A DNA stretch of 64,000 nt from Vulcanimicrobium alpinum. GTDB lineage: Bacteria; Vulcanimicrobiota; Vulcanimicrobiia; Vulcanimicrobiales; Vulcanimicrobiaceae. The position numbers and the translations under genes were made by a program. The notes under the pieces are model-generated. The model saw only the letters and a list, made by a program, of their open reading frames with translations, was not told the origin of the DNA and ran no database searches. Positions within the stretch are counted from its first letter, which is position 1; every line of letters starts with the position of its first letter. Shown here piece by piece: positions 1 through 64,000 of this stretch. The DNA lies in contig NZ_AP025523.1 of NCBI RefSeq assembly GCF_027923555.1, positions 1,864,484 through 1,928,483 on the forward strand, given 5' to 3'.

Positions 1-2
1 AG

Positions 3-323
3 TCGATCGCGAACGCCGGCGAGATCGTGCTCAGCTACGAGTCCTACGCGCTCGTGCGCGAACTCGTCATCGCGCACGCATTGGCGCCGATCACCGTCAA
101 AGGGATCAGCCGCGAGATCGTTCCCTACGCGATCGACGGTCTCGCCGGCAGCGCCGGCGCGCGCGGCGGCATCTACAGCGCACATGCAACCGGAGTAGAC
201 TTGTACCTCGACGTCACCGCCCTCGATCCCGCCACCGCGGAACGGACCCGCACCCTCCTCGCGGACGCGCTCGCCGCGCTCGAACGCCGTAACGGCGCGC
301 CGGGCAAGGAGGGCGGCCGTTGA
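3..323 (+). CDS. Class III adenylate/guanylate cyclase, C-terminal fragment
   Basis: The window opens inside this gene; the frame is open from base 3. The visible 106 residues begin with an 'ANAGEIVLSYESYALVRE' stretch and a later 'KGISREIVPYAIDG', which match the end of class III nucleotidyl cyclase domains (the helix and strand after the catalytic core, and the 'VKG..R.V..Y' end). A cyclase of this class makes cAMP or cGMP from ATP or GTP. The catalytic residues lie upstream of the window, so activity cannot be judged. About 55 poorly conserved residues follow. The stop overlaps the start of the next gene (TTGA), implying co-translation. Confidence 0.75.
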   Translation, partial: SIANAGEIVLSYESYALVRELVIAHALAPITVKGISREIVPYAIDGLAGSAGARGGIYSAHATGVDLYLDVTALDPATAERTRTLLADALAALERRNGAPGKEGGR

Positions 324-1090
324 GCGCGCCCGCCGGGGTCATCGACCTCCACGGCCGCGTCGCGTTCGTCACCGGCGGCAATCGCGGGATCGGCGCGGCC
401 GTGGTGCGCGCGCTCCACCGCGCGGGCGCGGAGGTCTTCTTCACCTATCGCAGCCGCGCCGAGGAGGCGCGCGCATTGTGCGAGCAGCTCGGCGGCCGCG
501 TCGCGACGCACCGGCTCGACGTCGCCGATCCCGCCGCGCTCGCACCGGCGATCGACGCCTGCGTCGCGCACTTCGGCCGGCTCGACGCCCTCGTCAACAA
601 CGCCGCGATCTTCGAGGAGAACCGGTTCGACCGCGACGACTTCGACGCGTGGCGCGCCGGCTGGCGGCGTACCTTCGACGTCAACCTGTTCGCCGCAGCC
701 GACCTGGCGTTTCTCGCGATGCGGGCGATGCGTTCCGCCGGCGAAGGGACGATCGTCAATATCGCATCGCGCGCCGGCCATCGCGGCGAACTCACCTTTG
801 CCGACTACGGCGCGTCGAAAGCGGCGATGATCAACCTCACCAAGTCGATCGCGCGCTCGTGCGCGCGCGACGGGATCGTCGCGTTCTCCGTCGCGCCGGG
901 CTTCGTCGCCACCGAGATGGCCGCCGCCGATTTAGCACGAAACGGCGACGCGATCGTTGCGGAGATTCCGCTGGGCCGCGTCGCCGATCCCGACGAGGTG
1001 GCGCACGCCGTCGCGTTCGTCTGCACGCCGCTGGCCCGTCACTTGAACGGTGCGACGCTCGACGTCAACGGCGGCTCGTACGTTCGCTAG
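320..1090 (+). CDS. Short-chain dehydrogenase/reductase (SDR)
   Basis: A 256-residue classical SDR, an NAD(P)-dependent oxidoreductase. The cofactor motif TGGNRGIG lies near residue 18, NNAA near residue 92, and the catalytic Ser (IASRAGHRG) and Y-x-x-x-K (YGASK) near residues 150-168. The C-terminus ends in the usual 'GATLDVNGG'. The start is TTG at 320, overlapping the upstream stop by three bases. A later start is possible because the first 8 residues precede the conserved core. It resembles FabG-type 3-oxoacyl-ACP reductases, but a complete fabG is present at 19.4-20.1 kb, so this is probably a paralogue with another substrate. Confidence 0.88.
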   Translation: MSAPAGVIDLHGRVAFVTGGNRGIGAAVVRALHRAGAEVFFTYRSRAEEARALCEQLGGRVATHRLDVADPAALAPAIDACVAHFGRLDALVNNAAIFEENRFDRDDFDAWRAGWRRTFDVNLFAAADLAFLAMRAMRSAGEGTIVNIASRAGHRGELTFADYGASKAAMINLTKSIARSCARDGIVAFSVAPGFVATEMAAADLARNGDAIVAEIPLGRVADPDEVAHAVAFVCTPLARHLNGATLDVNGGSYVR

Positions 1091-1093
1091 CGG

Positions 1094-2008
1094 TCAATCG
1101 TCGAACGCGCAGACCAGCTGGCTCGTCGCCGACGCCCCATCGATCGCATAGACCATCAGCACGTTGCTGACCAGCGTCGCCGACGTCGCGCCGCTCGCGG
1201 TATACGAGTACGGGAAAAAGCTCGCCGTATCGGGGTTCGTCGACGGAATCGTCGCGCCGCCCGAAACGCACGCCGAGACGGGGATCGAGGCATAGACGCC
1301 GGCGGCACCGGCGGCCGGCGGGTTCGACGCGGTCGACGCGACGTACACGCCGATTCCCGGCGCCGTCTGCGAGCCGTTGAGCAGCACGTTGGTCGGCGTC
1401 CCGGTTCCGACGCCCTGCGTTGCGGCGACGAACGACGACTGTCCGCCGAAGAGCTGCCAGTTCGTCGTCCCGGCCGGATACGTTCCGAACGCGACCGCCG
1501 AGGGCGGCGGCGACGCGGTCGACCCGGCGGTGACGACGGCGTTGAGCGCCGGCGACGCATGGTGGAACGCAAGCTGGAATTGCGTGGCGGGGATCGAGTA
1601 GTAGGTCTCCGGGAATACCAGGCACTGCAGACCCAGCGACGACGTCCCCTGGGCCGCCTTCCCGGCGATCACGACCGTGTAGCGCGTCGATGCCGCGAGG
1701 TTGTTGAGCGGGCAGGTCAGCCTCGTCGTCGCCGGCGTCCCGTTCGGCGTCACCGTCACCGTGTACGACTGCGTGTTCACGTTCGTGATCGCGGAGAGTG
1801 ACGGGTACCCGAGCTTGGTGACGAATGCCGCGCTCGACGTGCCGTTGATGTACACGTCGACCGGGCCGAGATCCGGAGAGCCGTTGAGGAAGCGCAGCGC
1901 GCTCTGACTGGTCGTCGTGCCGAGGACGGTGCCCTGACCGTTGTTGCCGCAGCCGGCGAGCACGGCGGCGCCGAACGCGAGAACGAGTGCGAGACGTCGA
2001 AGGAGCAT
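1094..2008 (-). CDS. DUF4397-domain lipoprotein
   Basis: Exported lipoprotein of 304 residues. The ATG at 2008 is preferred over an upstream one (2068) because it directly precedes a lipoprotein signal peptide (LLRRLALVLAFGAAVLAGC, lipobox LAGC, Cys20) and has a GGAAAGGGA ribosome site 11 bases upstream. The mature part begins with 'RFLNGSPDLGPVDVYINGT', typical of DUF4397, an Ig-like all-beta domain found on bacterial surface proteins. The rest is Ser/Thr/Ala-rich with beta-strand character. Ligand unknown. It is convergent with the SDR, with only 3 bases between the stop codons. Confidence 0.8.
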   Translation of the reverse strand: MLLRRLALVLAFGAAVLAGCGNNGQGTVLGTTTSQSALRFLNGSPDLGPVDVYINGTSSAAFVTKLGYPSLSAITNVNTQSYTVTVTPNGTPATTRLTCPLNNLAASTRYTVVIAGKAAQGTSSLGLQCLVFPETYYSIPATQFQLAFHHASPALNAVVTAGSTASPPPSAVAFGTYPAGTTNWQLFGGQSSFVAATQGVGTGTPTNVLLNGSQTAPGIGVYVASTASNPPAAGAAGVYASIPVSACVSGGATIPSTNPDTASFFPYSYTASGATSATLVSNVLMVYAIDGASATSQLVCAFDD

Positions 2009-2335
2009 GACCAGTTGAGTCCCTTTCCGGGGCGAAGACGCGCGACGAAGGCGAAGGCACTCCGTCACATGAGCAGTGCCGGGAAGGCGCCCGCTCCTGA
2101 TACGTTGGCGGTTCCTATACCGGTTCCGTGATCGGAGTTCTTGCCTGGCGCTCGCCCGACGGGGCCGATGCGAGCGCTCACATCACGCCAGGCACGGGCC
2201 CCGCGACCCAGGCAGCCAAGCAGGCCCCGACCCGCCGATTTTCAGGGGCGACACGAACCTTGCGCCCCAGATTGCGGTGATCGCCCGACGGGCGCGGCGG
2301 ACCGAATAGTCCGCTGACGCACGCGCTGCGCGCGC
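2009..2335. other. Intergenic region without a recognised gene
   Basis: This stretch separates korB from the DUF4397 lipoprotein, both on the minus strand, and must contain the lipoprotein's ribosome site and probably its promoter. It has GC-rich inverted segments, but I see no tRNA, SRP RNA or known riboswitch. The short ORFs across it lack family features and convincing start signals. Confidence 0.5.
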
Positions 2336-3202
2336 TCAGCGGTAGTGTTCGAGCAGTGCCGCGTAGCGACCGCGGTCGCCGTGCAGGTCGTGCTTCGCGA
2401 TCGGCACCTGCGGAAGGTGCGTGCGCTCCTCGAGCGTCGGACGCTCCTCCTGATAGATGATCCCCAACGGAATCTTCCCCTCGCGGGTCAGCGCATCGAA
2501 TGCCGCCGTCCGCTCGCTCGGGCGATGGTCGTCGCGCAACGCCGCGTCTTCGATATGCTCCTTGAACCACGCGTACGTGTTGATCTTGTTGTAGGTGACG
2601 CACGGCGACATCACTTCGACGATCGAACAACCACGGTGCTCGATCGCGGCGCGAATGATCTGCACGAGCTGCTTGGGCTGGGCCGAGAAGCCGCGCGCGA
2701 CGAACGTTGCGCCCGCGGCGAGGCCCAGCGCGAGGCCGTTGATCGGGTTGTCGGGATTGCCCTCGGGCGAGACCGACGCGACGTACCCGGTCGCGCTGGT
2801 CGGCGACGCCTGACCTTTGGTGAGCCCGTACGTCTGATTGTCCATCACGATGTACGTGATGTCGGGATTGCGCCGGACGGCGTGCACGAAGTGCCCTGCA
2901 CCGATCGCGTACCCGTCGCCGTCGCCGCCGGCGGCGATCACCGTGAGGTCGCGATTCGCCAGCTTGACCGCCGTAGCGACGGGAAGCGCGCGGCCGTGCA
3001 CTCCGTGGAACGCGTAGCTGTGCAGATAGCCGGAGATCTTCCCCGAGCAGCCGATCCCGGAGACGAACGCGACCTCGTGCGGTTGTTTTCCGAGCTCGGC
3101 GAGCGCGGATTTGAGCGCCGAGAGGACGCCGTAGTCGCCGCAGCCCGGGCACCACCACGACGGCGTCGCGGTCGCAAAGTCTTTCGCGGTCAGCATCGCC
3201 AT
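2336..3202 (-). CDS. korB: 2-oxoacid:ferredoxin oxidoreductase, beta subunit
   Basis: A 288-residue TPP-binding subunit. It starts with 'WWCPGCGDYGVL', the conserved CPGCG cluster region of KorB/PorB, and carries the thiamine pyrophosphate motif 'GGDGDGYAIGAGH...RRN' followed by 'VMDNQTYGLTKGQ'. With KorA it oxidatively decarboxylates a 2-oxoacid (2-oxoglutarate is likeliest for this two-subunit form) to the acyl-CoA, reducing ferredoxin. It starts ATG at 3202, two bases after the korA stop, so the two are co-translated. No ferredoxin or delta subunit gene lies next to it; the electron acceptor must be encoded elsewhere. Confidence 0.93.
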   Translation of the reverse strand: MAMLTAKDFATATPSWWCPGCGDYGVLSALKSALAELGKQPHEVAFVSGIGCSGKISGYLHSYAFHGVHGRALPVATAVKLANRDLTVIAAGGDGDGYAIGAGHFVHAVRRNPDITYIVMDNQTYGLTKGQASPTSATGYVASVSPEGNPDNPINGLALGLAAGATFVARGFSAQPKQLVQIIRAAIEHRGCSIVEVMSPCVTYNKINTYAWFKEHIEDAALRDDHRPSERTAAFDALTREGKIPLGIIYQEERPTLEERTHLPQVPIAKHDLHGDRGRYAALLEHYR

Positions 3203-3204
3203 CG

Positions 3205-4971
3205 TCAGCGCACCTCCACCGATTCGCCGACCGCTGCGATCCCGCGGATCGGCGCGATGATTTCGATCGGATGGAACGGCCGCCCGTCGTATTTGCGCAG
3301 CCCGCGCAGCGCGTCGATCGGGCCGGTGACGGCGCGAATCAGCCGCTCGAGCTGTCCCGTGAAGTTGTTCTCGACGACGAAGACGTGGTGCGCCCCGTGC
3401 ACGAACACGCGGACGTCGTCTTCGGGGAACGGCCAAAGCGTGCGCAATTGCAGGAAGCGCACCGGGATCTTCTCGGCCGCGAGCCGGTCGACGGCTTCGC
3501 GGATCGGCCCCGTGTTCGCGCCGTAGCCGACGATCGCGATGTCGGCGTCGGCGACACCGTGCAGGATCGCGCGCGGCAGTTCGTCGCGCATCGCTTCGAG
3601 CTTGCCCATCCGCTTTTCCATCATGCGCGCTCGGTTGGCGGCGTTTTCGGTGATCACGCCGGCATCGTTGTGCTCGGAGCCGGCGGCGAGATGCATCCCG
3701 CCGTAAACGCCGGGGATCGCGCGCGGCGAGACGCCGTCGGCGGTGAACGCGAAGCGCTTGTACTCGCCGAACGTCAACTCGCCGTCGGCGATCAGTTCGC
3801 CTCGATCGATCTCGACCGCGTCGAGATCGAACGGCGCCAGCGTCGCCTTGCTCTGACACAGCGCCTGCTCGGTGAGCACGAACACCGGCAACTGCCAGCG
3901 GTCTGCGAGGTTGAACGCAGCGGTCGTCAGCGTGAACGACTCCTCGATGGTCCCCGGCGCGAGGATCACGCGCGGGATCTCGCCGTGGCCGGAGTAGATC
4001 AGATGATTGAGATTGCTCTGTTCGGTCTTCGTCGGCATCCCCGTCGACGGACCGGTGCGCGCGCACTCCACCACGACGACCGGAATCTCCAGCACGCCGG
4101 CGAGCCCGATCGCCTCGGTCATCAGCGCCTGTCCGGGACCGGAGGTCGCGGTCATCGCGCGCACACCGGTGAACGCCGCGCCGAGCGTCATCGTGATCGC
4201 CGCGAGTTCGTCTTCGGCCTGCACGACGACGCCGCCGAATTTCGGCAGTTGTTTCGACATCCACTCGAGGATGTCGGTGGCCGGGGTGATCGGATAGCCC
4301 GCCATGAACCGGCATCCGGCGACGAGCGCGCCGTACGCGATCGCGTCGTTGCCCATCATGATGAGGCGATCGCCGTCGGGTTTGGCACGCAGTGCGTAGC
4401 CGCTGGGCACGCCGGCGTAGTGTTCGCGCACGTACGCTTCGCCCGCCGCGATCGCCCGCAGGTTGAGGTCGACGACCTTCTCGCCTTTGCGCTGGTACAC
4501 GGCGGTGACGTCGGCGCGCACGATCCCCGCATCCATCCCGACGAGCGCGGCGAGGACGCCCAGCGAGATCGTGTTGCGCACGAGTTCGAGGCCGAGTTCT
4601 TCTTTCGCGATCTTCGCCAGCGGGATGTCGTACCACGTGACGTCGCTGCGGCGCAGCGCGCCGTCGACCGTCTCGGACGTATTGTCGAAGACGACGAAAC
4701 CGCCGGGCCGCATCTCGTCGATGTGCGCCTGCACCGCTTCGAGATCGAACGCGACGAGCGAGTCGACGGCATCGGCCATCCCGTAATTGCGCTGCTCGCT
4801 CGCGCGGATCACATAGTTCGTGTGTCCCCCGCGGATGCGCGACGGGAAATCTTTGTACGTATAGACCTCGAGCCCCATGCGCTTGAACACGCCCGCGATC
4901 AGATCGCCCGTCGTCAGCGAGCCGTCACCGGCCTGACCGCCGAACATCATTTCGAGGCTGTTGAGGATCAC
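3205..4971 (-). CDS. korA: 2-oxoacid:ferredoxin oxidoreductase, fused gamma-alpha subunit
   Basis: A 588-residue fusion. Residues about 1-190 form the gamma domain (starts 'MMFGGQAGDGSLTTGDL', with a 'PSRIRGGHTNYVIR' core); residues about 200-580 form the pyrimidine-binding alpha domain ('GCRFMAGYPITPATDILEWM', 'AEDELAAITMTLGAAFTG', 'TSGPGQALM'). The gamma-alpha order is normal for this family. I place the start at the GTG at 4971, which has GAGG 7 bases upstream and begins at the conserved domain; an in-frame start at 5148 would add 59 arginine-rich residues without homology. It lies 122 bases downstream of the CYTH-CHAD gene and may share its transcript. Confidence 0.92.
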   Translation of the reverse strand: MILNSLEMMFGGQAGDGSLTTGDLIAGVFKRMGLEVYTYKDFPSRIRGGHTNYVIRASEQRNYGMADAVDSLVAFDLEAVQAHIDEMRPGGFVVFDNTSETVDGALRRSDVTWYDIPLAKIAKEELGLELVRNTISLGVLAALVGMDAGIVRADVTAVYQRKGEKVVDLNLRAIAAGEAYVREHYAGVPSGYALRAKPDGDRLIMMGNDAIAYGALVAGCRFMAGYPITPATDILEWMSKQLPKFGGVVVQAEDELAAITMTLGAAFTGVRAMTATSGPGQALMTEAIGLAGVLEIPVVVVECARTGPSTGMPTKTEQSNLNHLIYSGHGEIPRVILAPGTIEESFTLTTAAFNLADRWQLPVFVLTEQALCQSKATLAPFDLDAVEIDRGELIADGELTFGEYKRFAFTADGVSPRAIPGVYGGMHLAAGSEHNDAGVITENAANRARMMEKRMGKLEAMRDELPRAILHGVADADIAIVGYGANTGPIREAVDRLAAEKIPVRFLQLRTLWPFPEDDVRVFVHGAHHVFVVENNFTGQLERLIRAVTGPIDALRGLRKYDGRPFHPIEIIAPIRGIAAVGESVEVR

Positions 4972-5093
4972 TGCGCGACCTCGCGATCCGGCGCCGCAAC
5001 GGCGCCTCATTGACAAGGAGCATTGGACGGCGCGCGCGATACGACCCTTCTCGCAACGATGCGACAAAAGTCGCATCGCATGAGTGCGTCGCG

Positions 5094-6590
5094 CTACGGG
5101 CGGGCGACCGCGGTCCAACGGCGGTAGAAGCGCCGCACCTTGCCCCACGCGCGCCGCCAGGCGCCGCGGGCGCGCGCGGCGGCTTGTCCCTCGAGCACGC
5201 TCGCGGCGCCGGCGGCGAACGACGCCTCGGCTCGCTGCGCCTCGGTGCGCACCAGCCGCTGCGCGATCGTCGCGTCGTGCTGTTCGCCCAGGACCGTCTG
5301 CAATCGCTCCGCGCGTTTCCCGAACCGGCGCGCACGTTTGCCGGCGACCGGCGCGAACGCTTCGGCGGCGTATCGGACGCGCTTCGCCTTGATGCGGATG
5401 CGATGCAGTTCGCGATCCTTCGGCGGCCGCGTCCGCTTTCGCACCGCGCGGCGCAGCTCGGACCAGGCGTCACGCATCAGCGGGCGCAGCACGTCGCGTG
5501 CCGCGTCGGCGGCGCACGGATTGAATTGCGGCCGCTTTGTCGCCTCGACGAGCGTGTCGAGGAGCGCGACGTACCGCGGCTCGCGCAGCATCGCGCGGAC
5601 GCGCGCGTGCGCCGTCTCTCGCGCTTGCCGGAACCCGGCGAGCAGGGCGTCTCCGCGGTAGCGATCGGCCGGAGGGAGCGCGCCGAGGTCGGCGCCGATC
5701 CGTGCGAGCATCACATCGGCGTCGCGCGCCGCGGCGAGCCCGTCGCCGAGCCACTTCAGCGCCTCGCGCAGCTCGCGAGCCCACGCCGCCTCGAACACCG
5801 GGACGAAGGTGCGCAGATCGGAACGCAGCCGCCGGACCGCGACCCGCGCCTGATGCACCGCTTCCTCATCGCCGGGCGCGAGGCGAAGCCGCGCGTCGAT
5901 GCGGATCAGCCGTTCGACCGACGCGGCGATCGCCGCGAGCGCGAGCTCGCCAGCCCGGACGCGGCGTCCGGGATGCCGCGAAACGATCTCCGGTTCGCGT
6001 GCCGGCGGTCCAAGCGCGCGGACGTTCTTCGGCGTCGGATCGGCGGCGCCGGCGCCTTCCGCCTGCAGATGCGCGGTGAGATCGTCGAGCAGATCGTCCC
6101 CGGCGGTCTGCGCCAGTTCGATCTCCAATTCTCGAAACCGGCGCACGACGGTCGGACCCTCGACGACCCGCACGTCGTCCTCGACGACGTCGGCAAGTTC
6201 TTCACCGTCGCACAGGACGCGCCGGCGCGTGCGGATCGTGCGCAGCTCCGCAACCGGGCGCACTACTGCGCCGCGCAGATACGCGGTCGCCACGTCGATC
6301 GCCGCGGCAGGAACGGTCCGGCCGTCGCCGGCGAAGACGTGCTCCTCGCGGCGCAGCGCATCGCTTGGGCCGGGGACGGGGAGCTTGAGCGTCCATCCCT
6401 CGCCGCGCCGGTAGCGCAGGCTGCAACCCCAGCGCGTCAGCCGCAAGTCGGCGGTGTCGTAGTAGACGGTATGCAGCCGTTCCCACTCGACCGGCGACGC
6501 CACGTACGGTTCCCAACGCGCGTCCAGCCGCGCCAGCGAGAAGCCGTCGGGAAGTTCGAGTTTCCGTTCGCGTTCGATCGAGTCGTGCAT
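5094..6590 (-). CDS. CYTH-CHAD domain protein (inorganic triphosphatase/polyphosphate-binding)
   Basis: A 498-residue two-domain protein. Residues 1-200 are a CYTH triphosphate tunnel domain, opening with the ExExK signature (IERERKLEL) and containing 'YYDTADLRLTRWGCSLRYR' and 'TLKLP'. Residues about 225-490 are a CHAD helical domain rich in conserved His/Arg/Lys ('VHQARVAVRRLRSDLRTF', 'LHRIRIKAKRVRYAAEAF'). CYTH enzymes hydrolyse inorganic triphosphate, and CHAD domains bind polyphosphate granules, so a role in polyphosphate metabolism is likely. Its ATG (6590) overlaps the NUDIX stop in an ATGA, so the two proteins are translationally coupled. Confidence 0.88.
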   Translation of the reverse strand: MHDSIERERKLELPDGFSLARLDARWEPYVASPVEWERLHTVYYDTADLRLTRWGCSLRYRRGEGWTLKLPVPGPSDALRREEHVFAGDGRTVPAAAIDVATAYLRGAVVRPVAELRTIRTRRRVLCDGEELADVVEDDVRVVEGPTVVRRFRELEIELAQTAGDDLLDDLTAHLQAEGAGAADPTPKNVRALGPPAREPEIVSRHPGRRVRAGELALAAIAASVERLIRIDARLRLAPGDEEAVHQARVAVRRLRSDLRTFVPVFEAAWARELREALKWLGDGLAAARDADVMLARIGADLGALPPADRYRGDALLAGFRQARETAHARVRAMLREPRYVALLDTLVEATKRPQFNPCAADAARDVLRPLMRDAWSELRRAVRKRTRPPKDRELHRIRIKAKRVRYAAEAFAPVAGKRARRFGKRAERLQTVLGEQHDATIAQRLVRTEAQRAEASFAAGAASVLEGQAAARARGAWRRAWGKVRRFYRRWTAVARP

Positions 6591-7171
6591 CACGCGTGCC
6601 GCCGCCGCACGTCGGTAAGCGCGGCCGCCACGGCGCCGCGCAGGTCGCACTTCCCATCATGCCAGTGCTCGACGAACGACCGCAAGATGCGGCCGGTGAG
6701 TCCCCACACGCGGCGTCCTTCGTAGTCGAGCAGATACGTCTCGATCAGCCGCTCGGCGAACTCGATCGTCCCGCGCCGCAACGCGCCCGAGACGATGAAC
6801 TCGAGCGGGATCGTGAACATCCCGGCGGTCTCGCTCCCGTCGATCGTGAACGGCCCGGGCGCGATCACCGCAACGAACGGCGTGACGTCGAAGGTGTTCA
6901 CCTGCTGGCTGACTTCGGGAAGCCGGCCCACGATCGTCACGCGCTCGGGCGCGACGCCGACTTCTTCGCGCAGTTCGCGCAGCGCGGTGCGCGCCGGATC
7001 GCCGCCGTCGGCGGGATCGACGCCCCCGCCGGGGAGGCCGATCTGTCCCGGATGATCGCGCAGATGGCTCGCTCGCTCGACGAAGAGCACGCCGTGCGGC
7101 GGCGCCGCGACGATCCCGATCGCCACCGCGGCTTTGCGACGGGGCCTCATCCCGTCAGGTACGCGCAGCAT
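6590..7171 (-). CDS. NUDIX hydrolase, CoA pyrophosphatase type
   Basis: A 193-residue NUDIX protein. 'VERASHLRDHPGQIGLPGG' matches the UPF0035 motif specific to CoA diphosphatases (NudL/YeaB, NUDT7), and the NUDIX box follows as 'GGGVDPADGG...TALRELREEVGV', with Asp at the first acidic position as is usual in this subfamily. Predicted to split CoA or acyl-CoA into 4'-phosphopantetheine and 3',5'-ADP. A second ATG at 7150 is an alternative start, and neither has a clear ribosome site. It is the first gene of the unit with the CYTH-CHAD gene. Confidence 0.85.
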   Translation of the reverse strand: MLRVPDGMRPRRKAAVAIGIVAAPPHGVLFVERASHLRDHPGQIGLPGGGVDPADGGDPARTALRELREEVGVAPERVTIVGRLPEVSQQVNTFDVTPFVAVIAPGPFTIDGSETAGMFTIPLEFIVSGALRRGTIEFAERLIETYLLDYEGRRVWGLTGRILRSFVEHWHDGKCDLRGAVAAALTDVRRRHA

Positions 7172-7215
7172 CGCCCGCGGCCCCGCCCGGTACCGCGAGC
7201 CGCCGCGGGAATACC

Positions 7216-7735
7216 GTGAGGGTGCGCCTGTTCACGATCGGCCACGGGACCGTCGATGCCGTCACGTTCGCCGAGCGCCTCCGGCACGCCGGAGTCGTAC
7301 GCGTGGTCGACGTCCGGCGATATCCCGGCTCGCGGCGGTGGCCTCAGTTCGACGCGGCGGCGATGGCGGCGTGGCTCCCGGCCGCCGGGATCGCGTACGT
7401 GCCGTGCGAGGCGCTGGGCGGCCGCCGCCGCCCGGCGCCCGATTCGCCGAACGCGACCTTGCGGGAGGCCGGGTTTCGCGGCTATGCCGACTCCACGCGC
7501 ACGCCCGCGTTTCGCGAGGCGTTCGACGCCCTGCTGTGCGCCGCGCGCGAACGGCCGACCGCCGTCGCCTGCTCGGAGACGCTATGGTGGCGATGTCACC
7601 GCCGGCTGATCGCCGACGCGGCGATCCTGATCGGCGGCGCAACGGGTCGAGCACGTGATCGGCGACAAGATCGCGCCGCATCGCCCGACGCCCGGCGTCC
7701 GCGTCGCCGAGGGCACGCTCGTCTACGACGGCTAG
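7216..7735 (+). pseudogene. DUF488 protein, single-base frameshift near the 3' end
   Basis: The first 143 residues are a normal DUF488 protein: 'FTIGHGT', 'DVRRYPGSRRWPQF' and 'ACSETLWWRCHRRLIADAA'. After 'ILIGGAT' the frame runs on into low-quality sequence, while the next frame encodes the expected end of the family (VEHVIGDKIAPHRPTPGVRV, then 'EGTLVYDG' and a TAG at 7733-7735). Removing one G from the run at 7644-7646 restores a full-length product of about 172 residues. The start is GTG 7216 or GTG 7222. Either the gene is newly broken or the base is a sequencing error. DUF488 proteins have no firmly assigned reaction. Confidence 0.8.
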
Positions 7736-7795
7736 CGCGGAGTTTCGCCGCGCTGCGCAAAAGGAGCGGCGGGAGGTGCCGACGGCTTCGCCCGC

Positions 7796-10700
7796 GTGAT
7801 CGACTTCTTTCTGCACCGGCCGGTCTTCGCGTCGGTCTGCGCGCTCTTCATCATCCTCGCCGGCCTCATCTCGATCCCGACGCTCCCGGTCGCGCAGTTC
7901 CCGCAGGTCGCGCCGCCCGTCGTCACCGTGTCGTCGACATACATCGGCGCGAACGCGCAGGCCGCGGAGTCGTCGGTCACGACGCCGCTCGAAGAAGCCG
8001 TCAACGGGGTCGACGGCTTGCGCTACATCAGTTCGACGACGACCAACGACGGCACCAGCACGATCGTCTGCACGTTCTTCCTCGACCGCAACATCGATGC
8101 GGCGGCCAACGACTTGCAGAACCAGGTGGACAACACGATCGGCAGACTCCCCGCCGAGGTGCGCGCGACCGGCGTCACGGTCACCAAGAACAACGGCTCT
8201 TTCGTGCTGGGGATGGGTCTCGGCTCGCGCGATCCGCGCTACGATCGCATCTTCTTGAGCAACTACGCGTCGCTCACCATCGTCGACGTTCTCAAGCGCG
8301 TCCGCGGCGTCAACGACGTGCGCATCTTCGGCGAACGCCGCTACGCGATGCGGCTGTGGCTCGATCCCACCCGCCTCAACCTCTCGCGCGTCACGGCCGG
8401 CGATGTGGTCTCCGCGCTGCAGACGCAGAACGTCCAGATCGCGGCGGGCGCGATCGGCGCGGCGCCGATCCGCAGCGACCAGCCGTATCAGGTCTCGATC
8501 CGGGCGCTCGGGCGGCTGCACTCCGGGGACGACTTCGGCAACCTGATCCTGCGGTCGAATCCCGACGGCGGTTTCGTGCGGCTGCGCGACGTCGGACGCG
8601 TCGAACTGGGCGCCGAAAGCTACGCGCAGGATCTGCGGCTCTTGGGCGCCGACGCCGTCGGCATCGGGATCCTGACGCTCCCCAGCGCCAACGCGCTGCA
8701 GGTCGAGCGCGACGTGCTCGCAGCGATGCAGCGCCTCTCGGCGCGCTTCCCGCACGGCGTCTACTATAAGACCGGGTTCGACGCCGCGCCCTTCGTCGCC
8801 GACTCGATCGGCGAAGTGCTCAAGACCCTGCTGATCTCGGTCGTGCTGGTCGTGATCGTCGTCTTCCTGTTCCTGCGGAACTGGCGTACGACGCTGGTCC
8901 CGGCGATCACGATCCCCGTCTCGCTGATCGGCACGTTCGCGCTGATGAAGGCCCTGGGATTCTCCATCAACACGCTGACCCTCTTCGGGATCACGCTGGC
9001 GACGGGGCTCGTCGTCGACGACGCGATCGTCGTGATCGAGAACATCGCCCGCTTCATCCACGACAAGGGGATGCCGCCGCTCGCCGGCGCGGCGGCGGCG
9101 ATGAAAGAGATCACCGGCGCCGTCGTCGCGAGTTCGCTGGTGCTGCTCGCGGTGTTCGTCCCGGTCGCATTTTTCGCCGGAACGACGGGCCAGCTCTACA
9201 AGCAGTTCGCGCTCACGATCGCGTGCTCGATCACGATCTCGCTGTTCAGCGCGCTCACGCTGACGCCGGCGCTTTCGGCGCTGCTCATCGAACGCGAAGA
9301 GCGCCGTCACGGTGCCTTCTTCCGCGCCGTGAACCGGCTCCTCGCCGCGACGCGTTCCGGCTATCACGCGATCGTTCCGCGCCTGCTGCGCATGCGCGCG
9401 GTCGTGCTGGCGCTCTTCGCGCTGGGCCTTGCCGCGACGTACTTCGCGTACGCGGCGATCCCGACGGGATTCCTCCCCGACGAAGACGTCGGCTACTTCT
9501 ACATCACGGTACAGCTCCCCGAAGGTGCGTCGCTCGCGCAGACGGAGCGGGTGACGCGCCGGATCGAAGGGATCCTCGCCGGCATCCCCGAGATCGCCGT
9601 GACGTTCGAGCCGAACGGGACGCAATTCGGGACGAACGCGTCGAATCGCGCGATGATGTTCGTCTCGCTCAAACCGTGGGCCGAGCGCAAGGGCGCCGGG
9701 AAGTCGGCCGACGGGATCATGCGGCGCGTCCGCCCGCAGCTCGGCGCAATCGCCGACGCGACGGTGCTGGCGTTCAACCCGCCGACGATCCGCGGCATCG
9801 GCAACCTCGCGGGCTTCCAGTTCGAACTCCAGGACGCCGCGAACGCCGGGATCCCGGCGCTGACGGGCGCCGCGCGCGGGCTCATCGCGAACGCACGCCG
9901 CGATCCCGTTCTGCGCAATGTCTCGACGACGTTTCGCGACGACGCCCCGCAGCTCGTCGTCGAGATCGACCGCGCGAAGGTCGCGTCGCTCGGGATCCCG
10001 ATCGCCGACGTGTTCGCCGCGATGCAGGTCTATCTGGGCTCGCAGCACGTCAACGACTTCGACTTTCTCAACCGGTCGTTTCGGGTGTACGTCCAGGCCG
10101 ATACGAAGTTCCGCGACCGCTTGAACGCACTCGACCGCATTTACGTGCGCGCGAACGGGGCCGCGCCGCAGCTCGCCGCGACGATCCCGCTCGGTTCGCT
10201 CGTGCGCACGCACGTCGCACGCACGGCGCCGATCATCACCCATTACAACCTGCTGCGCTCGATCGAGATCAACGGCATTCCGGCGCCGGGCTACGGATCG
10301 GGCCAGGCGCTGGGGACGATGACCGCGCTCGCGTCGACGATTCCGGCCGGGATGGCCTACGAGTGGACCGGGATCTCGCTGGAGCAAATCGAGTTCGGCA
10401 GCCAGGCGCTGGTGATTTTCGGCCTCGGACTGCTCTGCGTGTTTCTCGTGCTCGCCGCCAACTACGAGAACTATTGGGATCCGGCGATCATCCTCGTCTC
10501 GGTCCCGCTCGCGATCCTCGGCGCAATCCTGGCGCTCGACGCGCGCGGACTGCCGAGCGATCTCTACGCCCAGGTCGGCTACCTGATGCTGATCGCGCTG
10601 GCGAGCAAGAACGCGATCCTGATCGTCGAGTTCGCAAACCAGCGCCGCCGCGCAGGCCTGGGCGCCGCCGAGGCGGTGGCGGAAGCCGCGCAGACGCGGC

Positions 10701-11044
10701 TGCGCCCGATCCTGATGACGTCGCTCGCGTTCATCCTCGCGACGGTTCCGCTCGTCGTCGCCTCGGGCGCAGGCGCGGCGAGCCGCATCTCGCTCGGCAC
10801 CGCGGTCTTCGGCGGGATGATCCTCTCGACGGTCCTCAACCTGTTCGTCGTCCCCGTCGTCTACGTCGCGCTGGCGGCGCTGCGCGACCGGCTCGCGCGG
10901 CGGTCGCGCGCGCCGGCGGCGGCCGTCAGCGGGCATGCGCCGGGCGCGGTCCCGGTGTCGATGGTACGCACCGCCGACGGCGAACTGCTGCTCCACTTCG
11001 CCGACGGCAGCGAACCGGTGCGCCTCTCGCTCCCCGAACCGTAG
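7796..11044 (+). CDS. RND multidrug efflux transporter, HAE1/AcrB family
   Basis: A 1082-residue inner-membrane pump of normal length. It has the usual N-terminus ('IDFFLHRPVFASVCALFIILAG'), the porter-domain region 'YISSTTTNDGTSTI', and two homologous halves. The proton-relay residues are present: Asp408-Asp409 in 'GLVVDDAIVVIEN' and Lys938 in 'ALASKNAILIVEF'. It should export hydrophobic or amphiphilic compounds by proton antiport. No periplasmic adaptor or outer-membrane channel gene adjoins it, so partners are encoded elsewhere. The start is GTG at 7796; a GGGAGG lies rather far upstream. The last 40 residues after TM12 are a short cytoplasmic tail. Confidence 0.95.
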   Translation: MIDFFLHRPVFASVCALFIILAGLISIPTLPVAQFPQVAPPVVTVSSTYIGANAQAAESSVTTPLEEAVNGVDGLRYISSTTTNDGTSTIVCTFFLDRNIDAAANDLQNQVDNTIGRLPAEVRATGVTVTKNNGSFVLGMGLGSRDPRYDRIFLSNYASLTIVDVLKRVRGVNDVRIFGERRYAMRLWLDPTRLNLSRVTAGDVVSALQTQNVQIAAGAIGAAPIRSDQPYQVSIRALGRLHSGDDFGNLILRSNPDGGFVRLRDVGRVELGAESYAQDLRLLGADAVGIGILTLPSANALQVERDVLAAMQRLSARFPHGVYYKTGFDAAPFVADSIGEVLKTLLISVVLVVIVVFLFLRNWRTTLVPAITIPVSLIGTFALMKALGFSINTLTLFGITLATGLVVDDAIVVIENIARFIHDKGMPPLAGAAAAMKEITGAVVASSLVLLAVFVPVAFFAGTTGQLYKQFALTIACSITISLFSALTLTPALSALLIEREERRHGAFFRAVNRLLAATRSGYHAIVPRLLRMRAVVLALFALGLAATYFAYAAIPTGFLPDEDVGYFYITVQLPEGASLAQTERVTRRIEGILAGIPEIAVTFEPNGTQFGTNASNRAMMFVSLKPWAERKGAGKSADGIMRRVRPQLGAIADATVLAFNPPTIRGIGNLAGFQFELQDAANAGIPALTGAARGLIANARRDPVLRNVSTTFRDDAPQLVVEIDRAKVASLGIPIADVFAAMQVYLGSQHVNDFDFLNRSFRVYVQADTKFRDRLNALDRIYVRANGAAPQLAATIPLGSLVRTHVARTAPIITHYNLLRSIEINGIPAPGYGSGQALGTMTALASTIPAGMAYEWTGISLEQIEFGSQALVIFGLGLLCVFLVLAANYENYWDPAIILVSVPLAILGAILALDARGLPSDLYAQVGYLMLIALASKNAILIVEFANQRRRAGLGAAEAVAEAAQTRLRPILMTSLAFILATVPLVVASGAGAASRISLGTAVFGGMILSTVLNLFVVPVVYVALAALRDRLARRSRAPAAAVSGHAPGAVPVSMVRTADGELLLHFADGSEPVRLSLPEP

Positions 11045-11050
11045 CGGCGG

Positions 11051-12028
11051 ATGAAACGGAGGAAACGTCGAGCGGCGCGCGCACGGACGGCCTCGTTCCC
11101 GGCGTTCGCGTTTGCGCTGCTGCTGATCGGCGCCGTCGCGTTGTTCGCCTCGCGCGCGCTGCGCGATGTGCCGGCTCCTTCGCGCTCCGCGCACGCGCAC
11201 CGAAGCGGACACGCGGCAACGCTTGCGGCAACCGAACCGTCACCCTCGGCTCATGACGCGGCGGCAACCCTCGCGCCGGCCGCGACGCCCGGTGCCGCGG
11301 CGACGCCCGCGCCTGCGGCGACGCCCGCGGCCCCGGCGACGCCGGCCGCGGCGAGCGCGGCGCCGAACGGCGCGAAGCTCGCGCTGATCATCGACGACTG
11401 CGGGCAATGGCGCGACACCGAACGCGGCTTCGTCGCGCTTCGGGTCCCGCTCACGCTCTCGGTGCTCCCGCACGTGCGGTACGGCGCGCAGATCGCGCGC
11501 GAAGCGAACGCGGCCGGCAAGGGCGTGATGCTGCATCTGCCGATGGAGCCGCGCTCGGGTGCGAATCCCGGCCCCGGCGAGATCTCCACCGCGATGGACG
11601 ACGCCGCGATCGCGACGCAGGTCGGCGCCGATCTCGACGACGTTCCGCTCGCGACGGGCGTGAACAACCACGAGGGGAGCGGCGCGACGGCCGACGATCG
11701 CGTCATGCGCGACGTCGCAGCGGTCCTCGCCGCGCGCCGTGTCTTCTTCATCGACTCGCGGACGACGGCGAAGACGGTCGCCGAGCGCGACGTCGGCGCG
11801 GCGGGCGTCCCGACGGCGCGCCGCGACGTGTTTCTCGACGACGTCGACGACCGCGCCGCGGTCGAGGCACAGCTGCGGCGGGCCGCCGAGATCGCGAGGG
11901 ATCGCGGCACCGCGATCGCGATCGGCCACCCGCGCGCGGCGACGCTGGCCGCGGTGCGCAGCCTCGTCCCGGTGCTGCAGGCGGCCGGGATCGAGTTCGT
12001 GCTGGCGGCGGACCTCGTCCGGCGTTGA
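11051..12028 (+). CDS. Divergent polysaccharide deacetylase, YibQ-like (DUF610)
   Basis: A 325-residue protein with a single N-terminal membrane segment (residues about 16-34), an Ala/Pro/Thr-rich linker (about residues 40-108), then a polysaccharide deacetylase-like barrel. Family marks are 'KLALIIDDCGQW', 'LTLSVLPHVRYGAQIA', 'GVMLHLPMEP', 'GVNNHEGS', 'VFFIDSRTT', 'RRDVFLDDVDD' and 'IAIGHPRAATL'. YibQ-type proteins act in the envelope; the substrate is not established. The gene lies 6 bases after the RND pump gene and probably shares its transcript. Confidence 0.85.
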   Translation: MKRRKRRAARARTASFPAFAFALLLIGAVALFASRALRDVPAPSRSAHAHRSGHAATLAATEPSPSAHDAAATLAPAATPGAAATPAPAATPAAPATPAAASAAPNGAKLALIIDDCGQWRDTERGFVALRVPLTLSVLPHVRYGAQIAREANAAGKGVMLHLPMEPRSGANPGPGEISTAMDDAAIATQVGADLDDVPLATGVNNHEGSGATADDRVMRDVAAVLAARRVFFIDSRTTAKTVAERDVGAAGVPTARRDVFLDDVDDRAAVEAQLRRAAEIARDRGTAIAIGHPRAATLAAVRSLVPVLQAAGIEFVLAADLVRR

Positions 12029-12156
12029 CGCCGGGACGAAGGTCCGCTACGGTAGCGTCACCCGGTCGTCAGAGGTCGACGCATGCACACGCGCCTTCTC
12101 GCCATGGTCACGGGGTCGCGCCCTGACGGGTCCGGACCTCGCTTCGCCGTGGCCCG

Positions 12157-13521
12157 GTGCCGCCGCGACCGGCCGCTGTAGGGGACGGGGCCATCCTGCT
12201 GGACGCGCCGGCTCCCAACCGACCCGACGGCAAAGCCCTTCGTGCGCAGGTCCCCCGGGCATCGCACGCCGGGTGGACTCCCGCGCCGGATCGCGATGCG
12301 CTGCGGACGCTGCGCGAACTCTTCGCGACGCTGATTCCGGAGTTGCGCGCGCTGCGCGGCCAACGGATGGCGCGCTCGCCCCTCGCCTTCTATCGTGGAT
12401 CGGCGGCCGTGATGGCCGCCGATCTTGCGTCTACGCCCGTCACCGGGATCCGGCCGCAGATCAGCGGCGACGCCCATCTCGCGAACTTCGGGGGCTATGC
12501 CTCACCCGAACGGCGCCTCGTCTTCGACGTGAACGACTTCGACGAAACGGTGCGCGGTCCGTGGGAGTGGGACGTCAAGCGGCTCGCCGCGAGCCTCGTC
12601 CTCGCGGCGCGCGCGATCGGCGTGCGCCCGGCATCGTGCAGCGACGCGGTGCGCCAGGCGCTCGCGACGTATCGGACGCGCACGCGTGAATACGGCGAGA
12701 TGAGCACGCTCGACGTCTGGTACGCATCGATCGACGTGCGCGGCACGGTACGTACGGCGCTCGATGCGCGCGCGCGCCGGACGTGGGAGCGCCAGGAACG
12801 CGAAGCGCGCGGCCGCACCGCGCTCGCGCTGCTGCCGAAAATCACCGAAGTCGTCGACGGCACGATGCGGTTCATCGACGATCCGCCGCTGCTCGAGCGT
12901 CTTCCCGACGACGATGCGAAGGCGATGAACGTGCCGCGGGTCCTCGACGACTACCGGGGCACGCTTCGTTCCGACGCGCACGTCCTGCTCGAGCGGTTCC
13001 GGCTCGTCGACGTCGCGCGCAAGGTCGTCGGCGTCGGCAGCGTCGGAACGTGGTGCGTGCTCGCGCTGCTCGTCGACGATCGCGGCAATCCGCTGCTCCT
13101 GCAATGCAAAGAAGCGCGCGCGTCGGTCTTCGAGCCGTACGTCGGACCGCAAGCCGCCCGGACATACGGCGAACGCGTCGTCGCCGGACAGCGGCTGATG
13201 CAAGCCGCCAGCGACGCGCTGCTCGGCTGGACGCAGATCGGTGAGCGCAGTCTGTACGTCCGCCAATTCCGCGACATGAAGGCGGCTCCCAACCTCGCCG
13301 CGATGCGCGCCGACGAGCTCGTCGATTTCGCCGATCATTGCGCCTGGGCGCTGGCGCGCGCGCACGCGCGTTCCGGCGACGCGCGTGCGGTCGGCGCGTA
13401 TCTGGGACGCGGCGACGTGTTCGACGACGCGATCGTGTCGTTCGCCGTCGCGTACGCCGATCAGACGGAAAAAGACCACGCGGCGTTCGTCGCCGCGCTC
13501 CCGGCCGGCGGGTTCCTCTAA
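12157..13521 (+). CDS. DUF2252 domain protein
   Basis: A 454-residue cytoplasmic protein with the full DUF2252 signature: 'LAFYRGSAAVMAADLA', 'QISGDAHLANFGGYASPER', 'FDVNDFDETVRGPWEWDVKR' and 'LYVRQFRDMK'. The fold is related to aminoglycoside phosphotransferase/kinase-like proteins, with 'GDAH.NFG' and 'DVNDFD' in the places of the catalytic and metal-binding loops, so a small-molecule kinase activity is possible but unproven. The start is GTG at 12157; the conserved part begins near residue 45, so a later start is possible. Confidence 0.85.
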   Translation: MPPRPAAVGDGAILLDAPAPNRPDGKALRAQVPRASHAGWTPAPDRDALRTLRELFATLIPELRALRGQRMARSPLAFYRGSAAVMAADLASTPVTGIRPQISGDAHLANFGGYASPERRLVFDVNDFDETVRGPWEWDVKRLAASLVLAARAIGVRPASCSDAVRQALATYRTRTREYGEMSTLDVWYASIDVRGTVRTALDARARRTWERQEREARGRTALALLPKITEVVDGTMRFIDDPPLLERLPDDDAKAMNVPRVLDDYRGTLRSDAHVLLERFRLVDVARKVVGVGSVGTWCVLALLVDDRGNPLLLQCKEARASVFEPYVGPQAARTYGERVVAGQRLMQAASDALLGWTQIGERSLYVRQFRDMKAAPNLAAMRADELVDFADHCAWALARAHARSGDARAVGAYLGRGDVFDDAIVSFAVAYADQTEKDHAAFVAALPAGGFL

Positions 13522-13583
13522 CCTCGGCAGGCGGCGGCGCAGCGACCGCGGTAATGCGCGAACCGCCCGTGGAAGGAAGCCCC

Positions 13584-13844
13584 ATGAACGACTCCGGCCG
13601 CCCCGATGTTCCGCATCCGCCGTACGAAGAGCTGCGCGCCGCGGCCGGCGACGACGCCGCCGCGACGCAGTCCGTCGACGCGCTGCAGGCCGAGCTTCAC
13701 TCCGGCGAGCCGGACCCCGCGGCGGTGCAGCAGCACACGTCGCGCCTGCGCTCGATCCCCGTCCTCGAAGCGCGCATCGCGAACTGGTGGGACGATCCCG
13801 ACACCCAGCGCTGGATCAAGGCGCTGACGGACGCGGGCTTGTAG
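13584..13844 (+). CDS. Small acidic protein of unknown function
   Basis: An 86-residue protein that I do not recognise. It starts at an ATG with a strong GGAAGGAAG ribosome site. The sequence is acidic and predicted helical ('[20 protein letters not shown]', then '[19 protein letters not shown]'), with no signal peptide or membrane segment. The C-terminal aromatic-rich 'ANWWDDP...WIKAL' may be a binding helix. It follows the DUF2252 gene by 62 bases. Its last 29 bases overlap the 3' end of the convergent stalk-domain gene. Confidence 0.7.
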
Positions 13845-14334
13845 TCGCCACGGGAAACGACGGCACGGCGGGGATCGCGGTGCGGCGCGGAAGCGGCGAC
13901 CCGGTCGCGATGACGCGCGGCGTCGGGGGCGCGGGTTCGGGCGTGAAAATTCGCGTCGGGGCAACCTGCGGCGCGCGCGGATCGAACGGCGCCGGCTTCC
14001 GGACCTCGGCGGTCTGGGCGAACGCGATCGCGAGCGTCTTGCCGCGCGGCTCCCACGAGACGCTCGCGCCGAGGCAGCGCGCCAGCGGCGCGAGCGCGAC
14101 CAACGGCGGATCGCTTCCGGCGATGCTGCGCACGGAACAGCGCACCGCGCCCCGCTGCGCGGTCAGCACGCCCTGGCTCACTTCGACGCGTTCGGCGAAC
14201 CGCGCGACGACCGACGGCGGCACGACGACCCGGCCGTCGAGGAGTGATGGAGGCGGCGCGCTGGGAACGAACGACCCGTCGATGAGCACGGAGACGAGCG
14301 CGGCGAGCGCGAGCGAAGGGTGAGCCGGTGTCAC
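13816..14334 (-). CDS. Exported copper-amine-oxidase-N-like (stalk) domain protein
   Basis: A 172-residue protein. Residues about 30-110 ('[20 protein letters not shown]', '[20 protein letters not shown]', 'KTLAIAF') match the 'stalk' domain found in copper amine oxidase N-terminal regions and many cell-surface proteins. The N-terminus is weakly hydrophobic, like a signal peptide, and the last 60 residues are Pro/Thr-rich. The GTG start (14332-14334) overlaps the GTG start of the divergent YihY gene by 7 bases, so one of the two may really start further in. Function unknown; an envelope location is inferred. Confidence 0.65.
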
Positions 14335-15155
14335 GCCTGATCCGCGTCTTCCGCCGGGCAGGGCTGAACTTTTCCGCCGAAGGCTCGGCGTTCATGGCGC
14401 AGGCGATCGCCTTCACCGCGGTGTTCGCGCTCGTCCCGCTGACGCTCGTCGCGGTCACGGTCCTGGCATTCGTCTACGGCACCGACGAGGGGATCGCGCG
14501 CGCCCACGCGGTGATTCAGCTCTACGTGCCGCAGCTCCAAGATCTGGTCGCGAACAACCTCGACGCGATCGTGCGCTATCGCAGCGTCACCGGGATCGTC
14601 GGCCTGCTGGGACTGGTGTGGTCGGGCAAGAATCTGTTCCAAGCGCTCACGTACGCGCTGAACCGGTCGCTCGGGATCCGGCGATACCGTCACTTCGTGT
14701 GGGACGTCGCGATCGCGCTCGTGCTCGTCCCGTTCGCCGGCGTCGTGCTGATCCTGGCAACCGTGCTGCCCGTCCTCATCACGCTGATCGTGCAGTTCAC
14801 GGGACTCGAATCCCTGCGCTGGGCGCCGCAGATCACGTCGTACGCCGCGTCGCTGCTGCTGGTCTTCATCGTCTCCGGACTGCTCTACGCGTACTTGCCC
14901 AACCGCCATCCGAAGTTCTGGTCGGTCGCAGCGGGGGCGGCCGTCTGCGCGGTGCTGTACTCGATCGCGCAGATCGCGTTCGCGGTCTACACGGCGTTCG
15001 CCGCCGGCGCGTTCGCGATCTACGGCGCGCTCTCCGCGCTGTTCGTCCTGCTGCTGTGGCTCGACCTGATCGGCGTGATCTTCCTGTTCGGCGCGCACGT
15101 CAGCGCGGCATGGGAGAAAGAAGCGCTCCAAGAGACGCTGCCGCTCGCCTCGTAA
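14328..15155 (+). CDS. YihY/BrkB family inner-membrane protein
   Basis: A 275-residue polytopic membrane protein with about six transmembrane segments. It has the family pattern '[22 protein letters not shown]', the '[22 protein letters not shown]' loop, and a C-terminal '[27 protein letters not shown]' with 'HVSAAWE'. YihY proteins were once misnamed RNase BN and have no proven activity; roles in transport or envelope integrity are suggested. The start is GTG 14328, with GAAGGG upstream. Confidence 0.9.
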
Positions 15156-15188
15156 GGGATCGCGCGACGGGCGCCCGAACCTGGCCGG

Positions 15189-16277
15189 GTGCGCCGCATC
15201 TTCGTCGTCTTTCTCGTCGCGCTGTGCGGGCTGCCGCTCGTCGCGGCAGCACCGTCCGCCCTCACCGCCAAGCCGAGCGTGATCGTGTTTCCGTTCACGG
15301 CGAACGGAAGCAGCATCGATCGCGAGGCCAGTTCGCGGCTCGCGACGATCATCGCAACGCAGATGGCGAACACCGGAACGGTCTCTGTGATCGCGCCGCC
15401 GCCGGGGACCGAGCGCAAGGACTTTCTCACCGTCGCGCGCCGCGAGAACGCCGACTACTACATCGCGGGGTTCATCTCGTCGCTGGGGACCGGCGTCTCC
15501 GTCGTCGAGCAGGTCGTCAGCACGACCAGCGGGATCGTCGTCTTCAGCAACACGGCGCAGCTGCAGACGTACGCCGACGCGGCGGGTCAGGGCGATGACC
15601 TCGCGCTGTTCGTCTCGCGCCATGCAAATCGCGGCCTCGCGGCGATCGGGACGCCGCCGCCGGCGGTCTCGCCGACGCCGGCGCCGACCGCCGAGGCGCA
15701 GGCAAACCTGGGGAAGCTCTTCGGGCGCCGCAAGAAAACCGCGCCCTCGGCGCAGGCCTCGCCGAGAGCGACGCCGGTCCGCACCGCGGCGCCGGTGCCG
15801 ATCAGCGTCACGCCGACCCCGCGGACGATCGCGGACGTCCCGCCGCCGCTCTCGCCGTCGACGCCGGTGCCCCCGCGCACGACGTCGGTCGCGGCCGCGC
15901 CACGAGCCGCGGCGAGCGGTCTGGCGGTGCTGCCGGTTGGAGGATCCGCCGACGCCGTGCTGCGCGACGGCGCGACCGAGCGCATCGCGGCGCGCGCCGG
16001 CGCCGAAAAGGCCGCCACCGCCGAAGCTGCGTGCGCGGAGCGTCCGCACGAAGCCGTGCTTAGCGGCAGCCTCGCGATCCGCAACGACTCGACGTTCGGC
16101 GGCGCGAGCGCGACGTTCGATCTGGTCGCGAAAAACTGCGACGGGAAGACGCTCTGGAACAAGAGCTACACCAACGATGCCGGCGGAGCGCCGGCGCTCG
16201 CGGCGCAACTCGCGATGGAACGCGTCGTCGACGCCGCGATCGGCGCCTATCTCAACCCGCCCAAGCGCCGCCGCTGA
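15189..16277 (+). CDS. Exported protein with TolB/FlgO-like N-terminal domain
   Basis: A 362-residue protein with a clear signal peptide (about residues 1-20, ending 'LVAAA'). Residues 28-150 ('PSVIVFPFTANGSSIDREAS', 'LATIIATQMANTGTVSVIAP', 'ADYYIAGFISSLG') resemble the beta/alpha N-terminal domain of TolB/FlgO/CsgG-related outer-envelope proteins. A long Pro/Thr/Ala linker (about 155-250) leads to a C-terminal domain of similar type ('AVLSGSLAIRNDSTFGGAS', 'CDGKTLWNKSYTNDAGG'). No catalytic residues are evident. It follows the YihY gene by 33 bases and converges on rimM with a 9-base gap. Confidence 0.65.
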   Translation: MRRIFVVFLVALCGLPLVAAAPSALTAKPSVIVFPFTANGSSIDREASSRLATIIATQMANTGTVSVIAPPPGTERKDFLTVARRENADYYIAGFISSLGTGVSVVEQVVSTTSGIVVFSNTAQLQTYADAAGQGDDLALFVSRHANRGLAAIGTPPPAVSPTPAPTAEAQANLGKLFGRRKKTAPSAQASPRATPVRTAAPVPISVTPTPRTIADVPPPLSPSTPVPPRTTSVAAAPRAAASGLAVLPVGGSADAVLRDGATERIAARAGAEKAATAEAACAERPHEAVLSGSLAIRNDSTFGGASATFDLVAKNCDGKTLWNKSYTNDAGGAPALAAQLAMERVVDAAIGAYLNPPKRRR

Positions 16278-16286
16278 CGGCGCGCG

Positions 16287-16796
16287 CTACGCCTGATCGG
16301 CGTCGCGCTCGTCGAGCAGACCGCGCGGCAGGTCGACCGCGATCCGTTTCGCCGTCACGTCGATCTGCTGCACGAACGTGCGCACCAGCGGCACCATCGC
16401 AGTGCGCGGCGATGCACCGGCAACGCGGACGATGAGCACGTCCTGCGCGGGGTAGTGTTCGACTGCCGTCACGTCGCCGAGGATCGCACCGCTCGCGTCG
16501 ACGAGCGCGCAGCCGCGCAGATCGTCGTCGAGATACTCATCGCGCTTGAGCACGACCGCTGACCGCGGGATCGCGAGCGTCGCGCCGACCAGCGGCTGCG
16601 CCGCCGTCGCGTCGTCGATCCCGTCGAAGCGCACGAGCGGGCGTCCCTTGTGCGGGCGGAGCGATGCGATGCGCAGTTCGCGCGTCGTCCCGTCGCGCAA
16701 CGTCGCGCGCAGCGTGAGCCCGACCGCGAGCGCATCGTCGCCGATCCGGCTCGGGTCGAGCTTCAGCTCGCCCCGCAATCCGAACACGCCGGCCAC
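16287..16796 (-). CDS. rimM: Ribosome maturation factor RimM
   Basis: A 169-residue protein needed for 16S rRNA processing and 30S assembly, binding protein uS19. It has the N-terminal beta-barrel start 'GVFGLRGELKL', the 'KGRPLVRFDGIDDATAAQPL' region and the PRC-barrel end 'AVEHYPAQDVLIV...VPLVRTFVQQID'. The GTG at 16796 is the first standard start in frame, but family alignment expects about 3-8 more N-terminal residues; the upstream in-frame sequence (DANAGRVAGVFGLRG) would fit and could be read from a CTG inside the khpA 3' end. The gene is last in the yceD-to-rimM string. Confidence 0.9.
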   Translation of the reverse strand: MAGVFGLRGELKLDPSRIGDDALAVGLTLRATLRDGTTRELRIASLRPHKGRPLVRFDGIDDATAAQPLVGATLAIPRSAVVLKRDEYLDDDLRGCALVDASGAILGDVTAVEHYPAQDVLIVRVAGASPRTAMVPLVRTFVQQIDVTAKRIAVDLPRGLLDERDADQA

Positions 16797-16812
16797 CCGG
16801 CCGGCGTTGGCG

Positions 16813-17382
16813 TCACTCGTCAGCTTGCTCCGCGTCCGCCGAAGGGCTGCCCGCGTGTTCCGCTTCCGCTTCGAGGGTCTCGTCCTCGAAGGAGATGATG
16901 TCGATGCTCAGCCGGCCTTCGGCGCTCGCGCGCACCAGCGTGCGGAGCGCTTGCGCGACGCGGCCGTTGCGGCCGATCACCTTGCCGAGATCTTCGTGCT
17001 CGACGACGAGTTCGACGACGCGGCCCTTGTCGGTGTCGACCTCTTCGACCAGCACCATGTCGGGCTTCGAGACGAGCTTCTTCGCGAGAAACTTCAGCAG
17101 GTCGAGCGCGCGCTGCTGCGCGACCGCGGGATCCTCGGTCTTGCGCGCGCCGCGATCGGGCGAGTCGCGGCGGAAGCGGCGCGGCTTCTCGTCGCCCTCG
17201 TCGGCGCTCGTCGCGGAGCGGTCGCGGCGGCCGCGGCGGGGCCGTTCGTCTTCCGGTTCGATGTCGTCGTGCGCGGCTTCGTCCGAGGCGATGCGCCGCG
17301 CACCAAGCGTCGAGCGGCGCTCTTCTTCCGCGGCGGCCTCGTCGTCGCCGAAGAGGCCGAACTCGTCGTCGAACGCGCTCAC
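16813..17382 (-). CDS. khpA: RNA-binding KH-domain protein KhpA, N-terminally extended
   Basis: A 189-residue protein. The KhpA core is at residues about 85-165 ('ALDLLKFLAKKLVSKPDMVL', 'HEDLGKVIGRNGRVAQALRTL'), including the intact GKVIGRNGR loop. Ordinary KhpA is about 75-80 residues; here there is an extra 85-residue acidic then Arg-rich N-terminal tail, likely disordered, and a short acidic C-terminal tail. KhpA with KhpB binds RNA and affects cell division in Firmicutes. The position between rpsP and rimM is the conserved one. Confidence 0.9.
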   Translation of the reverse strand: MSAFDDEFGLFGDDEAAAEEERRSTLGARRIASDEAAHDDIEPEDERPRRGRRDRSATSADEGDEKPRRFRRDSPDRGARKTEDPAVAQQRALDLLKFLAKKLVSKPDMVLVEEVDTDKGRVVELVVEHEDLGKVIGRNGRVAQALRTLVRASAEGRLSIDIISFEDETLEAEAEHAGSPSADAEQADE

Positions 17383-17398
17383 GGTGCGCTCCCGCGCA

Positions 17399-17689
17399 TC
17401 AGGACTTCTTCGCCTTCGGCGCGCGCTTCGTCTCGGAGATCGGTCCGCGCTCGACCAAGCCGAGTTCGGCGAAGAGACGGCGCACCGGATCCGACGGCTG
17501 CGCGCCCTTGGCGAGCCACTCCTTGGCCTTCTCCTGATCCACGACGAGCGTCTTGGGCTCCGTGCGCGGGTTGTAGTGGCCGAGGATCTCGAGGAAGCGG
17601 CCGTCGCGCGGCGAGTTCACGTCGGCGACGACGAAGCGGTACGTCGGCTGTTTCTTGGCGCCCATGCGTCGGAGTCTGATCTTAACCAT
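17399..17689 (-). CDS. rpsP: 30S ribosomal protein bS16
   Basis: A 96-residue ribosomal protein with the usual start '[20 protein letters not shown]' and '[17 protein letters not shown]'. Its length is normal for the family, with a Lys-rich C-terminal tail. It lies between ffh (57-base gap) and khpA (16-base gap) in the standard ffh-rpsP-khpA-rimM order. Confidence 0.97.
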
Positions 17690-17746
17690 GTCGACTTTCT
17701 CGGTAGTTCCGCGCGTTCGCGGAGGGGTTGGGGTGGAAGGGTGACG

Positions 17747-19078
17747 TCACCGCCCCAAGCCCGGCATCGGGAACTTGGGGAAGCGGCCTTTTTTCATCCC
17801 GCCGAGCTGCTTCATCATCTGGCGGGACGCCTCGAACTGTTTCACGAGCTTGTTCACGTCGGAGACTTGTGTCCCCGACCCTAGCGCGATGCGCTTGCGG
17901 CGCGAGCCGTTCAAGATCTCGGGGCGCTCGCGTTCGCGGCGCGTCATGGAACAGATGATCGCCTCAGTCTTGCTGACGTCTTTCTCGTCGATCTGCACGT
18001 TCGGCAGCGCCTTCGAAAGCCCGGGGATCATCTTCATGATGTCGTTCATCGAGCCCATCTTGCGGACTTGACGAAGCTGATCGAGAAAATCGTCGAGGGT
18101 GAACTGCGATTTGCGCAGCTTCTTGGCGAGATCCTCGGCCTGCTGTTCGGAGTAGACGCTCTGCGTCTTCTCGATCAGCGTGAGGACGTCGCCCATCCCG
18201 AGAATGCGCTGCGCGAGCCGGTCGGGATAGAACGCTTCGAGCGCCGTGACCTTTTCGCCGACGCCGACGAACTTGATCGGCGCGCCCGTCATGCGGTGGA
18301 TCGAGAGCGCGGCGCCGCCGCGCGCGTCGCCGTCCATCTTGGTGAGGATGACGCCCGTGATCCCGAGCCGCTCGTTGAACGTCTTCGCGACGTTCACCGC
18401 CTCTTGGCCGGTCATCGCGTCGGCGACGAACAGAATCTCGATCGGCTTGACCGCGGCTTTGATCTGCTCGAGTTCGACCATCAGGCGATCGTCGATCTGC
18501 AGGCGGCCGGCGGTATCGATGATGACCGTCGGGATCCCGAGCCGCTTCGCTTCGGCGACGCCGTCGCGCGCGATCTTCACCGGATCGCCCTGACTCTCGT
18601 CGAAGACCGGCAGGTCGATTTGACGCCCGAGCGTCTTGAGCTGATCGATCGCGGCCGGACGGTAGACGTCGGCCGCGACGAGCAGCGTTCGGCGGCCCTG
18701 CTCCTTCAGACGCAACGCGAGTTTGCCGGCGTGCGTCGTTTTCCCCGAACCCTGCAGACCGACCATCAGGTACACGGTCGGCGGCGCATCGCTGTACGTC
18801 AGACGCGCGGCCGCGCCGCCCATCAATTCCACGAGTTCGTCGTAGACGATCTTGACGACCGACTGCGCCGGCGTCAGCGAGGTGAGGACGTCGCTCCCGA
18901 CGGCCTTCTCCTTGATCCGGTTGACGAATTCTTTGGCGACGGGGAGCGCGACGTCGGCTTCGAGCAGCGCGACGCGAACTTCGCGCAATACCTCAGCGAC
19001 GTCCGACTCGTTGAGTCGGCCGCGATTGGCAAGCCGGTCGAAGATCGCGCCTAAGCGCTCGCCCAAGGCCTCGAGCAC
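17747..19078 (-). CDS. ffh: Signal recognition particle protein Ffh
   Basis: A 443-residue SRP54 GTPase. N domain at residues 1-90, G domain with the G-loop 'GLQGSGKTTHAGKLA' (107-121), 'DTAGRLQ', and 'TKMDGDARGGAAL', then a Met-rich M domain ending in 'ASRQMMKQLGGMKKGRFPKFP'. It binds signal peptides and 4.5S RNA and delivers ribosomes to FtsY. The start at 19078 is 3 bases after the acpP stop, an unusual neighbour (rnc is not between them). No 4.5S RNA gene is seen nearby. Confidence 0.97.
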   Translation of the reverse strand: MLEALGERLGAIFDRLANRGRLNESDVAEVLREVRVALLEADVALPVAKEFVNRIKEKAVGSDVLTSLTPAQSVVKIVYDELVELMGGAAARLTYSDAPPTVYLMVGLQGSGKTTHAGKLALRLKEQGRRTLLVAADVYRPAAIDQLKTLGRQIDLPVFDESQGDPVKIARDGVAEAKRLGIPTVIIDTAGRLQIDDRLMVELEQIKAAVKPIEILFVADAMTGQEAVNVAKTFNERLGITGVILTKMDGDARGGAALSIHRMTGAPIKFVGVGEKVTALEAFYPDRLAQRILGMGDVLTLIEKTQSVYSEQQAEDLAKKLRKSQFTLDDFLDQLRQVRKMGSMNDIMKMIPGLSKALPNVQIDEKDVSKTEAIICSMTRRERERPEILNGSRRKRIALGSGTQVSDVNKLVKQFEASRQMMKQLGGMKKGRFPKFPMPGLGR

Positions 19079-19081
19079 GGG

Positions 19082-19330
19082 TTATTCCTTGGCGGCGCCC
19101 ACCGATTCGATCTTTTGAACCGCGTCGCCGACGGTCTTGATCTTCTCGGCTTCTTCATCGGGGATGTCGATCCCGAACTCGGTCTCGAACGCCATCACGA
19201 GCTCAACCTGATCGAGCGAATCGGCACCCAGATCGTCGGTGATCGACGCTTCCGGCGTGACTTCGTTTTCCTCGACGCCAAGCTGTTCGACGATGATCTT
19301 CTTGACGCGATCGAATGTGTCAGCGGCCAT
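19082..19330 (-). CDS. acpP: Acyl carrier protein
   Basis: An 82-residue acidic helical carrier protein. The phosphopantetheine serine is Ser38 in '[18 protein letters not shown]'. I choose the ATG at 19330 because the length then fits the family; a TTG at 19342 in frame is an alternative. An AAGGAG site sits 14 bases before the ATG and only 2 before the TTG, so neither spacing is ideal. It is downstream of fabG and carries the growing chains made by FabH, FabD and FabG. Confidence 0.95.
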
Positions 19331-19372
19331 GATGTTGCTCAATACTCCTTGGGTGGGTGAAGGGCGCGGGCT

Positions 19373-20113
19373 CTACATCAGAAAGCCGCCGTCGACGACC
19401 AGCGTTTGGCCGGTGACGTAGCGGGCGGCATCCGAAGCGAGAAAGGTGACGACGGGGGCGACGTCCTCGGGGCTGCCGGAGCGGCCCAGAGCGATCGTTT
19501 TGAGGTAGTGGTCGCGCGCGGCGGCCGGCATCTCCGAGGTCATCGCGGTTTCGATCAGGCCGGGCGCGACCGCGTTGACGCGGATGTTGCGGGACCCGAG
19601 TTCTTTCGCGAGCGACTTGGTCAAGCCCAGCAAGCCGGCTTTGGTTGCCGCATACATGCTCTGGCCGGGATTCCCCGCCAGCCCGACGATCGACGAGACG
19701 AAGACGATGGAACCGCTCTTCTGCTTCATCATCGGCTTCGCCACAGCGGCCGAGAGGTAGAATGCCGACTTCAGGTTCACGTCGAGGAGCCGGTCGAGCT
19801 CGGCGCTTCTGAAGCGCAGGATGAGCCCGTCCTGAGATTGGCCGGCGTTGGCGACCGCGATGTCGATGCGGCCGTGCTTCGCGAGGACGTCGGCAATCGC
19901 GCCGGCGACGGCCTGCTCGTCGGCGACGTCGACCGCGTAGGTGCTGATCGCCGCGCCGGGCCGGGCGGCGCGTACTGCGGCCTCGGTCCCGGCGAGCGCC
20001 GCGGTGTCGCGGCCGAACAGCGCGAGGTCGGAACCGTGGCGCGCGAGGTCGACGGCGATGGCGCGCCCGATCCCGCGGCTGGCCCCGGTGACGACGGCGA
20101 CCGATGCGCTCAC
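19373..20113 (-). CDS. fabG: 3-oxoacyl-ACP reductase FabG
   Basis: A 246-residue SDR. NADPH motif TGASRGIG at residues 9-16, 'VANAGQSQDGL' near 87, catalytic SSIVG at about 140, and Tyr154-x-x-x-Lys158 in 'YAATK'. The end 'ASDAARYVTGQTLVVDGGF' is typical of FabG. It reduces 3-oxoacyl-ACP in fatty-acid elongation. The GTG start overlaps the fabD stop (GTGA), indicating coupled translation. Its place between fabD and acpP makes the assignment firm compared with the other SDRs in the window. Confidence 0.96.
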   Translation of the reverse strand: MSASVAVVTGASRGIGRAIAVDLARHGSDLALFGRDTAALAGTEAAVRAARPGAAISTYAVDVADEQAVAGAIADVLAKHGRIDIAVANAGQSQDGLILRFRSAELDRLLDVNLKSAFYLSAAVAKPMMKQKSGSIVFVSSIVGLAGNPGQSMYAATKAGLLGLTKSLAKELGSRNIRVNAVAPGLIETAMTSEMPAAARDHYLKTIALGRSGSPEDVAPVVTFLASDAARYVTGQTLVVDGGFLM

Positions 20114-21063
20114 GAGACGGCCTGCGGCGCGATCTGCTCGCGCAGTCTCTCGATCGCCGCCGCGCCCGAGACGGTGATCGCCTTGGGCGCGGCGGCGATG
20201 CGCTTGAACATCGGCGCCAGGATCGACTGCGCGCCGAACTCGACGATCAGGTCGAGTTTCAGCGCGACCATCGCGACGGCGGTGTCGTGCCAGAGCACCT
20301 CGTCGGTAACCGAGCGGATCAGGTTCGTCTTGATCTGCTCGACCTCGGCATACGGCTGCGCGTCGACGTTGGAGATCACGGTGAAGCGCGGCGGCGTCAC
20401 GGTCGCCGCCTGGACGTGCGCGGCGAACTCGTCCTTCGCCGGATCCATCAGCGCGCTGTGCCAGGCGCCCGCGACGTTGAGCGGGACAACGCGTTTCGCG
20501 CCGGCCTCCATCGCAAGTTCGCCCGCCATGCGCACCGCTTCGGCGTCGCCGCTGATCACGATCTGGCCGGGCGCGTTGAAGTTGGCGAGCTGGACGCGTC
20601 CGCCGCCGCGCGCGACGGTCGTCGCGACCGCGTCGCGCAGCGCGTCCGCCGCGAGCCCGAGCACCGCAGCCATCGCGCCCTGCGCGAGCGCGGCGGCGCG
20701 ATGCATCGCCAAGCCGCGTTCGTTGACCAGCGCGAGCGCCGTCTCGAAGGTGAGCGCACCGGCCAGCGTCAGCGCGCACAATTCACCGAACGAGTGGCCC
20801 GCGCCGACGACGGGTTCCAGCGCTTCGCCGACGGCGCGCGCGAGCGCGACGTTGGTGACGAAGATCGCCGGCTGCGCGTACCGCGTCTCGCGCAAACGTT
20901 CTTCGGGGCCGCTCTCGCAGAGCGCGAGCAGATCGTAGCCCAGGATCGTCTTCGCGGCGGCGAAGCACTGCGCCGCGGCGGGCGAACTGCGCGCGACGTC
21001 GACGCCCATCCCGACGACCTGCGAGCCCTGGCCGGGAAAGACGACCCCGATCCGCATCGTCAT
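20110..21063 (-). CDS. fabD: Malonyl-CoA:ACP transacylase FabD
   Basis: A 317-residue enzyme that moves malonyl groups from CoA to ACP. It starts 'RIGVVFPGQGSQVVGMG'. The nucleophile motif is GHSFGE (Ser91), with Phe where Leu is more common, and the catalytic His lies in 'VAGAWHSALM' (His202). The C-terminal 'LIVEFGAQSILAPMFKRI' matches the family. Its start overlaps the fabH stop (ATGA); an ATG two codons downstream (21057) is an alternative. It is translationally coupled on both sides. Confidence 0.96.
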   Translation of the reverse strand: MTMRIGVVFPGQGSQVVGMGVDVARSSPAAAQCFAAAKTILGYDLLALCESGPEERLRETRYAQPAIFVTNVALARAVGEALEPVVGAGHSFGELCALTLAGALTFETALALVNERGLAMHRAAALAQGAMAAVLGLAADALRDAVATTVARGGGRVQLANFNAPGQIVISGDAEAVRMAGELAMEAGAKRVVPLNVAGAWHSALMDPAKDEFAAHVQAATVTPPRFTVISNVDAQPYAEVEQIKTNLIRSVTDEVLWHDTAVAMVALKLDLIVEFGAQSILAPMFKRIAAAPKAITVSGAAAIERLREQIAPQAVS

Positions 21064-22067
21064 GCCGCGGCGCCGTTCATGTTCCAGCGCCACGCGACGG
21101 CGCCCCAACTCAAGCCGGCTCCGAATCCGACGAACAGAATCACATCTCCATCCTTGAGTTTGCCCGACGCGACGGCCTCCGAGAGCGCCATGGGAATCGA
21201 CGCCGCGCTCGTGTTGCCGTACTTGTCGATGTTGACGATCACGCGCTCGCCGGGCATCTCGAGATGCTTCGCGGCGGCGTCGATGATGCGGCGATTCGCC
21301 TGATGCGGGATCAGCCACGTGACGTCGTGCGCGGTCATCCCCGCGCGATCGAGCGCGACGTTCGTCGCCTCGATCATCTTGGTGACTGCGAAGCGGAAGA
21401 CTTCGCGGCCGTTCATATGGATCGTGTTCTTCTTCTGCGCGATGTCGGCGGCGGTCGGCGCGGGATCGGCGGTGCCGCTGAACGGGAGGTACAGGTTCGA
21501 CGGGGTCGTGCCGTCGGCACCGAGCTCCGAGCCGAGAAACGAATCGGTCGAAGCGGCTTCGAGCACCACCGCGCCGGCGCCATCGCCGAAGAGGATCGCC
21601 GTCGAGCGGTCTTCGTAGTTGACCAGCCGCGTCAGTTCTTCGGCGCCGATCAGCAGCACGCGCCGGAAGACGCCGGTGCGGACCAGACTCGCTGCTACGG
21701 TGAGGCCGTAGATGAAACCGCTGCAGCCGATCTCCATGTCGAATGCCGCAACGCCCGGCACGCCGAGCTTGCTGCCGACGACGCAGGCAGTGGCGGGGAA
21801 GGCATAATCCGGGGTCACCGTCGCGACGATGATGCACGAGAGATCGGATGCGGACAGCTTCGCCTGCGCGAGCGCGTTGCGCGCGGCGGCGAGCGCGATG
21901 TCGCTGGTCGGCTCGTCGGCGCGGACCGCGTGCCGTTCCTTCATCCCGGTGCGGGTCGTGATCCACTCGTCCGACGTCTCGAACATCTTCTCGAAATCGG
22001 CGTTGGTGATCACGCGGTCGGGCACGTAGTGCCCGACGCCCGCGATCCGGACCCCGGTGGCGTTCAA
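21060..22067 (-). CDS. fabH: 3-oxoacyl-ACP synthase III FabH
   Basis: A 335-residue condensing enzyme that starts fatty-acid synthesis from acyl-CoA and malonyl-ACP. The triad is complete: Cys115 in 'DMEIGCSGFIYGL', His255 in 'IPHQANRRI' and Asn285 in 'DKYGNTSAAS'. 'GDGAGAVVLE' and the C-terminal 'LFVGFGAGLSWGA' also match. It starts 4 bases after the rpmF stop and overlaps fabD by 4 bases. No plsX is found between rpmF and fabH, unlike in many bacteria. Confidence 0.97.
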   Translation of the reverse strand: MNATGVRIAGVGHYVPDRVITNADFEKMFETSDEWITTRTGMKERHAVRADEPTSDIALAAARNALAQAKLSASDLSCIIVATVTPDYAFPATACVVGSKLGVPGVAAFDMEIGCSGFIYGLTVAASLVRTGVFRRVLLIGAEELTRLVNYEDRSTAILFGDGAGAVVLEAASTDSFLGSELGADGTTPSNLYLPFSGTADPAPTAADIAQKKNTIHMNGREVFRFAVTKMIEATNVALDRAGMTAHDVTWLIPHQANRRIIDAAAKHLEMPGERVIVNIDKYGNTSAASIPMALSEAVASGKLKDGDVILFVGFGAGLSWGAVAWRWNMNGAAA

Positions 22068-22071
22068 CTAT

Positions 22072-22278
22072 CTACGGGTGATTGTGGCCGGCGTGGTCGT
22101 CCTTCGGCGTGACCACCTGACGGCCGTCGTACGTGCCGCAGAAGTCGCACACGAAGTGCGGACGCTTCGGCTGGTGGCACTGCGGACACTCGACCGTCGT
22201 GACGGGGTTGAGCTTCCAGTTCGCAGCGCGCCGGCTACGCGTCTTCGACCGGGGGGTTTTCCACTTGAGATTCGCCAT
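22072..22278 (-). CDS. rpmF: 50S ribosomal protein bL32, zinc-ribbon form
   Basis: A 68-residue ribosomal protein, 'ANLKWKTPRSKTRSRRAANW' followed by a four-Cys zinc ribbon (C-x2-C and C-x2-C in 'ECPQCHQPKRPHFVCDFCG'). The short His/Asp-rich tail is lineage-specific. The ATG at 22278 is chosen because family proteins start just before this core. Its first 44 bases lie within the 3' end of yceD in another frame, a long overlap for this gene pair. Confidence 0.95.
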   Translation of the reverse strand: MANLKWKTPRSKTRSRRAANWKLNPVTTVECPQCHQPKRPHFVCDFCGTYDGRQVVTPKDDHAGHNHP

Positions 22279-22747
22279 GATCGCCTTCCGTATGCACGGG
22301 AGGACAGGTGCAGCCACCCCCCGCGTTCTTGCTCAGTCCACAGATGTCGCAGAGTCCGCGACAGTCTCCGCTGCACAGCATTCTCGGGAGTGCGCTGGCG
22401 GCGAGTTGCCTCACCAGATCGCTGACGTCCAGAGACGTGCCGTTCAGTACGTTGTTCTCTCCGAAAGGGTCGCTCGTTCCGCTCGGCGGATCGAAGCGCT
22501 CCTCGACCTCGACCGTCATCGGGACGGTGACGTCCTCCAGACACCGGTCGCACGTTCCCGCGACGTCGACCTCGAGCGTCCCGTCGATCTGAATCCCCCG
22601 ATCGACGCGCCGCAGGTCGAGCCGGACGTGCGCCGGCTGCGGGAACGTGAACGTGGAGAACGGCGGAACCTCGACCCGTTCGTCGAGAGACATCGGACGC
22701 CCCGCGAAGAGCAGCGAACCGACGTCGATGACCAGTGGTGAACCCAT
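22235..22747 (-). CDS. yceD: YceD/DUF177 protein
   Basis: A 170-residue protein of the DUF177 family, which stands before rpmF in most bacteria and is linked to 23S rRNA accumulation. It has the conserved 'CDRCLEDVTVPMTVEVEERF' near residues 66-85. A second Cys cluster near the C-terminus ('CSGDCRGLCDICG', then 'GGGCTC') could bind a metal. The ATG at 22747 lies 45 bases downstream of the predicted -10 box. It is the first gene of the string that runs to rimM. Confidence 0.9.
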   Translation of the reverse strand: MGSPLVIDVGSLLFAGRPMSLDERVEVPPFSTFTFPQPAHVRLDLRRVDRGIQIDGTLEVDVAGTCDRCLEDVTVPMTVEVEERFDPPSGTSDPFGENNVLNGTSLDVSDLVRQLAASALPRMLCSGDCRGLCDICGLSKNAGGGCTCPPVHTEGDHGESQVENPPVEDA

Positions 22748-22792
22748 ACCATAGAACGAGGCCCCCGCGAGGAGACCCCATGCAACCGTCCC

Positions 22793-22821
22793 ATGGTAGA
22801 CGCTCCCCGCACCCTTGTCAA
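22793..22821 (-). promoter_or_regulatory. Sigma-70-type promoter for the yceD-to-rimM string
   Basis: Read on the minus strand, TTGACA (22821-22816) and TACCAT (22798-22793) are separated by exactly 17 bases. The predicted transcript would start about 35-40 bases before the yceD ATG. No other strong promoter was seen within the downstream ten-gene run. Confidence 0.7.
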
Positions 22822-22849
22822 CGCGAGAAGGCGCGTGAACGAGAGGCGC

Positions 22850-23452
22850 ATGACGACCAACCTTGGCGTGGCCTACGGGCCCCAAATCGCGGCTGCGGCC
22901 GCCCGCCATCACCTCGACGCGCGCCTGCTCGCCGCCGTCGCCGCCCAGGAGACCGGCGGTCCCGGGAGCAGTTCCGGCCGCAACATCGTGGGCGACGGCG
23001 GCCACGGGCGCGGCGTGTTCCAGATCGACGACCGCTACCACCCCTTCGCCCGCACTGCGGCGGCGATGGATCCGGCGCGGAACGCCGACTACGCCGCCGG
23101 CCTCCTGGCCGCGAGTCTGGAGCGCTACGGCGGCGACGTGCATGCCGCGCTCTCCGCATATAACGCCGGCTCTCCGGAGGCTGCCGGGACCCGGACCGAT
23201 TGGGGCGACGGCCCGCGACTCGGCTACGCGGACTCCGTCCTCCGGCACTACGCCGAGCTGGGCGGACCGGGGACGGCGAGCACCGGTCCGACTGCGGGAC
23301 CACTCGACGCGCTGCTCGGCTTCGTCGCGCTGCTCGGCGGGAGCGCCGTCTCGGGGCAGCCGCAGCTTCCGCCGTATCGGCCGCTTGCGCAGCCCGACCA
23401 GAACGATTCCGGCGATACCGCTCCCGCCGTGCTCGCCGACGGCGACGCCTAG
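22850..23452 (+). CDS. Lytic transglycosylase (SLT-like)
   Basis: A 200-residue protein with a soluble-lytic-transglycosylase fold. The catalytic Glu is in 'LLAAVAAQETGGPG'; 'GDGGHGRGVFQIDDRYHPF' corresponds to the G-x-M/F-Q substrate loop, and 'ALSAYNAGSPEA' to the AYNAG motif. It cleaves peptidoglycan. I see no signal peptide, so it may be exported by a dedicated route or act like a phage-type enzyme. ATG 22850 is preferred; GTG 22835 is possible, and the longest frame start (22793) falls inside the divergent promoter. The C-terminal 70 residues are a Pro/Gly-rich tail. Two small coiled-coil genes follow. Confidence 0.82.
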   Translation: MTTNLGVAYGPQIAAAAARHHLDARLLAAVAAQETGGPGSSSGRNIVGDGGHGRGVFQIDDRYHPFARTAAAMDPARNADYAAGLLAASLERYGGDVHAALSAYNAGSPEAAGTRTDWGDGPRLGYADSVLRHYAELGGPGTASTGPTAGPLDALLGFVALLGGSAVSGQPQLPPYRPLAQPDQNDSGDTAPAVLADGDA

Positions 23453-23470
23453 AAAGGACGCACGACACCC

Positions 23471-23839
23471 ATGGGCTTCAATCTTCTCGGAGCGCTCGCC
23501 GGCGGCGCCCAGGGCGCGATCTTCGGCGGCAATCCGCTCTCGGTCGGGTTGGGCGCGCTCGGCGGCGGCTTCGGCGGCAACGGCGCGACCGCGGCGGGCG
23601 GCTTCTCGAACTCGACGCAGAACCTCCTCAACGGCGGCTACCTCGCCGAGACCGAAGCGCTCAACGCGCAGAACATGATGTTCCAACTGCAGCTTCAGGC
23701 GCAGTCGGAACAGTTCGACCAGATGACCTCGGAGCGCTCGGAACTGATGCGCGAGTCGAATCAGCTCCGCATGATCTCGATGGAGCAGCGCAAGGCCGAC
23801 AACGAGATCACGCGCGAGTTCATCCGGTCGATCGGGTGA
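23471..23839 (+). CDS. Small Gly-rich and coiled-coil protein A, unknown function
   Basis: A 122-residue protein that I do not recognise. Residues 1-48 are Gly/Ala-rich with glycine-zipper spacing ('LLGALAGGAQGAIFGG', 'GLGALGGGFGG'), as in membrane-inserting or oligomerising segments. Residues 60-122 are a charged helix with coiled-coil character, ending 'FDQMTSERSELMRESNQLR...MEQRKADNEITREFIRSIG'. That tail matches the tail of the next protein (FD-x-MT-x2-R-x-EL-x-RE-x-N-x-LR-x3-MEQ-x-K-x-D). It starts ATG with GAAAGGAC upstream, and its stop overlaps the next start by one base (TGATG). Confidence 0.72.
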   Translation: MGFNLLGALAGGAQGAIFGGNPLSVGLGALGGGFGGNGATAAGGFSNSTQNLLNGGYLAETEALNAQNMMFQLQLQAQSEQFDQMTSERSELMRESNQLRMISMEQRKADNEITREFIRSIG

Positions 23840-24126
23840 TGGATCTCGTCCCGGTCAAGCCGCAGCCGGCGGCGCGCGCGGCGCCTGCGCAGACACGCTC
23901 GACGTCCCGCACGGCGGCCGCTAAAGCCGCGCATCCGGCCGCCGCACACGCCGGAGCGCCGGTCACGGCCGACGACGTCGACCTGCTCGCACAGCAAGCG
24001 GCGTTCGACCGCATGACGATGATCCGCGCCGAGCTCCAGCGCGAAGCGAACGCGCTGCGCGACCTCGCGATGGAACAGATCAAGCGCGACGACGCCGTGA
24101 TGGGGCAGTGGATCAAGCTGATCTGA
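23839..24126 (+). CDS. Small coiled-coil protein B, tail paralogue of the preceding protein
   Basis: A 95-residue protein. Residues 1-45 are Ala/Pro/Lys-rich and probably disordered; residues 46-95 are a predicted amphipathic helix, 'FDRMTMIRAELQREANALRD' followed by 'AMEQIKRDDAVMGQWIKLI'. About 19 of 43 positions match the tail of the upstream protein, so the two tails share an origin although the N-terminal halves do not. The one-base stop-start overlap indicates coupled translation. No known family is recognised; a paired structural or secreted role with the transglycosylase is inferred. Confidence 0.72.
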   Translation: MDLVPVKPQPAARAAPAQTRSTSRTAAAKAAHPAAAHAGAPVTADDVDLLAQQAAFDRMTMIRAELQREANALRDLAMEQIKRDDAVMGQWIKLI

Positions 24127-24131
24127 GCCGA

Positions 24132-24160
24132 TTGACAAGGGCCCGGGGCTCTCCTAGACT
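24132..24160 (+). promoter_or_regulatory. Sigma-70-type promoter of tRNA-Ile
   Basis: TTGACA (24132-24137) and TAGACT (24155-24160) are 17 bases apart, and the mature tRNA begins 17 bases after the -10 box. The GC-rich arm GCCCGGGGC (24141-24149) between the boxes is complementary to GCCCCGGGC (24172-24180), which overlaps the tRNA 5' end. Confidence 0.75.
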
Positions 24161-24176
24161 AAGACGTCGCCGCCCC

Positions 24177-24253
24177 GGGCCATTAGCTCAGTTGGTTAGA
24201 GCGCATGCTTGATAAGCATGAGGTCCATGGTTCGAATCCATGATGGCCCACCA
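24177..24253 (+). tRNA. tRNA-Ile (GAT anticodon)
   Basis: A complete cloverleaf: acceptor GGGCCAT/ATGGCCC, D-arm with AGCTCAGTTGGTTAGAGC, anticodon stem CATGC/GCATG around loop TTGATAA (anticodon GAT), and T-arm with GGTTCGAATCC. The 3' CCA is encoded (24251-24253), unlike the other three tRNAs here. It is not part of an rRNA operon. Confidence 0.97.
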
Positions 24254-24339
24254 GCGCCCGCCCGGCGTCTGTGCCGCCGGCGCTCGTGTTGCCGCGCGAG
24301 CCGAAGGAACTGAAAATCGGTGCGGTGTAGCCGCGAGCA

Positions 24340-25194
24340 ATGCGTGTTGCGACGCTCCGGACCTCCGACGGATGCCGCGCAGCGCGCATCGACGGCGATC
24401 GAGCGATTCTGCTGCAGTTCGCCGACGTGCGCGACTTGCTCGAACGCCCCGATTGGCTGACGCAGGCGAAGGCCGGCGGTCCCGACGTCGCGCTCGAAAC
24501 GGTCGCCTTCGCGCCGCTCGTACCGCGCCCGGACAAGTTCTTCTGCGTCGGATTCAACTACCTCGCGCACATCGCCGAGCTGAAGATGGAGCCGCCGGCG
24601 TATCCGAGCCTGTTCGCGAAGTTCGCTCGCGCGCTGATCGGTGCGCGTGATCCGATCGCCATGCCGCACGCCTCCGAGCAAGTTGCTTGGGAGGTCGAAC
24701 TGGGAGTGGTGATCGGCCGGTCCGTACGCGCCGCGGATCGCGCGACGGCACGGGCTGCAATCGCAGGCTATACGATCGTCAACGACGTCTCCGTGCGCGA
24801 CTGGCAGATGCGCACGCGTCAGGCGCTGCAGGGCAAGACGTGGGAGCGAACCACTCCCCTCGGACCGGTGCTCGTCACCCCGGACGAGGTCGATGACGCC
24901 GTCGACCTGCGCATCCAAACGCTGATCGACGGCGCGATCGTGCAAGACTCCACGACGGCCGACATGCAGTTTTCGCCCGCTGATCTCATCAGCTATATCA
25001 GCACGTTCGTGACGCTCGACCCGGGCGACATCATCTCGACGGGTTCGCCGTCGGGGGTCGGTCTGTCGCGCACGCCGCCCCGCTGGCTGCGCAGCGGCGA
25101 GACCCTGACCACCCGCATCGCGGGGATCGGCGAACTGGTCAATCGCTGCGTCGATGAGGACGCGTGGGCGCCCGCGACGAGCAAAGCGCCCTGA
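24340..25194 (+). CDS. Fumarylacetoacetate hydrolase (FAH) family protein
   Basis: A 284-residue FAH-fold enzyme. An N-terminal 70-residue segment precedes the catalytic domain, with 'KFFCVGFNYLAHIAELKM', the metal-binding 'VAWEVELGVVIGRSVR', 'GYTIVNDVSVRDWQMR', 'GKTWERTTPLGPVLVTPDEV' and 'GDIISTGSPSGVG'. Members are acylpyruvases, 2-oxo-hepta-4-ene-dioate isomerases/decarboxylases or oxaloacetate decarboxylases; the substrate cannot be told from sequence. Its end overlaps the start of an SDR gene, suggesting a two-gene catabolic unit that the insertion element has broken. Confidence 0.9.
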   Translation: MRVATLRTSDGCRAARIDGDRAILLQFADVRDLLERPDWLTQAKAGGPDVALETVAFAPLVPRPDKFFCVGFNYLAHIAELKMEPPAYPSLFAKFARALIGARDPIAMPHASEQVAWEVELGVVIGRSVRAADRATARAAIAGYTIVNDVSVRDWQMRTRQALQGKTWERTTPLGPVLVTPDEVDDAVDLRIQTLIDGAIVQDSTTADMQFSPADLISYISTFVTLDPGDIISTGSPSGVGLSRTPPRWLRSGETLTTRIAGIGELVNRCVDEDAWAPATSKAP

Positions 25195-25711
25195 GCGCCC
25201 CCGGCACGCTCGTCGTCACCGGCGGCGGACGCGGCATCGGTTCGGCGATCACGCGCTGCGCCGCCGAACGCGGATGGGCGGTCGCGGTGAACTACCTGCG
25301 CGACCGCGAGTCGGCCGAAGCCGTCGTGAACGACATCGTCGCACGCGGCGGGAGCGCGGTCGCGATCGGCGCGGATATCGGCGACCCGCTCGCGGCTGCG
25401 CGACTCGTCGCGCAGGCACAGGAAGCGCTCGGGCCGATCGCGGGCCTGGTCAACAACGCCGCGATCACCGGCGGGATCGCGCGGGTCGCCGACGTCGATG
25501 CGGCGACGCTCGCCCGCGTCTTCGCCGTCAACGTCATCGGCGCGATGGTCTGCGCGCGCAAAGCGGTGCGCCGGATGTCGAAAGCAAACGGCGGCTTCGG
25601 CGGCGCGATCGTCAACATCTCTTCGCGCGCCGCCGTCTACGGAAGTGCCGGTGAGTGGGTGCACTATGCCGCGAGCAAAGCGGCGATCGACGCGTTCACG
25701 GTCGGGCTAGC
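25164..25711 (+). pseudogene. SDR dehydrogenase truncated by an insertion element
   Basis: Residues 1-182 are a normal SDR: 'LVVTGGGRGIGSAI', 'LVNNAAITGGIA', 'VNISSRAAVYG' and 'YAASKAAIDAFTVGLA'. The host sequence stops at GCTAGC (25706-25711) and continues as insertion-element DNA; the frame reads through about 21 foreign codons to a stop at 25775. The missing part would hold the substrate-binding loop and C-terminus (about 65 residues). I found no remaining 3' piece on the far side of the element. The catalytic Ser, Tyr and Lys are present but the protein is probably inactive. It starts GTG inside the FAH gene. Confidence 0.85.
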
Positions 25712-25719
25712 TGTCGAGA

Positions 25720-26790
25720 CTACGCGCCTCGTTTACGGGCCGCGGCCCAACGTGAGGCGGGGGTCTCGTAGTTGATGGCCGTGTGCCGGCGGTCCTCGTT
25801 GTAGTACCGGAGCCACGCCGGGAGGGCGTCTCGGCGCTCGTCGCTGGTGCGATAAGCGACCGCGTACGCCCACTCGCGCAGCATGGTCTGGATGAAGCGC
25901 TCCGCTTTGCCGTTCCAACGCGGCGTGTAGGGCGGCGTGAAAATGTGTCGCGCACCGATCGACCTCATCATTGACTCGAACGCGTTCGAGCTGAACACTT
26001 TGCCGTTGTCAGTCATGACTCGTTCGATTCGCACGCCGCGACGAGCGTAAAGAATCGCGAGCCGCCGCAAGAAGTCTGCGGCCGAGGTCGCGTCTTCCCG
26101 CGTGTATACGCGTGTTTCAGTCCGGCGGCTGGCATCGTCGACCGCGACAAAGATGACGTCGTAGCCGACGTGCCTGGAGCACTTCGTGCGATCGCCGTGG
26201 ATGCGGTGCCCCACGCGCTCAAATCGTGCGATCTTCTTGATGTCAATGTGAACGAGCTCGCCGGGTCGGCGATACTCATAACGCTGCGTAAAGCGGGCCG
26301 GCTCGAGGTCGCGCAGACGCGCGATGTTGAGCCGCTTGAGTACCTTGATGACCGTCGAGCGCGCCATCGACAGTGCTTCGGCGATTTGCCGTGAGACCTG
26401 ACTCTTGGAGATGCCTGTCATCCCCATCGCCTTGACGAGCTCGTCGACCGAGCGCGTGGAGATGCCCTGGATGTAGGCCTCTTGGATGACGGCGGTGAGC
26501 GCCTTCTCCGCCGTGCGGCGCGGCTCGAGGAACGCGGGGAAGTAGCTACCTTTGCGCAACTTGGGGATGCGCAGTCCGATCGTGCCGGAACGCGTCTCCC
26601 ATTGGCGCTCGCGGAAGCCGTTGCGGGCGTTCTGTCGGCCGGGGCCGCGCTCGCCGTAGGGCAAGCCGCAGAGTTCCTCAACATCGATCTCCATGATCCG
26701 CTGCGCGGCGTACTGGAGCATCTCGCGAACGAAGTCGACGTCGCCGCCCTTTTCGACGAGCTCGGAAAGTGCGATACTGGGTTTGGCCAT
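25720..26790 (-). CDS. Chimeric transposase: IS256-type N-terminus, IS481-type DDE domain
   Basis: A 356-residue protein. Residues 1-134 match the N-terminal region of IS256/Mutator transposases ('[20 protein letters not shown]', '[19 protein letters not shown]', '[18 protein letters not shown]', '[20 protein letters not shown]'). Residues about 135-356 match IS481-type integrase-like transposases ('[14 protein letters not shown]', '[16 protein letters not shown]', '[12 protein letters not shown]', '[18 protein letters not shown]'). The DDE triad of the second part is complete: Asp183, Asp261, Glu297. The IS256 catalytic domain is absent. The join is near base 26388. It starts ATG 26790 with AAAGGGA 7 bases upstream. 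Confidence 0.85.
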
Positions 26791-26853
26791 CGTGGATCCC
26801 TTTCGGTCGGTTATTTGTTGCAAAAACAACCTTCGCCGAAAGCCACGATGGCC
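26785..26853 (-). promoter_or_regulatory. Long hairpin covering the transposase start codon
   Basis: Arm GGCCATCGTGG (26785-26795) plus CTTTCGG (26800-26806) is complementary to CCGAAAG-CCACGATGGCC (26836-26853): 18 base pairs with a 4-base bulge. In an mRNA read from outside the element, the start codon (26788-26790) and ribosome site would be paired, blocking translation. Such sequestration is known in several IS families. Confidence 0.7.
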
Positions 26854-27077
26854 GCTCTCTATGCTACAAGGGCGACCCTCTCATACACCACGGGCCGGGA
26901 CACGATTCGTTGCGGCGCCGACCGGCGCCGAGAACGCACACAATCCAAGAATCGCGAGAAGGAAACGTCTCAAGAGGCTCTCCGGCTGTGCGGCCCGGTC
27001 TTTTGTTGTTGTCTCCTCGCTTCGGCGGGCGAGGGCAGCGTCCTCGGTCGCGTTCGCTCGGTTCGCCGCGTTGTGCG
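26854..27077. other. Flank of the insertion element, no gene seen
   Basis: A short region between the element's leader hairpin and the prolyl oligopeptidase gene. It may hold the outer end of the IS256-type half. I see no convincing gene and no continuation of the truncated SDR. Confidence 0.5.
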
Positions 27078-29156
27078 TCAGCGCCGATCGACCGTCGGTT
27101 CGAACCCGAGCGCAAGCACGAGAAACGCGTAGCGGTCGGCGACCTCGTCGATGAGTTTCGACGTCGGCTTGCCGGCCCCGTGACCGGCCTTCATCTCCAC
27201 CCGCAGCAGCACCGGGTTGTCGCAGCCTTGGGCGTGCTGCAGCGCCGCGGCGAACTTGAACGAGTGCGCCGGAAAGACGCGGTCATCGTGATCGCCGGTG
27301 GTGATCAGCGTGGACGGATAGCAGACGCCGTCGCGCAGATTGTGATACGGCGAATACGCGAGCATCGTGCGGAAGTCATCGGGATCGTCGGCCGAGCCGT
27401 ACTCCGACGTCCACGCCCAGCCGATCGTGAAGCGCTCGAACCGCAGCATGTCGAGCACGCCGACCGACGGCAGCGCCGCACCGAAGAGTTCCGGACGCTG
27501 CGTCATGCAGGCACCGACCAGCAGCCCGCCGTTCGAGCCGCCGTGAATCGCGAGCTTCGCGGGTGACGTCCAGCCCTCGGCGATCAGATATTCGGCGCCG
27601 GCGATGAAATCGTCGAACACGTTCTGACGCTGCGTCTTCATCCCGGCTTCGTGCCACGCCTCGCCGTACTCACCGCCGCCGCGCAGGTTCGCGACCGCAT
27701 AGATGCCGCCCATCTCGAGCCACACGATGACCGCCGACGAGAACGCCGGCGTCACCGAGATGTCGAACCCGCCGTATCCGTACAAAATCGCGGGCGCGGT
27801 TCCGTCGCGCGCGACTCCCCGCTTCGACGTCACGATCATCGGGATGCGCGTCCCGTCTTTCGAGGCGTAGAACATCTGCTCGCTCACGAACGCGTCGGCG
27901 TCGTAGGCGAGCTGCGGCGCGAACACGCGCGACGAGAGGCCGCCGGCCAGATCGTAGCGGTAGATCGACGCCGGTTCCGTATAGCTCGTGTACGTGTAGA
28001 ACGTCTCGCGTTCGCTGCGCTTGCCGCCGAAACCGCCGACGCTTCCCAGTCCGGGAAGCACGACGTCGCGCAGCAGGCGTCCGTCGATCCCGTAAACGCG
28101 CACGAACGCGCGCGCGTCGCGCAGATATTGCGCGACGATCGCGTCGCCGAAGAACGATGCCGCATCGAGCGAGTCGTCCGACTGCGGGACGATCTCTCGC
28201 ACCGCGGCCGCGCCGGGTTCGACGGCGATGATCCGTCCGCGCGGCGCATCGCGGGTGGTCCGAAAGTAAAACGTCGTCGCGTCGTTGGCGAGATACTCGT
28301 AGCTCGCTTCGCCGTCGCCGATCAACGCCGTGACCGGCCCGTCGCTCGCGATGTCTTTCAGAAAGACCCGATTGTTGCGATCGCTCCCGCGGGTCGCGTC
28401 GATGATCAGGAAGCGGCCGTCCTCGGTCGTGGTCGCGCCGAGGCTCCAGTCTTTGTGATCCGGCCGCTCGTAGACCAGCACGTCGGCGGACTGCGGCGTG
28501 CCCAGCCGGTGGAAGTACAGCTTGTGAAAGTACGTCGTGTCCTTGAACTGACGCGCATCCTGCGGCGGCTCGTCGTACCGGCTGTAATAGAAGCCGCTCC
28601 CGTCACGCCGCCAGGACGCCGAGGAAAACTTCGCCCAGCGCACGAGGTCCGGAAGATCGGCGCCGGCGGCGACGTCGCGCACGTGCCACTCCTGCCAATC
28701 GGAGCCCGAGGCGGAGATGCTGTACGCGAGCCGCGTCCCGTCGTCGCTGAAGGAAGCACCGGAGAGCGCGACGGTTCCGTCGGTCGAGAACGTGTTGGGA
28801 TCGAGCAGAACGCGCCCGGGCTCTGCCAGATCGCGCGTCACGTACAGCACGGCCTGATTCTGCAGTCCGGTGTTGCGGAAGTACGCGTAGAGGTTTCCCG
28901 CCTTCTCCGGCACCGAGCGGCGCTCGTAGTTCCACAGCGTCGTCAGCCGCGAACAGATCGCCGCGCGCTGCGGGACGGCCGCGAGGACGCGCTCGGTCAG
29001 GGCGTTCTGCTCCGCGATCCAGCGTTGCGCCGGCGCCGCATCGATCTCCTCGAGCCACCGGTACGGGTCGACGACGTGCGTTCCGAAGTAGTCGTCGACA
29101 TGGTTGATTCGGGGCGCGTGGGGATACGGCGGGGGCGCCGCGGCGGCCGAGGACAT
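27078..29156 (-). CDS. Prolyl oligopeptidase (S9A) family peptidase
   Basis: A 692-residue serine peptidase. The N-terminal beta-propeller starts 'PHAPRINHVDDYFGTHVVDPYRWLE'; the C-terminal alpha/beta hydrolase domain has Ser541 in 'GGSNGGLLVG', the Asp in 'TGDHDDRVFPAHS' and the His in 'KAGHGAGKP', so the triad is complete. It cleaves peptides of less than about 30 residues after proline. The ATG at 29156 gives a length typical for the family; in-frame starts at 29201 and 29270 add a sequence without homology. No signal peptide is seen, so it is probably cytoplasmic. Confidence 0.93.
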   Translation of the reverse strand: MSSAAAAPPPYPHAPRINHVDDYFGTHVVDPYRWLEEIDAAPAQRWIAEQNALTERVLAAVPQRAAICSRLTTLWNYERRSVPEKAGNLYAYFRNTGLQNQAVLYVTRDLAEPGRVLLDPNTFSTDGTVALSGASFSDDGTRLAYSISASGSDWQEWHVRDVAAGADLPDLVRWAKFSSASWRRDGSGFYYSRYDEPPQDARQFKDTTYFHKLYFHRLGTPQSADVLVYERPDHKDWSLGATTTEDGRFLIIDATRGSDRNNRVFLKDIASDGPVTALIGDGEASYEYLANDATTFYFRTTRDAPRGRIIAVEPGAAAVREIVPQSDDSLDAASFFGDAIVAQYLRDARAFVRVYGIDGRLLRDVVLPGLGSVGGFGGKRSERETFYTYTSYTEPASIYRYDLAGGLSSRVFAPQLAYDADAFVSEQMFYASKDGTRIPMIVTSKRGVARDGTAPAILYGYGGFDISVTPAFSSAVIVWLEMGGIYAVANLRGGGEYGEAWHEAGMKTQRQNVFDDFIAGAEYLIAEGWTSPAKLAIHGGSNGGLLVGACMTQRPELFGAALPSVGVLDMLRFERFTIGWAWTSEYGSADDPDDFRTMLAYSPYHNLRDGVCYPSTLITTGDHDDRVFPAHSFKFAAALQHAQGCDNPVLLRVEMKAGHGAGKPTSKLIDEVADRYAFLVLALGFEPTVDRR

Positions 29157-29284
29157 CGGAGGAAAGAACGGCGCGCGGTCCCGCGCCACCTTCACGGCCA
29201 TGCCGTCGCGGCACGAGATGCGCGTGCGGAGGCCGTCCGAGCGGCAGGCGCCGCGCGGCGCGCACGCCAAACGTATGCCGCGCG

Positions 29285-29357
29285 GGGGACGTAGCTCAGC
29301 TGGTAGAGCGCCTGCTTTGCAAGCAGGATGTCAGGGGTTCGAGTCCCCTCGTCTCCA
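29285..29357 (+). tRNA. tRNA-Ala (TGC anticodon)
   Basis: A full cloverleaf: acceptor GGGGACG/CGTCTCC with one G-U pair, D-arm AGCTCAGCTGGTAGAGC, anticodon stem CCTGC/GCAGG around TTTGCAA (anticodon TGC), T-arm GGGGTTCGAGTCCCC. CCA is not encoded. It stands alone, not in an rRNA spacer. Confidence 0.97.
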
Positions 29358-29386
29358 GAGTCCCCGACGCACCACCAAATGCGTGA

Positions 29387-29716
29387 TTACGTGACGTGTT
29401 CCGCGGCGTCGACCGGCGACTCAGCATCGTTTGCGAGCACGCCGGTGGCGTGCAGAATGATGTCGATGAGATCGGCGACGCCCTGTTCGTTCATGATGAT
29501 GATGTGCGCAGGGCCGTCCTGAACGCCGCGCGCGAGGAGGGTCCATCGTGCCGAGCCGGCGCTGTGGCGCGCGAGGCGAACGGCATGCGATTCGCGGCGC
29601 CATTCGACCTGATCGACGGTCTCAGTGAACCATACCGTCGGATAGCGATGTCGAAAGATCGCGTCGTCGAGACGGGCGTTGATCGTGTCCACGAAGACGT
29701 GGAAACTCAGTAGCAC
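29387..29716 (-). CDS. Hypothetical protein
   Basis: A 109-residue protein with no family that I recognise. Codon third positions are mostly G or C, as in real genes of this genome, which supports coding on this strand over the opposing frame. It has a hydrophobic N-terminus ('LLSFHVFVDTINARLDDAIF'), a central 'YPTVWFTETVDQVEWRRESH', and a 'AHIIIMNEQGVADLIDIILH' stretch, so it is probably a small alpha/beta protein. It starts GTG at 29716 and ends 29 bases from tRNA-Ala. Confidence 0.5.
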   Translation of the reverse strand: MLLSFHVFVDTINARLDDAIFRHRYPTVWFTETVDQVEWRRESHAVRLARHSAGSARWTLLARGVQDGPAHIIIMNEQGVADLIDIILHATGVLANDAESPVDAAEHVT

Positions 29717-30047
29717 GAAAGCTCTCTGCAGATACCCGGCAGAAAAAATTGCACCGTGCGCACCGTTCGTTCCTCGGGCTGATCGGTCCGAGCGGGTTCC
29801 TCAAAGGTCCCGGCGCCGCGACGTCCGCCGTCCGGACATCGACGCGTACAAGCGGCCGGACGCAACGCGCCCCGGGGGCGTCCAACCCGCTGACGGCGCG
29901 AACGTGATGCCGTCGCACCGCGCCGAAGACGCGCCGGAGGAACCGCAGGTGGCCTTAGGACTTTCGCGCTAAGGGCCCGGCCTGGTGGGTCGTCGCCGGC
30001 CGGTCCCTCGGCGGCTAGAATGGCATGGGTGATTGACGTGAGGTTCC
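29717..30047. other. Intergenic region upstream of the LamG/propeller operon
   Basis: About 330 bases between a hypothetical gene (minus) and the LamG gene (plus). It should contain the promoters of both. No RNA gene or recognisable regulatory motif stands out; the short frames here look non-coding. Confidence 0.5.
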
Positions 30048-30989
30048 GTGCGTAGACTCGTTTTTGCCGTTTTCGTCGTCTTCTGCGCGGCAGGGACGAC
30101 CTGGCCGCCTGAAGCGCTCGCGTCCCAGAAATCGGACGCCTACCGGGCCACGGTCCTGAGCGATCATCCGCTGGCGTACTACCGCCTCGACGAACGCTCC
30201 GGCAGCGTCGCGCACGATTCGTCCGGACACCATCTCGACGGAACGATCGGTGCGCACGTGAAGCTCGGCGCGCCGCCGGTGATCGCGGATGCCGCCTCGT
30301 CGATGGAATTCTCAGGCGCCGACACGTCGTCGGGCGCCGAAGACGTTCGCATCCGCGGGAACTCGCGCTTCCAGGTGACGAAGAACGTGACGATCGAAGC
30401 GTGGGCGCTGCCCTTTACCATCAGCGTGCACGGCAAGAACGCCGGCGACATTACGATCGCGGCGTACGGCCGCGACGATGCGCCCGACAAGCAGCACTGC
30501 CGCTACGCGCTCGAACTGGACGCTCACAGCCACGTGTGGCATTTCCCTGTTGTCGCTAAAGGAAAGCGTACCGATCCGATTCCCGTGCGGGGCGTTCACA
30601 GCCTGCTCACGTGGCTGGCGCAGCCGTTCCAGGGCGACTCGGTCGAAGCACGCGAACTGTATGCGGGAGATCAAACGGACGGCAATCCCCCCAACGTGCG
30701 CGAGCGCTATCACCTCGTCGGCACCTACGACGGAGAGACGATGCGTTTCTACGTCAACGGAAAGCTGAGCAACGCGATGCACGTGAAGGGACTGATTTTT
30801 GGCTACGGAGCCCACGACGGGATGGGGATCGGCGGCGAGTTCGTCGACCGCAATGCGGTCTTCTTCGGTCGCATCGGCGAGGTTGCCGTGTACGATCACG
30901 TGCTGACGGCCGACCAGATCCAGCGCCACTACGAAGCGGGGATCGCGACACCGGTCCCGACAGCGGTAACGCGGCTCAGCCGGCGATGA
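30048..30989 (+). CDS. Exported LamG/concanavalin-A-like domain protein
   Basis: A 313-residue protein with a signal peptide (residues 1-25, ending 'EALAS'). The mature part is a jelly-roll LamG-type domain: 'HPLAYYRLDERSGSVAHDSS', 'ITGG'-like strand replaced by 'ADAASSMEFSGADTS', 'TIEAWALPFTISV', 'HLVGTYDGETMRFYVNGKL' and the closing 'FFGRIGEVAVYDHVLTADQI'. Such domains bind glycans or proteins at the cell surface. An extra loop of about 60 residues sits in the middle. The stop overlaps the start of the next gene (ATGA), making it the first gene of a four-gene coupled operon. Confidence 0.85.
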   Translation: MRRLVFAVFVVFCAAGTTWPPEALASQKSDAYRATVLSDHPLAYYRLDERSGSVAHDSSGHHLDGTIGAHVKLGAPPVIADAASSMEFSGADTSSGAEDVRIRGNSRFQVTKNVTIEAWALPFTISVHGKNAGDITIAAYGRDDAPDKQHCRYALELDAHSHVWHFPVVAKGKRTDPIPVRGVHSLLTWLAQPFQGDSVEARELYAGDQTDGNPPNVRERYHLVGTYDGETMRFYVNGKLSNAMHVKGLIFGYGAHDGMGIGGEFVDRNAVFFGRIGEVAVYDHVLTADQIQRHYEAGIATPVPTAVTRLSRR

Positions 30990-33900
30990 GGGCCGAGGCG
31001 GCCCCGCACACGACGGCGATGGAGCACGTGCGAGGAAGCGCGGCGGTCCTCGCGACGCTCGCCGGACTCGTCCTCGCGGCGCTCGCCGTTCGCCTCATCG
31101 CTCTCGCGTGGCTGGGCTCGCCGCTGATCGATATGGACGGTGCGAACTTTGCGCGCACCGCCGAGAATCTCGCACACGGATATGGCTACATCGGGATCCG
31201 CGGCACGCCGAACTCGGTGCACGTCTCGATCTTCCCCGCGATCGTCGCGGCGCTGGTCTGGATCGGGATCAGCGCCGAACGCGCCGGGATCATCGTCTCG
31301 CTCGTTGCCGGGTCGCTGCTCGTCGTCCCCGTCTACGCGATCGCGTCCCGCCTCGCCGGGACGCGCGCCGCGATGGTCGCGGCCGGGATCGTCGCAATCA
31401 ACCCGATCGCCGTCGCGACCTCCGTGACGCCGCTCGCCGATTCGCTCGCATTCACCCTTGCCGTCACCGGGCTGCATGCGTTCCTGCGTTCGCGCGAGAA
31501 CCCGCGCTGGGCTCTCGCGGCCGGCGCATGGTTCGGCCTCGCGTATTGCACGCGCAGCGAGACGATCGTCTACGCGTTCGTTGCACTGTGCGCCGTGATG
31601 CTCGCCGTGCGCACGCAGCGCGGCAGCGCACTCCGGCGCGCCGCGGCGTTGGCGGTGGCCTTCGCCGTCTTCGCCGTGCCGTACGCGGTCGTCATCTCGC
31701 GCGCGACCGGTCACGCCCGGATCGATACCAAGTCCGCCGTCAACTACGCCCTCGCCGAGCGCATCGCCCAAGGCATGTCGTACGATGAGGCTGCCGACGG
31801 TCTCGGCCCCGGGCTCCGCGAGGACGGCGCGGAACTCGGCGCCGGATTCTATGCGACGCACCCCGGGATCGGCGACCCGCCCCTGCGCGCGCGGCTCGCC
31901 CTCGCGGTACGCGGTTTCCGCAGTCAGGTCGCGCGGATCGGGCGGGCCCTGCTCTCGTTCAATTTCGGTACGCCCCTCTTTGCCGCGTTTGCGCTGGCCG
32001 GGCTCGTACGAGGCCTGCGCCGTCCAGGGGTTCGCGGCGTGTACGGGATCGTCGGCGCGATCGCCTCGCTCGACCTCTGCGGACTGCTCACCCTGCAGCA
32101 CTTGTGGCCGCGGTATGTCGCGCCGTTCGTCCCGCTCTTCGCGATCCTCGCAGCCGAGCCGCTCGACGCGCTCGTCGCCCGCTTCAGCGAGCGAACGACG
32201 CCCGGGATCCGGCGCGGGGCCGTCGTGCTCGGGCTGATCGTCGTGACCGCGTATCTCGGTCTCTCCGCGCACCGGCTCAGCGCCGAGACCGTCGACGCGA
32301 CGCTCGCGCGCCGCGCCGCCGCATGGCTCGACGCCGACGCGCCGGGACCGAAATTGATCATGGCGGTCGGCAACGAGGTCGCGTTCTACGCCCACGGCGA
32401 TTGGATGCCGCTGCCCTACGCGAACTCCGCCGAGACGCTCGCTTACGTCCGCGGGAAGCGCCCGACGTATCTGCTGCTCGAAGGGTCGCGCACAGCGGCG
32501 CGACCGTACCTCTCCGCGTGGCTGCGCGACGGCGTCCCCGATGCGTCGGCACACTTCGTCAAAGACTTCGGATCGGGAGCGGACCGTCTGGCGATCTATG
32601 CGTGGAACGCGAATGCCGCCAGCGCCGTCGCGCCGCCGGCGCGCATCCCCGAGCCGCCGGCCGACGATGCCGTGGTTCGCGCGTCACGGGTGCTCTGGTC
32701 GGCGCCGCCCGGCTCGCTGCCCACATCGGCGACGCACGATTCGGTCGACGTGCTGACGGCGCACAACGACGTCGGCCGCCTGGGTTGGAACGATCGCGAA
32801 CGGAGCCTCACGACGGCGAACGTCGCCTCGCGCGCGTTCGGAAAGCGGCTGGAACTTCCGATCGACGGACAAAGCTACGGACAGCCGCTAATCGTCACGG
32901 GGGTCGACGTCCCGGGCCTGGGCCGCCGCACGCTGCTGATCGCGGCGACGGAACGCGACAGCGTGTACGCCTTCGACGCTGACAGCGGTGCGAAGCTGTG
33001 GGTGCACACGTTCACCGGATGCTGCGGCGCCGCCCCGGCACCGTTGCAGATGCTCACCGATACGCCGTGCGAATCGGTGAAGCCGGTCGTCGGCGTGTCG
33101 TCGGTGCCGGTCGTCGACCGCCGCACCGGTACGCTGTACGTCGTCGCGAAGACGATGACGCGCCGCGGAAAGGACGTGACGTTTCACAGCACGCTGCACG
33201 CGCTCTCGCTGGCGACCGGCGCCGATCGTCTGCGGCCGGCTGAGATCCGCGGACGCGCATCGGTTTCGCTGCGGGGCGTCTTCGCGCCGGATCACGCGTT
33301 CCGCCACAGCGTGCGCCGGCTGCTCCCCGGCGGCGGGACGGCGACCTTCGATCCGCGCGCGCAGTACAATCGACCGGGGCTGCTGCTCGCGAACGGTCTG
33401 CTCTACATCGGCTTCGGTTCGCACTGCGACGTCCAGTCGTCGCACGGCTGGGTCTTCGCCTACCGCGCCGCCGATCTGGCGCAGGTCGGCTCCTTCGCGA
33501 CGACCCGAGACTGGAACGACGAGAACCTCGGCAGCGTGTGGCAGGCGGGTTTCGGGATCACCGGCGACCGTTCAGGCGACGTCTACTTTCTGACCGGCAA
33601 CGGACCGTTCAACGCGGACGAAGGCGGCCGCAACTTCGGCAACTCGCTGATGAAGCTCACCCCCGATCTCGGACGCGTCCTCGACTACTTCACGCCCTAC
33701 ACCCAGCGCGAACTGCAGGAAAACGACGCCGACTTCGGCGGGGGCGGGATGATCGCGCTCCCCGACGGCACCGGGCCGCATGCGCATCTGGGAGTCGTCA
33801 GCAGCAAAGTGCGCGCGATCTTCCTTATCGATCGCGATCGCCTCGGGCGTTATGTGCCGCGCGGTCCCGACCGCGTGCTGCAGACGATCGGCGACAATCA

Positions 33901-34351
33901 CGACGACACGCACTGGTGCATCGGCACGTGCGGCGGCCCGGCGTACTACGCCGGCCCCGCAGGCGAGTACGTGTTCAACGTGTGGGCGCTCGACGCGCTG
34001 CGAGCCTACCGCCTCGACCGGCAGCGCGAGCGTCCGAAGCTGGTCGAAGTCGCGCATTCGCCGAACGTCTTTCCCGGCTCCGGCGGGTCGATCCCGAGCG
34101 TCTCGTCGAACGGACGGCTGCCCGGAACGGGAATCGTCTGGAGCTTGACCCGTCCCAACATCCGCGACGTCGCGACCAAGCCGATCGAACTCTATGCATA
34201 CGATGCCTCCGACGTCTCGCACGTGCTCTATCACGGTGACGTCTCGCTCTGGCCGAACAAAGTCGGACACCCGTTCTTGACGCCGACGATCGCCAACGGC
34301 CGCGTCTACGTCGGCGGGGACCACAGTATCTCGGTCTTCGGTCTGCGATGA
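30986..34351 (+). CDS. GT-C membrane glycosyltransferase fused to a beta-propeller domain
   Basis: An 1121-residue fusion. Residues about 18-400 form a polytopic membrane domain like PMT/ArnT-type GT-C glycosyltransferases, with the first-loop acidic motif 'SPLIDMDGANFARTAENLA' and many transmembrane helices; these use polyprenyl-phosphate sugars. Residues about 410-570 form a soluble domain. Residues about 590-1121 are a PQQ-like beta-propeller ('HNDVGRLGWNDRERSLTTAN', 'SVYAFDADSGAKLWVHTFTG', 'CIGTCGGPAYYAGPAGEYVF'), homologous to the whole protein encoded two genes downstream. The propeller is predicted periplasmic. I know no characterised protein of this architecture. Both ends overlap neighbours by 4 bases. 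Confidence 0.85.
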   Translation: MRAEAAPHTTAMEHVRGSAAVLATLAGLVLAALAVRLIALAWLGSPLIDMDGANFARTAENLAHGYGYIGIRGTPNSVHVSIFPAIVAALVWIGISAERAGIIVSLVAGSLLVVPVYAIASRLAGTRAAMVAAGIVAINPIAVATSVTPLADSLAFTLAVTGLHAFLRSRENPRWALAAGAWFGLAYCTRSETIVYAFVALCAVMLAVRTQRGSALRRAAALAVAFAVFAVPYAVVISRATGHARIDTKSAVNYALAERIAQGMSYDEAADGLGPGLREDGAELGAGFYATHPGIGDPPLRARLALAVRGFRSQVARIGRALLSFNFGTPLFAAFALAGLVRGLRRPGVRGVYGIVGAIASLDLCGLLTLQHLWPRYVAPFVPLFAILAAEPLDALVARFSERTTPGIRRGAVVLGLIVVTAYLGLSAHRLSAETVDATLARRAAAWLDADAPGPKLIMAVGNEVAFYAHGDWMPLPYANSAETLAYVRGKRPTYLLLEGSRTAARPYLSAWLRDGVPDASAHFVKDFGSGADRLAIYAWNANAASAVAPPARIPEPPADDAVVRASRVLWSAPPGSLPTSATHDSVDVLTAHNDVGRLGWNDRERSLTTANVASRAFGKRLELPIDGQSYGQPLIVTGVDVPGLGRRTLLIAATERDSVYAFDADSGAKLWVHTFTGCCGAAPAPLQMLTDTPCESVKPVVGVSSVPVVDRRTGTLYVVAKTMTRRGKDVTFHSTLHALSLATGADRLRPAEIRGRASVSLRGVFAPDHAFRHSVRRLLPGGGTATFDPRAQYNRPGLLLANGLLYIGFGSHCDVQSSHGWVFAYRAADLAQVGSFATTRDWNDENLGSVWQAGFGITGDRSGDVYFLTGNGPFNADEGGRNFGNSLMKLTPDLGRVLDYFTPYTQRELQENDADFGGGGMIALPDGTGPHAHLGVVSSKVRAIFLIDRDRLGRYVPRGPDRVLQTIGDNHDDTHWCIGTCGGPAYYAGPAGEYVFNVWALDALRAYRLDRQRERPKLVEVAHSPNVFPGSGGSIPSVSSNGRLPGTGIVWSLTRPNIRDVATKPIELYAYDASDVSHVLYHGDVSLWPNKVGHPFLTPTIANGRVYVGGDHSISVFGLR

Positions 34352-35568
34352 GGATCGCGCTCGCGGTGCACAAACGAGCCGCGATACGTGCAGCGATCTT
34401 CAGCCTCGTCGTGAGCGCTCTCGGGGCGACGGCGTCAAACGCCGCGATGCAGATGACGCCGGCGAACGCGAACGAATCGGCGCTCGCCGCGCGCGCGGAC
34501 GGGACGTTCGCCGCTGTCCCCGAGGTGCACGGACGCACGAAGACGTTCCGGCTCGTCGCCCGGGAAGCGCAATGGACGCTGCGCTCGGGCGTCACCGCCG
34601 CGGCGCGAACCTACAACGGCGTCGTCCCCGGTCCGACGCTCGTCGTGAATCAAGGCGATCGCGTCGTCATCGACTTCACCAACGAGCTCGACGTCCCCGA
34701 CACGATCCATCTGCACGGCATCCACGGCGCACCGCCGGAGATGGACGGCGTCGCCGGGATCTCGCAGCCGCTTGTGGCGCCGCACGGCACCTTTCGCTAC
34801 GAGTTTACCGCGAACGAAGACGGAACGTTTCTCTATCACAGTCACAGCAACGAGGCGGTGCTCGATTCCGGACTCTACGGCGGGATCATCGTCGAACCGG
34901 CGCACCCGCGCGCAGTCGAGCGCGGGCTCAGCGGTGATTACCTCGAAATCCTCTCAGCCTGGCAGCTCGGGGGCGGTCCGGAAGATCATTTCACGATCAA
35001 CGGCAAGGAGTATCCGGAGACCCGGCAGATCGAGGTCCGCCGCGGCGACCGCGTTCGCATCCGGTGGATCAACATCTCGTCCGAGAACGAACACACGATG
35101 CATTCACACGGACATGATCAGCGTGTGATCGCCCGCGATGCGCGTCCGGTCCCCGATGGTGACGTCGAAGATACCGTGATGATCGGCCCCGGCCAGCGCG
35201 TAGACGTGGTCGTCACGGCCGACGCAATCCCCGGGACGTGGATCGTGCACTGTCATTTTCTCGACCACACGCAGGATCAACAGGGGATGCCCTCCGGTCT
35301 GATCACCGCCCTCCACTATCGCGGGACGCCCAACGTGTTCGCCGCGATGGATGAATCGATGCGGATCGACATGCCGGCGATGATGCAGCCTTCGATGCAC
35401 GGTGCGCCGCAGGCGGCGCCGTTCCGGCCGTCGCGCCGCGTGCTCCTTGCGCTGATCGTCGCGCTCGCGGCGGCGATCTGCGTCGGAGTGCTCGCAGTCC
35501 GGCGGCTGCGCGCCTCGCGCCGACGCATCCTCGCCGCCGAGCGCGGCCGGAGACTCCGCAGACCATGA
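34348..35568 (+). CDS. Membrane-anchored two-domain multicopper oxidase
   Basis: A 406-residue protein with a signal peptide (1-33) and a C-terminal transmembrane helix (about 364-384) followed by an Arg-rich tail. Copper motifs are in order: HLHG (121-124), HSHS (164-167), HSHGH (252-256) and HCHFLDH (301-307). These supply ligands for a type 1 site and a trinuclear cluster. Met314 is 7 residues after His307, where 5 is usual, so the axial ligand is uncertain. It oxidises a phenol, metal ion or other reductant with O2 (family knowledge). It is coupled by ATGA to both neighbours, so it belongs to the propeller operon. Confidence 0.9.
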   Translation: MRIALAVHKRAAIRAAIFSLVVSALGATASNAAMQMTPANANESALAARADGTFAAVPEVHGRTKTFRLVAREAQWTLRSGVTAAARTYNGVVPGPTLVVNQGDRVVIDFTNELDVPDTIHLHGIHGAPPEMDGVAGISQPLVAPHGTFRYEFTANEDGTFLYHSHSNEAVLDSGLYGGIIVEPAHPRAVERGLSGDYLEILSAWQLGGGPEDHFTINGKEYPETRQIEVRRGDRVRIRWINISSENEHTMHSHGHDQRVIARDARPVPDGDVEDTVMIGPGQRVDVVVTADAIPGTWIVHCHFLDHTQDQQGMPSGLITALHYRGTPNVFAAMDESMRIDMPAMMQPSMHGAPQAAPFRPSRRVLLALIVALAAAICVGVLAVRRLRASRRRILAAERGRRLRRP

Positions 35569-37286
35569 ACGCTCGTATCGCCGTCGCGCTCATCCTGACC
35601 GTCGTCGCGACGGCCGCCGCGATGTGGGCGCGACCCGATCGCGCTCGAGCCTCCGCCGCGGCGACCGATTATCTGACCTTCCACTACGACAACGCGCGGC
35701 TGGGCTGGAACCCGCGCGAGTCCGTGCTCACGACGAGCAACGTGAACTCGCGCACGTTCGGCCTGAAGTTCCGAATCCCGGTCGAGGGACAGGTGTACGC
35801 GCAGCCGCTGTACGTGCACGGCGTCGCAATCCCCAACCGCGGAACGCACAACGTACTGATCGTGGCGACGCAGCGCGACGTCGTCTACGCGTTCGACGCC
35901 GACACGGGAGAACGGCTGTGGATGCAGCGCGTCGCCGGCTGCTGCCGCGCGGAGCCCGTCGACGTGTCGTACATCGGCGACTGCCACGTCTCGCCGAAGA
36001 TCGGCATCTCGTCGACGCCGGCGATCGACCGCGCCTCCAATACGGTGTTCGTGGTCGCCAAGGCGATGCGCAGCGAGGAGGGACGGATGACGTTCCACCA
36101 TTCCCTGCACGCCCTCGCGCTCGATACCGGACAGGAACGACGAGAACCGGCCGAGATCACCGGGACGACGACGCTCACGAACCGCGGCGTGTTCACGCTC
36201 GGCCCGACCTGGAAGCACAGCCTGCGCCGCCTGCTCGGCAATACGCTGCGATTCGACCCGCTGGTGCAGTACAGCCGCACGGGAGTGCTGCTGAGCAACG
36301 GCATCCTCTACTTCGGCTACGGTTCGCACTGTCACGATCCGCAAGCGCACGGCTGGGTCTTCGCCTATCGCGCAAGCGATCTGAAGCAAGTCGGCAGCTT
36401 CGTCACGCTTCGTGATTGGCAAGCCGTCAACGGCGGCGGCGTGTGGCAGGGCGGCTTCGGGATCAGCGCCGACGACGGCGGCAACCTCTACCTCACCACG
36501 TCCAACGGTCCGTTCAACGCGAACGACGGCGGCCTGAACTACGGCGACAGCGCGCTCAAGATGTCGCCGGATCTGCGCGTGCTCGACTCGTTCACGCCGT
36601 ACACGCAGGCCGAACTCGAAGCGAACGCAGCCGATTTCGGCGGGAGCGGGATGCTGCTGCTGCCCGCGCAGCGCGGGGCTTTTCCGCACCTCGCGCTCGC
36701 GGCGAGCAAGGTGCGCGCCATCTTTCTGCTCGACCGCGATCACCTCGGAGGGTACACGCCGGGCGGTCCGGACAAGATCCTGCAAGTCATCGGCGACGAG
36801 CATGACAACACCGTGTGGTGCATCGGCACGTGCGGAGGACCTGCGTACTACGACGGCCCGACGGGGCAGTTGATCTTCAACGCCTGGGCGCAGGACGCGC
36901 TGCGCGCATATCGTCTGGTGACCGGCAGCGGACGTCCGCGGCTCGTCCCCGCCGGCCAGTCGCGCAACACGTTCCCCGGCTCCGGCGGTGCGATTCCGAC
37001 CGTCTCCTCGAACGGCAAGACACCGGGGACCGGGATCGTGTGGGTGACGACGCGGCCGAACATCAACGAGGTCACGACCCGGCCCGTCCAACTGCTCGCC
37101 TACGATGCGACCGACCTCTCACGCATCCTCGTGACGGAGCCGATCGGCTTGTGGCCCAACAGTCACGGTCACCCGTTCCTCTCGCCGACGGTCGTCAACG
37201 GCAACGTCTACGTCGGCGGCTACGACAGCGTCTTCGTGTTCGGCCTGCGGGCCGGCGCGAGCGTCGCTCGGACTGCGCGGCGCTGA
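35565..37286 (+). CDS. Exported PQQ-like beta-propeller protein
   Basis: A 573-residue protein with a signal peptide or anchor (1-30) and a single propeller domain. It aligns end to end with the C-terminal half of the GT-C fusion: 'YDNARLGWNPRESVLTTSNV', 'VVYAFDADTGERLWMQRVAG', 'FGYGSHCHDPQAHGWVFAYR', 'TSNGPFNANDGGLNYGDSAL', 'CIGTCGGPAYYDGPTGQLIF' and 'FPGSGGAIPTVSSNGKTPGT'. Shared Cys pairs (GCC, GSHC, CIGTC) suggest periplasmic disulfides or metal sites. No quinone-dehydrogenase signature is seen, so I do not call it a PQQ enzyme. It is last of four overlapping genes. Confidence 0.85.
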   Translation: MNARIAVALILTVVATAAAMWARPDRARASAAATDYLTFHYDNARLGWNPRESVLTTSNVNSRTFGLKFRIPVEGQVYAQPLYVHGVAIPNRGTHNVLIVATQRDVVYAFDADTGERLWMQRVAGCCRAEPVDVSYIGDCHVSPKIGISSTPAIDRASNTVFVVAKAMRSEEGRMTFHHSLHALALDTGQERREPAEITGTTTLTNRGVFTLGPTWKHSLRRLLGNTLRFDPLVQYSRTGVLLSNGILYFGYGSHCHDPQAHGWVFAYRASDLKQVGSFVTLRDWQAVNGGGVWQGGFGISADDGGNLYLTTSNGPFNANDGGLNYGDSALKMSPDLRVLDSFTPYTQAELEANAADFGGSGMLLLPAQRGAFPHLALAASKVRAIFLLDRDHLGGYTPGGPDKILQVIGDEHDNTVWCIGTCGGPAYYDGPTGQLIFNAWAQDALRAYRLVTGSGRPRLVPAGQSRNTFPGSGGAIPTVSSNGKTPGTGIVWVTTRPNINEVTTRPVQLLAYDATDLSRILVTEPIGLWPNSHGHPFLSPTVVNGNVYVGGYDSVFVFGLRAGASVARTARR

Positions 37287-37381
37287 ACTTTACGCAAATC
37301 GGACGTTCGCGCGGCCGGCCGAACGAATCTTTGACGCCAGGACACTAGCAACGGCGAGCGCGGCCCGTCATACTTTGACTG

Positions 37382-37528
37382 ATGGAGCAGCAATATCGCG
37401 GGGGCTTTTGGATCTTTCTCATCGCCCTCGTCGTGATGGTCGCCGTTGTCGTGTTCCGCGTCGACTTGGTGTTGGAAGCCGCGGCGCAGCTGCGGCACTT
37501 CAGCGGCGCAATCACCCAGCCGCGCTGA
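37382..37528 (+). CDS. 48-residue single-pass membrane protein
   Basis: A short gene with a start ATG and a clear membrane helix: 'GGFWIFLIALVVMVAVVVF' (residues 7-25), a charged N-terminus (MEQQYR) and an amphipathic C-terminal helix ('VLEAAAQLRHF'). Third positions are mostly G or C. It lies 95 bases after the last propeller gene, on the same strand, and may be a small accessory of that operon. Function unknown. Confidence 0.55.
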   Translation: MEQQYRGGFWIFLIALVVMVAVVVFRVDLVLEAAAQLRHFSGAITQPR

Positions 37529-37621
37529 CCCTCGCGCGATCCCGTTGAGGGCCGCGGCCGTAAGCTCGGATCGTCACGAGCCGGCGAGCAAGGATAGCGA
37601 TACGCACCTTGCTCTCCTCGC

Positions 37622-38146
37622 TCAGGGCGCCGGCGACGAGCCGTCGATCATCGGCCGCATCTCGCCGAGGAATTTGTCCGTGTTGTGAATGCTGCGCAGG
37701 ACCACGACGATCGCGTCGGAGGGGAATCCGGACTCCAGCGTGATCGTGTATCCGCAGAACACGTCGGCGGTATCGTCGGCTCCCCAAAAGAGAAAATTGT
37801 CGTCGCTGTACCGGAGCAGCATCCGCATCAGCCCGGGACCGTTACGCGCGCGATCGAGGTTGACGTAGCCGCCGTTGTAGTGCGGATAAATGCGGAAGCC
37901 GAGCGTGTCGGATTTGGTCACGCTGATCACGATCTCGAGTGACTCCGCGTTCTTTAGCCCGGCGGTCATCGACCCGACGAAGTTATACGGGTTCTTGGTA
38001 CTCTGGCGAAAGGTCACGTTGACGTCGCTGCGGGCGCCGGCGGACGCCAGCGTCGTCCGCAACTGCTCGCGCGTGTCATCGCGGTCGGCACGCGCAACCA
38101 TCGTGAGCGACAAAAACGCGAACAGGAGCGCAACGGCCGTCCTCAT
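37622..38146 (-). CDS. Exported YbjN-like protein of unknown function
   Basis: A 174-residue protein with a signal peptide (1-20, ending 'VARA'). The mature part ('SLEIVISVTKSDTLGFRIYP', 'YVNLDRARNGPGLMRMLLRY', 'SDDNFLFWGADDTADVFCGY', 'SIHNTDKFLGEMRPMI') resembles the YbjN / type III chaperone-like alpha/beta fold, used in bacteria as a helper domain. The similarity is by pattern only. It is convergent with the small membrane protein gene. Confidence 0.6.
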   Translation of the reverse strand: MRTAVALLFAFLSLTMVARADRDDTREQLRTTLASAGARSDVNVTFRQSTKNPYNFVGSMTAGLKNAESLEIVISVTKSDTLGFRIYPHYNGGYVNLDRARNGPGLMRMLLRYSDDNFLFWGADDTADVFCGYTITLESGFPSDAIVVVLRSIHNTDKFLGEMRPMIDGSSPAP

Positions 38147-38189
38147 GCCTGCCTCCCTTACTCGGCAGGCTGCAGGAACTCCGCTTCGA

Positions 38190-38219
38190 GCGGGGCGGAT
38201 CCGAACAGGACCGCCCCGC
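38190..38219. repeat. Inverted repeat upstream of tRNA-Ala(GGC)
   Basis: Perfect 9-bp arms, GCGGGGCGG (38190-38198) and CCGCCCCGC (38211-38219), with a 12-base loop. It lies between two divergent transcripts, 29 bases before the tRNA, so it may be an operator or stem rather than a terminator. No T-run follows on either strand. Confidence 0.45.
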
Positions 38220-38248
38220 CCTAGCCCGGAATGGACGTCGGCCGCCCG

Positions 38249-38321
38249 GGGGGATTAGCTCAGTTGGTAGAGCACCTGCATGGCATGCAGGGGGTCAGGA
38301 GTTCGAGTCTCCTATCCTCCA
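38249..38321 (+). tRNA. tRNA-Ala (GGC anticodon)
   Basis: A complete cloverleaf: acceptor GGGGGAT/ATCCTCC, D-arm AGCTCAGTTGGTAGAGC, anticodon stem CCTGC/GCAGG around ATGGCAT (anticodon GGC), T-arm AGGAGTTCGAGTCTCCT. CCA is not encoded. This second alanine isoacceptor reads the GC-ending codons common in this genome. Confidence 0.97.
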
Positions 38322-38343
38322 CAACGACGTCTGAAGCGCGCGA

Positions 38344-39114
38344 TCACTTCGCCGACTCGTTGATGTAGTAGTCGTGCTGGTTGTTGATCGACGTATTGCC
38401 GTTGGAGATGACGTCTTCTTTTGAGGTGCCGGTGCCCAGCAGCAAATACCCCGTCGCAAAATATTTCGGTCCGGTGTAATAGTTGTCGCTGACGTGGTTG
38501 TTGCTGAACGCCGTGATCGCGGCACCGATGACCTCGATGCCGTTCTGGGCGATATACGCGACCGGCCCGGCGCCGATGACGGTATTGCCGGTCATGGCAA
38601 CGCTGCCGCCGTTGACGACGGCCGTGCCGTTCTTCTGATACGCCCTCAGCGTGTTTCCGGTGAGCATGGCGTTGCCGCCCGTCTGATAGTACGCGATGCC
38701 GGTCTGCACGCCGTTCGGCGAGTACACGCCGGAGGAGTGATTCCCCGTGTTCTGAACGGCTGAGTTCGCCACCGTGAGGTTCGCGGCCGAATCGTTGAAG
38801 ATCCCGTAGTCGTCGGCGTCGGTCACCGTTGCAGAGGTCACGGTGACTCCCGGCGCCTTACTCCCAACGTACACATCGATGTTGCAACCGTGTGCGTCGA
38901 CAGATCCGGTTACCGTCGCACCGGCGGTTGCCACGAGCGCCGCCGTCTGCGTCCCTTTCGTGCTCGTCACGACCGAGGTACACACGATCGACTGCGGGGA
39001 GCGCAAACCGCTCGCGGCCTGCGATGCGTTCGTCGCCCGCGGCGCGACGTTCGCACCGCCGGAACATGCGCTCGACCCAGCTACGAGCACGAGCGAAAAG
39101 ACCGAACGCTTCAT
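38344..39114 (-). CDS. Parallel beta-helix repeat lipoprotein
   Basis: A 256-residue protein. The ATG at 39114 has GGAGGGTC upstream and precedes a signal peptide with a possible lipobox (SSAC). The mature part has repeated short strands with Asn/Gly turns ('LTVANSAVQNTGNHSSGVYS', 'NAMLTGNTLRAYQKNGTAVV', 'VAMTGNTVIGAGPVAYIAQN', 'ITAFSNNHVSDNYYTGPKYF'), the pattern of right-handed parallel beta-helix (NosD/pectate-lyase-like) proteins. No catalytic carboxylate cluster is evident, so a binding or structural surface role is more likely than a lyase. Confidence 0.75.
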   Translation of the reverse strand: MKRSVFSLVLVAGSSACSGGANVAPRATNASQAASGLRSPQSIVCTSVVTSTKGTQTAALVATAGATVTGSVDAHGCNIDVYVGSKAPGVTVTSATVTDADDYGIFNDSAANLTVANSAVQNTGNHSSGVYSPNGVQTGIAYYQTGGNAMLTGNTLRAYQKNGTAVVNGGSVAMTGNTVIGAGPVAYIAQNGIEVIGAAITAFSNNHVSDNYYTGPKYFATGYLLLGTGTSKEDVISNGNTSINNQHDYYINESAK

Positions 39115-39208
39115 GACCGACCCTCCATCATCCAAGTCACGCGTGCGATCGCGTTGATTTTTCGAGAGGCTATCACGGAACCGCCGAAACGAGGAAGGGC
39201 CGAAAGGC

Positions 39209-41563
39209 TCAGGAGGTTTGGGCCACCGCGTAGCCGTTCTTTCCGGCATTTTTCGCCCGGTACAGCGCGGCGTCGGCACGAGCGAACAAAGTGCCGGCAT
39301 CGACGCCGTCTTCGAGCAGCGCGACGCCGATCGAGGTGCCGATGCGCACCTCCGTTCCGTCGATCGCGAACGGTCGCGTCATCGCCGCGATGACGTGGCT
39401 CGCAAGCGTCTCCGCATCGTCGCGCGAGCGCGCGTGCGGCTGCAGGATGACGAACTCGTCGCCGCCGACGCGCGCGATAGTGTCGCTGGCGCGCAGCGTC
39501 TCCGTGAGCCGCTGTGCGACCAGCCGCAGCAGCGCGTCGCCGGCGAGGTGGCCGAGTCCGTCGTTGACCGCCTTGAACCCGTCGAGGTCGAGGTAATGCA
39601 GCGCGACACCTTGGCCGTACCGGCGCGCCGCGCTGATTGCCTGCCGCAGCCGTTCGCCGAGCAGCACGCGATTCGGCAGATCCGTCAATTGATCGTGCCT
39701 CGCGAGATGGTCGAGGCGCTCTTGCTGCAAACCGCGCTCGACCGCCGACCCCGCCAACGCCGACATGAGCCGGACGAAATCGCGATCCTCGCTCGTCCAC
39801 GACTCCGCGTGCGGGTCGACGTCGAAGAGCACCAGCGTCCCGTAGTCGCGGCCGCCGACGGTCACGCCGGTCGCGATCGCGCTTCGCCACGGATAGGTCA
39901 CGTTGAGCGGATCCCCGGCCCACGTCCCCGTCCGCAGATCCTCGACGGCGACGACTTCTGAGGACGCGAACGCGAAACGGCTCAGCGTCTCCTCCAGCGG
40001 CGCGCTGAAGCCGACCGGCAGCGAGCCCGGAGGGTTGTATGCATACCGTACCGTCATCATGCCCTCGCGCACCTCGCAGACGAAACCGCACAGTAGGCCG
40101 AGCGACTCGCAGCCCAGCCGCAGCGCGTCCACGATCTGCTCGGCCGCCGATTTTCCCGCCGAAGACGCAACCAGGTACAGGTCGCGCGTGCGCTGCGCGA
40201 GCAAATCGCCGCGAGCTCGGAGCTGCTCGCGCTCGGTGACGTCGCGGACGATCGCGTACGCGCCTTCGACGCGTCCCGCGGCGATGATCGGAACGGCGCG
40301 CACATCGACCTGCAGCACCACGCCGGAATTGCAGCGTATCCGCGAGCGGAACGCCGCCGCTTCGCCGGCGGCGACGCGGTCCATCTGTTCATGTACGGCC
40401 GCCAGCGTTTCCGGGAGCATGACGACATCGAGCGGCTTTCCTATGACCGTTTCCGCCGGAAAGCCGGTAACGCGTTCGAACGCGACGTTGACCGCGACGC
40501 AGCGCCGCTGCTCGTCGAGCACGATCACCGGATCCGCCTGCTGTTCGAAGAGCGAGCGAAACCGCTCGCTGCTGTGGACGAGCGCCGCCTCGGCGGCGCG
40601 TAGCGCCGTCAGATCCTTCGCCGTCCCGAAGACTCCTTCGACGGTGCCGTCGACGACGATCGGCGAAAGCGACGCCAGCACATCGATACGCCGCCCGTCC
40701 GCGCCGACGAACACCGTCTCGAATTCCACCGCGCGGCCGGCGAGCGCGATGGCGAGATTTCCCGCGACTTCGTCGTGGCAATCCGGGGCGACGTGCACGG
40801 TGTAGGATGCGCCCGCGAGCTTGCCGCGGCGATAACCGAACAGTTCGGCTGCAGCGCGGTTCCCCTCGACGAGATTCCCCTGCGTGTCGTACACCGCCGC
40901 CGGGTCGGCGGCGAATTCGAAGAGCGAACGAAACCGCGAACGGCTCGCGGCGAGCGCCCGTTGCCCGTGCTCGTATCCGCGCAGCACCGGGTTCAAGAAC
41001 GCGAGCCAATAGAGCGCACCCAGGGCGACGCACACGAGGGCCCCGGCGAGCGCGGCGGTCTGCAGCGCGACGATCGCGGCCGAGGCCCGGGCGGCGCGGG
41101 CGTTCGTGACGGCTTCGAAGCGCGCGAGCAGCGGGTCGCGCAACGCCTGCACCTCGGCGTAGGCGCCGCCGTCGTGAGGATCGCGCAGCACGCGTTCCGC
41201 CGCCGCTTGATACCGGACGCCCTCACGCGCAGTCGGCGTGAGGCCGTCGCTGCCGCGTTCGCCGACGAGCGTCTCGGCGTCGGCGAGCAGGTGCGTCCGC
41301 GTCGCTTCGAACTCAGCGATGGTCGCGCGCAGGAGCGCGCGATCGTTCTCCGTCGCCGTCCCCGCGTGCAGCTTCTCGACGAACAGCGCGATGCGCTGGG
41401 AGCGCGACCGCTGACGGCCGCTGTCGTTGACGGCGTCCGAGACGTGACGGCTCCGGCCCGCGAGCAGACCCACCAGCGCGATCTCCAGCGCGACGATCGC
41501 GATCAGCACGATGCTTGCGAGCAGCGCGCGTCGTCGCAGCACGGCCGTCCGCACGACGTTCAT
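39209..41563 (-). CDS. Membrane sensor diguanylate cyclase (PilJ-type sensor, PAS-PAS-GAF-GGDEF)
   Basis: A 784-residue signalling protein. Two transmembrane helices (about 12-34 and 165-190) bracket a periplasmic helical domain of PilJ/NarX type ('RQRSRSQRIALFVEKLHAG'). Then come two PAS domains (starting about 210 and 335), a GAF domain (about 470-610) and a GGDEF domain. The active-site motif is intact in 'IARVGGDEFVIL', and an inhibitory RxxD (RASD) lies at the right spacing before it. It should make cyclic-di-GMP. It is transcribed away from rnpB; the ATG at 41563 is 41 bases from the rnpB 5' end. Confidence 0.93.
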   Translation of the reverse strand: MNVVRTAVLRRRALLASIVLIAIVALEIALVGLLAGRSRHVSDAVNDSGRQRSRSQRIALFVEKLHAGTATENDRALLRATIAEFEATRTHLLADAETLVGERGSDGLTPTAREGVRYQAAAERVLRDPHDGGAYAEVQALRDPLLARFEAVTNARAARASAAIVALQTAALAGALVCVALGALYWLAFLNPVLRGYEHGQRALAASRSRFRSLFEFAADPAAVYDTQGNLVEGNRAAAELFGYRRGKLAGASYTVHVAPDCHDEVAGNLAIALAGRAVEFETVFVGADGRRIDVLASLSPIVVDGTVEGVFGTAKDLTALRAAEAALVHSSERFRSLFEQQADPVIVLDEQRRCVAVNVAFERVTGFPAETVIGKPLDVVMLPETLAAVHEQMDRVAAGEAAAFRSRIRCNSGVVLQVDVRAVPIIAAGRVEGAYAIVRDVTEREQLRARGDLLAQRTRDLYLVASSAGKSAAEQIVDALRLGCESLGLLCGFVCEVREGMMTVRYAYNPPGSLPVGFSAPLEETLSRFAFASSEVVAVEDLRTGTWAGDPLNVTYPWRSAIATGVTVGGRDYGTLVLFDVDPHAESWTSEDRDFVRLMSALAGSAVERGLQQERLDHLARHDQLTDLPNRVLLGERLRQAISAARRYGQGVALHYLDLDGFKAVNDGLGHLAGDALLRLVAQRLTETLRASDTIARVGGDEFVILQPHARSRDDAETLASHVIAAMTRPFAIDGTEVRIGTSIGVALLEDGVDAGTLFARADAALYRAKNAGKNGYAVAQTS

Positions 41564-41604
41564 GTCGGGAGTATCGACCGTCGCGTGCGGCGAATCATTC
41601 CCGC

Positions 41605-41975
41605 GCGGAGGGCGCTGGGCCGTCGCGGCACGGAACGTGTCGAGGAACGTCCGGGCTCCATCGGGCAGGGTGCAGGATAACGTCCTGTCGGGGCAACTCG
41701 AAGGAAAGTGCCACAGAAACATACCGCCGTGCCGAGTTCGTCTCGGAACGGCAAGGGTGAAATCGTGCGGTAAGAGCGCACGGCGTTCCGCGGTGACGCG
41801 GGCGCGGGTAAACCCCACCTGGAGCAAGACCGCTCGATCGCGTGCGTTCGCGCACGCTCGCCGGCCCGGCGAAACGAGCAACGTCGCACCGAGGCCCGCT
41901 GTGAAGCGTGCCCCAGAGAGATGACGGCCACGATCCCTCGGGATCGACAGAATCCGGCGTACAGGCGTCCTCCGC
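41605..41975 (+). ncRNA. rnpB: RNase P RNA, bacterial type A
   Basis: The universal RNase P core is clear. The 5' P4 strand and J region reads GAGGAACGTCCGGGCTCC (41642-41659), followed by GGGCAGGGTGC, GAAGGAAAGTGCCACAGAAA, GGCAAGGGTGAAATCGTGCGG with TAAGAG, GGGTAAACCCCACCTGGAGC with AAGACC, and the 3' P4 strand GACAGAATCCGGCGTACAGGC. P1 pairs GCGGAGG (41605-41611) with CCTCCGC (41969-41975), which sets the ends at about 371 bases. It is the catalytic RNA that trims tRNA 5' leaders. Reading frames across this stretch are not genes. Confidence 0.95.
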
Positions 41976-41999
41976 AAACCAACCGAACGATCCCGGCGC

Positions 42000-43760
42000 A
42001 TGAAGCTGGCGCTCTGGCGCGCATGCGCGGTCGCGCTTTCGACGATGCTGCTGATCCTGCTCTCTTTGAGCGCGATCGCGGCCGTCGTTGCCAACGCGTC
42101 CCCCGGGTTCTCGGGGACGAACGAACTCGCCCATCCCGGCTCCGTGATCGTCGAGCAGATCACCGATCCTGCTGCCGTCCAGCCGCCGCTCCATCGCGGC
42201 GACCGGGTCGCGCTCGCCGATCGGTCGTTGCCGAACCGGCTGCGGTTCGCGCAGGGGCGCCCCGGCGACCGGTTCGCCCTGACCGGCACCGGCGCCGACG
42301 GCACGCCGTAGAACGCCGATCCTGCGACCTGGGTCGCGACGATCACCGGCTTCGCCTTCGCGCTCGTCGCGCTGGTCGTCGCCGTCCGCCGTCCCGCGGA
42401 CCCGCTGGCGCGCACCCTCACCGCCCTGCTGCTCTCACTCGGCGGATTGTTCGTCTCGTTTCTGCCGTGGAAGCCCGAATGGTTCACCGCGGTGCAGATG
42501 CTGCTGACGCGCTTCTGTCAGATTTTCTGCGCGTACGCTGCGCTCTCGCTGGCCGTGATCTTCCCATATCCCAGCGAACGCGGCGTTCGCGCGCTGCTGC
42601 GGCGCGCGAACCCGATCGCGTTTGCGATCGGGCTGGCGATGGTCTACTGGGGCACGATCTCCCTGGTACTGCTGCTGCGGCCGTTGCCGACCTGGTACAA
42701 CCCGCTCGGCTTGACTGTCACGCTGGCGTATTTCACCGCGATCACGATCGCGTTCGTCGTCGCCGGACGCGGCGCGCGCGGGGCCGATGCGAAGCGGCTC
42801 AAGTGGGTCGGCTACACGCTGGCCCTCGGCTTCTCGGGATCGCTGATCGAAACGCTGCAGTTCGCGCTGCGGATCCCGATTTTGCCGTGGGAATACTGGC
42901 TGGGCTTGACGCTGCTCGCGATCCCGCTCGGCCTGGGCTACGCGATCGTACGTCACCGCGTCGTCGACATCGGCTTCGTCGTCAACCGCGCGCTGGTGTT
43001 CGGGTCGCTCTCCGTCATCGTGGTCGCGGCGTTCATGGTGCTCGAGTGGACGCTCTCGACGGTCGCGATGCGGATCTCGCACCTCACCTCGACGTCGCTG
43101 GAGCTGGCGCTGGCGCTGGGGTTGGGATTCTCGATGCGCAGCCTGCACGCGCGCGTCGACCGTTTCGTCGACGATCTCTTCTTCCGCGACCGTCACGAAG
43201 CCGAGCGTGCGCTGCGGACGCTCGCGCGCGACATCGCGTACGTCAGCGACCCGCAGGTCGCCGTTGCGCGCGTGCAGGCCGAGGTCGCGGTGCGCTGCGG
43301 CGCGACCGGCGCCGCGATCTACGTCGCCGACGCCGCGCGCGCACTGCGCGTCGACCCGGGCTCCGGCGGCCCCGCGCCCGCGGTCGGTATCGACGATCCG
43401 GCGCTCGTGCGCATGCGCGCGACCCGCACGTTCGTCGAACTGCGCCGGGTCGACAGCGCCCTGGCCGGCGATTTCGCGTTTCCGATGCTCGTCCGCGACA
43501 CGGTGACGGGGATGCTCGTGCTGGGTTCGAAGTCGAACGGCGAGGCCTACGCCCCCGACGAGCTCGCGACGGTCGAGACCGTCACGATGGCGCTGGGAAA
43601 CGCGCTCGACGCGCTGCAGACCGCGGCGCTCAGGCGGGAGGTCGCGCGCGTCCTGCACGACGGCGGGATCGACGGCTTGCGCGGGATGGTCGAGCCCGCG
43701 CGCTGGGCGCGCGGCACCGGTACGCAACCGACGGGGCCGCTCGCAGGTCTCGGAGAATAA
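42000..43760 (+). pseudogene. GAF-domain membrane sensor interrupted by an in-frame amber codon
   Basis: One reading frame of 587 codons encodes an N-terminal helix with an extracytoplasmic PDZ-like part ('PPLHRGDRVALADRSLPNRL'), six or more membrane helices, a 'DRFVDDLFFRDRHEAERAL' linker and a GAF domain to about residue 540. It is interrupted once, by TAG at 42309-42311 after 103 codons; coding quality is equal on both sides, so the codon arose from a sense codon such as TAC, CAG or TGG. A restart at 42447 would give only the C-terminal membrane and GAF part. There is no kinase or GGDEF domain. It starts 24 bases after rnpB. Confidence 0.8.
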
Positions 43761-44167
43761 TGTCCACCGTGGCGCACTTTTCCAAAGACATGACCGTCGA
43801 GCAAGCGTTTAAGACGCATGCCGGCGCGCGGCGCGTGTTCGCACGCTTCCATCTCGGCGGCTGCTCGAACTGCGCGATCAGCGAGACCGAGACGATCGAA
43901 CAGGTCAGCGAAGGCTACGGCATCCCGCTCGGCCTGCTGATGGACGACCTCGAGAAGCTCTTCGAGCAGCCCTCGCTCGACGTCGGCGACGTCGTGAAGC
44001 TGCCCGACGAGATCCGCACCAAGATTCCGCAGCTCGCGACGGTCCCCGAATTCGGCCGGGTCACGGATTTCGCCGCCGGCGCCTACACGGTCGAGTTCGG
44101 CGACGTTCGCCTTCAGGGCCTCGCCGAAGATTTCATCAAGGTCGACCCCGCGACCGTCCCGGCCTAG
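43760..44167 (+). CDS. DUF1858 domain protein
   Basis: A 135-residue protein. Residues 8-65 are a DUF1858 domain ('FSKDMTVEQAFKTHAGARRV', 'FARFHLGGCSNCAISETETI', 'EQVSEGYGIPLGLLMDDLEK') with a C-x2-C motif expected to bind a metal or form a redox disulfide, as in hybrid-cluster-associated and ScdA-like proteins. Residues 70-135 form a small beta domain. The start overlaps the sensor stop by one base (TAATG), so its translation was coupled to that gene and may suffer from the upstream amber codon. Confidence 0.85.
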   Translation: MSTVAHFSKDMTVEQAFKTHAGARRVFARFHLGGCSNCAISETETIEQVSEGYGIPLGLLMDDLEKLFEQPSLDVGDVVKLPDEIRTKIPQLATVPEFGRVTDFAAGAYTVEFGDVRLQGLAEDFIKVDPATVPA

Positions 44168-44192
44168 TCACGCCGAGCCTTCGGCGTACTCC

Positions 44193-44215
44193 GGCCCGCT
44201 GATCCTCGGCGGGCC
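44193..44215. terminator. Hairpin between convergent genes
   Basis: GGCCCGC (44193-44199) pairs with GCGGGCC (44209-44215) around a 9-base loop. A second small hairpin (CGCCGA/TCGGCG, 44171-44186) precedes it. Placed between the convergent DUF1858 and DUF2203 genes it could serve both, although no T-run follows. Confidence 0.5.
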
Positions 44216-44235
44216 GCCTGCGTTTGGGCCGGACG

Positions 44236-44613
44236 TTAGAGCGGCTTGCGGTCGACGAAGGATTCGTCGGTGCCGTGCCAGTGGGCGAGTTCCCGTTCTC
44301 CGGCTTTCCAGCACAGATAGACGGGGCGCCCGTCCCGCATCGACGGAAAGTCCAGCAGGCCCAGGTCGAGGTCTTTGACCACGCAGCCGTGCGCCTCGAT
44401 CCGGTTGATCAGGCGGACGATCTCGGCCTTGAGCTCGGTGAACGCACGCGAGCGCCGGCGGTCGCGGGTCGCATCCGACCGCCCCGCGCGCAACGCCGGA
44501 TCGGTTTCCAGCAGGCGGATCGCCAGGTCGCGGCGCTTCCCCCACAGCTCGTCGAGCAGCGGTTCCAGGACCGGGATGAGGGCGTTTGCTTTCTCAGCCG
44601 AAAAGAGCTTCAT
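44236..44613 (-). CDS. DUF2203 protein
   Basis: A 125-residue protein with the family start 'KLFSAEKANALIPVLEPLLD', a helical 'ELKAEIVRLINRIEAHGCVV' and the conserved end 'KDLDLGLLDFPSMRDGRPVY' then 'LCWKAGERELAHWHGTDESF'. It is cytoplasmic and of unknown function. Its start codon is only 2 bases from the divergent rapZ start. Confidence 0.88.
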   Translation of the reverse strand: MKLFSAEKANALIPVLEPLLDELWGKRRDLAIRLLETDPALRAGRSDATRDRRRSRAFTELKAEIVRLINRIEAHGCVVKDLDLGLLDFPSMRDGRPVYLCWKAGERELAHWHGTDESFVDRKPL

Positions 44614-44615
44614 CT

Positions 44616-45470
44616 ATGCGCCGTCTTGTCATCGTAACGGGGCTGTCGGGCGCGGGCAAGAGTCAGGCGATGAAATCGTTCGAGGACTTTGGGTTCGCAT
44701 GCCTCGACAACGCGCCGCCGGTGTTCGCGCGGTCGTTCGCCGCGCTCGCGGAGCACGCGGGGATCGACGACGCAGCGCTCGCGCTCGACGTCCGCACCCT
44801 CGGTCCGTTCGGTGACGCCGTCGACGCGATCGAGGAACTCGCGCGCCACGGCAACCGCCCCGACGTGCTGTTCCTCGACGCCGAAGACGAGACGCTGATC
44901 CGCCGTTACAGCGAGACGCGCCGGCGCCACCCGTACGGCGACGGCGTTGCCGGTCTCGCAGAGGCGATCCGGACCGAACGAGCAGCGCTCGTTGCGCTTC
45001 GGGACCGCGCCGATTACGTCTGGGACACGAGCCGGCTCACGCTGGGCCAGCTCAAGGACCGCATCGGAACGACGTTCGTCGGTCCCGACGCGCGCCGGCT
45101 GCGGATCGCGATCGTCGCGTTCGGATTCAAGTACGGGATCCCGCTCGACGCCGATCTGCTCTTCGACGTGCGGTTTCTGCCGAACCCGAATTACGTCGAA
45201 GACCTGCGCGCGCTCACCGGCGCCGACGCGCCCGTCGCCGCCTATCTCGAAGCGATCCCGGAGACCGAGACGTTCCTGCAGCACCTCTTCGGCCTGCTGG
45301 CATTTCTCGTGCCGCACTACGAGCGCGAAGGAAAATCCCAATTGACCCTCGCGATCGGCTGCACCGGCGGCCGCCACCGCAGCGTGTACCTGGCGCGGCG
45401 CACGTTGCGCTATCTGCGCGAGACGACCGGGGCGCTGACGACGTTCGATGCGCGAGACGTGAACCGATGA
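44616..45470 (+). CDS. rapZ: RapZ/YvcJ nucleotide-binding RNA adaptor protein
   Basis: A 284-residue protein. P-loop 'GLSGAGKSQAMKSFEDFGF' at residues 8-26, 'CLDNAPP', a 'VLFLDAEDETLIRRYSETRR' Walker-B-like region, and the C-terminal 'AIGCTGGRHRSVYLA' that is diagnostic for this family. In E. coli RapZ directs RNase E to a small RNA controlling amino-sugar synthesis; in Gram-positive bacteria YvcJ stands before yvcK as here. ATG 44616 is chosen over TTG 44586 because the P-loop starts at residue 8. It overlaps yvcK by 4 bases. Confidence 0.95.
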   Translation: MRRLVIVTGLSGAGKSQAMKSFEDFGFACLDNAPPVFARSFAALAEHAGIDDAALALDVRTLGPFGDAVDAIEELARHGNRPDVLFLDAEDETLIRRYSETRRRHPYGDGVAGLAEAIRTERAALVALRDRADYVWDTSRLTLGQLKDRIGTTFVGPDARRLRIAIVAFGFKYGIPLDADLLFDVRFLPNPNYVEDLRALTGADAPVAAYLEAIPETETFLQHLFGLLAFLVPHYEREGKSQLTLAIGCTGGRHRSVYLARRTLRYLRETTGALTTFDARDVNR

Positions 45471-46831
45471 GCACCCGCATGCGCCGCTCGCTGAACCTTT
45501 GGCGCTGGCTGATCCCCGGCCTGCGCGTGAAGCGCTGGCTGCTGCTCGCGCTGATCGGCGCGACGCTGTTCGTCAACGGGCTTTCGCGGTATCTGACCGA
45601 TGAAGGCTACTCGCTGAGCATCAACGAGATGGTCGACACGGTCGTCTCGGAGTTCTTCCCGCCGGGCTACCTCTCGTGGATCTTCATGGTGCTGGGCGTG
45701 CTGCTCGTCGGGCTGGGCATCTGGCGCTGGCTCAACGCGATCGTGACGGCGGTGACGCCCGAGGGTTCGAGCCGCGTCCTCGACGCGATCATGGAACGCC
45801 GTCTCGAGAGCGGGTACCGCATCGTCGTCGTCGGCGGCGGCACCGGTCTCTCGACGATGCTGCGCGGGCTCAAGCGGGTGACGACGAATCTCACCGCCGT
45901 CGTCACCGTGAGCGACGACGGCGGTTCGTCGGGCCGGCTGCAAAAGGAACTCGGCGTGCTGCCGCCCGGCGACATCCGCAACTGTCTGGTCGCGCTCGCC
46001 GACGACGAAGCCCTGGTCACCTCGCTCTTCCGCTACCGCTTCTCCGAGGGCGAAGGGCTCACCGGACACTCTTTCGGCAACCTGTTTTTGGCCGCGATGA
46101 CCGGGATTACCGGGAACTTCGACGAGGCGATCAAGGTGTCGAGCCGCGTCCTCAACGTGAAAGGACGCGTGCTTCCGTCGACGCTCGCCGTCGCGCGGCT
46201 CTGCGCGAAGCTCACCGACGGCCGCATCGTCGAGGGCGAGTCGCAGATCCCGCAGGCGCGCGGCACGATCGAGCGCGTCTACCTCGAACCGGCGTATGCC
46301 GCGCCGCTGGCCGACGTAATCACCGCGATCCGCGAAGCCGACGCGATCGTCCTCGGACCGGGCTCGCTCTACACCTCGATCATGCCGAACCTGCTCGTCG
46401 ATCGCGTCGCGCTCGAGATCGAAGCGGCCAGCGCCGTGAAGATCTACGTCTGCAACGTGATGACCCAGCCGGGCGAGACCGACGACTACACCGCCGCACG
46501 CCATGTGCGGGCGCTCACCGACGGGGCGGGCGCGCGCGTCTGCGACGTCGTGATCGTCAACGACGAGCTGCCGCGCAAACTGCGCGACCTCTACGCCGAA
46601 GAGGGTCAGGTTCCGGTGCAGGTCGACGAAGCCGAACTGCGCGCACTGGACGTGCGCGTGGTGCGCGCCGCAGTGATCAGCGAAACCGAGACGGTCCGCC
46701 ACGACCCCGAGCGGCTCGCCGACGTCGTCATCGGGATTGTCGACGAAGCCGTCGCGACGCGCGCGTCGTACGTGCGCTTTCGTCAGAGCACCACGCCGAC
46801 GACGCCGAGCGCTCCGAGCCCCGCGACCTAA
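45467..46831 (+). CDS. yvcK: YvcK/GlmR family protein with N-terminal membrane anchor
   Basis: A 454-residue protein. Two transmembrane helices (about 23-40 and 66-88) come first, then the YvcK domain: 'RIVVVGGGTGLSTMLRGLKR', 'VVTVSDDGGSSGRLQKELG', 'PPGDIRNCLVALAD', 'HSFGNLFLAAMTGITGNFDE' and 'DAIVLGPGSLYTSIMPNLL'. YvcK binds UDP-sugars and regulates cell-wall precursor flux. Most YvcK proteins are soluble; the membrane-anchored form is less common and would place it next to envelope synthesis. The whiA gene that often follows is absent. It is coupled to rapZ (ATGA). Confidence 0.93.
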   Translation: MSTRMRRSLNLWRWLIPGLRVKRWLLLALIGATLFVNGLSRYLTDEGYSLSINEMVDTVVSEFFPPGYLSWIFMVLGVLLVGLGIWRWLNAIVTAVTPEGSSRVLDAIMERRLESGYRIVVVGGGTGLSTMLRGLKRVTTNLTAVVTVSDDGGSSGRLQKELGVLPPGDIRNCLVALADDEALVTSLFRYRFSEGEGLTGHSFGNLFLAAMTGITGNFDEAIKVSSRVLNVKGRVLPSTLAVARLCAKLTDGRIVEGESQIPQARGTIERVYLEPAYAAPLADVITAIREADAIVLGPGSLYTSIMPNLLVDRVALEIEAASAVKIYVCNVMTQPGETDDYTAARHVRALTDGAGARVCDVVIVNDELPRKLRDLYAEEGQVPVQVDEAELRALDVRVVRAAVISETETVRHDPERLADVVIGIVDEAVATRASYVRFRQSTTPTTPSAPSPAT

Positions 46832-46841
46832 CCGCCGCCCG

Positions 46842-47963
46842 TCACGCGGAGAGCATCGTCAGCGCGATCGCGCGCGCCGCGGCGGCGCGCAGGTTGGGCG
46901 CGGCGTCTGCCATTGCCGCCTCGAGCGTCACCGGACCGGTGACGATGGGAACGCAGGCGACGCCGCGTTCGCGTAACGCACGTTCCGCCGCGAGGTCGAC
47001 GCTGCCGCCGAACGCGATGACGGGGACTGCCGCAGACCGCGCGAGCGCCGCGACGCCGTCGACGACCTTCCCGCGCAACGTCTGGTCGTCGATGCGCCCC
47101 TCGCCGGTCAAACACCAATCGGCGCCGCGCAGCGCCTCGCCGAGGCCGCGAACGTCGGCGACCAGCATCACGCCGCGGCGCAGGCGCGCTCCGCAGACGC
47201 TCGCGAGGCCCCAGCCCAGCCCGCCGGCGGCGCCCGCGCCGGGCATCTCCCGCAAGTCGGTCGCCGTCGCCGCCTCCAGCGCGCGCGCCAGCCGCGCGAG
47301 CACGCCGTCGAGAAACGCGACGTCGGCGTCGCCGGCGCCCTTTTGCGGTCCGTAGACCGCGGCGGCGCCCTGCGGCCCGAGCAGCGGGTTGTCGACGTCG
47401 CACGCGATCGCAAGATCGATGGCGCGGATGCGCGCGTCGAGGCCGCCAAGGTCGATGCGCTCGACGTCCGCAAGCGCAGCGGGTTCCGGTTCCAACGGCG
47501 CTCCCGCCGCGTCGAGGAAACGGACGCCGAGCGCGGCGAGCGCGCCGGCGCCGCCGTCGGTCGTCGCGCTCCCGCCGATCCCCAGCACGATGCGGCGCGC
47601 GCCGGCGTCGAGCGCGTCGCGCAGCAACTCGCCGGTGCCGAAGGTCGTCGCGCGGCGCGGATCGAGCGCGCTTCCTGCGAGCACGAGCCCCGACGCCGCC
47701 GCCATCTCGATCACCGCCAGGTCTGCGTCGATCGCGTACACGGCGTCGACCGGCGCGCCCAGCGGTCCGCGCACGCGCACCCGGCGCGGCAGCGCGCCGG
47801 CAGCGAGAAACGCATCGACGGTGCCGTCGCCGCCGTCCGCCATCGGGATCAGCGTGCACTCCGCGCCGGGGACGACGTCGTGCACGCCGGCGCGCAGCGC
47901 CGCGGCGACCTGCGCCGCGTCGAGACTCCCTTTGAATTTGTCCGGCGCGATGACGACGCGCAC
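46842..47963 (-). CDS. Glycerate kinase (GarK/GlxK type)
   Basis: A 373-residue kinase of the GlxK/GarK family: starts 'RVVIAPDKFKGSLDAAQVAA', then 'ECTLIPMADGGDGTVDAFLA', 'ARRIVLGIGGSATTDGGAGA', 'EMPGAGAAGGLGWGLASV' and 'WCLTGEGRIDDQTLRGKVV'. It phosphorylates D-glycerate to 2-phosphoglycerate, linking glyoxylate or serine breakdown to glycolysis. It starts GTG 47963 and is convergent with yvcK, with a 10-base gap. Confidence 0.94.
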   Translation of the reverse strand: MRVVIAPDKFKGSLDAAQVAAALRAGVHDVVPGAECTLIPMADGGDGTVDAFLAAGALPRRVRVRGPLGAPVDAVYAIDADLAVIEMAAASGLVLAGSALDPRRATTFGTGELLRDALDAGARRIVLGIGGSATTDGGAGALAALGVRFLDAAGAPLEPEPAALADVERIDLGGLDARIRAIDLAIACDVDNPLLGPQGAAAVYGPQKGAGDADVAFLDGVLARLARALEAATATDLREMPGAGAAGGLGWGLASVCGARLRRGVMLVADVRGLGEALRGADWCLTGEGRIDDQTLRGKVVDGVAALARSAAVPVIAFGGSVDLAAERALRERGVACVPIVTGPVTLEAAMADAAPNLRAAAARAIALTMLSA

Positions 47964-47968
47964 GCGCG

Positions 47969-48319
47969 CTACGGTTTGCTCAGCGGGATGTCGACGGTGA
48001 TCGTGTCACCGAGCGCGATGCTGCCGGAATACGCGGGGTTGGGCCGCACGCTGTAGCCTTGCGGCGCCTGCGCCTGGACGGTGTACTGGCCGGCCGGGAT
48101 ATTGGGGATGCGGTACGTGCCGTCGGCGCCGGTCGTCGCGCTGAGGATCGTGAACGTCGTCACCACCACGCCCGCAACGGGCTGGTTCGTCGCGATGTCG
48201 TACGCGCGGCCGCGAATCGTCCCGTAGTTCTGCGCCGGCGGCACCTGCGGGGCACCGCACGCCGCCAGCGCGGCGAGCGACGCAGCGGCCAAAACGAAGC
48301 GGGCGCGTGAGGTCCTCAC
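47969..48319 (-). CDS. Lipoprotein with a carboxypeptidase-regulatory-like domain
   Basis: A 116-residue lipoprotein: signal 'RFVLAAASLAALAAC' with lipobox LAAC, then one Ig-like CarboxypepD_reg domain ('GTIRGRAYDIATNQPVAGVV', 'TTGADGTYRIPNIPAGQYTV'). GTG 48319 is preferred; a longer start at 48352 adds a hydrophilic lead unlike a signal peptide. These small beta-sandwich domains mediate surface binding. It stops 5 bases before the glycerate kinase start. Confidence 0.75.
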   Translation of the reverse strand: MRTSRARFVLAAASLAALAACGAPQVPPAQNYGTIRGRAYDIATNQPVAGVVVTTFTILSATTGADGTYRIPNIPAGQYTVQAQAPQGYSVRPNPAYSGSIALGDTITVDIPLSKP

Positions 48320-48365
48320 TCGCCCGCCGTTGGGTTCGGCACGCGCCGACACCTGCTGGGCGGCG

Positions 48366-48716
48366 TCAGGCCGGAACGACGCCCTCTTCCGCGTCCTGGC
48401 GATCCAAGTTTTCGATCTTCTCCTCGAGAAGCCAGCGATTGGCCTCGTCGCGCCGCGATTCCGGGACGCGCGCTTTCAGCCACGCCAGGATCTCGTCGTC
48501 GGTACGCGCGTTCTCGAGCGCCGCGTCGAACATCCGCGAGGTGATCCCCCAGCGGTCGAAGACGCCGCGATCCATCGGGCACGGGTAGATGTAGTCGAAG
48601 ATCGTGCCGTCCCGGGACGCTCGCGCTTTGTCGAACACCCGAGCCAGCCAAAGGTAGCCGTCGAGCGCCTCGCGCCCGCGACGCGGGAAATCACCGTGAC
48701 GAAAATCCGTAGCCAT
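48366..48716 (-). CDS. DUF5069 protein
   Basis: A 116-residue protein with DUF5069 features: 'ALDGYLWLARVFDKARASRD', 'GTIFDYIYPCPMDRGVFDRW', 'DDEILAWLKARV'. The function of this family is not known. A good ribosome site (GGAGAGGGAG) precedes the ATG at 48716. It lies back to back with the CBS gene, 76 bases apart. Confidence 0.85.
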   Translation of the reverse strand: MATDFRHGDFPRRGREALDGYLWLARVFDKARASRDGTIFDYIYPCPMDRGVFDRWGITSRMFDAALENARTDDEILAWLKARVPESRRDEANRWLLEEKIENLDRQDAEEGVVPA

Positions 48717-48792
48717 CGTCTCCCTCTCCAGAGCGTCTCGCCTCTGTTTTGACGCAGGCAGCGCCTCCGGAGTTGCGGAACGCCGACGGGCT

Positions 48793-50184
48793 ATGGCGAT
48801 GACCCAACCGCGCCCCGTCTCCGGCCTGACCTACTTCGAAAACGCGCTCGACGCGGTCGGACGGACCCCGCTGGTGCGCCTGCACCGCGTGCTCGACGGC
48901 GCGGCGTGTCTCGTTCTGGCGAAGGTCGAGTACGTCAATCCCGGCGGTTCCGTCAAGGACCGGCCGGCGGTCGCGATGATCGAAGACGCCGAAGCACGCG
49001 GGATCCTCAAACCCGGCGCAACGATCATCGAGGCGACCTCCGGCAACACCGGGACCGGCCTCGCGATGGCGGCGGCGATCCGCGGCTATCGCTGCATCCT
49101 CGTGATGCCCGACAAGATGTCGAAGGAAAAGATCGATCTGCTCAAGGCGTACGGCGCCGAGGTCGTCGTCACGCCGACGAACGTGCCCAACGACTCGCCC
49201 GAATCATACTACGGCGTCGCGAACCGGCTCACCGCGGAGATCCCCGGCGCGATTCAGCCCGATCAGTGGCACAACGCGCAGAACCCCGGCGCGCACTACG
49301 CGACGACGGGCCCCGAGATCTGGGAGCAGACGTCGGGAAAGATCACGCACTTCGTGAGCGGGATGGGGACCGGCGGAACGATCTCGGGCACCGCCCGATT
49401 CCTGAAAGAAAAGAATCCGGCGATCGTCGTCGTCGGGGCCGATCCCGAAGGTTCGATCTACAGCGGCGATACGCCGAAGTCGTACAAAGTCGAGGGGATC
49501 GGGATGAGTTATCTCCCGCAGACCGTCGATATGCGCGTCATCGATCGCATCCTGCGCGTGACCGACAAGGAGAGCTTCCTAATGGCGCGCCGCATCACGC
49601 GCGAAGAGGGGCTGCTCGTCGGCGGCTCGTCGGGGACCGCGGTCGCGGCGGCGGCGCGCATCGCGAAAGAACTCCCGGCCGACGCGATCATGGTCGTGAT
49701 GATGCCCGACTCGGGCCGCGGCTACATGTCGAAGATCTTCAACGACGAGTGGATGCACGCCAACGGATTCCTCGAGGACGATCGCCGCAAGGACACGGTC
49801 GGCGACGTGCTGCGCACGAAGCAGCCGCTGCCGCCGATGATCGTCGTGAGCGAAGAGCAGACGGTGAAAGAGGCGCTCGACCTGCTGCGCCGCTATGAGA
49901 TCTCGCAGCTCCCGGTGATGCGCGGCAACGACGTCGTCGGCTCGATCAACGACGTCGCCGTGATGCAGGCCGTGTTCGATCACGCGGACATCATGCACAA
50001 ACCGGTCGTCGAGGTGATGGGCCGTCCGTTCCCCGCGCTCGAGCACGATTCCGAGGTCGGGATGGCGTACAAACTGCTCACGATGGCAAACCACGCAATC
50101 GTCGTCACCGAAAATGCGCGTCCCGTCGGCGTGGTGACGCGCCAGGACGTCATCTCGTTCCTCTCGGCGCAGACCGCCGGATGA
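48793..50184 (+). CDS. Cystathionine beta-synthase with C-terminal CBS pair
   Basis: A 463-residue PLP enzyme. The catalytic lysine is Lys55 in 'NPGGSVKDRPA', and the phosphate-binding loop is 'ATSGNTGTG' (81-89). The cofactor core runs to about residue 325, followed by two CBS modules (about 340-460; 'EEQTVKEALDLLRRYEISQL', 'NARPVGVVTRQDVISFL') that in homologues bind adenosyl ligands. It condenses serine and homocysteine to cystathionine. It has no N-terminal haem motif. The stop overlaps the next gene (ATGA), completing a reverse-transsulfuration pair. Confidence 0.93.
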   Translation: MAMTQPRPVSGLTYFENALDAVGRTPLVRLHRVLDGAACLVLAKVEYVNPGGSVKDRPAVAMIEDAEARGILKPGATIIEATSGNTGTGLAMAAAIRGYRCILVMPDKMSKEKIDLLKAYGAEVVVTPTNVPNDSPESYYGVANRLTAEIPGAIQPDQWHNAQNPGAHYATTGPEIWEQTSGKITHFVSGMGTGGTISGTARFLKEKNPAIVVVGADPEGSIYSGDTPKSYKVEGIGMSYLPQTVDMRVIDRILRVTDKESFLMARRITREEGLLVGGSSGTAVAAAARIAKELPADAIMVVMMPDSGRGYMSKIFNDEWMHANGFLEDDRRKDTVGDVLRTKQPLPPMIVVSEEQTVKEALDLLRRYEISQLPVMRGNDVVGSINDVAVMQAVFDHADIMHKPVVEVMGRPFPALEHDSEVGMAYKLLTMANHAIVVTENARPVGVVTRQDVISFLSAQTAG

Positions 50185-51431
50185 GCGGCGAGATGGACTT
50201 CGCGACGCGGGCGATCCACGTCGGCCAGGATCCCGATCCGACAACGGGCGCGACGATCGTCCCGATCTACGCGACGTCGACCTACACTCAGGAGGCGGCC
50301 GGCAAGCACAAGGGCTTCGACTACTCGCGCACCGTCAACCCGACGCGCGTCGCGCTCGAAAAGCAGTTGGCCTCGCTCGAGGATGCCCGCTTCGCCTCCG
50401 CGTTCGCGTCGGGAATGGCGGCGACATCGGCGGTCATGAACCTGCTCTCGTCGGGCGATCACGTCATCGTCACCGAGGACCTCTACGGCGGAACCTACCG
50501 GCTCTTCTCGCGCGTGCTGGTGCGCTACGGCCTGGAGTTCAGCTACGTCGACATGACCGATCCCGCCGCGGTCCGGGCGGCGATCAAGCCCAACACCAAA
50601 ATGTTCTGGATCGAGACGCCGACGAATCCGCTGCTGCGCCTGATCGATATCGCGGCGATCGTCGCGCTCAAGCCCTGCGGGACGCTCGTCACCGTCGACA
50701 ACACGTTCGCGACGCCGTACTTTCAGTCGCCCCTCGCGCTCGGCGCCGAGATCGTCGTCCACTCGACCACGAAGTACATCGGCGGGCACTCCGACGTCGT
50801 CGGCGGCGTCGCGATCACCGACGACGCGTCGATCGCCGAGACGATCGCGTTCCATCAGAACGCGGTCGGCGGCGTCCCCGGACCGTTCGATGCGTTTCTG
50901 ACGTCGCGCGGCGCCAAGACCCTGGCCGTGCGGATGCGCGAGCACGAGCGCAACGCGCATGCCGTCGCGGCGTTCCTTGAAGAACGCGACGACGTGGCGC
51001 GCGTATTCTATCCCGGACTGCTCTCGCATCCCCAGCACGAGCTCGCGAAGCGGCAGATGCGCGGCTTCGGCGGGATGGTCTCGTTCACGCTGCGCGGACC
51101 GGAGTCGCGCGCGCTCGAGACCGCCAAGCACACGCGCCTCTTCTCGCTCGCCGAATCGCTCGGCGGCGTCGAGTCCCTGATCACGCACCCCGCCCGCATG
51201 ACGCACGGATCGATCCCCAAAGAAGATCGCGAACGGCGCGGAGTCGGCGACGGCTTGCTGCGGCTCTCCGTCGGACTCGAAGCAGCGCGCGACCTGATCG
51301 CCGATCTGCGCCGGGCGCTCGACGCGACGATCACGCTCGCCGGGATTGCCGGGACGAGCAACGGCGCCGGCGATGCTTCGCATCCCGAACGCATCCCCGC
51401 CACCCAGAGCGAGGGCGCACCGACCTCATAG
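50181..51431 (+). CDS. Cystathionine gamma-lyase/gamma-synthase family enzyme
   Basis: A 416-residue Cys/Met-metabolism PLP enzyme. PLP lysine Lys198 in 'HSTTKYIGGHSD', Asp173 in 'TVDNTFATPY', and 'TPTNPLLRLIDI' all match. The pairing with cystathionine beta-synthase argues for cystathionine gamma-lyase, giving cysteine from methionine-derived homocysteine; sequence alone does not exclude gamma-synthase. The last 35 residues form a low-complexity tail. Confidence 0.92.
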   Translation: MSGEMDFATRAIHVGQDPDPTTGATIVPIYATSTYTQEAAGKHKGFDYSRTVNPTRVALEKQLASLEDARFASAFASGMAATSAVMNLLSSGDHVIVTEDLYGGTYRLFSRVLVRYGLEFSYVDMTDPAAVRAAIKPNTKMFWIETPTNPLLRLIDIAAIVALKPCGTLVTVDNTFATPYFQSPLALGAEIVVHSTTKYIGGHSDVVGGVAITDDASIAETIAFHQNAVGGVPGPFDAFLTSRGAKTLAVRMREHERNAHAVAAFLEERDDVARVFYPGLLSHPQHELAKRQMRGFGGMVSFTLRGPESRALETAKHTRLFSLAESLGGVESLITHPARMTHGSIPKEDRERRGVGDGLLRLSVGLEAARDLIADLRRALDATITLAGIAGTSNGAGDASHPERIPATQSEGAPTS

Positions 51432-51504
51432 CCGGAACGCATTTTCATCGCACGCTCACCGAATTGCCAGCAAATCCCACGCGGGCGTGCGCTACGCTGA
51501 CGCT

Positions 51505-52011
51505 ATGAAATTATCGCTCCCCGTCCTCGCGCTCGTCTTCGCGACCGGATTCCCTCTCGCGGCCTCGGCTCAGCAGAGCAGCGCGGCGGAGAACGGTCCG
51601 CCGCCCGAAGTCCACGCCCAAATGCAGCAGGCTCGCGACAACGCCAAGACCGCGGCCTTCAACGATCTCTCCGCCGCCGATCGCGCCAAAGTGCAAGCCG
51701 TGATCGACGCGGTCAACAACGGTCAGCAGACCGACCTGCGCGCCGCGGCGCAGCAGATCGACGCCGCGCTCACGCCGGCGGAAACCACCGCCGTTCTCGC
51801 CGAGCGCACCAAAATGATCGCCGCAATCCGTGCGGACATCGCCGCGATGCCGAACGCTCCCCAGGGCGGTCCGCAAGGCGGTCCGCCGCCGGGCGCCCGG
51901 GCCCACACCGCGTCCGCCGGCCGCTTCCTGCTGATGCTGGGCGTGAGCCGCGAGAAGATGCGCGAACTGCGCCACGCGCAGCAGCCTCAGGCGCCCACCA
52001 AACCGCAGTAA
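51505..52011 (+). CDS. Exported Ala/Gln-rich helical protein
   Basis: A 168-residue protein with a signal peptide (1-23, ending 'AASAQ'). The mature part is predicted helical ('LSAADRAKVQAVIDAVNNGQ', 'AAAQQIDAALTPAETTAVLA'), a pattern like Spy/CpxP-type or LTXXQ periplasmic proteins, though no LTxxQ motif is present. A Gly/Pro loop (about 125-138) precedes a last helix. The ATG at 51505 lies 73 bases after the gamma-lyase gene. Function unknown. Confidence 0.7.
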   Translation: MKLSLPVLALVFATGFPLAASAQQSSAAENGPPPEVHAQMQQARDNAKTAAFNDLSAADRAKVQAVIDAVNNGQQTDLRAAAQQIDAALTPAETTAVLAERTKMIAAIRADIAAMPNAPQGGPQGGPPPGARAHTASAGRFLLMLGVSREKMRELRHAQQPQAPTKPQ

Positions 52012-52067
52012 CCGTCCCTTCCCGCAACGCCGGGCTCGTGTACGCGCGGGTCCGGTGTTGTCGTTTC

Positions 52068-53096
52068 TCAGCCGCGGTCGAGGACGGCCGCGAGCGCGGG
52101 GAGCGAGATCTCGTAGCGGTAGCCGACGTTGCGATGATCGTCGTCGAACTCTTCGTGCCTTACGTCGAGGCGGAGGTCGCGACAGCGCTCGGTGAAGACG
52201 CGCGCGCCGATGTCGAGACCGTACTCGTCGCACCGGCCGCAATCGAGATAGCGCAGCCGCAGGCGCGCGAGCGCATCGCGGCCGGCCGCGACGCGTTCGC
52301 ACGGATCGAACGCCAGCCAGCGCGCGAAGACGTCGTCGCGCAGCGCGCCGGTCTTCGCGTCCCACGGCAGGTCGATCGCCCAGCGCTGCGCCGCCGCCGG
52401 CGAATACGCGGCCGCGTAGCCGAGCATCTCAATCGTCGCGTAGAAGTGCTGCGGCCGCTTCGGCCGCGCCTCGAACGCCTCGACGAACGCCTCGAGCGAC
52501 GCGAACCCCTCGAGCGTCCGCTGCGCGGCGGGGAACGACGGCAGGTGCGCGTAGCGGAAGTACGCGTCGCCGCTGTGCGATGCGAACGCGGCGAAGGTCC
52601 CCGGATACGCGAGCGACAGGTGCAGGGCGCCGAAGCCTCCCGAGGACTTGCCGAAGACCGCGCGGCCGCCTTCATAGGGGATCGTGCGGTAACGCGCGTC
52701 GACATGGCCGATCGCGTCGCGCACCGTGTAGGTGGCGTAGTCGCCATTGTGGATCGAGTCGACGTACTGCGATCCGCCTAGGCGCGTGAAGCCGTCGACG
52801 ATCGCCAGCATCGCGGCCGGCATCCGTCCCTCGGCGATCAAGCGGTCGTGCCATTGCACGACGTTGAACTCCCATTTGCGCGACGACACCAAGGCGCCGA
52901 CATCGCCGGTGTAGCCGTGCAGGCAGTACAGCACCGGATACCGCACGGAGCCTTGGGCGTCGTAGCCGGGCGGCGTGTACACCGCGAGCGGACGTTCCGA
53001 CGGATCGCCGAGCGGGTTTCCCCGCAGTGCGGGGCTGTCGATGGTGTCGACGTGCAGCGTTCCGCGCAGGCCGAGCAGGTGCGAGAGTTCGTTCAC
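52068..53096 (-). CDS. Alpha/beta-hydrolase esterase (esterase D-like)
   Basis: A 342-residue hydrolase. 'PVLYCLHGYTGDVG' is the oxyanion-hole strand, 'AVFGKSSGGFGALHLSLAYP' the nucleophile elbow (G-x-S-x-G around the first Ser pair), 'DEYGLDIGARVF' carries the likely Asp and 'FDDDHRNVGYRYE' the His. This resembles the enterochelin/feruloyl/S-formylglutathione esterase group. No signal peptide. It starts GTG 53096, 20 bases from the divergent GH35 gene, so the two could share a control region and act on the same sugar or acylated substrate. Confidence 0.85.
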   Translation of the reverse strand: MNELSHLLGLRGTLHVDTIDSPALRGNPLGDPSERPLAVYTPPGYDAQGSVRYPVLYCLHGYTGDVGALVSSRKWEFNVVQWHDRLIAEGRMPAAMLAIVDGFTRLGGSQYVDSIHNGDYATYTVRDAIGHVDARYRTIPYEGGRAVFGKSSGGFGALHLSLAYPGTFAAFASHSGDAYFRYAHLPSFPAAQRTLEGFASLEAFVEAFEARPKRPQHFYATIEMLGYAAAYSPAAAQRWAIDLPWDAKTGALRDDVFARWLAFDPCERVAAGRDALARLRLRYLDCGRCDEYGLDIGARVFTERCRDLRLDVRHEEFDDDHRNVGYRYEISLPALAAVLDRG

Positions 53097-53116
53097 GGGA
53101 CGGCGAAGGCGTTCGC

Positions 53117-55981
53117 ATGAGCGCTTTTCGGGGCCTTCGTGGGGCGCTGGCGACGGTCGTCGCGTGCGCGCTGCTGCTCGCGTTCCCCGCGTCCGCCGCC
53201 GCCGCCCCGTCGTTTGGTCATGCGATCGTCACGCGAAGCGCGGACGGCGATCCGATGCTCGCGCTCGACGGCCGGCCGTTCTTCTTCGTCGGCGGCGCCT
53301 TCTTTTACGAACGGATTCCGCGCGAGCGCTGGCGCGATGCGATGCTGCGCATGCGCGAGGTCGGCGCCAACACGATCGATCTGTACGTCCCGTGGAACTG
53401 GCACGAAACCGCGGACGGTGTCTTCGATTTCGACGGGCACACGAGCCCGCGCCGCGATCTGCGCGAGGTGCTGCGGCTCGGCGAGGAGTTGGGGTTCTTC
53501 TTCGTCGTTCGTCCCGGCCCGGTGATCCGCAACGAGTGGCGCAACGGCGGCTATCCGGCGTGGCTGCTCGAACGTCCCGAGTACGGGATGCCCCTGCACG
53601 ACGTGCTCGAAGGGCGTTATCCCGCGACCGCGACGCTGCAGAACGCGCACAGCGACGACGCCGCGGCGGAGTGGATGCGCAACGCCACGCACTTGCGGTA
53701 CGCCGGGCGGTGGCTGCACCGCGCGCTCGAGGAGTTCCGGCCCGTCGCCGATCGCGTGCTCGCGGTCCAGCTCGACGACGATCAGGGTGCGTATCTCGAC
53801 AACGACACCTATCCGGCGCCGCACCTGCATGCGTACCTGCAGTGGCTCGAGCGACAGGTGCGCGATGTCGTCGGACCCGCGACGCCGCTCTTCATCAACA
53901 CCTACGAGATGAAGGTACCCTCGTCGTCCCCGGTGTGGGCGATGGGGAACTGGTACCAGAGCGATGCGTTCTCGATCGGCGAGCACGATCGCGCGGAGCT
54001 CGCGTTCGCGACCGCCTCGCTGCGCACGCAGGCCGCGGTGCCGCTGGCGTACAGCGAATTCCAGGCCGGCTGGCTCGCGGGACCCGAAGATCCGCAGCCC
54101 CGGCCCGCCGATCCCACCAACACGTCGCTCGCGATCGGCGAGCTCGCGGGCTGGGGGCTCAAAGGACTGATCGATTTTCCGCTCCACGACACGCTGGCGC
54201 CGTTCGGCTGGGAAGCACCGTTCTCGAACGCGCTCTACGCCTGGGATGCGGCGTACGATCTCGAACTGCGGGCGCCGTCCGCCGGCGATTCCGCAGCGTA
54301 CGCGTCGCGCTGGTTCACGACGCAGCCGATGCTCTCGACGCTCGCATTCTACGGGCCGGCGCTCGAAGAAGCGCATCGTGTCAGCGACGCGGCCGTCGTC
54401 TACGACGGACGCGGAGATGCGTACGCGGCAGCGGGCGCGATCAAAACCGATCTTGCCGCGTGCCGTGCAGGCGGCATCGTCTGCGACGCGATCGATCCGC
54501 TGCAGGTCGACGATGCGCGGCTGCGCGCAGCGCCGGCGCTCGTGCTGCACGATGCCGTACGGCGTGCGTCGGCCGCGCTGGTCGCGCGGGCGCGGCGGCT
54601 CGGCGTCCGTGTCGTCGGCGACGTTGCAGCGGTGCGCGGCGCGGCGCCGGGCGACGTGACGCTGCTGCGCGGGCGTCACGGCACCTTCGCCGCGATCGAA
54701 AACTGGAGCAGCGCGCCGCGGAGGATCGATCCGCGCGCGCTCGGACCGGCGTTCTCCGGGCTCGTGCCGTTCACGGTTCTGCCGCGCGAAGCGCGCATCG
54801 TCGCCGGCGGCGTCGACTTGCCGTTCGTGCGGAGCGCTTTTCGTGCCGGAGATCGCCTGACGACGTCGTGCGCGGTCGTCGGGCACGGCGAACCGCTGCC
54901 GGAGTTCGGCGTCGTGTCGGCCGCGCAGGTGACGGCGATACCGGGGCCCGTTTCAACGGGAGCGCCGGCGGCCACGATTCCAGCCTTCGATCTCGCCGGT
55001 GCGCCGTGCCGGGTCGTCACGACGATCGCCGGCAGACGCCGAGTGCGCGACGTCCGGTGGACCCATCCGTCGTCCCGCGACGACGGTGCGCCTGGTGCGG
55101 CGCGTGTCCATCTTGCTCCGAACGCACGTATCGCATTCCCCAGCCCGGAGAGTTCCCCGTCCGCCGGCGCGCACGTAACGACGATCGATGCGTTTGCCGA
55201 CGGCGCGCGAGAGATCGTGCTGCGCAACGCGAACGCGTTCGCCGTCATCGTCCCGGACGGCGGCGCGCGCCTCGTCATGTACGGTGCCGGCGCCAGGAAC
55301 GACGTCGACGCGACCGGAGCGCTGCGCGACGACATCTTCCCGGCGCTCCCGCTGTCGACGACCGACCGGATTGCAAAATACACGCACACGTATCCCGCGG
55401 GGACGTTCAACCGCCCGTACGAGCCCTGCACGTTCGAAACCGCGCGCGGCGCGGGCGCGTACCTGCGCTACCGCGCGCCCGATCTTCCCGGCTCACCGTT
55501 GTTCGAGCGCGTCGTAATGCTCGCGGGCGACGATCCGCGGCTCATCGTCGACGAACGCTTCACCCCGGGAGCCGGCGACGCGGCGCGCGCTCTCGTCTCA
55601 CTCTCCGCGATCGCCGGCGGTACGGTCGTCGACGGAGATCCCGACCCGCGTCGGGGCGAGATCGCGTTCCCGCAACTCGTCGCGGCGTGGACACCGGCGG
55701 AGATCGCGGCGGCATCCTGGACGCCTGCGCGCAGCAACGGGACGCTGCAGCTGCGTTTCGCCCCCGAAACGGGCGGCAGTCGCTGGCACCGCATCACGCT
55801 TCGCGACGCGGGCACCGCGAAGGGCGAGGATCTGAGGCGCTTAGCGGAAGCGGAGCACCGATGGGTCGCCGCGAACGCATCCCCGTTTACCGACGGGGAA
55901 GTGGCGAAACGGTATACGCAGTCGCCTCAAAAGCGACCGAGTGAGAGCTCATGTGGGTTCGAGTCCCACCTTCCCCAATGA
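53117..55981 (+). CDS. GH35 beta-galactosidase-like protein, reading into tRNA-Leu
   Basis: A 954-residue exported protein (signal 1-29, ending 'SAAAA'). The barrel is clearly GH35: 'PFFFVGGAFFYERIPRERWR', 'NTIDLYVPWNWHE', 'FFFVVRPGPVIRNEWRNGGY' and 'PAWLLE'. The nucleophile is Glu314 in 'YSEFQAGW'. The acid/base site, normally N-E in 'QVENEYG', reads 'QLDDDQG', giving Asp222. The C-terminal 550 residues are beta-rich. The last 28 codons lie within the tRNA-Leu gene and the stop (55979-55981) falls just after it, so the native end may have been lost. ATG 53117 has GAAGG upstream. Confidence 0.85.
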   Translation: MSAFRGLRGALATVVACALLLAFPASAAAAPSFGHAIVTRSADGDPMLALDGRPFFFVGGAFFYERIPRERWRDAMLRMREVGANTIDLYVPWNWHETADGVFDFDGHTSPRRDLREVLRLGEELGFFFVVRPGPVIRNEWRNGGYPAWLLERPEYGMPLHDVLEGRYPATATLQNAHSDDAAAEWMRNATHLRYAGRWLHRALEEFRPVADRVLAVQLDDDQGAYLDNDTYPAPHLHAYLQWLERQVRDVVGPATPLFINTYEMKVPSSSPVWAMGNWYQSDAFSIGEHDRAELAFATASLRTQAAVPLAYSEFQAGWLAGPEDPQPRPADPTNTSLAIGELAGWGLKGLIDFPLHDTLAPFGWEAPFSNALYAWDAAYDLELRAPSAGDSAAYASRWFTTQPMLSTLAFYGPALEEAHRVSDAAVVYDGRGDAYAAAGAIKTDLAACRAGGIVCDAIDPLQVDDARLRAAPALVLHDAVRRASAALVARARRLGVRVVGDVAAVRGAAPGDVTLLRGRHGTFAAIENWSSAPRRIDPRALGPAFSGLVPFTVLPREARIVAGGVDLPFVRSAFRAGDRLTTSCAVVGHGEPLPEFGVVSAAQVTAIPGPVSTGAPAATIPAFDLAGAPCRVVTTIAGRRRVRDVRWTHPSSRDDGAPGAARVHLAPNARIAFPSPESSPSAGAHVTTIDAFADGAREIVLRNANAFAVIVPDGGARLVMYGAGARNDVDATGALRDDIFPALPLSTTDRIAKYTHTYPAGTFNRPYEPCTFETARGAGAYLRYRAPDLPGSPLFERVVMLAGDDPRLIVDERFTPGAGDAARALVSLSAIAGGTVVDGDPDPRRGEIAFPQLVAAWTPAEIAAASWTPARSNGTLQLRFAPETGGSRWHRITLRDAGTAKGEDLRRLAEAEHRWVAANASPFTDGEVAKRYTQSPQKRPSESSCGFESHLPQ
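55895..55977 (+). tRNA. tRNA-Leu (CAA anticodon)
   Basis: An 83-base class II tRNA: acceptor GGGGAAG/CTTCCCC, D-arm with TGGCGAAACGGTATACGC, anticodon stem GTCGC/GCGAC around CTCAAAA (anticodon CAA), a long variable arm (GAGTGAGAGCTC), and T-arm GTGGGTTCGAGTCCCAC. CCA is not encoded. It lies wholly inside the 3' end of the GH35 reading frame, on the same strand. Confidence 0.95.
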
Positions 55982-56227
55982 CCGAACCGCGCCGACGGGC
56001 ACGGTTTTCTTTTGCATCATACAGTGGTCCGACGGTGCTGCAACTGCGAGTACGAGCGCGGCGGTGCGCCCATCGTACCATCGCTTGGAGGAGATGGCGC
56101 CGCGGAAGGCGACGATTCCGTTAGCGTTTGTCGGCTGGCGCGTTGCCCGGGCGGCAGTGCCGGCGATCGCCTCGACGTTTTGTACTCGAGCCGACTCGAC
56201 CTGGACCACGCTCGGAGGTTTTACGGG

Positions 56228-56929
56228 ATGATCTCTTTCAAAACCGGGGCTCTTCTTGCCGTTTCCAGCGCTGCGCTCGGCCTTCTTCTCGCCGCTTGCG
56301 GCGTCAATGCCGGCACGTCGCTTCCGGCCGGCGTCGGGCGCGCACCGGCATCGAGCTCCTTGAACAGCGCCGCTGCATGGTCGGTCTATAACTACAATCC
56401 TGCGGACACGAATATTACGCCGACGCCCGCCGACTACGCGAACGGCACGGCGACGTTTCACTTCCAGAAGGGCGTCTACACGGCGCGGCTGACGACGGAC
56501 GCAAATACGCTGACCGGCGATCTCAGCGCAAAGACATTGAATGCTGCGCTGTCGATCAGCGGCGCTACCGGGGCGTTCGTGGACCATCTCGGCGGCGGTT
56601 GCCGAAATCCACCTGCAGTCCGCTTCTTTTTCATCACGCAGGGTCAGGGCGGGTTCGCGTACACGAACTACTGGTGGTCGAACCCGGTTTCATGGGTGCT
56701 GGCCAACGGCACGACGAATCTGACGCAAAAAGTCAACGATCCCGCAAAGTGGTCCGACTTCAATGGAAAACTCGGCACCAACGACCCGGCGACGACGGCG
56801 GCGTTCGAAGCCGCGATCGCCAACGTGCAGACGGTCGGTCTTTCATTCGGCGAAGATTGCTTCTTCGAGAACGGCACGACGACCAGCGACGGTTCCGGCA
56901 CCTTCAGCAGCACGTTTACCGAGTCATAG
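56228..56929 (+). CDS. Hypothetical lipoprotein
   Basis: A 233-residue lipoprotein. ATG 56228 has GGAGG 8 bases upstream and precedes the signal 'FKTGALLAVSSAALGLLLAAC' (lipobox LAAC). The mature part is beta-rich with many Asn, Thr and aromatic residues ('AWSVYNYNPADTNITPTPAD', 'FFFITQGQGGFAYTNYWWSN'), suggesting a carbohydrate-binding-like or adhesive sandwich. Two Cys (in 'GGGCRNPP' and 'GEDCFFENG') may form a disulfide. No known family recognised. Confidence 0.75.
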   Translation: MISFKTGALLAVSSAALGLLLAACGVNAGTSLPAGVGRAPASSSLNSAAAWSVYNYNPADTNITPTPADYANGTATFHFQKGVYTARLTTDANTLTGDLSAKTLNAALSISGATGAFVDHLGGGCRNPPAVRFFFITQGQGGFAYTNYWWSNPVSWVLANGTTNLTQKVNDPAKWSDFNGKLGTNDPATTAAFEAAIANVQTVGLSFGEDCFFENGTTTSDGSGTFSSTFTES

Positions 56930-56984
56930 AACCGCGCTCGCCGGGCCGCGCCGCCGCGCGGACGGCCGGATCGAGGCGACGCAC

Positions 56985-57012
56985 GAGAAGCCGCGCGCGA
57001 GCGCGGCTTCTC
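56985..57012 (+). terminator. Perfect 12-bp hairpin terminator-like element
   Basis: GAGAAGCCGCGC and GCGCGGCTTCTC enclose a GCGA tetraloop, 56 bases after the lipoprotein stop. No T-run follows, as is common in GC-rich genomes, so it may rely on stem stability or Rho. Confidence 0.65.
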
Positions 57013-57067
57013 CGCATTCGGCGTCTACGGGGAGTGCGGCAGCGAGAGCGAAGAACACCGCGTCACG

Positions 57068-57917
57068 ATGACCAGCGCTTCCGAGTTTCAACGCGAGTCG
57101 TATCGGATCGACGAGCAGATCTGGGATGCGCTCGCCCTTCGGCCAGGCGATCGCCTCCTCGTGCTCAGACTCGCCAACGATGGGGCGTGGGTCAAGCGCG
57201 CGGTGGAGATCGGCGCGGTGACGACGGCGATCGCGGCCGACGACGCGTCGATCGCGAAGATCGAAGACTGCGCCGCGACGGTGCTGCGCGGCAGCGCGAC
57301 GATGATACCCGCCTCCGAAGGCGCGTACGACGCCGCGATCGCGATGCACTACCTGCACGAGATCGATCCGGGCTTTCACGCGCAGGTGATCTCGGAGATG
57401 GGGCGCGTCGCAGGTCGCGTCGTGATCGTCGAACCGTCGCCGCCGGCCGACCCGCTCGGCAAACGCATCGCGGCGCTCTACGCGCGCGCGAGGCGCGACG
57501 TCGATCTCGCGATGCCGCCGCCTGCGCCGCGCGAGGCTCTCGCAGAGTCGCACCATCTCCGCCGCCGCCGGCTCCGCCGCATCCGGCGACCGCGACGGCG
57601 CCCGCCTGGCCGCCCGGGGCTTCGGCTTCGGCGACGACGAGCCGGTCATGCCGCCGCCTCCCCTGCGGCCGGGGCCGGTTGCCGCCGCACCGCCGCCGCT
57701 GCCGCCCTCGGGATCGGCGCAACGGCCCGCGGCTCCGCAACAGCCGGCGCCGCCGCGTCAGCCCACGCCGCCCGCTGCGACGCCATTCGGCACGCCGTTC
57801 GCGCTGCCCGACGACGAACCGCCGTTCGGCGGCGCGGCCGCGCCCGAGCCGCCGAAGAGCGGCTTCGGCTGGTCGTGGGAACCGCCCGACGAGCCGGAAC
57901 AGCCCGAAGCCCGTTGA
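57068..57917 (+). pseudogene. Methyltransferase-fold protein with a frame change
   Basis: The first 150 residues look like a class I SAM-dependent methyltransferase-type Rossmann fold: 'IWDALALRPGDRLLVLRLAN' (motif I is weak, lacking the usual G-x-G), 'DAAIAMHYLHEIDPGFHAQV', 'EMGRVAGRVVIVEPSPPADP'. After about 57540 this frame becomes Arg repeats. A different frame then shows plausible coding sequence ('ARLAARGFGFGDDEPVMPPP' to 'FGWSWEPPDEPEQPEAR', stop at 57915-57917), a Pro-rich tail. The two parts are probably one gene damaged by a frameshift or small deletion between 57480 and 57620. Confidence 0.6.
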
Positions 57918-57927
57918 CCGCCGTGCG

Positions 57928-58263
57928 CTACGGGATGAACTGCTGGAGCGCCTGGACCTCGACGCCGATCCGCACGATCCCGCCGACCACGTCGGGGGGG
58001 ATCGGCCCGCGCCGGATCGTCGCGATCGCGGTCTGGGCGCGCGCCACGAGCGGCGTCATCTGGTCGAGCGCCGTTGAAAGCCGAGCTGCGTCGGTGCCGG
58101 CCTTCGCCAGCGCCGCGTTCAGCGGCAGGTCGGCAAAGGCGTTCACGCGCTTCGAGATCCGCGAGAGCTCATCGGCCGCCCGCTTGGCGTTCACGCCGGC
58201 GAGGACCGCAACGACGATCAGCGCGGCGGCCGTCGCCGCCCAAACGATCGCCGTCGGCTCCAT
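57928..58263 (-). CDS. Small single-pass membrane protein
   Basis: A 111-residue protein with an N-terminal membrane helix (residues 5-23, 'AIVWAATAAALIVVAVLAGV') and a helical soluble part ('AADELSRISKRVNAFADLPL', 'LSTALDQMTPLVARAQTAIA'), like DUF948-type or methyl-accepting-like stalks. Function unknown. It starts 3 bases after the FmdB-like gene stop, so the two are co-transcribed. Confidence 0.7.
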   Translation of the reverse strand: MEPTAIVWAATAAALIVVAVLAGVNAKRAADELSRISKRVNAFADLPLNAALAKAGTDAARLSTALDQMTPLVARAQTAIATIRRGPIPPDVVGGIVRIGVEVQALQQFIP

Positions 58264-58266
58264 GCG

Positions 58267-58539
58267 CTAAGCGGCCGACTCGCTCTTCCCGGAGCCGGAA
58301 GCCGGCGCGGCCGGCGATGCGGACGTGGAGGTCGATGACGAGGAGTCCGGCGAGGCGGGTGCCTTGCGCGAGTCGGTCACGTAGAACCCCGAACCCTTGA
58401 AGACGATCCCGGCCGGATTGAACACGCGGGCGACGGGTCCGCCGCAGGAGGGGCACACGCCGTCGTAGGCCTCGCGGAAGCCGTGACGCACTTCATGCAC
58501 CGTCTGGCACGTGCGGCATTGGTAGTCGTAGAGCGGCAA
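58267..58539 (-). CDS. FmdB-family zinc-ribbon protein
   Basis: A 90-residue protein. The first 55 residues are the FmdB zinc ribbon: 'PLYDYQCRTCQTVHEVRHGF', 'VCPSCGGPVARVFNPAGIVF', with two C-x2-C pairs, then 'KGSGFYVTDSR'. The last 33 residues are Ser/Ala-rich and disordered. FmdB was named as a putative regulator of formamidase; the family function is unproven. Confidence 0.9.
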   Translation of the reverse strand: MPLYDYQCRTCQTVHEVRHGFREAYDGVCPSCGGPVARVFNPAGIVFKGSGFYVTDSRKAPASPDSSSSTSTSASPAAPASGSGKSESAA

Positions 58540-58616
58540 GGAGATCTCCGGGCGATGGAAAGGCGCTGAGCATCAGTCTACCCGAGTTAGCAGACCTCGT
58601 CAACGAGTGCTAGACG

Positions 58617-59123
58617 TTAGAAGTCGCTCAAGAGCGCATCCGGCTCGCGCTCGAACTCGCAGAGCCCTTTGAAGTGGATCAGCGCGTCATTGAGCGCCGC
58701 ATCGAGCCGCCGCCGCCGGGTCAGGCGGTCGATCACCTTCCCGACGAAGCCGCCGTAGGTCGGATAGTCCACCCGGACGACGACGCGCGAACGCTCGGAC
58801 TTCTGCTCGACGCGGATGTCGATCCGCCGCCGCACGCTGAACGCGCCGACGAGCGAGAGCTGGTGGCCCGGGATGAAGCGGTCGACTTCGAAGAGTTCCT
58901 CGTCGTCGCCGGGGACGTTGGAGCGGATCGCCACCTCGCTCCCCAGCGCGAGCGGTTCGTCGGCAGCGACGCGTCGCGCGCTGCGAATGAACGATAACCA
59001 GACCGGCCACTTTTCGACCTCGCAGGCAAGATCGAATGCGGTCCGCGCGGGCGAAGCGAGGTCCTGGCAGCGGTGGAGCGCCCGCGCTGACGGCCGGTCG
59101 ACGGACACGGACGACAGAGCCAT
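58617..59123 (-). CDS. SRPBCC (polyketide cyclase/START-like) protein
   Basis: A 168-residue helix-grip protein: 'ASPARTAFDLACEVEKWPVW', 'GSEVAIRSNVPGDDEELFEV', 'FSVRRRIDIRVEQKSERSRV' and a C-terminal helix ('LDAALNDALIHFKGLCEFE'). This fold binds hydrophobic ligands in a cavity. No catalytic residues are evident. It may follow the ECF sigma gene in the same direction, with a hairpin between them. Confidence 0.8.
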   Translation of the reverse strand: MALSSVSVDRPSARALHRCQDLASPARTAFDLACEVEKWPVWLSFIRSARRVAADEPLALGSEVAIRSNVPGDDEELFEVDRFIPGHQLSLVGAFSVRRRIDIRVEQKSERSRVVVRVDYPTYGGFVGKVIDRLTRRRRLDAALNDALIHFKGLCEFEREPDALLSDF

Positions 59124-59142
59124 GGATCACGCGTTTCGGCGC

Positions 59143-59177
59143 ATCTTGTGGTCCGGACCTGCGCCGAACCACAAGAT
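59143..59177. repeat. 14-bp inverted repeat between the SRPBCC and ECF sigma genes
   Basis: ATCTTGTGGTCCGG (59143-59156) and CCGAACCACAAGAT (59164-59177) form arms with one mismatch around 7 bases. On the minus strand it lies after the sigma-factor stop and 20 bases upstream of the SRPBCC start, so it could be a terminator or an operator. Confidence 0.6.
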
Positions 59178-59199
59178 ATTGTGCGGGAAACGGTGGAGG

Positions 59200-59814
59200 C
59201 TAGGCGGCCGCGAGTTCGGGGCGGAGCAGTTCCTTGAGCCGGGCCCGTGCGCGCGACAGGCGCGAGCGGACGGTGCCGATCGAGATCCCGGTCTGAAGGG
59301 CGATCTCCTCGTACGAGAGATCGTCGACTTCGCGCATCGCGACGACGTCGCGGAACGGCTCGGGGAGCGTCGCGATCGCGCGGCTGAACGTGTCGCGCGT
59401 CAGTTGTTCGAACGTCACGCGGAACGGATCGTCGGGATCGGCGTGCACGTTCGAGACGTCGACCATCGCGTTCTGCAGGCGCTGCAGGCGCACGTCGGCG
59501 CGTTTGCGCTTCTTGTTGTGATCGAAGAAGACGTTGATCGTGATGCGGTAGAGCCACGTGTAGAACGACGACTGGCCGCGAAAACGATGCAGGTTGCGGT
59601 AGATCCGCAGGAACACTTCCTGCGCGAGGTCCTCGACGTCGGTCGATCCGACGTTGAGCTGCGCGAGGATGCGGTGCACCGTCGATTCGTAGGCTTGCAC
59701 GAGTTCGTCGAACGCGGCCTGCCGGCCGGCACGGTAGTCTTCGATCAGTCGCAGATCGCGTTCCGCGCGGAGCTGCTGTTCGACGCCGAGCATCTTCCTG
59801 AGGGCACCAGCCAT
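59200..59814 (-). CDS. ECF-type RNA polymerase sigma factor
   Basis: A 204-residue sigma-70 group 4 factor. Region 2 has 'LNVGSTDVEDLAQEVFLRIY' and 'SSFYTWLYRITINVFFDHNK'; region 4 has 'LPEPFRDVVAMREVDDLSYE' and 'EIALQTGISIGTVRSRLSRA', the helix-turn-helix for the -35 element. The ATG at 59814 is chosen; in-frame starts at 59832 and 59868 exist. No anti-sigma gene lies downstream; the next gene is an SRPBCC protein. It would direct a stress or envelope regulon. Confidence 0.92.
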   Translation of the reverse strand: MAGALRKMLGVEQQLRAERDLRLIEDYRAGRQAAFDELVQAYESTVHRILAQLNVGSTDVEDLAQEVFLRIYRNLHRFRGQSSFYTWLYRITINVFFDHNKKRKRADVRLQRLQNAMVDVSNVHADPDDPFRVTFEQLTRDTFSRAIATLPEPFRDVVAMREVDDLSYEEIALQTGISIGTVRSRLSRARARLKELLRPELAAA

Positions 59815-59913
59815 CCCGATTCGAACCTCCATCCCGGCCGCCATCCGGCTGGCCTTGGATCGAAACAATACCGGGATGGAGCGCGCCGGTATGTGAGATG
59901 GCCGACGGTCGCC

Positions 59914-61095
59914 TCAGGCGAGCGGAACCGAGCCGTCTCCCACGGCGCGGGCGAAAGCGACGAGCGTCGCGATCCCGGTCGGGATCGCGTCCTCGTCGAG
60001 GCGAAACTGCGGGCTGTGCCCGGAGTGGATCGAGCCGGCCGCTTCGCTGTAAATCCCCAGACGCACCATCACGCCCGGAACTCGCTGGGCGAAGTAGGCG
60101 AAGTCCTCGCCGCCCATCGTCGGCGCCGGCCGCTGGACCGGGATCCGCGCGTGCTCCCGCATGTAGGCGGCGAAGCCGTTCGCGAGCGCCGCGTCGTTGA
60201 CGACGGGCGGGTAGCCGTAGAGCATCTGCAGTTCCGCGCGCGCGCCATAGGCCGCCGCGACGCCGTCGACGATGCGGCGCAGTTTCTCTTCCGCCGCTGC
60301 GCGGATCGCGGGGTCGTGCGTGCGCACGGTTCCCGTCATGTGCACGCGATCCGCGATCACGTTGTTGCGGTAGCCGCCCTCGATCGTCCCGATCGTCACC
60401 ACGATCGACGCCAGCGGATCGGTCTCGCGCGCCGCGACGTTCTGCAGCGCCAAGATCGTCGCGGCGGCGCACGGGATCACGTCGATCGCTTTGTGCGGGT
60501 ACGCGCCGTGACCGCCTTTGCCGCGAATCGTCAAATGGAATTCGTCGGCGGCCGCGTTGACCGGCCCCGGAGTGATCCCGATCGTTCCGGTCGCGAGCCG
60601 CGGATCGACGTGCAGCATGGTGACGGCGTCGACCGTGGGATCGTCGAGGGCGCCCGCCTCGATCATCGGCAGCGCACCGCCCGGGCCTTCTTCCGCCGGC
60701 TGAAAGAGCAGCACGGCGGCACCGTGCAGATCGTCGCGCGTGAGCTGCAGCGTCCGCGCAGCGCCGAGCAGCATCGCCGTGTGCGCGTCGTGACCGCACG
60801 CGTGCATCTTCCCTTTGATCTCCGACGCGCATGGCTCACCGGAATCCTCGAGGATCGGCAGCGCGTCCATGTCGGCCCGCAGGCCGCTCACGCGACCCGG
60901 ATGCGCGCCGCGGACGACGGCGACGACGCCGGTTCCGGCGACGCGGCGATGCGCGATCCCGAGTTCGTCGAGCTCGCGCTCGACGATCGCCTGCGTGTTG
61001 TGTTCTTCGAACCCCAGTTCGGGATGCCGATGGATCTCGCGGCGGATCGCGATCGCGCGTTCCGCGGTCCCCTCAGGAAGCGTTATCGTCGTCAC
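59914..61095 (-). CDS. M20 family metallo-amidohydrolase
   Basis: A 393-residue peptidase-family hydrolase of the M20D group: 'IRREIHRHPELGFEEHNTQA', 'VSGLRADMDALPI', 'KMHACGHDAHTAMLLGAARTL' (metal-binding C and H), 'LLFQPAEEGPGGALPMIEAG', and a late 'GIYSEAAGSIHSGHSPQF'. Members cleave N-acyl amino acids, hippurate or indole-acetyl-amino acids. The GTG at 61095 gives the family length; the start at 61320 would overlap the K+ channel gene and is rejected. Confidence 0.93.
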   Translation of the reverse strand: MTTITLPEGTAERAIAIRREIHRHPELGFEEHNTQAIVERELDELGIAHRRVAGTGVVAVVRGAHPGRVSGLRADMDALPILEDSGEPCASEIKGKMHACGHDAHTAMLLGAARTLQLTRDDLHGAAVLLFQPAEEGPGGALPMIEAGALDDPTVDAVTMLHVDPRLATGTIGITPGPVNAAADEFHLTIRGKGGHGAYPHKAIDVIPCAAATILALQNVAARETDPLASIVVTIGTIEGGYRNNVIADRVHMTGTVRTHDPAIRAAAEEKLRRIVDGVAAAYGARAELQMLYGYPPVVNDAALANGFAAYMREHARIPVQRPAPTMGGEDFAYFAQRVPGVMVRLGIYSEAAGSIHSGHSPQFRLDEDAIPTGIATLVAFARAVGDGSVPLA

Positions 61096-61139
61096 CCCGC
61101 TGGGTTCCGAACGGGCGCTTCGCACTCTTGCCGCATCGG

Positions 61140-62138
61140 TTACAAACGCTGCTCCAGCGCGCGGATCGCCGCGGGCGGTCCGGCGACGACGAGGTCGTCG
61201 CCGGTCTTGAGCGTCGTCGCGGCGGCCGGGCGAAAGAGCATCGTGCCATCGCGCTTCATCGCCAGCACCACCGCTTCGTCGCTCTCGCCGATCAGCGTCC
61301 CCAGCGGATGCCCCACCCACTTCGAACCCACGGCGATCGAGAGGTCTTCGAGCAGCAGCTGCGAGTTGCCGGCGGAGAGGACGGTGTCGACGAACTCCAC
61401 GGCGGTCGGGCGCATCGCCAGGCTCGCGAGGCGCCGCCCGCCGATCGTGTACGGCGAGACGACGCGGTTCGCGCCGGCCAGACGCAGTTTTGGTTCCGCG
61501 TCGGCCGCGTTGGCGCGCGCGATGATGAAGAGATCGTCTTTGAGGACGCGCGCCGAGAGCGTCACGTAGACGTTGTCCGCGTCGCTGTCGACCGCGGTGA
61601 CGAGCCCGCGCGCGCGCTCGACGCCCGCCGCCTTCAGCGTCTCGATGTCGGCGGCGTTGCCGAACACAACCGCCGCGCCCAGCGCCGCGGCGCGTTCCAG
61701 CGAATCTTCGTTGATGTCGACGACGACGAACTCGATCTTCTCGGCGGTGAATTCACGCGCGATCTCCGCGCCGACACGGCCGAAGCCGCAGAGGATGAAG
61801 TGATCCCGCATCCTACGGACTCGTGCGCCCATCCGGCGCTGCTCGACGGCGCGGCCCAGCTGGCCCTCGATCACGTACGCCATGAGCGCCAGCACTGTGT
61901 AGGTCAGAACGCCGAAGCCGACCGCGACGACGACGATCGTCCAGATCTTTCCGGCGAGGCGGAGCGGCGCCGGCTCGCCGCCCCCGACGGTCGTGATCGT
62001 CGTGACCGTCATGTAGAAGGCGTCGAACCACGCCCACCCTTCCAAGACGGCGTAGCCCGCCGTCCCGGCGGCCAGCACCCCGATCAGCAGCACGCCGGCG
62101 AGCAGCAACGGACGCGGAACGACGGCTCGCTGCCTCAT
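61140..62138 (-). CDS. Two-TM potassium channel with RCK (TrkA-N/TrkA-C) domains
   Basis: A 332-residue channel subunit. TM1 (about 10-32), a pore loop and filter 'TTITTVGGGEP' (about 44-54), TM2 (about 63-88), then RCK-N ('HFILCGFGRVGAEIAREF', 'FVVVDINEDSLERAAALGAA') and RCK-C (about 240-332, 'DLSIAVGSKWVGHPLGTLIG'). The filter has TVGGG where TVGYG is canonical. It probably forms a ligand-gated tetramer moving K+ across the inner membrane, with gating by nucleotide or ion binding to the RCK domains. Confidence 0.9.
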   Translation of the reverse strand: MRQRAVVPRPLLLAGVLLIGVLAAGTAGYAVLEGWAWFDAFYMTVTTITTVGGGEPAPLRLAGKIWTIVVVAVGFGVLTYTVLALMAYVIEGQLGRAVEQRRMGARVRRMRDHFILCGFGRVGAEIAREFTAEKIEFVVVDINEDSLERAAALGAAVVFGNAADIETLKAAGVERARGLVTAVDSDADNVYVTLSARVLKDDLFIIARANAADAEPKLRLAGANRVVSPYTIGGRRLASLAMRPTAVEFVDTVLSAGNSQLLLEDLSIAVGSKWVGHPLGTLIGESDEAVVLAMKRDGTMLFRPAAATTLKTGDDLVVAGPPAAIRALEQRL

Positions 62139-62206
62139 ACACGGCGCGCTTCTTCTCTGCGCGCACGGAGCCTACCGTTACGCGTGTCGCCGGCAGCCTG
62201 CGCCGT

Positions 62207-63277
62207 TCAGCTCCGGTAGCGCAGGAACGCCGGGACCTCGATGTCGTCCATGTTGACTGGTGCGACTTTGTCGAACTCGATCGGCTGGCCGAGCGACGCC
62301 GCGGTGGTCGTGCGGTGCGGACGACCGCCGAACCCGGCCGCAAGGACGGTGACGCGTACCTTCCCCTGCATCTCCGGATCGATCGACGCGCCGAAGATGA
62401 TCTGCGCTTCGCTGTCGACGGCGCGCGAGATCATTTCGGCCGCTTCGTTGACTTCGTACATCGAGAGATCGAGGCCGCCGGTGATGTTGAAGATCACGCC
62501 GCGCGCGCCTTCGATCGTAGTCTCGAGCAGCGGCGAGGCGATCGCCTTCTGCGCGGCGTCGGCGGCGCGATGCTCGCCGGAGCCTTCGCCGATCCCCATC
62601 ATCGCCGAGCCGGCGTCGGTCATGATCGTCTTCACGTCGGCGAAATCGAGGTTGATCAGCCCGGGCTGGGTGATCAAGTCGCTGATCCCCTGGATCCCCT
62701 GACGGAGCACGTCGTCGGCGTAGGTGAACGCTTCGTTGAGCGGCGTGCGCTTCTCGATGATCTGCAGGATGCGTTCGTTGGGGATCGTGATGAGCGTGTC
62801 GACCTTCGCTTCGAGGTCGGCGATCCCGCGCTCCGCGGACTGCATGCGCTTGCGGCCTTCGAACGCGAACGGCTTCGTCACCACCGCGACGGTGAGCGCG
62901 CCAGATTCGCGCGCGAGCTCGGCGACGATCGGTGCCGCGCCCGTCCCGGTCCCGCCGCCCATCCCGGCGGTGATGAACACGAGGTCGGCCCCGTCGAGGA
63001 TCATCGCGAGATCTTCGCGCGACTCGTCGGCGGCTTCGCGCCCGATGTTCGGATTGGCGCCGGCGCCGAGACCGCGGGTGAGCCCGCTCCCGATCTGCAC
63101 GGTGTTGTTGGTCTTGCTGGCGCGCAGCGCTTGCACGTCGGTGTTGATCGAATAGAATTCGACCCCGTGCAGCCCGGCGTCCACCATGCGATTGATCGCA
63201 TTGCAGCCGCCGCCGCCGAGTCCGATCACCTTGATCGTTGCCGCGTGTTCGGGGACGAGTCGTTTCGCATCAGCCAT
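62207..63277 (-). CDS. ftsZ: Cell division GTPase FtsZ
   Basis: A 356-residue tubulin homologue. '[17 protein letters not shown]' at the N-terminus, the tubulin signature '[20 protein letters not shown]', and '[20 protein letters not shown]' (T7 loop). The end '[12 protein letters not shown]' is the conserved peptide that binds FtsA and other partners. ATG 63277 is preferred over 63310 as GGAGGA lies 10 bases before it. It forms the Z-ring at mid-cell and is downstream of ftsA, 45 bases apart. Confidence 0.97.
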
Positions 63278-63322
63278 CGTCGCGTGTTCCTCCGGAAAGA
63301 GCGGGAGCATCGGAACCTGCCA

Positions 63323-64000
63323 TCAGTTCCAGATCGAGGTGAACCAGGACCACAGTTTCGCGAACGCGCCGCTGCCGTGACCGTTCAGCCCGTGCGGCGA
63401 CTGCTCGCCGCGCGGGCCGAACAGCACGAGCCCCACGGCCGTCGCGTATTCGGGCTGTTTCACGGCATCGGTCAGCCCGGCAATCGTCGACGGGACGCCG
63501 ACGCGCACCGGCAGGCCGAACACCTCGGCGGCCGTCGTCTCGATCCCGCGCAGGTGCGCGCCTCCGCCGGTGAGGACGACTTCGCTGAGCACTTGATCGC
63601 GCGGCAGCCGGTCGACGACGTTGGCCTTCGCGAGCCGGAAGATCTCGAGCACGCGCGGCAGGACGATCGAACGCAATTGCGCGGAGGTCACCTCGCGCGT
63701 GCTCCGTCCGTCGAGCGATTTCACCTGAAAGATGCGCTCCGTCTCGTCCGCGCGCGCGACGCCCGAACCATAGGTGCGCTTCACGTTCTCGGCTTCGGCG
63801 AACGTCGTTTTCAGCCCGAGCGCGATGTCGTTGGTGAGGATGTTGCCGCCAACTGGGATCGTCGCCGAGTGCACGACGCCGCCGTCGGCGAAAACCGCGA
63901 TATCGGTGGTGCCGCCGCCGATGTCGAGCAGCACGACGCCGACCTGTTTTTCTTCGGGAAGCAGCGTCGACGCCGACGATGCCAGCGGCTCGAAAACGAT
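63323..64000 (-). CDS. ftsA: Cell division protein FtsA, C-terminal part
   Basis: The gene runs off the window; 225 C-terminal residues are visible, starting 'FEPLASSASTLLPEEKQVGV'. The actin-like phosphate-2 loop 'VVLLDIGGGTTDIAVFADGG' and adenosine motif 'SEVVLTGGGAHLRGIE' are present. FtsA tethers FtsZ filaments to the membrane by a C-terminal amphipathic helix; here the end is 'GAFAKLWSWFTSIWN', which fits such a helix. It lies directly upstream of ftsZ. Confidence 0.95.
   Translation of the reverse strand: MVFEPLASSASTLLPEEKQVGVVLLDIGGGTTDIAVFADGGVVHSATIPVGGNILTNDIALGLKTTFAEAENVKRTYGSGVARADETERIFQVKSLDGRSTREVTSAQLRSIVLPRVLEIFRLAKANVVDRLPRDQVLSEVVLTGGGAHLRGIETTAAEVFGLPVRVGVPSTIAGLTDAVKQPEYATAVGLVLFGPRGEQSPHGLNGHGSGAFAKLWSWFTSIWN

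Follow-up and report, generated by a model that had tools for sequence, protein, structure and literature searches.

A translationally coupled operon for a LamG protein, a glycosyltransferase-propeller fusion, a multicopper oxidase and a second propeller in Vulcanimicrobium alpinum

The stretch of DNA analyzed here, which we call the window, comprises 64,000 nucleotides of the genome (a single contig of 3,508,363 bases) of Vulcanimicrobium alpinum, a bacterium of soil or rock, and has a G+C content of 68.55%. Between positions 30048 and 37286 of its plus strand lie four consecutive genes, which encode a LamG protein (30048..30989, with a GTG start), a GT-C glycosyltransferase fused to a β-propeller (30986..34351, 1121 aa), a multicopper oxidase (MCO; 34348..35568, 406 aa) and a free propeller (35565..37286, 573 aa). 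All three junctions are 4-nt ATGA stop/start overlaps, in the context GCG ATGA at 30986..30989 (LamG/GT) and 34348..34351 (GT-propeller/MCO) and in the context ACC ATGA at 35565..35568 (MCO/propeller), and the layout of four genes joined only by such junctions, as described in an earlier note on this DNA, was thus borne out. Overlaps of this length occur at seven of the 43 same-strand neighbor pairs in the window and, with three of the seven falling consecutively at the operon, translational coupling is well supported. The four proteins are very probably co-expressed, judging by this gene arrangement, although coupling alone is no proof that they bind one another. A promoter scan, which fits the sigma-70 consensus only, found no promoter-like site. 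The operon is flanked by two tRNA-Ala genes (29285-29357 and 38249-38322, anticodons tgc and ggc). Elsewhere in the window a short-chain dehydrogenase gene (25164-25775) is seemingly cut short where a minus-strand, transposase-like gene (25720-26790) begins, possibly by an insertion.

The product of the first gene (30048..30989, 313 aa) begins with a hydrophobic, signal-peptide-like N terminus and matches Pfam Laminin_G_3 above the curated cut-off (1.6e-14), a family of the laminin G/ConA-like lectin fold; sugar binding by this protein is putative. A paralogue that is 57% identical to it is encoded elsewhere in the same genome (G000:C1:562176-563036; L210:9180-10061) with no MCO adjoining; near this paralogue, on the opposite strand, lies the gene for a 592-aa protein that has no Pfam match.

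The second gene begins with a PMT_2-type GT-C domain (30986..32665) of about nine hydrophobic helices, which scores well above the Pfam PMT_2 cut-off (4.6e-12; 46.9 bits against 26.1). Its first loop carries the acidic motif IDMDG, kept as IDM(D/E)G in four homologues, from which catalysis is predicted. The multi-TM fold, the PMT_2 match and the acidic motif are all shared with the GT-C polyprenyl-phosphate sugar transferases related to ArnT and PMT. In contrast to those enzymes, the window transferase is fused to an extracytoplasmic propeller, which is unseen in its other homologues, and among 110 distinct propeller homologues the GT-propeller fusion occurs in the window protein only. We did not read the topology of the transferase from the AlphaFold model of the full-length fusion because this part of the model is unreliable (mean pLDDT 62).

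The third gene (34348..35568) encodes a two-domain MCO with a signal peptide, all of the T1, T2 and T3 copper ligands and a single C-terminal TM helix (35428..35490). Its matches to Pfam Cu-oxidase_3 (2.2e-39) and Cu-oxidase_2 (7.8e-29) are both above the curated cut-offs. The ligands H121, H123, H164, H166, H249, H252, H254, H301, C302, H303 and H307 are invariant or nearly so across 31-32 relatives; at the column of M314, Met is the most frequent residue (22 of 32 relatives). The nearest solved sequences are those of two-domain oxidases, for example 2zwn and 3g5w. Domain 1 of the window MCO has HSH at 164-166, with no Cys, and domain 2 has HCH at 301-303; in 2zwn, on the other hand, HCH is found in domain 1, and the placement of the T1 ligands in domain 2 is the type B arrangement. 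With the type B two-domain MCOs, which comprise bacterial small laccases and are kin of the two-domain MCOs of ammonia-oxidizing archaea, the window protein shares its two cupredoxin domains, the eight His ligands of the trinuclear site and a T1 site (H249, C302, H307, M314) confined to domain 2. It differs from them in ending in a TM anchor, where type B enzymes have a soluble end, and in sharing an operon with a LamG protein and propellers, and its nearest relatives carry a fused ZIP domain.

Close relatives of this MCO occur across the phylum (53-66% identity, 566-654 aa), and in these the oxidase runs into a domain of 6-9 TM helices at the position held in the window protein by the single anchor. 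The match of this TM domain to ZIP transporters is weak (30.8 bits and lower, against a cut-off of 35.1), and the ZIP-like motifs HNxxEG and HNxTEG are invariant in all 24 aligned proteins. Such MCO-ZIP fusions are widespread in the phylum (L161-L178 and L214-L226, for example L161:1357-3258 and L214:8394-10295) and a single chain of this kind is plausibly a one-piece metal oxidase-importer, of which we found no description in the open-licence literature. The ZIP domain and its HNxxEG motifs are absent from the window MCO and also from the homologous MCO of another genome of the genus (G123, contig C430), and there is no ZIP match anywhere in the V. alpinum genome. In a tree the two MCOs pair with support of 95/83 inside the ZIP-fused clade; the simplest history is therefore a single loss of the ZIP half, in the lineage of MCOs that adjoin a LamG gene. 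On its sequence, then, the window MCO is a descendant of the MCO-ZIP fusions of the phylum that has lost its transporter half.

This descent bears on the substrate. In ammonia-oxidizing archaea a two-domain MCO adjoins a zinc/iron permease, and the pair has been proposed, but not proven, to couple copper uptake to oxidation; archaeal ammonia oxidizers raise the expression of the two-domain MCO under copper limitation (PMC7785015). As with Fet3-Ftr1 and with this archaeal pair of MCO and ZIP permease, the ancestral partner of the window MCO in the phylum is a transporter, in this case ZIP; unlike them, the window MCO is without its transporter half in a genome without a ZIP match. In view of the ancestry together with the archaeal parallel, a metal ion has to be taken seriously as a candidate for the substrate, and the ancestry alone suggests a metal ion at least as much as the glycan or phenolic named in the earlier note. 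The main rival to the envelope-tethered module that we favor (set out below) builds on exactly this evidence, namely that the MCO would oxidize Cu(I)/Fe(II) in the periplasm and serve metal tolerance after the loss of ZIP, its operon partners being co-expressed envelope housekeeping. The descent from MCO-ZIP fusions, the archaeal MCO beside a permease that responds to copper limitation and the absence of ZIP from the genome all fit this pure metal-oxidase reading, but we think it unlikely, given that a LamG-MCO-propeller fusion in one relative (G096) and a LamG-MCO gene pair in another (G123) argue for one task shared by the partners.

Type B two-domain MCOs also include laccases, one of which, from Cellvibrio japonicus, has been examined on lignin (PMC13151041). 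A laccase-type role, in which the module would oxidize phenolics or modified surface polysaccharide and so cross-link or pigment the matrix, gains from this and from the carbohydrate-binding domains that recur on propellers of the family described below; set against the fusion of the nearest MCO relatives to a metal transporter, however, it appears to us quite unlikely.

The two propellers of the operon, one occupying residues ∼580-1121 of the fusion (32723..34348) and the other forming the free protein (35565..37286), which has an N-terminal signal or anchor and eight blades, are 56% identical over 559 aa, and the earlier description of them as homologues is confirmed. The AlphaFold model of the free propeller is of high confidence (mean pLDDT 92.4, pTM 0.93). 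Six cysteines are present in each and common to both, lying in GCC, at a single C ∼13 residues later, in GSHC and in CIGTC. Sharing of GCC, GSHC and CIGTC had been noticed earlier and stands; a fifth motif, DTPC/GDCH, had been overlooked. We traced the six-cysteine set to the two window propellers and to G091:C77, the wider family having mostly two cysteines. In a tree of 21 sequences the window pair groups with G091 (100/100), and within this clade the fused copy and G091 are sisters (98/97); the two window propellers therefore do not stem from a recent local duplication. The genome has only these two propeller genes, both of them in the operon.

Propeller homologues are present in 59 of the 149 genomes of the phylum, and the family as a whole has at least 569 loci in several phyla (Acidobacteriota, Verrucomicrobiota, Ktedonobacteria and others) whose members live predominantly in soil and peat; beyond the phylum, the best 80 of these at least 569 loci were fetched, with flanks of up to 10 kb. 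These loci came from a scan of genome contigs with the propeller alignment; with the free propeller alone as query, the scan gave no match. We know of no function for this family. Long N-terminal extensions are found in 37 of the 110 distinct homologues fetched, and the fusion partners include malectin (L058 and L059, in G123 and G118), LamG (L123, L125 and L141, in Verrucomicrobiota) and MCO (L066 and L070). In three propeller proteins (L053:7528-10632, L056:6193-10521 and L057:8629-12126) the N-terminal regions, of ∼500-950 aa, gave no hit in Pfam at E 0.1.

Against Pfam the window propellers give only weak, sub-threshold matches to PQQ_2/BamB, and sequence searches of solved structures with the propeller, either as a single sequence or as a 72-member profile, returned no useful match. 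Searched by structure, the propeller model is placed by Foldseek closest to quinoprotein alcohol dehydrogenases, which VIA aligns with a Z of ∼29 over ∼410 residues; designed propellers, BamB and YxaL score as high or higher in VIA, over ∼300-345 residues. The window propellers have the same fold as BamB and the secreted YxaL-type propellers but are ∼200 residues longer, and their score against the BamB family model falls far short of its cut-off (TIGR03300, 16.5 bits against 285.2). Comparison by hhalign of the propeller family with 30 diverse PQQ dehydrogenases of the phylum gave a probability of 98-99% over 438 colinear columns, the diverse set being used in place of ten near-identical PQQ alcohol dehydrogenases, against which the match was blade-shifted.

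Residue roles are assigned here as in methanol dehydrogenase and XoxF. When the propellers and the PQQ dehydrogenases are aligned together by L-INS-i, the Asn metal ligand is kept in 66 of 72 family members, the catalytic Asp in 63 and the Asp two residues on (Asp+2) in 69, and a Lys takes the position of the PQQ-binding Arg in 68. The Arg of the NRG motif has become Pro in 66 of the 72, the metal-binding Glu is replaced and the vicinal Cys pair is not conserved in place. At the catalytic Asp column as drawn by L-INS-i, which hhalign places differently, Asp is found in the window fusion and Ala in the free propeller. The GCC of the window propellers was considered as the quinoprotein vicinal disulfide, but the alignment gives this no support, as GCC falls elsewhere in the loop and Cys_a is absent. 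Compared with the PQQ alcohol dehydrogenases (XoxF, PedH and the quinohemoprotein enzyme of Pseudomonas putida HK5), the family shares an eight-bladed propeller, colinear full-length homology and, by L-INS-i and for the most part, the Asn/Asp/Asp/Lys positions (with the Asp column dependent on the alignment method), but it is without the vicinal disulfide, the NRG Arg and the metal Glu, and by L-INS-i the free copy lacks the catalytic Asp. Both window propellers fall below all PQQ family cut-offs (TIGR03075, PF01011), and the genome has no PqqE over cut-off, which weakens the case for PQQ use by the propellers.

From these comparisons the window propellers are members of a large, uncharacterized secreted family of distant homologues of PQQ alcohol dehydrogenases, and it may be that they are themselves enzymes, or derive from enzymes, instead of serving only for passive docking. 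No family with a defined and unrelated role, a match to which the earlier note took as telling against its proposal, was found for the propellers, although this distant homology was; the role that it gave them, docking partners of the oxidase, is compatible with our data. They could also be active quinoprotein-type dehydrogenases from which electrons would reach the MCO at its T1 copper and then O2, the two together forming a two-enzyme extracellular oxidase. The full-length homology, the fold matches, the retained Asn, Asp, Asp+2 and Lys and the joining of MCO and propeller in one chain in two relatives (G096 and G095) all favor such an assembly. Taken with the misplaced vicinal Cys, the Pro for the NRG Arg, the replaced metal Glu, the Ala of the free propeller at a column where two alignment methods disagree and the lack of PqqE, however, it strikes us as very unlikely. 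A fuller scheme, in which a quinoprotein-like propeller would oxidize a sugar or alcohol of a surface glycan built by the propeller-bearing transferase and hand the electrons straight to the T1 copper in a cytochrome-free relay, we regard as scarcely probable.

The neighborhood search that the earlier note had called for found the full four-gene set in no other genome among the 149 of the phylum, so in this strict sense the set does not recur. None of 40 propeller loci of the phylum (mostly ∼20 kb) has a transferase, MCO or LamG gene of the window type beside the propeller. Genes of the relatives were called with a simple codon-model caller, and most of the relatives are draft assemblies. Parts of the set do recur. 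On G123:C430, a LamG gene (52% identity) and an MCO gene (65%) lie on the same strand, the stop of the first overlapping or abutting the start of the second (TTGACACGATG), and a homologous transferase gene (31%), from the same small family as that of the window, converges on them. The best matches outside the V. alpinum genome to three independent queries thus fall within one stretch of ∼4 kb; this cluster is without a propeller, and its transferase is closer to EPS-type paralogues. In G096:C9 (L070:6014-10576), LamG (147-263), a three-domain MCO (339-830) with an intact T1 motif (HCHILSHEDGGMM) and a propeller (1001-1520) make up one 1520-aa protein, and a truncated MCO-propeller frame at a broken contig of G095 (L066:3439-5946) corresponds to the end of a G096-like protein. 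Because the MCO of G096 has three domains and that of the window two, the LamG-MCO-propeller association has either arisen repeatedly or taken different forms. No frame of MCO-propeller size was seen among the strong matches to the G096-type MCO in 50 genomes of other phyla, and the open-licence literature yielded nothing on an MCO with a β-propeller and LamG, nor on the four-gene set.

Together, the G096 fusion, the MCO-propeller protein of G095 and the LamG-MCO pair beside a transferase gene in G123 give good support to a LamG-MCO-propeller link, in keeping with the functional association suggested earlier, and the existence of the three as one protein in a related genome indicates that they probably work together. 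This link provides the propeller family with its first concrete biochemical partner and, given the homology to PQQ dehydrogenases, what the propeller does can be tested directly. The link between transferase and propeller is less well supported by the sequences. In G107 a PMT_2 gene (L055:5491-7146) overlaps a propeller gene (L055:7146-10676) at TAATG, and the encoded transferase is unrelated by BLAST to that of the window. The product of this propeller gene has a 680-aa N-terminal part with no Pfam match. Chance assembly, by which an unrelated transferase and propellers would have been inserted beside a LamG-MCO pair and co-transcribed with no shared role, is in line with a set seen once and with a propeller pair that did not arise by recent local duplication. 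The three consecutive ATGA overlaps, the independent LamG-MCO-propeller fusion and the presence in the operon of both propeller genes that the genome has argue otherwise, and we hold such an origin to be very improbable.

All parts of the operon are of known kinds, and the full combination is so far unique to the window. Our preferred reading, which we put forward tentatively, is that the operon encodes an O2-dependent oxidase module that is tethered to the envelope and linked to a glycan of the cell surface. Acting on the outer side of the membrane, the GT-C enzyme would add a lipid-carried sugar to a glycan or glycoprotein of the surface, and the LamG protein and the propellers would bind this material and so keep the oxidase in place. 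With O2 as oxidant, the MCO would act at its T1 copper on a small substrate; descent from ZIP fusions makes a metal ion, whether Cu(I), Fe(II) or Mn(II), the likeliest, with a phenolic as the alternative. As the importer is gone, the role would be detoxification or matrix modification and not uptake. It is the surface location, the glycan link and the substrate of the module that we infer. Counting against the module are the single occurrence of the set and of the GT-propeller fusion, the G123 cluster without a propeller, the unrelated transferase of G107, the low identity (31%) of the G123:C430 transferase to that of the window and the three-domain type of the G096 MCO. The envelope-glycan setting anticipated by the earlier note agrees with the surroundings of two relatives: the propeller gene of G091, the closest relative, lies among polysaccharide biosynthesis genes, with glycosyltransferases and an ABC transporter, and the gene for a malectin-propeller protein in G123:C444 adjoins a polysaccharide export gene.
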